Shown: piece after piece, positions 1 through 33,128 of the stretch | Position numbering within the stretch: the first letter of the stretch is position 1 | Layout: each line of letters opens with the position of its first letter | From: Bacteroidetes bacterium QH_7_62_13 | GTDB taxonomy: Bacteria; Bacteroidota; Rhodothermia; Rhodothermales; Salinibacteraceae | Direction of reading: 5' to 3' | DNA: 33,128 bases | NCBI GenBank assembly: GCA_003023365.1 | Contig: PXTG01000069.1 | Coordinates: 5,473 to 38,600, forward strand | The notes under the pieces: generated by a model | What the model saw: the letters and a program-made list of their open reading frames with translations, nothing else | Database searches by the model: none | What the model was told of the DNA's origin: nothing | Program-made: the position numbers and the translations under genes

Positions 1-309
1 CCTTCTCTCGACAGGGAGAGACGGCGAGGTCGGTAGGCGCAGTTGCAATTCCCAAAAGGGGGTCGCAGGTGTCGGTTGGTAGCCCCCGCCCGGGTCATCG
101 CTCGTGCTCGATCCGATATCTCCCTGCGAAACAACGGCACCGAGGTTCGAGACGCTCTCGTGGATGTTGATGTAGCCGTCAACGTCTTCGCCATCGTCCG
201 GGAGTGGGTCGAGGGAGGCGTTGACGAACGTACTGCTCCGGGCCTCCCCGTCGGGGTCCGGGGGGCCGTATTTGTGTCCGCTTTCATTGACGAGGCCCGC
301 GCTGCCCAC
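1..309 (-). CDS. Hypothetical acidic protein, C-terminal part running off the left window edge (possible GTG start at 309)
   Basis: Minus-strand frame open from the window edge through about 360: ...[99 protein letters not shown]... It has protein-like, halophile-like composition. It is absent from the ORF track, probably because there is no in-window stop. Confidence 0.4.
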
Positions 310-365
310 TACTTTCAGGAAATGACCCTCGCCCCAGTCTCTTTTGCACGATTCCTGTCCGCCAC

Positions 366-1949
366 ATGAGTACCGACGCCGCCGCGTCCGCCGAAGCGAC
401 CCACCGCGAGCTGTACGATGCCCTGCAGCGCCGCCGCGAAGAGGCGGCCAAGGGAGGGGGGGAGGAGCGCATCGAGCGCCAGCATGAAAAGGACAAGCTC
501 ACCGCCCGCGAGCGTCTCAACATTCTCCTCGACGACGGGTCGTTCGAAGAATTGGGCACGTTCGTACGGCACCAGGAAACGAGCTTTGGTCTGGACGAGA
601 ACCGGCCGTACGGCGACGGGGTGGTCACCGGCTACGGCACGATCCACGGGCGCCTCGTCTACGTCTTCAGTCAGGACTTTACCGTGTACGGCGGCTCATT
701 GGGTCGGGCCCACGCCGACAAGATCGTGAACGTGATGGAGAAGGCCCTGGAAAACGGGGCGCCGCTGATCGGCCTCAACGACAGTGGGGGGGCGCGCATT
801 CAGGAAGGCGTCAAATCGCTCGGTGGGTACGCCGATATCTTTAAGCTCAACACCGATGCGTCCGGCGTCATTCCGCAGATTTCGGCCATCATGGGCCCGT
901 GCGCCGGGGGGGCCGTCTACAGTCCGGCCATTACCGACTTTACCTTCATGGTGGAGGACACGAGCTACATGTTCGTGACGGGGCCGCACGTGGTGAAGAC
1001 CGTCACGCAGGAGGACGTAACGGCGGGAGAGCTCGGCGGGGCACGCACCCACGCGACCAAGAGTGGCGTGAGCCACGTCACCTGCAAGAATGACGTGGAC
1101 TGCCTCAATCGCATCCGTAAACTTCTGAGCTACCTCCCGCAAAACTGCGAGGAGGACCCGCCCCGCACGCCCCGCGAGGAGGGGACGAGCGCGATGGACA
1201 GCGATGCGCTCGACACCCTGGTGCCGGAAGATCCGAACCAGCCCTACGACATGCGCGACGTGATCCGGCACATCGTGGACGCGGAGGACTTCTTCGAAAT
1301 CCAGCCCGACTTCGGCGAAAACCTGATCACCGGGTTCTCCCGGATCGGCGGCCGCCCCATCGGCATCGTGGCCAATCAGCCCGCTGTGCTGGCCGGTGTG
1401 CTCGACATCGACTCGTCGGTAAAAGGGGCGCGCTTCGTGCGCTTCTGCGACGCGTTCAACGTGCCCATCCTCGTTTTTGAGGACGTGCCCGGTTTCTTGC
1501 CCGGCACCGATCAAGAATGGAACGGCATCATCAAGGAGGGCGCGAAGCTGTTGTATGCGTTCTGCGAGGCCACGGTCCCCCGCATCACCGTCATCACGCG
1601 CAAGGCGTACGGCGGGGCCTACGACGTCATGAACTCCAAGCACATCGGCGGCGATCTCAACTTTGCGTGGCCCACCGCCGAGGTGGCCGTGATGGGGCCG
1701 AAGAGTGCCGTCGAGATCATCTACCGCGACGAGTTGAAAGAGGCCGACGATCCGGAGGCGGCCAAAGACGAGTTCGTCGACCAGTACCGGGAAAAGTTTG
1801 CCAACCCGTACGTGGCGGCCGAGTACGGCTATGTCGATGACGTGATCAGGCCCAGCGAAACGCGCGACCGACTCATCCGCGGCTTCGACATGCTCGAGAA
1901 TAAAGTCGTGAATAACCCGCCGAAGAAGCACGGAAACGTCCCGCTGTAG
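366..1949 (+). CDS. pccB: Acyl-CoA (propionyl-CoA type) carboxylase, carboxyltransferase beta subunit
   Basis: 527 aa; [80 protein letters not shown] and the C-terminal KHGNVPL are typical of the carboxyltransferase family. Confidence 0.93.
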
Positions 1950-1999
1950 AGGCCGCCGCGCTCGGATTGATCCCTTTGGAGAACGTCGCAGGGGGCTCC

Positions 2000-4900
2000 T
2001 TACTCCTCGGCCGTGGGGGAGAATGCCTCCCCGGCGTCTGCCGCTCCGGGGGAGGAAAGAATCTCGGCGAGATCTTCCTGCTGAACCGGCTTGCTGAGAA
2101 AGGCGTCCATGCCCGCCTCCCGGCAGCGCTCTCCCGGCAGCGCTCGCGGTCGTCTTCCATCACGGCGGCGGTGAGGGCCACGATGTAGGGCTGGTCGTCG
2201 GCGGATCGCTCCTCGCGAATTCGCCGTGTGGCCTCCAACCCATCCATCTCCGGCATCTGCACGTCCATCAGCACCACGTCGTACGTCCGGTTCCGGAGGG
2301 AGTCCAGTGCCTCGACGCCATTTTCGACCAGCTCGACCTCGTGCCCCATTTTTTCCAGGACGTGCATGGCCATCTTCTGATTGACGCCATTGTCCTCCGC
2401 GAGAAGAACCGTCCGGGACGGGTGGTCGGGGACGTTGGTCGTCGTCGATTCGCGGTCCGGTTTTGCCTCGACGGCTAGTACCTTCGAAACCGTTTCGTAG
2501 AGGCTCGACTGCTTCACCGGTTTGTGGAGCCACGCCGCGTACTCGCTGTCGAGCGACGCATCCTGTCGGTGAATCGAACTCAGCATTACGATGGGGAAGT
2601 CGGCGACGTCCCGGTCTCGAAGCCGATCAACGAGGGTTGGGCCGTCCATCTCGGGCATCTGAACGTCAAAGATTCCGATGTCGTACGGGCAGTCGTCGCC
2701 GTTGAGATGGTTGAGGACCTCCTCCCCGGAGGAGAAGATTGTAATCTCCATTCCGAACTGCTGCATGAGCTGCCGCAGAAGCTTTCGGTTGGTCTCGATG
2801 TCGTCGACGGCAAGCACGTGTTTGCCCTCCAGGGAGAGATCGTAATCCTCCAAACTGATCTGTTCCTGGGAACCCCCCGTCTCCGCCTCCGCCCGAATCG
2901 TGAAGTGGAACGTTGAGCCTACGCCCACTTCGCTCTCGACCCAGATCTCTCCCCCCATCGCCTCTACGAGCTGTTGACAGATGGAGAGGCCGAGACCGGT
3001 GCCGCCGTGCTTACGGGTCGTCGACGCATCCGCCTGCGTGAACGAATCGAAGAGGTCCGCCCGTTTTTCTTCCGGAATGCCGATCCCCGTATCCCGCACC
3101 CTGAAATGCAGTTCGTAGGTCCCATTCGTTTTCTCCGGGGCCGAGGCCACGTCAATGTGGATGGTCACCTCCCCTTCCTCGGTAAACTTGACGGCATTGG
3201 ACAGCAGGTTGAGGAGGATTTGTCGAAGCCGTGTCTCGTCGGACCGAATGGCCGTCGGCACGTCTTCGTCGACCAGGTAGGTCATCTCCACCCCTTTCTC
3301 CGACGCCCTCTTCGCAAGAGAGTCGAGGGTCTCTTCTACGCATCCCTGGATCCGGACGGGCCGTTCTTCGAGCTCGACCTTTCCGGCGTCGAGCTTCGAA
3401 AAGTCCAGAATGTCGTTGATGAGCGACAACAGCGTGTCTCCGCTATTCCGAATGGCCTCGACAAACTCCCGCTGTTCGGTGGACAGGTCGGTATCGTTGA
3501 GCAGGTCGGCGAACCCAATGACCCCGTTCATGGGCGTACGGATTTCGTGGCTCATGTTGGCCAGGAACTGGCTTTTGGTCTTCGCGGCCGCCAGGGCCTC
3601 TTCACGGGCCTCTTCGAGCTCCGCGTTTGTCTCTTGAAGCTTCTCGTTGGCGGACTGGAGTTCCTGGGTCCGTTTGTCGACTTTTTCCTCAAGCAGCTCC
3701 TGCCGCCGCTTCAACGCCCAGGTGCGCCAACGAATCACGCCGAGGATGGCCCCGAGAAGGCCCACCACGCATAGAACGTAGAACCACGTCGTCTGCCAGA
3801 ACGGAGGGGTGATGGTGAAGGTGAAGGTCGCCGGTTTTCTGCTCCACACCCCGTCACTGTTGGCTGCCCTTACCTTGAAGGTGTACGAGCCGGGCGGGAT
3901 GTTGGCGTAGGTTGCCTGTCGGCGGCTCGTTTTAGAAGTCCACCCGCTGTCGACGCCCTCAAGCTTGTACTGGTAGGTGACCTTCTCGGGGGCCGCAAAG
4001 CTCAGCCCTACGAAGCGGAAGGTGAGGTGGTCTTTCTCGTAGGGAAGTCGCAGGCCGGTTGGCAAATTCTCCCAGGCCGTTCGGCCGTCTGAGTACTTCT
4101 CCCAGTCCGGCGCCTCCGAAAAGAGACGGATATCCGTGATGTGGGGGCGAGGGGGAGCGTCGTTGAGACGGTCATCGGAGGTGTTGTAGCGAGTGAGTCC
4201 TCCGGCGGTGCCAAACCAGATGTGCTCGCCCGAGGCCTGGTACGCGGCGTGTGAACTTGCTTCAACCCCGAGGAAGCCGTCCTTCTTGTCGTAGGTTCGG
4301 ATGGAGACGGTTCCCGCTTCGCGGTACGCGTCTGCGTCCAGGCGATTCAATCCTTTTCCTGTGCCCACCCACAGGTAGCCGCTTTGATCGAGAAGGAGGA
4401 AGTACACGCTGTTGTCGATGAGTCCGTCCTCCCTTGAGATGCGCCGGAGAGAATCGGACTGAGGGGGCTTGATGTACACCCCGTTCCTGGTTCCGATCCA
4501 GGCGTAGCCCGCCGAGTCGACTTCAATGCCCGCCGTCCGCGGGCTTCCTGCAATCTGGGAGCTTGCGTCAAGAAAGGAGAAGGAGGTACCGTCGAATCGG
4601 TCCACCCCCTTCTGGTGGCCGATCCACAGCCGTCCTTGGGGGCCGGTCTCTACCGTTCGGATTGTATTTTCCGAAAGGCCGTCTTCTTTGGTGTATCGGG
4701 TGAACGTGTCGCCGTCGTAGCGAATGAGTCCGTCATATGTTGCGATCCAGTAGACCCCCGACCGATGCTCGATGATTTCAAAGACAGCCCCCATGGGATT
4801 ATCATTGATCCGTTGGTGGGCGGTGAGCGTCTGTCCATCCTGCACGAAGAGGCCCCCCTGCGAGCCAATGAGCAGGGAGTCTCCGCCCGCGTGGTGAAGG

Positions 4901-6126
4901 GCGTACGGGGTTCCGTCGAGCGTATCCTGGGTCCAGACCTTCGAAAACGAGGTGCCGTCGTAACGGTTGACGCCGTCCTGGGTAGCGACCCAGAGATCGT
5001 TGCCCGGGCCCTCGGTCATTCTCCAGACAACGCTGTGGGACAACCCGTCGTCCGTGGTGAAATGATCGAAAGGGTTCGGCGTGTATTTGTAGAGTCCGTC
5101 CAGGTTGGTCCCGATCCACAAATTGTCCTCGCGATCCAGGTGGAGAGCGCGGATCGACGTTTCTTTCAACTCGGAGGTGACGGGTTGCGCCTCGCCGTCT
5201 GCGTACTGGTAGAGTCCCCTATGGGTCGCGATCCACGCAGGCCCCCCAGGCGTACGCTGGACATCGTAGACTCTCAGGCTATCTAGCCCGGGAAGGCGTC
5301 TGTATTGGGTCCCGTCGTGCCGGTAGATGCTCTGTTCCGTCTCGATCCAGAGGGTGCCGTCGTCCTCGACAGAAAGGGCATAGACGGTCTCGGCGGGAAA
5401 CCCGTCCGTTGAGTCAATACGGGTGGGGGTTTCTCCGTCGTATCGGTAGAGGCCGTCCAGCGTCCCAATCCAGAGCGTATCGCCATGGGAGGCGAGGGCC
5501 GGGACGTCGGCGTTCGAGAGGGAGTCGGCGGCCAGCGGTTGGAAGTCAGTGCCGGTATAGGAGAATACCCCTTGGGAGGTGCCGAACCATACCCGCCCAC
5601 CCGGTCCCTCAGAGATCGCTTGAATGCCATTGGAGGCTCGCGTGCTATCCCCAGCGAAAGACTGGAGGGAACGCCCGTCGTAGGCGGCAAGTCCCCCCTT
5701 CGTCCCGAACCAGAGGGTCCCGGTACGGTCCTCGTGGAGGACGTCCACACTGTTGCTGGGAAGCCCGTCTTCCACGGTAAATTGCTTGAAGGTGTGCCCG
5801 TCAAATCGAGCCGCGCCGCCGCCAAAGAAGCCGAGCCAGAGATATCCCCGCTTGTCTTGCGTGATGTCGATCACCTGAGACTGCGGCAGTCCACCCTCAA
5901 ACGAGAAAGACTCAAGGTAGCGCTGCTGGGCGTGCGAGGAAGCAGGCGCGAACACAGGTGCCGCAGCGAGGAGGCTCGCCAGGAAAAGAAGGCGGGGAAA
6001 AAGGAAATGTCGGGCAGGTGTGGACAAGGTCCGATCCGCTCGGGGGCGGGATTGGTATGGGTCTATACGTCTCTCCGTTTGGGCAAACACTGTACCGAAG
6101 TCTTTTGGATGTCGTGAGGGATCCAT
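2000..6126 (-). CDS. Hybrid sensor histidine kinase/response regulator (two-component regulator propeller repeats, Y_Y_Y domain, HisKA, HATPase_c, two REC domains), frameshifted near the C-terminus
   Basis: Signal-peptide-like N-terminus; many repeats of the form [36 protein letters not shown] (HisKA); [19 protein letters not shown] (HATPase); two receivers with VQMPEMDG. The track ORF (1873..6126) reads into nonsense after EDDRERCRE. The intended frame resumes as [38 protein letters not shown] (stop at 2000). Confidence 0.9.
2118..2145. repeat. Exact 14-bp tandem duplication (tcccggcagcgctc x2) inside the last receiver domain
   Basis: 2118-2131 and 2132-2145 are identical. Removing one copy restores the canonical receiver C-terminus. 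Confidence 0.9.
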
Positions 6127-6339
6127 CCTGGCAGTAGAATGGGTGGATCGTGTCTAGATCTTCAACGGCAAGCAGGGGGGGCTTCATCTCGACATCGACC
6201 AGCATCGAAAAATCGCACCCTGCGACAAATGAACGATGCGGTCGGGAAACTGAACGGGGCCGTTTTTCCCATCCGTATGAGTTGGTCGTCCGGATGCGGT
6301 CGCGTTGACGATGTCACCGGACGAAGGAACAATCCGTCG

Positions 6340-6367
6340 GACAGTTGTCGGAGCCCCAAATTGGGAG
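6340..6367 (-). repeat. Left copy of an imperfect inverted repeat of about 27 bp (core ctcccaaattggg)
   Basis: cagttgtcggagccccaaattgggag matches the reverse complement of 7299-7325 (cagtttcggatttgcccaaattgggag) with small differences. The core 13 bp is exact. Confidence 0.5.
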
Positions 6368-6430
6368 GGCGTGTCACGTTCAAGTCTTCACTGCGCAAGT
6401 GGATAGAGTATTGAGGATGCGCGAAGGAGC

Positions 6431-6950
6431 AGTAAACCCTCCGGCTTCAGCCGGGGGATTTGAACCGGTCGATTCTGGGCTCCTTCGCAGCGGGAATGCG
6501 AGTTCAAAACGAGCATTCTCTCCGAAACCGCTTCGGCCTAATTCGGTGTTGCAGAACAGCTCTTTAACGTGGTAATCAGTTGGCTCCCAATGTGTTGGGA
6601 ACGTGGTAAAACCACGCATTCATTTGCCCGAAGGGCCGGTAGGCAGGCGGCAATGTGGAAGCGTCTATCGTTTTCCGACCGCGCTCCGGTGAACCTGTCG
6701 GTTCGTCGGCAGGGAGAAGTGAAGGCTTCTCCAGACCGGAGCCTCGGCCCAGTGGCACGTGACGGCTGTCGGTGCCAAGAGCAGGAAGTAGGTCGGGCAA
6801 GAACCGACAGGTTCTACAGCTCGTCTACCCGGTGTCATGAGCATCAAATACAGTGCAACTCGCGGAGCAAGCGTAAGGCCCAAAGCGAAAGCTAGTGGCA
6901 GCGTGTGTAGAGCGCGAAGAATCTCCCGGCTTTATGCCGGGGCGGAAGTC
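6431..6950 (+). ncRNA. Putative transposon-associated structured RNA (omegaRNA/HEARO-like) or non-autonomous IS200/IS605-type element; no associated protein seen
   Basis: Hairpins: 6438-6457 (ccctccggc-ttca-gccggggg type), 6585-6600 (tcccaa-tgtg-ttggga), 6602-6616 (cgtggt-aaa-accacg), 6626-6636 (gccc-gaa-gggc), 6925-6941 (cccggc-tttat-gccggg). Long-range perfect 14-nt pairing 6691-6704/6801-6814 (gaacctgtcggttc/gaaccgacaggttc). 6683-6690/6735-6742 (gctccggt/accggagc) would form a pseudoknot or alternative fold with it. No convincing ORF. Confidence 0.5.
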
Positions 6951-6961
6951 ACCCACCTGCC

Positions 6962-6995
6962 CGTAGATCGGACAGTATCCGTCCGTAAATCTACG
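6962..6995. other. Near-perfect hairpin just downstream of the structured region
   Basis: cgtagat-cggac-agtatcc-gtccg-taa-atctacg. It could belong to the same RNA or be a terminator-like structure. Confidence 0.45.
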
Positions 6996-7298
6996 ACTGC
7001 GGTCCAGATACACCGGTTCTGAATTGGCTTGACCGTTCGACGAATCGGTTACCGGCAACTTTTTCCGGGAGCGTGACCGGAGGGCGACATCGAAGAGAAA
7101 ATCAGCCCGGTTCGACACGGCGTCTGAGTCTGATCTCCAGGATTACGTCTCTCCCTGCGACTCGTTTTATGCGACACCTCCGAACTGTCCACGGCGAGGG
7201 TTTCCCGGACTGGGTCTGCGGTCGATAACTGCTCAATGCGCCCTATGCCCAAACGGGGCAAGGCCGAAACGGACCGTTGTAGTCGACAAGCGAACAGT

Positions 7299-7325
7299 CT
7301 CCCAAATTGGGCAAATCCGAAACTG
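7299..7325 (+). repeat. Right copy of an imperfect inverted repeat of about 27 bp (core ctcccaaattggg)
   Basis: ctcccaaattgggcaaatccgaaactg; see the left copy at 6340-6367. Confidence 0.5.
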
Positions 7326-7551
7326 TTCTTTGTGCGAGCAGGTAGGTGGAATAGCGTTTGCGCTTCTGGTTGGCGCCGTCAATCGCGCAGCGAGAGGGGC
7401 CAGTGTATCGCGATGGGCTCCGGACAGACGGAGAGAGCGATGGCTCATTTGAGGGGCAGCGGTTCCATTTCGGCCGGGTTGTCCTTGCCGGTACGCTGCC
7501 TCCTTCGTAGTCCCCCCTCACAAGTGCTCCGCTCGGAGCAGGAGGTGACGC

Positions 7552-9174
7552 ATGACGAGGCGCACACTACTGATTACGGCTGCCCTTGCCGGACTTGTCC
7601 TTGCCGTCCTTTGGCAACAGTCGTCGCGCCGCCCAGCGGACCGCGAGACGTCTGGGCTGTCGGACGTGTTTGCGCTCGCGTCGGGCACGGACGTCCACGC
7701 CAATCCGCCGCCCTCGTCGGACTCTCTGTCTGAAGCGGAGATTCTACGTCACCTGGAACGGCTCCATCGCCTGCAGGCGGACCTCGCCCGGGCGCGAGCG
7801 GCCCGTGACGCCGACCGGGTGGAGCATCTGCTCGATACCGCCATCGGCACGCTCGGCCGCCTCCTGGAGCGGCCCCGGCTCGTCGAGCGCCCCCAATTTC
7901 GCCGGGCCTTCCATGCCCTGACGACCGCGTACCAGGTCCGCTACGGGGTGCCCGATACACTTCGCCTGCCGGAGGGGGAAATTTACAGTCTCCGGCGGGG
8001 GCTCTCCTCGGTGCTCAACCAGGAAGATCGTCCCTCAATCACGAAATCGCTCCCCGTCGATCTGCGGAACCAGAATCGCCCGGTGCCCCTCACGGTCAAT
8101 CGGCCGGTAAAGGAGACCATTTCCTTCCTGCTTGATCACAAGCAACAATACCTGTATCCGTGGCTCCGGCGGGCCTCTACCTACTTTCCGATGATCGAGC
8201 AGATTTTTGCCGAGGAGGGGGTGCCGGACGAGCTCAAGTATCTGGCCCTGGCCGAAAGTGGTCTCGATCCGCACGCACAGAGTCGGGCGCAGGCGGCGGG
8301 CATCTGGCAGTTCGTGGCCCGGACGGGACGCCAGTACGGGCTGACGGTCGATCCGTGGGTCGATGAGCGTCTCGACCCGGAAAAGTCGACCCGGGCGGCG
8401 GCTCGTCACCTGAAAGATCTCTATGATAAATTCGGGGACTGGCAGTTGGCGCTGGCCGGGTACAACTGCGATCCGGGCGTCGTGGAATACCACGCTCGGC
8501 AGTATCGAAAACGCACCGGCCGCGCGCCGTCGTTCTGGGACATTTACGACGATCTGCCGGAGGAGACGCGCAACTACGTGCCCCTCTTTACGGCCACGGC
8601 CATCATCACGTCGAATCCGACGACGTTCGATCTCAAGCGCGTACAGGCCGGCCCCCGCTACGCGTTCGATTACGTTCCGGTGGAGGTGGCCCTTCGATTA
8701 GATCAGCTCGCGCGTCTCGCAGAGGTTGAACCGAACCAGGTGCGTGCCCTCAACCCAGAACTTCGAAGCGATCGGTTGCCCCCATCCAACGCCCCGTACT
8801 ACGTGCGGCTGCCCTACGGAACCTACTCGACCTTCGCGTCCAACTACGCCGCTTTGCCCGAGGAAGAGCGACCGGAGACCCTTCAGCACGTTCTCCAATC
8901 GGGCGAGACGCCGGGCGAAGTGGCCCGGCGCTACCACGTCGACCGGACCGACCTTCTAACAGTCAATGAAACGAGCTATCCCGTCACTATGACGGCGGGG
9001 AAGGCCATTGCCACACCGGAAAAGACATACGAGGGCAACGCCCGCGTGGCTCAGAGCGCCGAGCACGAGCCCATCCGGGTTCAGTACGGCAGCCGAGCGG
9101 TCCGTTCCCTTGCCGCCAACCCACCCAGTGCCGGCCTGACGGCGTCCCTCACGTCGTCCGCGTCTGCCCCCTAG
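7552..9174 (+). CDS. mltD: MltD-like membrane-bound lytic murein transglycosylase (SLT domain plus LysM-like C-terminus)
   Basis: ATG start. IEQIFAEEGVPDELKYLALAESGLDPHAQSRAQAAGIWQFVARTGRQYGL...DERLDPEKSTRAAARHLKDLYDKFGDWQLALAGYNCDPGVV is the SLT signature; LQHVLQSGETPGEVARRYHVDRTDLLTVN is LysM-like. Confidence 0.9.
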   Translation: MTRRTLLITAALAGLVLAVLWQQSSRRPADRETSGLSDVFALASGTDVHANPPPSSDSLSEAEILRHLERLHRLQADLARARAARDADRVEHLLDTAIGTLGRLLERPRLVERPQFRRAFHALTTAYQVRYGVPDTLRLPEGEIYSLRRGLSSVLNQEDRPSITKSLPVDLRNQNRPVPLTVNRPVKETISFLLDHKQQYLYPWLRRASTYFPMIEQIFAEEGVPDELKYLALAESGLDPHAQSRAQAAGIWQFVARTGRQYGLTVDPWVDERLDPEKSTRAAARHLKDLYDKFGDWQLALAGYNCDPGVVEYHARQYRKRTGRAPSFWDIYDDLPEETRNYVPLFTATAIITSNPTTFDLKRVQAGPRYAFDYVPVEVALRLDQLARLAEVEPNQVRALNPELRSDRLPPSNAPYYVRLPYGTYSTFASNYAALPEEERPETLQHVLQSGETPGEVARRYHVDRTDLLTVNETSYPVTMTAGKAIATPEKTYEGNARVAQSAEHEPIRVQYGSRAVRSLAANPPSAGLTASLTSSASAP

Positions 9175-9299
9175 ATCGGAGAATACCGAGTTCCCTTTGC
9201 GGAGAAGAGATAGCCCGAACGGGTTGTGTTGAGATGCTCGTCCCTGAATCAGTATCTTAGCGGGCGCGCACATTCCCAACCACAATTCGCTTTGATCCC

Positions 9300-9461
9300 G
9301 TGGCTAACTCATCGATTCGCAGCCTCGGCCTCCGCTTGCTCGGGCTCTGGCTTCTCCTGCACGCCTTCATTGATCTCTTCAACCTCTCGTTTCAGTACCA
9401 GAGTCTCGTCTTGACGGTGCTGGCATTGGTGACGGGTGTTCTCCTCATTGTAGGGAGTTGA
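9300..9461 (+). CDS. Candidate small (53 aa) membrane protein, GTG start
   Basis: gtg gct aac tca ... ggg agt tga gives VANSSIRSLGLRLLGLWLLLHAFIDLFNLSFQYQSLVLTVLALVTGVLLIVGS*, with two hydrophobic segments. It is below the ORF track length cutoff. Confidence 0.55.
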   Translation: MANSSIRSLGLRLLGLWLLLHAFIDLFNLSFQYQSLVLTVLALVTGVLLIVGS

Positions 9462-9536
9462 GTCGCCTCGTTCCTCTCCTTTACGCCCCGACAACGTGAG
9501 GTGAGGGCTTTTTACGCACAGACGGTCCCAAAAAAG

Positions 9537-9574
9537 AAAACGCCCTGCCCGGAACGTCCGGCGCAGGGCGTTTT
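9537..9574 (-). terminator. Intrinsic terminator-like hairpin at the end of the sdh operon (possibly bidirectional)
   Basis: aaaacgccctgc-ccggaacgtccg-gcgcagggcgtttt: GC-rich stem flanked by A/T runs, just 3' of the sdhB stop codon. Confidence 0.75.
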
Positions 9575-9598
9575 GACGTTGGAACGAGGCGGTGTCGA

Positions 9599-10321
9599 TT
9601 ACGCCTTTGTCGAGGCCTGGGAGGTAGCCGCCTTCCGCTTGAGGGCCGAGAGCCAGCGCGTGATGTCGATGTCTTTGGGACAGGCCTCGTTGCAGTTGAA
9701 GATGGTGTAGCATTTCCAGAGGCCGTCTGGCGAATCGACCACGTCGAGCCGTTCCTCGGCGCCGTCGTCGCGGCTGTCAAATGTGTAACGGTAGGCCTTG
9801 AGCATGGCCGCGGGGCCGAGGTAATCCGGGTCCGCCCAGGTGGAGGGACAGGCGTGCGTGCACGCCCCACACATGATACACTTCGTCGCGTCCTCGATGA
9901 CCTCGTGCTCCTCGGGGCTTTGTTCGCGCTCGCGCTCCGGAGCCGGCCCATCGGTGATGAGCCACGGCTTCACGTCCCGGTACTTTTCAAAGAAGCGGCT
10001 CTGATCGATGACGAGGTCCTTCACGACCGGGGCGGAGGGAAGCGGGGCAAACGTGATGGTGTCTCCGTCCCCGTCCACCAGCTCCTGGACGAGTACGGAG
10101 CAGGCGAGCTTATTCTCACCGTTGATCTGCATCGCGTCGGAACCGCAGATGCCGTGCGCGCAACTCTTCCGGAAGGAGAGCGTCCCGTCCTCGTGCCACT
10201 TGACGTGGAGCAACAGGGAGAGGGCGCTATCCAGAGGATCGGCCGGCACCTCGTAGGACTCCCAGTGTGGCTCCTCGTCCTCGTCGGGATTATAGCGCTT
10301 GATCTCTACGTTCAAATCCAT
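9599..10321 (-). CDS. sdhB: Succinate dehydrogenase/fumarate reductase iron-sulfur subunit
   Basis: RKSCAHGICGSDAMQINGENKLAC (2Fe-2S), CIMCGACTHACP and CNEACPKDIDITRWL (Fe-S clusters). Confidence 0.95.
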   Translation of the reverse strand: MDLNVEIKRYNPDEDEEPHWESYEVPADPLDSALSLLLHVKWHEDGTLSFRKSCAHGICGSDAMQINGENKLACSVLVQELVDGDGDTITFAPLPSAPVVKDLVIDQSRFFEKYRDVKPWLITDGPAPEREREQSPEEHEVIEDATKCIMCGACTHACPSTWADPDYLGPAAMLKAYRYTFDSRDDGAEERLDVVDSPDGLWKCYTIFNCNEACPKDIDITRWLSALKRKAATSQASTKA

Positions 10322-10402
10322 GAGCTACTCCGGTCGTTGTCTGTTTTCAAAAATAGTGCTTGCCCAGGGGCAGAATCGGTGGGAGGGCCCGGCGTCCAAT
10401 TC

Positions 10403-12145
10403 CTAATAGCTGCGTTCCTTCGGTTCGAAGCGAGTGATGACGACATCCTTGTCGTCGAACTCGTAATTGCCCTGGCAGTCGCTACGGAAGAGCGTATGCT
10501 TCAGCCACTTCTCGTCGTTACGCTCCTCGTAGTCTTCGCGGGAGTGCGCCCCGCGGCTCTCCGTTCGGTTGCGGGCAGACGCCGCAATGGCCTCGGCGTA
10601 GTCCACCATGAAGCCGACCTCGACGGCGTCCATCAGGTCGGTATTGAACCGCTTGCCCTTGTCGTCCACGACGACGTTCTTCGCTCGCTGTCGAAGCCCC
10701 TCGATGTCGTTGAGGGCCGTGGAAAGTGTGTTGTCGTTGCGGAAGACGGAGACGTTTTCCATCATCGTCTCCTGTAGTTCGGTGCGCACATTCACGGTGG
10801 GCTCACCCTCGTCCCGGGTGTTGGAGAGCAGGTCGTCGAGCATGTCGCGCGTGTCCTTCTCGGGCTCCTCCGGCAGCGGGGAAAAGTCCTTGCCCTGACG
10901 CACCTGCCGGGCCATCTCCATGCCGGTACGGCGGCCCATGACCACGAGCTCCAGCAGGGCGTTGGTGCCGAGCCGGTTGGCCCCGTGGATACTCACGCAC
11001 GCGCACTCACCCACGGCATAGAGGCCCGGGACGTACTCCCCGCGCTCGCCTTTCTCGACGTGGCCGTCCTCGTTGGCCGGAATGCCCCCCATCGCGTAGT
11101 GGCAGGTGGGCACCACCGGAATGGGCTCCTCCTTGGGGTTCACGGCCATGTAGGTTCGCGAAAACTCCGAAATCTCCGGCAGCTTCTCGTCCAGAATCTT
11201 CTCGTCGAGGTGGGTCAGATCGAGATGGACGTAGTTCTTGTCCTGAATGCCCCGCCCCTGGCGGATTTCTTTGTAGATGCACTGGCTCACCATGTCGCGC
11301 GGAGCGAGGTCCTTCACGGTCGGTGCGTAACGCTCCATGAAGCGTTCGCCCTCACTGTTTCGTAGGACGCCGCCTTCTCCGCGGGCCCCCTCCGTGATGA
11401 GGATGCCGAGGCGGTAGAGGCCCGTGGGATGAAACTGCACGAACTCCATGTCCTCCAGCGGGATGCCGTTGCGCAGCATGATGCCCATGCCGTCGCCGGT
11501 GCTAGCGTGGGCGTTGGAGGTCGTCTCGAAGGCACGGCCGTACCCCCCGGTGGCGAAGCAGACCTGCTTGGCGTGGAAGGTGTGGATTTCACCAGTCAGG
11601 ATTTCGTACGCCACCACGCCGGCGCACTCCCCATCCTCCGTCATGATGAGGTCGAGGACCTGAAACTCGTCGTAGAAACGGACCCCCTGTTTCGTGCACT
11701 GATCGTAGAGGGTATGGAGAATCGTATGCCCGGTACGGTCGGCGGCGTGGCACGACCGCTTCACCGGCGCCTCGCCGAAGTTGCGGGTGTGCCCGCCAAA
11801 CCGACGCTGGGAGATCGTGCCCTCCTCGTTTCGGCTGAAGGGCACGCCGTAGTGCTCCAGCTCCACGATCGTACGGGGCGCGTCCTTGCAGAGCGCCTCG
11901 ATGGCGTCCTGGTCGCCCACGTAGTCGCTGCCCTTCACCGTGTCGAAGGCGTGCCACAACCAGTGGTCTTCCTCCTCGTTGCCGAGGGCCGCGGCGATGC
12001 CGCCCTGAGCAGCGCCCGTGTGGGAGCGGAGGGGGTGGAGCTTCGAAACGACGCCGACGTCGGCGCCCCCTTCTCGGGCGTAGAGCGCGGCCATGAGGCC
12101 CGACCCGCCCGCTCCAACGACAACAACATCGTGCTCAAAAGTCAT
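10403..12145 (-). CDS. sdhA: Succinate dehydrogenase flavoprotein subunit
   Basis: [63 protein letters not shown] site, [35 protein letters not shown]. Confidence 0.96.
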
Positions 12146-12163
12146 AGTGCGTGGTGCGTGAAG

Positions 12164-12265
12164 TGTGATGAGTGAAGTGTGATGAGTGAAGCGTGACGAG
12201 TGAGAGCAGACCTCCTACTACAGACTGACTCGTTATCTCACGGATCACGATTCACGTTTCACACC
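12164..12265. repeat. Three 14-bp tandem units (tgtgatgagtgaag x2 exact, plus cgtgacgagtgaga) followed by an inverted-complementary tract
   Basis: Units at 12164-12177, 12178-12191, 12192-12205. The tract at about 12229-12265 (tctcacggatcacgattcacgtttcacacc) is roughly the reverse complement of ggtgcgtgaagtgtgatgagtgaag, giving an imperfect hairpin between sdhD and sdhA. Confidence 0.65.
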
Positions 12266-12320
12266 CCGATAGTGGGAAGCAGTATTTTCAGAATCGCCCT
12301 CTTTCGCCTGGGAATGCCGT

Positions 12321-12779
12321 TCACCACCCGGCCGTGATCACCGAGTACGTTCCAATGATGAACAGCCCCAGTGCCACGGTCCAGGAGAGCACGCTGGCGA
12401 TCAGGCGGCCCATCGGATTGCGGATGTAGTCGGTCATCACGTTGTTGAGCCCGTAGAAGCCATGGTGCAGGGCTACAATGAGGAAGAGAACATTGAAGCC
12501 CTTCCAGAGGAACGCATACACCGGATCGGCCAGGCGCTGCATCACGACCTGATAGGGGGTCGCTTCGGCGTCGGGCCCAAACCGGGCCTTCACCCCTTCT
12601 TTCGCCTCCTCGGGGTATTCAGGCATCTCATTCTTCTCCGTGACGACCTCGTGGGTGACGGACGCCACCTGGTGGTCGTAGTGCTGCACCCAAAAGTGGG
12701 TGATCAGCATGAAGACGAGAAACGTGCCCGTGATGCGGTGCAGAAACCAGTTCAGCGCGTTCGACTGAGAGGAAGCCAT
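12321..12779 (-). CDS. sdhD: Succinate dehydrogenase hydrophobic membrane anchor subunit
   Basis: NALNWFLHRITGTFLVFMLITHFWVQHYDH and LFLIVALHHGFYGLNNVMTDYI; located between sdhA and sdhC. Confidence 0.85.
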   Translation of the reverse strand: MASSQSNALNWFLHRITGTFLVFMLITHFWVQHYDHQVASVTHEVVTEKNEMPEYPEEAKEGVKARFGPDAEATPYQVVMQRLADPVYAFLWKGFNVLFLIVALHHGFYGLNNVMTDYIRNPMGRLIASVLSWTVALGLFIIGTYSVITAGW

Positions 12780-12830
12780 GGATCGGAGAGAACTAAGGGT
12801 GGACGGTACGATGCAGAACGCAACTCGGCG

Positions 12831-13295
12831 TTAGAGGAAGAGCGACGGCATCGAGCCGGGTCCGAAGAGCCACTCCCCCAGCGCGTAGATCGACGGCCAG
12901 CCTCCGACGAGAATGATCAGAAGCGTCACCGCGCCCAGGGTTGCGAACAGCCGTTTTTGCTTCGGGCTCCAGCCGAGAAGATCAATCAGCACAATGCGGA
13001 GCCCATTCATGGCGTGGTAGGCGACCGCCACGAGGAGCGCAAACTCGCCCACCTTGAAGATGGGGCTGTGATACTTCGCAATCAGCGCATTAAAGGTTTC
13101 CGGATCCGTTAGTGCGGTTAGGCCCCAAATGTGAATGATGAGGTAGACGACGAGGCCCACCCCGGTGAGCCGGTGCATCATCCAGGCAAACATGCCGGTG
13201 CGGATCCGGTACCGCTGAAAGCGACTTTCCTGCTCGGCGGTTGCCGCGTCCTTCGACGACGCTTTCGGGGGGCGTTCTCGGGTGTCCACTGCCAT
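12831..13295 (-). CDS. sdhC: Succinate dehydrogenase cytochrome b556 subunit
   Basis: RYRIRTGMFAWMMHRLTGVGLVVYLIIHIWGL and AVAYHAMNGLRIVLID. Confidence 0.88.
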   Translation of the reverse strand: MAVDTRERPPKASSKDAATAEQESRFQRYRIRTGMFAWMMHRLTGVGLVVYLIIHIWGLTALTDPETFNALIAKYHSPIFKVGEFALLVAVAYHAMNGLRIVLIDLLGWSPKQKRLFATLGAVTLLIILVGGWPSIYALGEWLFGPGSMPSLFL

Positions 13296-13572
13296 AGCGG
13301 AAGAAAGCGTTGTGATGCAAAGGGAAAGGGTCCCAGGGAAATAAAGCGCACGCGAGAGCCGGCGTCCCGTTCCGGAGCGTCGGTTGACTCAACGATCTCG
13401 TTTCGATCGGGTACTGGGGGGAGACCCGGGCGCTGACCGCTCTGTGCTTGGGAAAAAGTGACCTACAAACTGCCTGCCAAAGGCACACACGGACGAGCAG
13501 GTGTCTGAGCATTTTCCCCCAGACACCTCTCGGCGTTGGGCCCGCAGGTCGGCGACTACAGACCGGCGTCGA

Positions 13573-14736
13573 CTATCGCTCCTCAACGGGGACGAAAGTC
13601 TTGTCCCGCTCGCCGACGTACTGGGCGCGGGGACGAATCAGACGGTTGTCTTCCCACTGCTCCAGAAGGTGAGACGTCCACCCGGCCGTGCGACTCAGTG
13701 CGAAGATGGGCGTGAAGAGATCGGGGTCGATGCCTAACTGGTAGTAGGTGGAGGCGCTGAAGAAGTCGACGTTCGGTGGCAATCCCTTGTCTTCCTTCAC
13801 CGTCTCCATAATTTCCATGCTGTACCGATACCACTTCATGTCTCCCTCCTCTTCACTCAGCTCCTTCACCATGTCCCGAAGAATAGCGGCGCGGGGATCC
13901 ATGGTCTTGTAGACGCGGTGCCCAAAGCCCATGACGCGTTCGCCGGCCTCCAGTCGCTCGCGGACGTATTCGGCGGGGTCGGCCCCTTTCTCGTCGATAT
14001 CCATGAGCATTCGCATTACCTCCCGATTGGCCCCCCCGTGAAGCGGTCCTTTGAGGGCGCCGATGGCCCCGGGGATTGCGGAGTACATGTCCGACATTGT
14101 CGACCCGATCACGCGGCTGGTGAAGGTGGATGCATTCAGCCCGTGGTCGGCGTGCAGCACCAGACAGACGTCGAAGGTGTGCTCGGCGGCCTCGCCCGGT
14201 TCTTCTCCGTTGAGCATGTAGAGGAAGTTGTGGGCCATCGAGCCGTGGTCGAGCGGGGAGACCGGATCGAGCCCCTTCCGCAGGCGATCGAAGGAGGCGA
14301 TGAGGGTCGGGATCTGGGACAAAATGCGAACGGCCTTCCGACGGTTGGCGGCCTCCGCCATCAGGTTGGCCTCGTCGTCGTACTGTCCGAGAGCGGAAAC
14401 GGCCGTTTGGAGCACCGCCATCGGGTGGGCGTCGTCGGGCACGTTGCGCAGGAAGTCGAGAACGGGCGCCGGCAGTGCGCGCTCGCTGCGAAGTTCCTGC
14501 CGCAGCCCGTCGAGCTCACTCTGCGTCGGGAGCTTCCCGTTGGCGAGCAGGTACACAACCTCCTCGAAGCAGGCGCCCTCGGCCAGGTCGTTGATATCGT
14601 ATCCCCGATAGATCAGCTGTCCGTTCTGCCCGTCAATGTCGGAAAGCGCGGACTCCAGGGCGATCACACCCTCCAGTCCCGGAGCCTTGATGGGCGCGTC
14701 GTCCGTCGTCAGCTCTTTTACGTCGTGGTCAGCCAT
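13573..14736 (-). CDS. gltA: Citrate synthase
   Basis: GQLIYRGYDINDLAEGACFEEVVYLLANGKLP, LVLHADHGLNASTFTSRVIGSTMSDMYSAIPGAIGALKGPLHGGANREVM, MGFGHRVYKTMDPRA. Confidence 0.94.
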   Translation of the reverse strand: MADHDVKELTTDDAPIKAPGLEGVIALESALSDIDGQNGQLIYRGYDINDLAEGACFEEVVYLLANGKLPTQSELDGLRQELRSERALPAPVLDFLRNVPDDAHPMAVLQTAVSALGQYDDEANLMAEAANRRKAVRILSQIPTLIASFDRLRKGLDPVSPLDHGSMAHNFLYMLNGEEPGEAAEHTFDVCLVLHADHGLNASTFTSRVIGSTMSDMYSAIPGAIGALKGPLHGGANREVMRMLMDIDEKGADPAEYVRERLEAGERVMGFGHRVYKTMDPRAAILRDMVKELSEEEGDMKWYRYSMEIMETVKEDKGLPPNVDFFSASTYYQLGIDPDLFTPIFALSRTAGWTSHLLEQWEDNRLIRPRAQYVGERDKTFVPVEER

Positions 14737-15802
14737 AAGGATGGTCCGTTGAATGTCAAAACGTTGGAGAAGATGAATCAGGCCCCTGCATCGGATCCAG
14801 CGGTCATCGACTGGGTACGAGGGGCACCCCCGTTAGCGTGCACTAGCTGGGAGGCATGTGGGGTATAACGTAACAGGAAAATTGAGAGAGTCCAGGGAAG
14901 TCGTCGGGTCGTTCCTCGAATTTTTTTGTTTTTGCCAAAAACCTCATCCGGGCGTGGGTTTCTTCTTCAACGTCTAAGCTGAGTGCGGGACTCCCCAGTC
15001 TACAGATCCTAATGTACAGATCTGACCTACGTGCACGAATTTTCGGTGGACCCCCGTTTTCAGTAGGTCTCATCCGTCCTTGCACGCCCAGTTGGGAGAG
15101 TTCATTCCAGTATCCACTGTCTCAAGCAGGGGGCCGCAGTGACCCGGAAAAGAGGACCGGGCCAGACCAACTCGACCGGGTCCGGACGGCTCTGTGACGC
15201 CAACCACTCTCCACAGCGGGATCATTTTTCCCGACGCGTCAATACCCATTATGATACTTTCGTACGTGGAGAAATTTCCACGTGGCTTGGGATGCCTCCT
15301 GACGACTGTTGAGACGAACAGTGGCTGGGTCCCAAAAACGGTCGGGACTGTCGGGGAGACGCGCCGATCATACGGTTTTGTCTCTCCGATTCAGGGTGCG
15401 GCGTAGGGTGCCGGTTGGTCGATGTTCGACCGACCGGCCGTCGGATCGATCGCTCTGCACGGCAGACGCGCGGTCCGGCCCTTTTCCGCACTCGACGCCT
15501 GTTGACGCCGTCCGTCGTTGGCATCCCGACGATCCAGTCGTCTCCCGAGACGACCCCCCTTTCGAAACCACTGCTCACGAGTCAAACCGTGCCCGAGCGC
15601 ACTGGTATCGGCGCAGGACCGGACGCGGGGCTTCGTACAGCGGAGCCGTTTTCCGCCTCCGTCCTGCCACGCGTACCCGCCGAGCTGAACAGGCGGGCGG
15701 TCCGCGTATCCTTCCTGACTACGACTGCTAACCGTCCTGCATGACTTTCCCGGACCTCATACATGCTGACCGGTGCGCGCTTCGGCACTCCCTACCCGAC
15801 CT

Positions 15803-17608
15803 ATGTCCAAAGAAATCGTCGTAAACGTTGGCGAGAGCCAAACCCGCATCGCCATCGTCGAAGATGGCAAGCTCGTAGAACTCTACATTGAGAATGCCGA
15901 GAACAAGCGCACGATCGGCAACCTTTGTCTCGGGCGCATCCGCAAGGTGATGCCCAGCATTCAGGCCGCGTTCGTCGACATCGGCCAGGAGCAGGATGCG
16001 TTTCTTCACTTCTCGGACCTTTCCGACAACCTCCCCTACCTGCTCGACTTCCTGGATCTCGACAAGCCGAAGGTCGAGGCCATCGACGTGCCGCCCGGCG
16101 AAAAGGACTGGGACAAGCGTCCCTCCGATATTCTCAATCGCGGCCAGGAAATCCTCGTTCAGATCACGAAGGAGCCAATTTCGAACAAGGGAAGCCGCAT
16201 CTCCACGGACCTTTCCCTGGCCGGGCGATTTCTGGTCCTGGTCCCCCTCCAGAACTACGTTGCCGTCTCGCGCAAAATTACCAACGACAAGGAGCGACGC
16301 CGCTTGAAAGCCCTCGCCGGCAGTCTGGTGCCCGATAACTTCGGGGTCATCGTGCGCACCGTGGCCGAGGACCGCGACGCTAAGTCGTTGGACAAGGACC
16401 TGAAGCTCCTTATGGAGCGCTGGCGCCGCGTCGAGAATCGGTTGCAGGAGAACCCCGATCCGCCCGCGTTGGTGCACGAAGACGTGGACATGGCGTCCTC
16501 TATCATCCGCGACCAGTTCTCGGAGGAGTACGATCGAATCTTCGTCGACCACGAGAACCTCTTCCATAGCATTCGCAGCTACGTGAAGGCCGTGGCCCCG
16601 AGCATGGTCGACCGGATCGACCTGCATGAGGGCGACCAGCCGGTCTTTGAGGCTGCCAGCATCCAGCAGGGGGCCGATCGGGCGTTCAAGGACCGCGTGG
16701 AGCTTCCGTCCGGCGGCTACCTGTTTATCGAACGGACCGAGGCGATGCACGTCGTCGACGTAAACTCGGGCCGTTCGGGAAAAGGCAAGTCGCAGGCCGA
16801 AAACTCCCTGAACGTAAATCTGGAGGCCGCCCGCGTCATCGCCCGTCAGATCCGGCTGCGCGACCTGGGCGGGATCATCGTGGTCGACTTCATCGACCTG
16901 CACGACGAGAAAGACAAGAAGAAGGTCTACGATGAGCTCAAGAAGGGCTTCAAGGACGACCGGGCGGTCACGAAAGTGTTGCCCATGAGCGACTTTGGGC
17001 TCGTGGAGATTACCCGTCAGCGGCTACGCCCCAGCATTACGACGACGTTTTCCTCGGCCAACGGGGCCCCGTCCCCCGACGACGAAGACGACGGGTCCGA
17101 CAAGCTTCGCCGGGCCGAACGCAAGATTCAACGGCTGGAGCAGGAAGTGGAGAAGCGCGAAGAGGAGGTCGAGCGCCTCAAGGAGCAGAAAGACGAGGAC
17201 GATGCCGACGAGAAAGCGGCGGAGGCGGAGCAACTCCGCGAGAAAATCCGGCACCTGGAGCGCCAGGTAGAGGAGGCTCGTGAGCGCGCGCAGGCCAGCC
17301 CCCAGGCCCCCACCGTCGATGGAGAGGCGGGCGGCCCCGTCCACACCCGAGAAGCGATGGCCTCCGCCAACGAGTTTGTAGAGAAGGTCGAACAGTGGAT
17401 CAGCGAGCATCGGGACCAGCATCGCGCAATCACCCTGCGCGTTCATCCGTTCACGGCCGCATTTCTCCAGCGTCCGGTGCCGAGCCACCCCACCCGCTGG
17501 TTCATGAACCATCTCGTGCGCGTTCACCTCGAAACCGACGACGACCTCGACCCGCTTACCTTCCACGTCGTTGATCCGCATGGCGAGCCGCTCACTGAAT
17601 CGGCGTGA
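15803..17608 (+). CDS. rng: RNase E/G family ribonuclease with a charged coiled-coil segment after the catalytic region
   Basis: MSKEIVVNVGESQTRIAIVEDGKLVELYIEN; S1-like GRIRKVMPSIQAAFVDIGQEQDAFLH; HVVDVNSGRS; GGIIVVDFIDLHDEKDKKKV; GLVEITRQRLRPS. The start at 15803 is preferred over the upstream in-frame ATG at 15773. Confidence 0.92.
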   Translation: MSKEIVVNVGESQTRIAIVEDGKLVELYIENAENKRTIGNLCLGRIRKVMPSIQAAFVDIGQEQDAFLHFSDLSDNLPYLLDFLDLDKPKVEAIDVPPGEKDWDKRPSDILNRGQEILVQITKEPISNKGSRISTDLSLAGRFLVLVPLQNYVAVSRKITNDKERRRLKALAGSLVPDNFGVIVRTVAEDRDAKSLDKDLKLLMERWRRVENRLQENPDPPALVHEDVDMASSIIRDQFSEEYDRIFVDHENLFHSIRSYVKAVAPSMVDRIDLHEGDQPVFEAASIQQGADRAFKDRVELPSGGYLFIERTEAMHVVDVNSGRSGKGKSQAENSLNVNLEAARVIARQIRLRDLGGIIVVDFIDLHDEKDKKKVYDELKKGFKDDRAVTKVLPMSDFGLVEITRQRLRPSITTTFSSANGAPSPDDEDDGSDKLRRAERKIQRLEQEVEKREEEVERLKEQKDEDDADEKAAEAEQLREKIRHLERQVEEARERAQASPQAPTVDGEAGGPVHTREAMASANEFVEKVEQWISEHRDQHRAITLRVHPFTAAFLQRPVPSHPTRWFMNHLVRVHLETDDDLDPLTFHVVDPHGEPLTESA

Positions 17609-17766
17609 CGTTCTGCGGGGGCCGGAACAACCGACCGGCCCAGGCGGAATGAGGAGACGGTCGGAACCGCCCACGGCACTGTGTGAAGTATGTCTGTGCC
17701 GGTCGAGGGGCGTCGGGCGGTTCTGAACGCTACTCGCGGCCCTGCCGAACTCGCTCATTCGTGCGC

Positions 17767-18057
17767 ATGGACACGACGACGATCATCGAAGAACTCGAGG
17801 ACGTAGCCGGCCGGCTCGGGTTTGAGGTTCGAATTGAAAAGGGAAACTTCCGGGGAGGACGGTGCATCATGGGGGGGGAAGAACTCATCATGCTCAACAA
17901 GCGCCACCAGCCTGAGACCCGGCTTGTCGTACTGGCCGAGGCTCTTCGGGACGCCCCTCTTGACACCATCTACATGAAGCCGGCCGTGCGTCAGGCCCTT
18001 GAAGATACGTGGGCACAGCTCGACGCGGCGGAGGAGGCGACGCATGTCGACGGATGA
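17767..18057 (+). CDS. Conserved-looking hypothetical protein (96 aa)
   Basis: MDTTTIIEELEDVAGRLGFEVRIEKGNFRGGRCIMGGEELIMLNKRHQPETRLVVLAEALRDAPLDTIYMKPAVRQALEDTW...; its 3' end overlaps the start of the next ORF, consistent with an operon. Confidence 0.75.
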   Translation: MDTTTIIEELEDVAGRLGFEVRIEKGNFRGGRCIMGGEELIMLNKRHQPETRLVVLAEALRDAPLDTIYMKPAVRQALEDTWAQLDAAEEATHVDG

Positions 18058-18880
18058 GGAGCCGATCGAATCGGAGGTGCCAACGGCCGAGATGGTCGTG
18101 ACCGACGCCGCCCCTGAGCGCCACGCCGACACGCCCCCGCTCACCGTCACCTTTCTGGGGACAGGAACCTCCACCGGCGTGCCCGTCATCGGCTGCGGAT
18201 GCGAGGTGTGCTCGTCGGACGATCCACGCGATACCCGGACCCGCTGCGCCTGCCATGTGCGCGTCGGGGAGATGGGCGTGCTCATCGACACCGGTCCCGA
18301 CTTTCGACGGCAGGCCCTGCGCGAAGACATCGCCCGCATCGATGCGGTCTGTTACACACATCACCACTTCGACCACGTCGTCGGCATCGACGACCTCCGG
18401 CCTTTCTTCTTCGACAATCGCCGCGTGATGCCGTGCTACGCCCACGCCGACACGGCGGCCGTCCTGCGCCGAAACTACGACTACATCTTCGGCGCCGATC
18501 CGTATCCCGGGGCGGCCAACGTGGCCCTCGAAGAAGTGGACGGTCCGTTTACCGTCCCGATTCTTCTCTACCACGGCGAGATGCCGGTCTACGGCTACCG
18601 GATTGGAAACTTCGCGTACCTGACCGACGTGAGCGAGATTCCGGAGGCGAGCTACGCAGGATTGGACGACCTCGACGTGCTCGTCCTCGATGCCTTGCGG
18701 CCCGACCCCCATCCTACGCACTTCTCGTTCGACAAGGCCGTGAACGTGGCCCGGCGCATCGGGGCTCGGCAGACCTACTTCGTACACATGACCCACAATG
18801 TTCGCCACGCCGAGGCCAATGCCCGCCTTCCCGAGGACATGCAGTTGGCCTACGACGGACTCACGTTTGAGTCTAGATAG
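18044..18880 (+). CDS. MBL-fold metallo-hydrolase (PhnP-like)
   Basis: TVTFLGTGTSTGVPVIGCGCEVCSSDDPRDTRTRCA, YTHHHFDHVVGIDDLRPF (HxHxDH-type motif), FAYLTDVSEIP, LVLDALRPDPHPTHFSFDKAV. Confidence 0.9.
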   Translation: MSTDEEPIESEVPTAEMVVTDAAPERHADTPPLTVTFLGTGTSTGVPVIGCGCEVCSSDDPRDTRTRCACHVRVGEMGVLIDTGPDFRRQALREDIARIDAVCYTHHHFDHVVGIDDLRPFFFDNRRVMPCYAHADTAAVLRRNYDYIFGADPYPGAANVALEEVDGPFTVPILLYHGEMPVYGYRIGNFAYLTDVSEIPEASYAGLDDLDVLVLDALRPDPHPTHFSFDKAVNVARRIGARQTYFVHMTHNVRHAEANARLPEDMQLAYDGLTFESR

Positions 18881-19257
18881 AGAGGGGGACGAGCGTCCAG
18901 TCGGGGGGAAGGCGCCGGGACGCGGTTGAACAGGTTCGCCCACCGGGCGCCTGTGGGGAGAAGGGGACGGACAACGGGAACTGCCCCGAATGCTCGTGGG
19001 AGGCCGGAGGTGTGTCGCCGAAGCGGGCCGAGGCGGATGGGATCGAGACATCTGCGATAAACAATGCCGGCAAGGGGGGATTGAAAGTAGCCGTACCCAA
19101 GACGAGTAGAACGCGTCGACGGGTGCTCGTCTGTGCCCCCCAAGTGCTTGAAGTGGGCGAGACCGCCGTTTCGGCTTCACTGTGGCAGGACGTCACGGCC
19201 CCACGACGGATTACGCCCGGTCTGCACCTGGACGGTTTGGAATGGCCCTGCCTCCTT

Positions 19258-20436
19258 ATGGATGACGATACCTTCTACGAGCGCCTTCCGGTGCTGAGCA
19301 ACTTCGCCAAGGTTGCCCAGCCCGAGCACTACACGCCGGTGCCCGACGACTGGGTCGTTGCGGTGGGAGACGTTCGCGACTCCACGGGGGCCATCGACAG
19401 GGGGCTCTACAAACAGGTGAATATGGTTGGGGCCTCGGTCATCGCGGCCGTCCTCAACGCGATCGAACACCGGGCGGTGCCCTACGTCTTTGCGGGGGAC
19501 GGCGCGGCGCTCTGCGTCCCGGGAGCGCACAGGGAGGCTGTGACGAGGGCGCTTGGGGGGGTGCGCCGAATGGCGCGCGACGAGTTCGCCGTTCGGCTTG
19601 ACGTGGGCGTGGTGCCGGTGGCGGACCTTGTGCAACAGGGCCACGCAATCATGGTGGCGCGGTACCGCCTGTCGGATACGATCGAGCAGGCCGTTTTCAT
19701 GGGAGGCGGCCTCTACGTAGCCGAGGAGCGTGTGAAGGCCAATCCAGAAGGCCGGTACGGGGTGTCGCCGTCGGTGGAGGGACCGGCCGATTTTTCGGGC
19801 CTGGAGTGTCGGTGGGATCACGTCCCGAGCCACCGGGAAGAGATTGTCGCTCTCCTGGTACAGGCTACGGGCGCTTCTTTACAAGACGATGCCCGGATCT
19901 ACGACGATGTCATCGGCACGCTGCACAAGATTTACGGGGACGATGACAGCCGACCGGTCCTCCATGGTCAGCTTCGCCTGGCGTTTGCCCCCGATAAGCT
20001 CTCGACAGAGCAGCGTGTACGGACCCACGGACAGGGCTGGTGGCGGCGGGTTCTCTACTGGCCGGCACTCTGGATGCAGAATGCGCTCGGGGGGCTCTTC
20101 ATGGCGATGGATTGGACGACCGACGAGACGCAGTGGGGAAATTACAAAGAGGACCTGGAGGCGCACACGGACTATCGGAAGATGGACGGCACGTTACGGG
20201 AGGTGCTTGCCGGGACGGTCGATCAGCGAGAGACGTTCGAAGCCTACCTCCAGGAGCAGTACGAGGCCGGAAATTTAGTCTACGGGCTCGATGCCTCGGA
20301 CGCGGCCATGGTGACGTGTCTCGTCTTTAAGCACGAGAAGGAGCACGTGCACTTTGTGGACGGGGCGGATGGAGGGTACGCCCACGCCGCTCAAGACTTG
20401 AAGGAGCGAGAACGGGGGCGGGGCGCGTCGGGCTGA
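19258..20436 (+). CDS. DUF3095-like protein (possible nucleotide-cyclase-like fold)
   Basis: MDDDTFYERLPVLSNFAKVAQPEHYTPVPDDWVVAVGDVRDSTGAIDRGLYKQVNMVGASVIAAVLN...FAGDGAALCVP. The 5' extension back to 19012 in the track looks non-coding. Confidence 0.75.
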   Translation: MDDDTFYERLPVLSNFAKVAQPEHYTPVPDDWVVAVGDVRDSTGAIDRGLYKQVNMVGASVIAAVLNAIEHRAVPYVFAGDGAALCVPGAHREAVTRALGGVRRMARDEFAVRLDVGVVPVADLVQQGHAIMVARYRLSDTIEQAVFMGGGLYVAEERVKANPEGRYGVSPSVEGPADFSGLECRWDHVPSHREEIVALLVQATGASLQDDARIYDDVIGTLHKIYGDDDSRPVLHGQLRLAFAPDKLSTEQRVRTHGQGWWRRVLYWPALWMQNALGGLFMAMDWTTDETQWGNYKEDLEAHTDYRKMDGTLREVLAGTVDQRETFEAYLQEQYEAGNLVYGLDASDAAMVTCLVFKHEKEHVHFVDGADGGYAHAAQDLKERERGRGASG

Positions 20437-20562
20437 GCGTGCGGGAGGCGCTTCGTACGAGCGTCATGTTCTCTACCGGTCTGCTCGTGCTAGGGGGCAC
20501 CTCCGAGATCCCCTGCTCGTTTCAGAACGGGACGGAAGAGAACGGATAACGGCCGGAACGAT

Positions 20563-22611
20563 TTATTCCGTGGTGGGCGCGGTCGAAGAAGCATTCTCCC
20601 GGAAGCGCGGCAGCGTCACCACGACGGTGGTGCCCTCCCCCTTTGTGCTGTTGACCTCAATGTCGCCATCCATGAGGTCGATGAGACGCCGGGTGATGGT
20701 GAGGCCCAGCCCGATGCCTTCGTATTCGCGCATGGTTCCTTCGGACTCTTGCTTGAATGCCTCGAAGATGCGCTGGAGGAACGATTCGCTGATCCCGACC
20801 CCTGTGTCGGCCACTGTCAGGATCACGGCGTCCGACTCGGGGGTCAGAGCGACAGTCACACGGCCCTCCTTCGTGAACTTAATCGCGTTGGTGAGTAGAT
20901 TGGTGAGTATCCGGTCGAAGGCGGTCTCGTCCACGAGGGCCTCTACGGGGGAGGGGGGAAGGTCGAGCCGGAGATCCAGGTCATTCCGGTCTATCTGCGG
21001 CCGAAGCAGGTTCACCGTTTCGTGAATTTGATCGTTGAGGGCGGTTCGTTTGAGCGTCAGACTGATTTCGTCTTCCTCAAGGCGCGCCAAGTCGAGGACG
21101 GAGGTGAGGGTTTGTTTCAGTCGCATACCGCTGCGCTGGATAAGCGAGGCCATCTCCTCTTCCTGCCCCCCAACCTCCTCCCCAAGCACCTCGGCAAATC
21201 CGATAATCGACGTAAGGGGGGTGCGAATCTCGTGACTCATGTTGGCCAGGAAGGCAGATTTCAGCCGGTTCATCTCCTCCGCCCGTTCTTTGGCCTCTAC
21301 CAGCTTTTGCTCGTACTTCTTGCGCTCGGTGAGGTCCACCCCATAGGCAAAGACGCGTACCGTTTCGCCGCTTTCGTTGGTGACAGGGTGGGCCACCCGC
21401 AGGATGTGGCGGGTTTCCCCCTCGGCGGTTGTGACCGGGTCGTCGAACGAGTCCGGCTCTTGTGTCTCGGCGACCCTTCGGAGCCAGTCCACGCGTGCCT
21501 GGAAGGGGGCGGGATCGAGGTCGCGTCGTCGGGCGTAGTCGACGGCCGTCTTGCCGATGAGCCAGTCTCGCATCTCATCGTCGCCCACGGCGGCGGGGTT
21601 CAAGAACAGATAGCGCACCTCCGAATCCATTACGGCCACCTCGATGGGCAGCTCCGTGAGGGCTTCTTCGTAGAAAGACGTGACGGCGGCGATGGCGTCT
21701 TCGTGGCGTTCCTCGGTAATGTCGGTCTCCGCGACGAGAAAGCCGGTGCACGTGCCGTCGTTGTCGAACAGGGGCGCACCCCTCACCCGCACCCAGTACT
21801 GGGTTCCTGATTTTCGGTAGTTGAGAATGTCGGTGGCGAAGGACTTCTGTCGCTCGATCTGTACACGGATGTGGGACACAGTGTCCTCGTCGGTGGCCGG
21901 GCCGTGGAGCAGCTGGCCGGGTCGGTGTCCGCGCAGTTCCTGGCGGGCGTACCCGGTTAGCTCCACGAAGCGGTCGTTGACCCACTGGATCCGGCCCGCC
22001 GAATCAAGACGAAGAAGGCCGTCGGAAGTGAGTCGGGCCGCTACGTCGAAAGGAGGAGACGGCGACGAAGATTCCGGAGGTTGGGACGGGTCCCTCTCCG
22101 GCGTCGATTCCACAGGGGGGAACGTGGACGACGACGTCCGGTGCACATCGAGAGCGTTGGTAACGAGTGCACTGAAGTCTTCGAGTCGATCCACCGCCGC
22201 GGCGCAGAGGGTCCTTGGGGTCGTGTCGAGGAGGTGGACGGTGCCGATGGGAATGTCGTCGTCGGTCCGGACAGGCGTTCCGGCGTAGAATCGGATTCCC
22301 GGTTCGCCGGTCACGAGGGGGTTTTGTGCAAACTGTGGATTCCGCCGGGCGTCCTCGACCACGAGGGACGTGTCTTCATTCACGACATGGAGGCAAAAGG
22401 AGTGCTCACGGGGGATCGTCGTGTCGAAGCCCGTGGTGGCTTTTACCCACGTGCGGTCGCCCCCCACGAAGGCCACTGTTGCTGTGGGCACGTCGAAATG
22501 GTCCGCCATGAGCCGAGTGATCCGGTCGAAGGGCTCCTCGGGCGGCGTGTCGAGAATATCGTAGGACGCGAGGGCCGCAAGTCGCTCGCGTTCCGAAACG
22601 AACCCAGACAT
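20563..22611 (-). CDS. Sensor histidine kinase (GAF, PAS repeats, HisKA, HATPase_c)
   Basis: RERLAALASYDILDTPPEEPFDRITRLMADHFDVPTATVAFV (GAF), DITEERHEDAI (PAS/PAC), [69 protein letters not shown]. Confidence 0.93.
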   Translation of the reverse strand: MSGFVSERERLAALASYDILDTPPEEPFDRITRLMADHFDVPTATVAFVGGDRTWVKATTGFDTTIPREHSFCLHVVNEDTSLVVEDARRNPQFAQNPLVTGEPGIRFYAGTPVRTDDDIPIGTVHLLDTTPRTLCAAAVDRLEDFSALVTNALDVHRTSSSTFPPVESTPERDPSQPPESSSPSPPFDVAARLTSDGLLRLDSAGRIQWVNDRFVELTGYARQELRGHRPGQLLHGPATDEDTVSHIRVQIERQKSFATDILNYRKSGTQYWVRVRGAPLFDNDGTCTGFLVAETDITEERHEDAIAAVTSFYEEALTELPIEVAVMDSEVRYLFLNPAAVGDDEMRDWLIGKTAVDYARRRDLDPAPFQARVDWLRRVAETQEPDSFDDPVTTAEGETRHILRVAHPVTNESGETVRVFAYGVDLTERKKYEQKLVEAKERAEEMNRLKSAFLANMSHEIRTPLTSIIGFAEVLGEEVGGQEEEMASLIQRSGMRLKQTLTSVLDLARLEEDEISLTLKRTALNDQIHETVNLLRPQIDRNDLDLRLDLPPSPVEALVDETAFDRILTNLLTNAIKFTKEGRVTVALTPESDAVILTVADTGVGISESFLQRIFEAFKQESEGTMREYEGIGLGLTITRRLIDLMDGDIEVNSTKGEGTTVVVTLPRFRENASSTAPTTE

Positions 22612-22897
22612 ACCGGCCGAAAGAGAGAGGTCTCGAAAAGGCTCAGGCGAACGAGGACGTGAGCGACGTGGTCGGCACAGTTTGGGATGGGGCCCCCACT
22701 CTTAGGGGAGACGGGAAGGGGCCGGTTCCGAGAGGCTGTGCAGACTGCCCACCGCGGACGTGCTGTAATGAAGCAAGTGAAACCGGCGTTCCGTCCGGTT
22801 GTCCCTGACGTTGCGCCTGGGGCACGGCGAGGACGAATTCAAGAGGGAGGAAGAGCGGTTGCTTGACGAGACCAGAAGAAGTCCCGTCGGAAGCGGG

Positions 22898-23128
22898 TCA
22901 GGATCGGTTCGGGCCGGCCCGACCGTCTCGATCGCGTGGAGGAGTGGGGACGGCGAAGTAATACCAGGAAAACCCTCCCGCGATGACGATGAAGGCCAGG
23001 GCAAGCCCCATCATCTCACCGGGGGTTGTATCGGGGGCTTCCGAGATCGATGGAAGCGCCACGAGCCCCCCGACGAACACGACGAACGCAAAGATGCCAA
23101 GACCGAAGTAGTCCAGAAAGAATTTCAC
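22898..23128 (-). CDS. Small membrane protein, hypothetical (GTG start)
   Basis: MKFFLDYFGLGIFAFVVFVGGLVALPSISEAPDTTPGEMMGLALAFIVIAGGFSWYYFAV; its GTG overlaps the upstream ORF stop (GTGA), suggesting translational coupling. Confidence 0.65.
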   Translation of the reverse strand: MKFFLDYFGLGIFAFVVFVGGLVALPSISEAPDTTPGEMMGLALAFIVIAGGFSWYYFAVPTPPRDRDGRAGPNRS

Positions 23129-23361
23129 TGATCGGTGATCTCGGCTTGTTCGACGAGGTCAGCTAAGATCCAGAGTGAGGGCACCCACAGACCAACGAAG
23201 ATCGCGGCCTGCTTACTGCCACTGAACCACAGGAAGAGGGAGAGGGCTAGCGCCAGGACGCCGGCGACAAAGATCCACCCTTTGCTGTTTGTCATGAAGG
23301 GGATCGTCTTGATCGAAGAGGAACGGTCGGCAACGTTTCGCCCCGTTATGACATGGGTCAT
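23125..23361 (-). CDS. Small membrane protein, hypothetical (true start may be the internal ATG at about 23295)
   Basis: MTNSKGWIFVAGVLALALSLFLWFSGSKQAAIFVGLWVPSLWILADLVEQAEITDQ; GTGA overlap with the downstream small ORF. Confidence 0.65.
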   Translation of the reverse strand: MTHVITGRNVADRSSSIKTIPFMTNSKGWIFVAGVLALALSLFLWFSGSKQAAIFVGLWVPSLWILADLVEQAEITDQ

Positions 23362-23540
23362 GCCATCACAAGGGCCATGCCATTACAATATGAAGTGGAG
23401 CGCCGATCCGGGAAACGGGAATCGTTGCAGCCGTTCTACATTTTTAGTTCAAACGCATGAACGCTCTTTGCGATGGCACGGCGCAGGAAAACGGCAACGG
23501 ATCTATCCTTTTTGGTCGATCCTTGACCGATCATTTTCCC

Positions 23541-24139
23541 ATGATGGCCTCCGCCCTGCCTGAATCCGACCCTCCTTCGCCCGCCGCTGCTCCCGGGCCG
23601 GCGGACGCCGCCGCACTCGTGGTCGACGAGCAGGGATGGGGGGAAGACGTCTCTCGCGTGAACGGCCGTATGCCAACGCGTTCGCCTGGCGATTGTGGGG
23701 GCCGCCCTATCAATGAGTATTGCCCGAGTCGGTGGGGGAGCGCATTTTGGAGGCCGTCCAGCAGGCGGGTTCCAGCGCCCCGCCCGTGTCCGTGGGCGTG
23801 TACCGTTCCGGTGCGCAGCGGTGGTTCGACGTGCACGTCCAGCCCACGAAGAAGGCCACCGGCGTCACATTCCGGGACCGGACGGATCACCAGCAGTGAA
23901 AGCCCCTGCTTCACCTGCTGGACGCGACGGTTCTGGAAGGTCTCTTTCGGGTTTCGGCGGACGATGCCATCGTGACGGTGCGTCTCTACGAGGCCGACGA
24001 TTCGGTTGTCCTGGAAGTGGCCGATACGGCACCGGGGGAGGGCACTACGGCAACCGCACGTCCGCCCGGCGTCCGAGGGGAACCGACAGAAGAGAAAGAG
24101 GAGCGCTCAACCTGCCTGCGCCGGCACTGCCACACGTAG
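23541..24139 (+). pseudogene. Decayed PAS/histidine-kinase gene remnant
   Basis: Fragments in different frames or separated by a stop: ESVGERILEAVQQAGSSAPPVSVGVYRSGAQRWFDVHVQPTKKATGVTFRDRTDHQQ* (PAS/PAC-like), then LEGLFRVSADDAIVTVRLYEADDSVVLEVADTAPGEG (HATPase-like, resembling LEVADTGPG), then the stop at about 24139. Confidence 0.5.
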
Positions 24140-24141
24140 GG

Positions 24142-25619
24142 TCAATGTCGGAGGGCCGAGAGGCTCCCTACGACCAGGTTGATCGCCGTTCCGATGGCCG
24201 TGTACCAGGGCCACCCGATGGTGCGCAGGTTTGCCTGCTGAATGGTGGCGTCCGTCGGGTTCAGTACGAAGAGCCAGCCGTCCGACGGGCTGTGCCACAC
24301 GCCGAAGATGATGAGCACCATGGCGCCGATCGACACGACGAAGGCGACCAGCGCGTCGAGCTGGCGTGTCCGTTCGTGCCAGAGCCCGAGGAGGAAGGCC
24401 CCCAGCAAGCCGCCGTACGTGAACGAGGCGATCGACAGGCCGAGCTCCACCACCGGGTTGTTGCTGTCCTGAAAGAGGCTCGCGAACCCGATGAAGACTG
24501 CGCCCCAGAAGAGCGTGAGGCCGCGAGAGACGAGTAGCCCCCACTCCGCGTCTAGCGAGCGGTCCGCGATGCGTTCGTAGAGATCATTTACCGAGGAAGA
24601 CGCCAATGCGTTGAGGGAGGAGGAGAGCGAGCTCATGGCCGCGGCCACAATGCCCGCCAGGATGAGTCCGGACAGGCCTGCCGGCAGGCCCTCGATAATG
24701 TATTTCGGGAAGACCTCATCGCTGCGCTGAAGGCCGAGGGCTTCGACCGCCGCCCCGTCGTAGTGTGCCCAGAGCAAGAGACCGACGCCCAGAAAAAGCG
24801 CGAACTGCACCATCACGATGATCGCGCTTCCGATCACTGCCTTCCGGCTATCCTGTTCGTCGCGGCAGGCCAGCAGGCGCTGTACGATGAGCTGGTCGGT
24901 GCCGTGGGAGGCCATCGAGAAAATGGCCCCGGCAATGACCGCCGTCCCGAACGTGTAGGGCATCGTGAACCAGCGCCCGAACGAGTGGTCGAAGCCGAAA
25001 TCAATGAGGTTCGTCTTGCCCGCCTCTACGACCGTCTGCCACCATCCGGGCGGCACGTCGCCCAGCAGAAAGAAAATGGCGACTAGGGCCCCGCCCACGT
25101 ACAGCAGCATCTGCACCACGTCCATCCACACCACCGCCTTGATGCCCCCGACGAGCGTGTAAACGGCCGTCACCACCCCAATGATGAGGATGATCTGAAC
25201 GTACGTCATCTCCAGCCCCGCCGTGTCGGCGATTACCTTCAGCGGAATGGCCGTGGCGAAGAGGCGGACCCCGTCGGCCAGCAGGCGCGTGCCGAGAAAG
25301 GTGACCGAGGCGGCGCCCTGCATGGTGTCCCCGTAGCGGTCGCCGAGGAAGGCGTAGGCCGTTTTCAGCTTGCCGGCGTAGTAGCGCGGCAGAAAATAGA
25401 GGCTCACGATCACGCGCCCCACCAGATACCCCAGGGTAATTTGCAGGAAGGTGAGGGCGCCACCGTACGCCACCGCCGGCACGCCCACCACGGTGAGCGT
25501 GCTGGTTTCCGTGGCGACCACCGAGAGGCACACCGCCCACCACCCCCCGCCCAGACGCCGAAGACGGCAACCCCGGCGAGGTACGCGACGATGACGACGA
25601 GGTCGAGCGTGGTGAGCAT
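24142..25619 (-). pseudogene. Sodium:solute symporter (SSS family) with an apparent deletion/frameshift near the N-terminus
   Basis: Body: SVVATETSTLTVVGVPAVAYGGALTFLQITLGYLVGR...GLIVAAAMSSLSSSLNALASSSVNDLYERI. The N-terminus MLTTLDLVVIVAYLAGVAVFGVWAGG (start 25619) lies in another frame from WWAVCLSVVATETST. Confidence 0.75.
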
Positions 25620-25818
25620 AGGCGTTCGTTCGCTGGGCAACCAATCGAAGCGAGGCGGCTCAACGCTCCCCTCCGTCGTCGTGCCGGGATGCGTGTGCGA
25701 GGCGCGTGAGTGCCAGGGATAGGCTACCGGTCACTCGAAGGAAACGCAAGCCGAGAGCGCCAATGCCGGGTCCCGTTGAACGCACCCCCACGCACGGTTT
25801 TGGCGATTTCGGACCAAT

Positions 25819-25843
25819 CAAAAACGGGAGCGTCTCCCGGTTT
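25819..25843 (-). terminator. Terminator-like hairpin 3' of the BadF-type kinase
   Basis: aaaacgggag-cgt-ctcccggttt, located just after the stop at 25870 on the minus strand. Confidence 0.4.
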
Positions 25844-25869
25844 CGACCATGTGGGAGCGCGCGAACCCG

Positions 25870-26907
25870 TCACTCCGCCCGGAGGCGGTGAGCGCGGCGG
25901 AGGGCGCCCACCGCCGGCTCCTCCTCCAGCCGCCCTACCCGCCACGCCGGAAAGCGCTCCCGCAGACAACTCCGAAGACGCTCCTCGTAGTGGGCGTTCT
26001 GCAAGAGTCCCCCCAGCAGCGTGATGCGCGAGGACATCGCCTCGGTCCGGGTCAGGACCCACCCGATCTGTTCGACGAGCCGAGACACGTGTTCAGACAA
26101 AAGCGCCGACGCCACTGCGTCCCCCTCGGCCGCCGCTTCGATCACCAGCGGAGCGACCGCTTGCACGCCGAAGGCCCCCTGATACACCTTCCGCATCAGG
26201 GTCTCCCGGTCTCCAATGCCGTGCGAGTCCCGTACCCGACCGCGCAGGACCGTCTCCGCGCCTCCGTCGAAGGTCGCGGCCACCGCTCGGAGCCCCGCCC
26301 GCCCAAGCGCGTAGCCGCTCCCGGCGTCGCCCAGCACGTGGCCCCAGCCCCCCGCCCGCAGCAGGTTGCCCTCCGCCGTGCGACCCACCACCACCGAGCC
26401 GGTCCCGGCGATGACGACGAGTCCCCCTCCGGTGTCGTAGGCCGCGTCCAGCGCAATGAGCGCGTCGTGGACCACCTCCACCTGCACTGCGGGGCCGCCG
26501 CACTCCCGCGCGAGCCCCTTCTCGCGCAGGGCCGCCCGCAGAGCCTCGGCGAGGGCGCGCCGCATCTCGGCCCGCCCGGCCCCGGCCACGCCCGCGCTAA
26601 GCAACATCGTCTCCACCCCAGACACCTCTCGGAGCACCTCCCCGACCAGTCCCGCCAGCACCTCCGCCGCCTCCGCCCGTCCCACCTGGTTCGGGTTCGC
26701 CCCGGAGCCCCGCCGCTCGAGACGCTCGTCCCCGCCGGCCCGCTCGGCGATCAGACGCGTCTTGGAAGCCCCCGCGTCCAGTCCAACGAAAAGAGAAGAG
26801 GAGGGCACAGGTCGAAATGCCGGATCGAGAGAAAACAGCCGAATACAGTCCCGCAGCCGGGGACGAGGGACCGTCAGGAACTGTGTCTCCGCCCCGCACC
26901 CGTACAC
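25870..26907 (-). CDS. BadF/BadG/BcrA/BcrD-type ATPase; likely N-acetylglucosamine/amino-sugar kinase (start may lie further downstream, near VPSSSLFVGLDAGASKT)
   Basis: LFVGLDAGASKTRLIAE, GSGANPNQVG, VVHDALIALDAAYDTGGGLVVIAGTGSVVVGR, RAGGWGHVLGDAGSGYALGRAGLRAV. Confidence 0.85.
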   Translation of the reverse strand: MYGCGAETQFLTVPRPRLRDCIRLFSLDPAFRPVPSSSLFVGLDAGASKTRLIAERAGGDERLERRGSGANPNQVGRAEAAEVLAGLVGEVLREVSGVETMLLSAGVAGAGRAEMRRALAEALRAALREKGLARECGGPAVQVEVVHDALIALDAAYDTGGGLVVIAGTGSVVVGRTAEGNLLRAGGWGHVLGDAGSGYALGRAGLRAVAATFDGGAETVLRGRVRDSHGIGDRETLMRKVYQGAFGVQAVAPLVIEAAAEGDAVASALLSEHVSRLVEQIGWVLTRTEAMSSRITLLGGLLQNAHYEERLRSCLRERFPAWRVGRLEEEPAVGALRRAHRLRAE

Positions 26908-26982
26908 CGTCCCAAGACAGCGCGTCGGCTACGGGCAGCGCAGCGTTCCCAAAACAACGGGAACCGGACCCTTTCCGCAAGA

Positions 26983-26996
26983 TGGAAGCGCTCCCA
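26983..26996. promoter_or_regulatory. LacI-family operator-like palindrome 1 (TGGAAGCGCTCCCA)
   Basis: Imperfect palindrome with a central CG; resembles the TGNAANCGNTTNCA consensus of LacI/PurR-type regulators. Confidence 0.5.
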
Positions 26997-27004
26997 CCCT
27001 CTCG

Positions 27005-27018
27005 TGGAAGCGATTCCA
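27005..27018. promoter_or_regulatory. LacI-family operator-like palindrome 2 (TGGAAGCGATTCCA)
   Basis: Matches TGNAANCGNTTNCA; 22 bp centre-to-centre from palindrome 1. Confidence 0.6.
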
Positions 27019-27032
27019 GACTTGGCTCCCCC

Positions 27033-27061
27033 TTGACCGACGTCCAACGAAGCACTTATCA
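27033..27061 (+). promoter_or_regulatory. Candidate sigma70-like promoter for the GHL10/symporter unit
   Basis: TTGACC (27033-27038), 17-nt spacer, TTATCA (27056-27061), upstream of the ATG at 27167. Confidence 0.45.
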
Positions 27062-27166
27062 TGCACAGTCCTCGTGCACAACGCTCCGCCTGCGCGTCCG
27101 GCAGCCCCCACTGCGGACCCGCCAGGGCGCGAATGGCGGCAGTGTCTACCAGCCCCGACGGCCGAC

Positions 27167-28390
27167 ATGCTTCGCCGTTTTTCCTTTTTGCTACCGGCCG
27201 TCCTCGGCCCCTCCAGGGGGGTGCCCCCTCGGGCCGCCAACGGGTACGGCGGCCTCGTGCTCGCGGCGGTGCTCGTGCTTTCCGGAGCCGGCTGTCAACC
27301 GGGGGGCGACTCGGAAACGGGCCCCGCCGGTCAAGAGGACTCGACCGTTCGGTGCGAGACGCCCCCCACCGGCGACGAGCTGCGCGGCGTGTGGCTGACG
27401 AACGTCGACTCGGACGTGCTCGACAGCCGGGAGAACATCGAGGAGGCCATGGCCTTTCTTGCCGAGGACTCGCTCACTGGGCAGCCCATCGATCCGCAGT
27501 ACGAAGGACGCGATCCACTCGGGGAGCTCGTGGCGGCGGCGCACGACCGGGGTCTCGTCGTCATCCCCTGGTTCGAGTTCGGGTTTGCCTCGTCCTACGG
27601 CACGGAGGGAGCCGGCCCGATCCTTCAGAAGCATCCGCAGTGGGCGGCGCGCGACACGAGCGGCGCGCTCGTCACGAAAAACGGCTTCGACTGGATGAAC
27701 GGGTACCGCCCCGCCGTGCAGGACTTCCTGATGAACCTGGTCATGGAAGTCGTCGAAAACTACGACGTCGATGGCATTCAGGGGGACGACCGGCTGCCCG
27801 CCAATCCGGTCGAGGGGGGATACTCCGACTACACGAAGAGCCTTTACCGGCAGGAGCACGACGGCCGCAATCCGCCCACCGACCCCCGAGACGAGGGCTG
27901 GAAACAGTGGCGGGCCGACAAGCTCAGCGACTTCGGTCGGCACATGTACGACGACGTGAAGGCGGTCGATTCCTCGCTCGTCGTGTCCTGGGCGCCCAGC
28001 CCGTATCCGTTCGGGTACAACGAGTACCTTCAGGACTGGCCCGCGTGGATCAACCGGGGCTTTACGGACCTCATCCACCCGCAGGTGTACCGTCGCAACG
28101 TTCAGGAATACGAGGACTTCCTCGACACGCAGCGGGCCGACCAGGCAGGCTGGGACGGCAGCAACGTGCACGGCTTCTATCCGGGCGTCTTAATGAAGGT
28201 CGGCGACTATCGGATGACGCCGGAGGAGCTAAAGACGGTCATTCGGACGAATCGCTCGCGAGGCATCGAGGGGGAAGTGTTTTTCTTCTACGAGGGCCTG
28301 CGCGAGGACGGCGACGAACTGGCCGACGTGCTGAAGAGCTGCTATCGCGAGCCCGCCGACCTGCCATTCGACCCCGCGCACGTGCCGTGA
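27167..28390 (+). CDS. GHL10-type (glycosyl hydrolase-like 10) family lipoprotein, possibly internally deleted
   Basis: Lipobox-like VLVLSGAGC; ELRGVWLTNVDSDVLDSRENIEEAM, DPLGELVAAAHDRGLVVIPWFEFGFASSYG, ENYDVDGIQGDDRLP. The track start at 26456 is an antisense read-through extension. Confidence 0.85.
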   Translation: MLRRFSFLLPAVLGPSRGVPPRAANGYGGLVLAAVLVLSGAGCQPGGDSETGPAGQEDSTVRCETPPTGDELRGVWLTNVDSDVLDSRENIEEAMAFLAEDSLTGQPIDPQYEGRDPLGELVAAAHDRGLVVIPWFEFGFASSYGTEGAGPILQKHPQWAARDTSGALVTKNGFDWMNGYRPAVQDFLMNLVMEVVENYDVDGIQGDDRLPANPVEGGYSDYTKSLYRQEHDGRNPPTDPRDEGWKQWRADKLSDFGRHMYDDVKAVDSSLVVSWAPSPYPFGYNEYLQDWPAWINRGFTDLIHPQVYRRNVQEYEDFLDTQRADQAGWDGSNVHGFYPGVLMKVGDYRMTPEELKTVIRTNRSRGIEGEVFFFYEGLREDGDELADVLKSCYREPADLPFDPAHVP

Positions 28391-28448
28391 GACGACCGCG
28401 GATGGCGGTCACACTGCCTGGATCCTCCGTCGTAACCGACGTTCCCGC

Positions 28449-30272
28449 ATGGCTACGATCGATTACGTCATCATCGTCGTCTACCTCACGGCCCTCATCG
28501 GGATTGGGCTGTATCTGCAGCACTGGGCCTCGAAGGGGATCGACAGCTACTTTCTGGGCGACAACGACATCCCCTGGTGGGCCCTGGGCGCGTCGGGGAT
28601 GGCCTCGAACCTGGACGTGTCCGGCACCATGATCATCGCCGCCCTCATCTATGCGCTGGGCGTGCAGGGCTTCTACATCGAAATTCGGGGCGGCGTGGTG
28701 CTGCTGCTGGCTTTCTTCATGGTCTTCATGGGGAAGTGGAACCGGCGCGCCCGGGTGATGACGCTGGCCGAGTGGATGGAGTATCGCTTCGGCAGCGGGC
28801 GGCAGGGGCAGGCGGCGCGCGTCTTTGCGGCCTTTGCCAACCTGGCGTTCGCCATCGCTACGGTGACCTACTTCGCGCAGGGCGGCGGCATTTTCCTTGG
28901 CGAGATCATGGGCATCGACGCCGATCTGGCGGCGGTCCTGATGATCCTGATCGCCTCCATCTACACGATCGCGAGCGGCATGTACGGCGTCGTCTATACG
29001 GACGTCTTTCAGGGCTTCCTGATTTTTGGGGCCATTCTTTACGTCATCTATCTGGTGATGGGGCAGTACGCGCTCCCGCCGGAGTTTGCCGTGTCGGTGC
29101 CGATGGGGGACGGGTCGTTCCGGGAAATCGAGACGACGCGGCAGGCCTGGACGAACGTGGTGCCGGACTGGCGCAAGGAGGTGCCCGGCACGTACGGGCA
29201 GTACGATCTCTTCGGGCTCGGCATCCTCGTGTACCTCTTCCGCTCCTGCATCGACGGGATGAGCGGCACGGGCGGCTACATCATTCAGCGCTTCTACGCG
29301 GCGAAGGACGAACGGGAGGCCGGCCTGCTCAGCGCGTTCTGGATCGTGCTCATGTCGCTGCGCTGGCCGTTCGTGGCGTGCATCGCCATCATGGGCGTCA
29401 GCTACGGCGTCACGAACGAGGTGATCGCCAACCCGGAGGAGGTGCTGCCCGTGGTCATTCTGGAGCAAATTCCGGTGGGCCTGAAGGGGCTGCTCGTTGC
29501 GGGCCTCATCGCTGCGGCCATGTCCACGTTCGACTCGGTGGTGAACGCCGGGGCCGCCTACTGGACCCGCGACGTCTACCAGCGCTTCGTGAACCCGGAC
29601 GCCGACGAAACGACGCTCATGTGGCAGAGCCGCGTCTCCTCGGCGGTGGTCGTCGTCATCGGCATGATCTCGACGTACGCCTTTTCGACGCTCAACGACG
29701 TGTGGAGCTGGCTCACGCTGAGCCTGGGGGCCGGGCTGCTCGTGCCGCAGGTCATTCGGTGGTACTGGTGGCGGTTCAACGGGTACGGGTACGCGGGCGG
29801 GGTGGCCGTGGGCATGGTCCTGGCGGTCCTTCAGCGCATTCTGGTGCCGGAGCTGGCGGAGATGGGGCAGTTCCTTGCCGTCGGTTCCGGCACATTCGTC
29901 GCCTCCGTCGCCATCACGTTCGCGACGGAGCCCACCGACCGGGACGTGCTCCACACCTTCTACCGGGAGACGAAGCCGTTCGGCCTCTGGGACCCGGTGC
30001 GCGAGCGCATCGACGCGATCGACCTCGACGCCATTCGGGCCGAAAACCGCCGCGACATCCTGTCCATCTGCCTCGCCGTGCCCTGGCAATTGACGCTGTT
30101 TCTGACCACGATGATGGTCGTGACGAAGGCGTGGGCCACAGTGGCTGTGCTCAGCGTCCTCCTGCTCGCGTTGTCGGTGGCGCTCTACTTCACCTGGTAC
30201 CGGCATCTCTCGGTGAGCGAGGAGACCTCGGCGGCGGTGAATCCGGCGACGGCGGACGTGTCGGAGCGGTAA
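28449..30272 (+). CDS. Sodium:solute symporter (SSS family)
   Basis: MATIDYVIIVVYLTALIGIGLYLQHWASKGIDSYFLGDNDIPWWALGASGMASNLDVSGTMI; GLLVAGLIAAAMSTFDSVVNAGAAYWTRDVYQRF. Confidence 0.92.
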   Translation: MATIDYVIIVVYLTALIGIGLYLQHWASKGIDSYFLGDNDIPWWALGASGMASNLDVSGTMIIAALIYALGVQGFYIEIRGGVVLLLAFFMVFMGKWNRRARVMTLAEWMEYRFGSGRQGQAARVFAAFANLAFAIATVTYFAQGGGIFLGEIMGIDADLAAVLMILIASIYTIASGMYGVVYTDVFQGFLIFGAILYVIYLVMGQYALPPEFAVSVPMGDGSFREIETTRQAWTNVVPDWRKEVPGTYGQYDLFGLGILVYLFRSCIDGMSGTGGYIIQRFYAAKDEREAGLLSAFWIVLMSLRWPFVACIAIMGVSYGVTNEVIANPEEVLPVVILEQIPVGLKGLLVAGLIAAAMSTFDSVVNAGAAYWTRDVYQRFVNPDADETTLMWQSRVSSAVVVVIGMISTYAFSTLNDVWSWLTLSLGAGLLVPQVIRWYWWRFNGYGYAGGVAVGMVLAVLQRILVPELAEMGQFLAVGSGTFVASVAITFATEPTDRDVLHTFYRETKPFGLWDPVRERIDAIDLDAIRAENRRDILSICLAVPWQLTLFLTTMMVVTKAWATVAVLSVLLLALSVALYFTWYRHLSVSEETSAAVNPATADVSER

Positions 30273-30562
30273 CCGGGGTTCCGTATTTCTGCCTGTGCTT
30301 TTTGTCAACCCGTGGGAGGGTCAGTCACCTTCAGGAATGGTTGTTCATTTTTGCCTGGATGCAATGGTGTGAAGTTGTTTGTGAAGGGCGGGCCAGTTGT
30401 CCCGGACAAGCTGGGTCTTTTCCTACTTTGCCGATCCGATAAGTCGATCATGAAAAATTGAGTGCTTTCTTCCTGGCTGGATGTCCATTTTGGCAGCCCC
30501 GAAATGCACCGAAGGCTTTCGGTGTTGGCTGGCGGAAAATAGCCTGAGACCCGTGCGCGTTA

Positions 30563-30582
30563 CACTGAAATTTCTCAAACTC
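30563..30582 (+). repeat. 20-bp exact direct repeat, copy 1 (cactgaaatttctcaaactc)
   Basis: Identical to 30747-30766; part of a longer degenerate repeat unit. Confidence 0.85.
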
Positions 30583-30746
30583 GCTTGGCAATCTGTGTAG
30601 AGTTATGAGATAAACCGCAGGACGCTGGTGTTCTCTTCGTGAGTTTCTGCTCCATCCCAGGAATGGGTGTGCATTTTTGGCCGGATCCAAAAATGCACGA
30701 AAAAGATCGCGGCTGTGAAGAAATGGCCTGACGCTCCCCACCGCTC

Positions 30747-30766
30747 CACTGAAATTTCTCAAACTC
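30747..30766 (+). repeat. 20-bp exact direct repeat, copy 2; first arm of a perfect 11-bp hairpin with 30782-30792
   Basis: cactgaaatttctcaaactc; gaaatttctca (30751-30761) pairs with tgagaaatttc (30782-30792). Confidence 0.85.
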
Positions 30767-31089
30767 ACTATCGCTCAGACATGAGAAATTTCGGTCGTTT
30801 CGCTCCGGGGAGCGTCCGGGCGGCCACTTCTTCAAGGCCAGAAGGGACCTCCTTTCGAGCCTCTGAGGTCTTTCCTTGATCGGTTACATCCAGCGGATAA
30901 TTGCATAAAGTTACACAGATTCCCCCAGTCGTCCGGGCGGCATTTTCTTCGAAGCCGAACGGCTTTCATTCAAATGCCGAAAAGGCCTCTTTCCGAGCCA
31001 CTGAGCCTGAAGCACGGGGAAGAGTTCATGGGTGTATCGCCTCGCGTGCATTTCCTCCCGCAGCGGCCTCTGCCGAATTTCTGCGGGCA

Positions 31090-32301
31090 TCAAGCCGTTT
31101 CGGCAGGGGCCGCCGCCGTGTTGAGGGCGGTGTGGAGGGCGTCGGCAAATTCTCGGACGTCCGCGTCGGAGGCGACGAGCGGCGGCATGAGGCGCATCAC
31201 GTGCGGATCCGACGAGCCGCCCGCCAGCACTCCGCGGTCGCGGAGCGCGTCCAGTACCGGATCAACGGGCTGGTCGAGCTTGAGCCCGAGGAGGCAGCCT
31301 CGACCCCGCACCTCCTCCACCATCGGCCCCACCTGCGCGGCGATCTGCTCGTGAATCTCGGTGGCCCGCGCCATCAGATCCTCCTCGACCAGCGTTTTCA
31401 GCGTCGCCTCGACGGCGGCCATCGCGAGCATGCCGCCCCCGAACGTCGATCCCTGATCGCCGGGCTCCACCGTCTCGGCCACCGCGTCGGCCACGAGGAC
31501 GGCGCTGACCGGCACGCCCGCCCCGAGGCTCTTCGCGAGAGAGAGAAGGTCCGGCGTGGCCCCGAGCTGTTCGGACATGGAGAAGGTACCCGTCCGGCCC
31601 ACGCCGGTCTGCACTTCGTCGAAGACCAGGAGGGTGCCGTACTCATCACAGAGGGCACGGAGGCCCTGTACGTAGTCGGCGGGCAGGGTTTGCATGCCGG
31701 CGATGCTCTGGATGGGCTCCAGGATGACGGCGGCGACGGTCTCCGAGGCAAGCGCCTCCTCCGCCGCCGCGAGGTCGCCCACCGGAATCCAATTCGTCTC
31801 CGGAAGCACGTCCTGGTAGGGGGTGCGGTACGATTCGTCGTGCGTGGTGGCGAGGCTGCCCAGGGTGCGACCGTGCCAGCCCTGCTCCATGGCGACGACG
31901 CCCGACCGACCCGTGTACTTGCGGGCCAGTTTCAGGGCGGTCTCGTTGGCCTCCGAGCCCGAGTTTGCAAAGAAGACGTTTCCGAGGCCGTCGGGGGCGA
32001 GCGTCGTGAGTCGCTCGGCGGCCGTGGCACGTACCGGGCTGTGCGCAACGTTGGAGTAGAAGAGGAGCTTCTCGGCCTGCTGCTGCACGGCCTCTACGAC
32101 GGCGGGGTGGCAGTGGCCGAGGAGCGACACGCAGTGTCCGCCGTAGAAGTCGAGGTATCGGGTTCCGTCGGCGTCCCACACGGCGGTTCCCTCGCCCCGC
32201 ACCAGCGCCATCGGCATTTTGTCGTACGTGGGAATCTCAAGCGCCTTTTCGATTTCGATTGTCTCGGTCGTCGTCATGGGAGGAACAGTCAGTGAGGGCA
32301 T
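31090..32301 (-). CDS. argD: Acetylornithine aminotransferase (class III PLP aminotransferase)
   Basis: YLDFYGGHCVSLLGHCHPAVVEAVQQQAEKL, NVFFANSGSEANETALKLARKYTGR, VFDEVQTGVGRTGTF, GDQGSTFGGGMLAMAAVEATL; adjacent to argC. Confidence 0.92.
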   Translation of the reverse strand: MPSLTVPPMTTTETIEIEKALEIPTYDKMPMALVRGEGTAVWDADGTRYLDFYGGHCVSLLGHCHPAVVEAVQQQAEKLLFYSNVAHSPVRATAAERLTTLAPDGLGNVFFANSGSEANETALKLARKYTGRSGVVAMEQGWHGRTLGSLATTHDESYRTPYQDVLPETNWIPVGDLAAAEEALASETVAAVILEPIQSIAGMQTLPADYVQGLRALCDEYGTLLVFDEVQTGVGRTGTFSMSEQLGATPDLLSLAKSLGAGVPVSAVLVADAVAETVEPGDQGSTFGGGMLAMAAVEATLKTLVEEDLMARATEIHEQIAAQVGPMVEEVRGRGCLLGLKLDQPVDPVLDALRDRGVLAGGSSDPHVMRLMPPLVASDADVREFADALHTALNTAAAPAETA

Positions 32302-32343
32302 TGTGAGTGTGCGCGATGGTCGGTCGTTCGCCGTCGCCGTCCG

Positions 32344-33128
32344 CTAGGTCGGGTTCCGCTCCGTCGCGGGGAGGAGGCCGGCGGTTTCGGGCAGGCCGAG
32401 CGTCCGATTGAGGTTCTGCACGGCCTGGCTGGCGGCCCCCTTCAGCAGGTTGTCCAGGGCGAAGCCCACGACGAGCGTGCCGTCCTGCCTCGTCCAGCCG
32501 ACGTCACAGAAGGGGGTGTTCACGGCCGGCCGGAGCGACGGAAGCGTCCCCGCCGAGCAGCGGACGAGCGGCGCGTCCGCGTACGCTGTTTGAAACCAGT
32601 CCGTCACCGGAGCAGCCGGCTGTGCCGCGGGCCGGTCGATCTGTGCCGTGCCCCAAATTCCCCGCGTCCAGGGCCCGGAGGCCGGGACGAAGTGAAGGTC
32701 AACGTGCGGTCCCAGCATCTGCGTAATCTCCGGCCCATGCTGGTGGCCCAGAACCTTGTAGGGCCGCACGTTGCCGTCCCGCGTCGGGAAGTGGGTGGCG
32801 GACGAGGGCGTGGCCCCCGATCCGGAGGCCCCGGTCAGGGCGGTGACGTGCGCGGAGAATGGGGACCCCTGCTTGGCCAGCGGCGCCAGCGCCAGCGCCA
32901 CCCCGGTCGCGTAGCAGCCCGGATTGGCGACGAGGGACGACGAGCCGACGGGGGCGCCCCACTCCGGCAGCCCGTACACTGCTTCGTCCAGTAGGCCCGG
33001 GGCCGGGTGCTCAACGTCGAACCATGTTGGGTAGAGCGCGGCGTCCTGAAAGCGGAAGTCGGCGCTCAGGTCAATGATCGGGCCGTCGAATCCTGTGTCG
33101 AGCACGTCGGGCACGAGGTGCATGCTCT
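32344..33128 (-). CDS. argC: N-acetyl-gamma-glutamyl-phosphate reductase, N-terminal part beyond the right window edge
   Basis: IIDLSADFRF, YGLPEW, SSSLVANPGCYATGVALALAPL, VTALTGASGSGATPSSATHFPTRDGNVRPYKVLGHQHGPEI. Confidence 0.92.
   Translation of the reverse strand, partial: SMHLVPDVLDTGFDGPIIDLSADFRFQDAALYPTWFDVEHPAPGLLDEAVYGLPEWGAPVGSSSLVANPGCYATGVALALAPLAKQGSPFSAHVTALTGASGSGATPSSATHFPTRDGNVRPYKVLGHQHGPEITQMLGPHVDLHFVPASGPWTRGIWGTAQIDRPAAQPAAPVTDWFQTAYADAPLVRCSAGTLPSLRPAVNTPFCDVGWTRQDGTLVVGFALDNLLKGAASQAVQNLNRTLGLPETAGLLPATERNPT

Follow-up and report, generated by a model that had tools for sequence, protein, structure and literature searches.

Transposase-less relatives of IS605 and the element in the window

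Palindrome-associated transposable elements (PATEs) of the IS605 type have been described in Haloquadratum (PMC3119063) and Halanaerobium (PMC7290912). They lack a transposase, carry near-terminal palindromes related to those of IS605 elements and cause no target duplication; a Halanaerobium PATE retains the last 58 nt of tnpB together with the right end (PMC7290912). The code of IS608 comprises the left cleavage site TTAC (CL) with guide AAAG (GL) and the right cleavage site TCAA (CR) with guide GAAT (GR) (PMC5934647). In ISDra2, the TnpB guide RNA (omegaRNA or reRNA) originates from the tnpB 3' end plus the right end and takes its guide from the flanking DNA, and its last scaffold bases pair with an upstream strand as a pseudoknot (PMC8612924, PMC10097598). 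The 5' region of this omegaRNA is dispensable for cleavage, and no band was obtained when it was expressed without TnpB (PMC10097598). Further structured RNAs tied to IS605-type elements, like the one reported here, are the Rfam families IS605-orfB-I (RF03065) and HEARO (RF02033).

The window, i.e., the whole analysed stretch of 33,128 nt, holds an element of this kind in the gap between two protein-coding genes:

1873-6126, minus strand: hybrid histidine kinase, 5' neighbour of the gap
6407-6952, plus strand: whole protein-less IS608-like element of 546 nt, supported by a full-length sister, relatives and the empty site of a 488-nt relative
7552-9174, plus strand: SLT-domain lytic transglycosylase, 3' neighbour of the gap

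Its limits were set by homology to the relative with the empty site. In our view, it is probably a protein-less IS608-type IS200/IS605 element in a decayed state, with an RNA that would serve TnpB in trans. The class is most likely that of the PATEs, as a parasite whose RNA would be used by a TnpB encoded elsewhere: the element has no transposase gene and IS605-related near-terminal palindromes, and a relative's empty site indicates insertion without target duplication. The initial annotation had already proposed a protein-less, non-autonomous element, which agrees with the absence of a transposase inside it and with the shortness of all 10 copies in which both ends were recognised (<750 nt). 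A protein-coding reading was rejected, as the internal ORFs contain no Pfam domain and tblastx to relatives scores similarly in all frames.

The element is not the orphan it had been taken for. A search of the host genome and its relatives, proposed along with that description, recovered a full-length sister (L002) on contig C33 of the same genome, 70% identical over its full length, a minimal end-fused copy (L003) on contig C114, many further copies in the family and an empty site for the 488-nt relative. Matches among the 100 related genomes searched were confined to members of the same family, and the plasmids, phages and viral contigs searched yielded none. Two copies in genome G002 are alike over the left ~200 nt, each within flanks of its own. 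The flanks of the window copy itself are not conserved; they were not found in relatives, and no empty site was seen there.

The tnpA and tnpB genes sought elsewhere in the host genome did not appear: neither a Y1 transposase nor a TnpB TNB domain was detected in this assembly (2.07 Mb, 62% complete), despite its two long and one minimal IS608-like elements. This absence speaks against the reading proposed above, although the assembly is incomplete. Both proteins are present in G002, G005, G007 and G012, and several genomes of the genus hold both intact copies and TnpB genes.

End structures, cleavage code and mobility

The ends of the window copy carry the following features:

6403-6406, plus strand: position of the left cleavage/target site, ATAG (family consensus TTAG), degenerate; from the left-end alignment, with the boundary from the relative's empty site
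6407-6528, plus strand: left end common to tnpA/tnpB-bearing elements (88% to G010); from sequence matches
6421-6488, plus strand: left-end outer stem GCGAAGGAGC (6421-6430) / GCTCCTTCGC (6479-6488); from sequence and fold, with changed letters forming the same stem in L002
6434-6437, plus strand: left guide tetranucleotide AAAC, which reads TTAG-type targets; from target/guide covariation and the IS608 code (PMC5934647)
6438-6457, plus strand: left subterminal hairpin CCTCCGGC-TTCA-GCCGGGGG; from the sequence
6919-6922, plus strand: right guide tetranucleotide GAAT; from the sequence, GR of IS608 being GAAT
6925-6941, plus strand: right subterminal hairpin CCCGGC-TTTAT-GCCGGG; from the sequence
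6949-6952, plus strand: position of the right cleavage site, TCAC (family TCAA), degenerate; from the right-end alignment

Both subterminal hairpins lie where the initial annotation had placed them, and its assignment of the ends to the IS200/IS605 type is borne out by tnpA/tnpB-bearing elements of the genus as well as by the IS608 code. Over its left ~120 nt, the element shares 80-88% identity with the left ends of elements from G010, G002 and G007; for the right end, identity to tnpA/tnpB elements amounts to 87-89%. The elements of G007 and G002 encode TnpA (Y1, PF01797); TnpB, recognised by its OrfB_IS605 and Cas12f1-like_TNB domains, is present in G007 and G010. These alignments show both ends of the family to be common to tnpA/tnpB-bearing elements of the genus, whose TnpA would move the protein-less element in trans.

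For the 488-nt relative (G012, C79), a precise empty site was found in G001 (C57), with flanks 97-99% identical. Without the element, the site reads ...GGTTTAC followed directly by GAGGCATC...; with it, TTAC is followed by AGTATTGAG... on the left and ...GTGTCAA by GAGG on the right, with no target duplication. Target TTAC pairs with guide AAAG in 10 left-end records and TTAG with AAAC in six, counts that do not represent independent events because some of these records overlap, and no true cross-combination of target and guide was seen across the left-end records compared. The right end of the family carries GAAT...TCAA. The family code is that of IS608, AAAG/TTAC and GAAT/TCAA, plus a compensatory change at the fourth base that gives the covarying AAAC/TTAG version; the window copy departs from it at both cleavage sites. 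Unlike IS608, the element has neither tnpA nor tnpB. These comparisons show that the family is mobile by the IS608 route, with insertion 3' of TTAC or TTAG and no target duplication.

Since the element lies upstream of the transglycosylase gene, it might instead be a 5' leader or riboswitch of that gene, or an IStron-like self-splicing intron, the latter having been considered because related elements hold LAGLIDADG genes. The copies occur in unrelated contexts, and one precise empty site lies between genes, which already contradicts a leader; a match to group I introns was not obtained either, and we regard this explanation as highly improbable.

Minimal copies of ~60 nt, consisting of the left hairpin joined straight to the right-end tail, were observed as well (L003 at 1494-1557, L090-L095, L097, L098, L101 and L107), and are especially numerous in G005.

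The omegaRNA-type segment and its pseudoknot

Two features describe the right part of the element and the DNA beyond it:

6783-6951, plus strand: omegaRNA-type segment, homologue of the tnpB 3' end plus right end; from alignment with tnpB loci and the pseudoknot test
6953-6972, plus strand: predicted TnpB guide position in the flanking DNA, if the RNA is functional; from the TnpB reRNA layout (PMC8612924)

In alignments, the right ~170 nt correspond to the tnpB 3' end plus right end of tnpA/tnpB-bearing elements. This is the origin of the ISDra2 omegaRNA/reRNA, and the putative guide position would likewise be 3' of the element. The suggested link to the guide RNA of an RNA-guided nuclease is thereby supported. 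Two placements of the guide had been offered, of which the TnpB-type one, 3' of the element (6953 onward), agrees with this layout, and the IscB-type one, 5' of the left end, does not.

The latter placement would apply if the locus were a HEARO/IscB omegaRNA element that lacks its protein. Protein-less HEARO elements exist, and their end-hairpin layout is similar, but no copy matches RF02033, the right part shares homology with tnpB and a conserved pseudoknot sits at the 3' end. The HEARO/IscB assignment is already contradicted by these three observations, and we consider it extremely improbable.

In the family, the scaffold ends in seven bases, GAAGTCA, that pair with TGGCTTC of the tnpB-derived part, much as the scaffold 3' end of the ISDra2 omegaRNA pairs with an upstream strand near the guide position. 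Three compensatory pairs distinguish a set of protein-less elements, in which TGGCTTC/GAAGTCA has become TGGCACT/AGTGTCA; the pseudoknot letters of the type-2 elements tested (AGTGTCA) differ from those of the parsed TnpB elements (GAAGTCA), a point against the preferred reading. Most protein-less copies parsed keep all pairs (7/7), and L124 keeps 6/7; these counts leave out L018, for which no parse was obtained, and the low scores of L138 and L070 arise from a GTCA in the flank taken instead of the right end (the sequence of L138 reads ...GGAGTGTCAA). A second helix of the GCAGGC/GCCTGC type covaries as well. The alignments show that intact members retain a predicted pseudoknot of the omegaRNA type adjoining the guide position. 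As TnpA can recognise DNA ends without an internal strand pairing to the end, this pseudoknot points to selection on the RNA.

The window copy itself looks degenerate. It has ATAG at the left site and TCAC at the right site, and it lacks ~35 nt, among them the pseudoknot strand TGGCTTC, so that the pseudoknot, which in intact relatives has 7/7 pairs and compensatory changes, is lost. Its sister L002, from the same host, shows TTAG and TCAA together with 7/7 pseudoknot pairs. Given the changes at both cleavage sites and in the pseudoknot strand, the window copy presumably no longer works.

In an intact member, a transcript through the interior and the right end into the flank would be a guide RNA for TnpB in trans. 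TnpB would bind this RNA and cleave next to the TAM under its guidance; by cutting the empty site, it would keep the element in place as it keeps its own.

Module X and the surrounding folds

Between the left end and the omegaRNA-type segment lies an RNA domain that we denote module X:

about 6630-6752, plus strand: module X, three-way-junction RNA; covariance model R1 (80.8 bits), covariation, no Rfam match
6633-6750, plus strand: helix P1, 6633-6636/6747-6750 and 6641-6644/6741-6744; covariation test, helices 1 and 2
6647-6682, plus strand: helix P2, 6647-6650/6679-6682 (near-invariant GCGG/CCGC) and 6657-6663/6669-6675 (covarying); helices 3 and 4
6713-6732, plus strand: helix P3, 6713-6719/6726-6732; covariation test, helix 5

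According to an alignment of 14 copies, P1 closes P2 and P3, and a covarying hairpin tops the GCGG/CCGC of P2; RNAalifold recovers this fold de novo. Standard pairs occupy 87.2% of the 366 pair cells in these 14 copies, vs 74.2% in shuffled and 40-50% in slid alignments, and both sides have changed in 57 cells (19.9 expected), a number that no shuffle reached. When 26 copies were fitted to the covariance model, 97 double-change cells were counted vs 31.7 in shuffles; the number of pairs with a double change in these 26 copies was not beyond shuffles (80/500). The covariation check called for in the initial annotation was thus positive for the helices of module X. Pairwise identity among the copies ranges from 36 to 96%, and the core is more conserved than its surroundings.

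Model R1 located the 26 copies in 9 of 27 genomes of the family, a family of salt-loving bacteria; with stricter filters, it detected none beyond the family among 396 sampled genomes of the phylum. In 31 records including tnpA/tnpB loci, module X was found only in the window copy (next best, 11.8 bits, E 0.71). Wherever a copy has both ends, the omegaRNA segment accompanies module X. Neither the element nor any relative tested matched an Rfam family, at gathering thresholds or at E up to 1-10, although Rfam 15 includes HEARO (RF02033) and IS605-orfB-I (RF03065); in particular, no copy tested matched the latter, which sets the element apart from both families. Nearest to a match came a chance Mnt IRES (E 5.6) and, in the flanking DNA, a twister below threshold. 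The latter, a type-P5 match beside L002 (914-950; 25.6 bits, E 0.2), is probably due to chance, too. The initial annotation had named the lack of an Rfam match as refuting its proposal when combined with a lack of other copies and of covariation; the first applies, yet both copies and covariation were found.

These comparisons show that members carry a conserved RNA domain, predicted to form a three-way junction, followed by the stretch that serves autonomous elements as template for the TnpB omegaRNA. The new part is this domain tied to an omegaRNA scaffold, as the PATE class and ends-only fused forms are already known. We found no description of such a domain in elements of this kind in the open-access literature, which is weak evidence of absence. 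PATEs are usually seen as bare ends remaining from IS605 decay. Here, in contrast, divergent copies across a bacterial family have in common an interior RNA domain that is conserved and covarying, not mere leftover ends, and the fusion of this domain to the omegaRNA scaffold together with its compensatory evolution suggests selection on the RNA itself.

If the locus were a PATE in which only the DNA end hairpins count, for TnpA in trans, its internal structure would be a passenger and no guide RNA would be made. This would fit the known PATEs and ends-only elements (PMC3119063, PMC7290912) and the copies reduced here to a single ~60-nt hairpin; however, covariation is seen both in module X and in the omegaRNA pseudoknot among copies of 36-96% identity, and neither structure is required by TnpA for end recognition, which renders this explanation unlikely. 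Module X could also be an independent functional RNA, such as a ribozyme, a regulatory RNA or a processing signal, carried as cargo unrelated to guide function. Its compact, autonomous fold, its well-conserved core and the absence of a counterpart in tnpB-bearing loci would suit such a role. Yet it is confined to these elements, with the omegaRNA segment always present where both ends are, and no Rfam family matches it; we rate cargo as quite unlikely.

Under the preferred reading, an element whose RNA serves TnpB in trans, module X would probably replace the tnpB mRNA as a stabilising or processing 5' domain. In comparison with the ISDra2 omegaRNA, tnpB in cis is lacking, ~120 nt of extra three-way-junction RNA take the place of coding sequence, and the guide role is an inferred one. 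The absence of a band for the ISDra2 omegaRNA without TnpB makes it plausible, as a guess, that a structured 5' domain could serve stability; since that omegaRNA cleaves without its 5' region, module X would by this precedent be dispensable for cleavage. Possible, though doubtful, is the more specific proposal that these elements are mobile guide RNAs, in which module X replaces tnpB, the omegaRNA is loaded by TnpB made elsewhere and the parasite keeps its place by RNA-guided cleavage in trans. Should TnpB use the RNA in trans, non-autonomous elements would join RNA-guided transposon maintenance, and module X would represent a natural route to guide RNA without nuclease mRNA.

Two further entries concern other folds of the window copy:

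6585-6616, plus strand: two adjacent stem-loops (6585-6600, 6602-6616), kept in the closest subfamily only (L002, L005, L009, L010, L019)
6691-6814, no strand assigned: two inverted copies (6691-6704, 6801-6814) of the palindromic repeat GAACCGACAGGTTC; from a repeat search

All three consecutive stem-loops of the initial annotation are present at their positions, and the third (6626-6636) is in competition with helix P1 (6633-6636/6747-6750), which is conserved. The 14-nt complement 6691-6704/6801-6814, described there as a long-range helix crossed by an 8-nt helix and implying a pseudoknot or switch, exists as such; as a conserved helix it was rejected, because its two strands are inverted occurrences of one small, mobile palindrome found at varying positions, and no conserved pseudoknot follows from it. 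The crossing helix is specific to the window copy. On its own, GAACCGACAGGTTC can fold into a local hairpin; its pairing across the two copies is not conserved. The fold of the 548-nt strand is more stable than shuffles (z -4.5), as are those of the reverse strand (z -4.9) and the sister copy (z -6.9); since these fold well too, fold energy alone is weak evidence, and proof of a real feature comes from comparison, i.e., from a repeated element with covarying helices.

The 14-bp palindrome GAACCGACAGGTTC also occurs at 6462-6475 of the window and, in both orientations, within or near IS200/IS605 ends of the genus. Exact matches occur in 54 of 190 loci retrieved, some of which overlap; the palindrome possibly constitutes a very small mobile or amplified repeat. 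Tandem repeats were seen inside module X in two loci: a 15-nt unit, AAAGGCATTTGCTCC, in L010 (~1830-1870, minus strand) and TATGCTTCCGACGCG within the P3 region of L110. Additionally, locus L012 (583-1362; G012:C90:8394-9170) has an ORF of 259 aa for a LAGLIDADG-type endonuclease (PF14528) at the expected tnpB position, flanked by an IS200-type tnpA on one side and an intact tnpB 3' end/omegaRNA right end on the other, which looks like a nuclease swap; a homologue with 36% identity adjoins tnpB in G012:C119:3150-3785.
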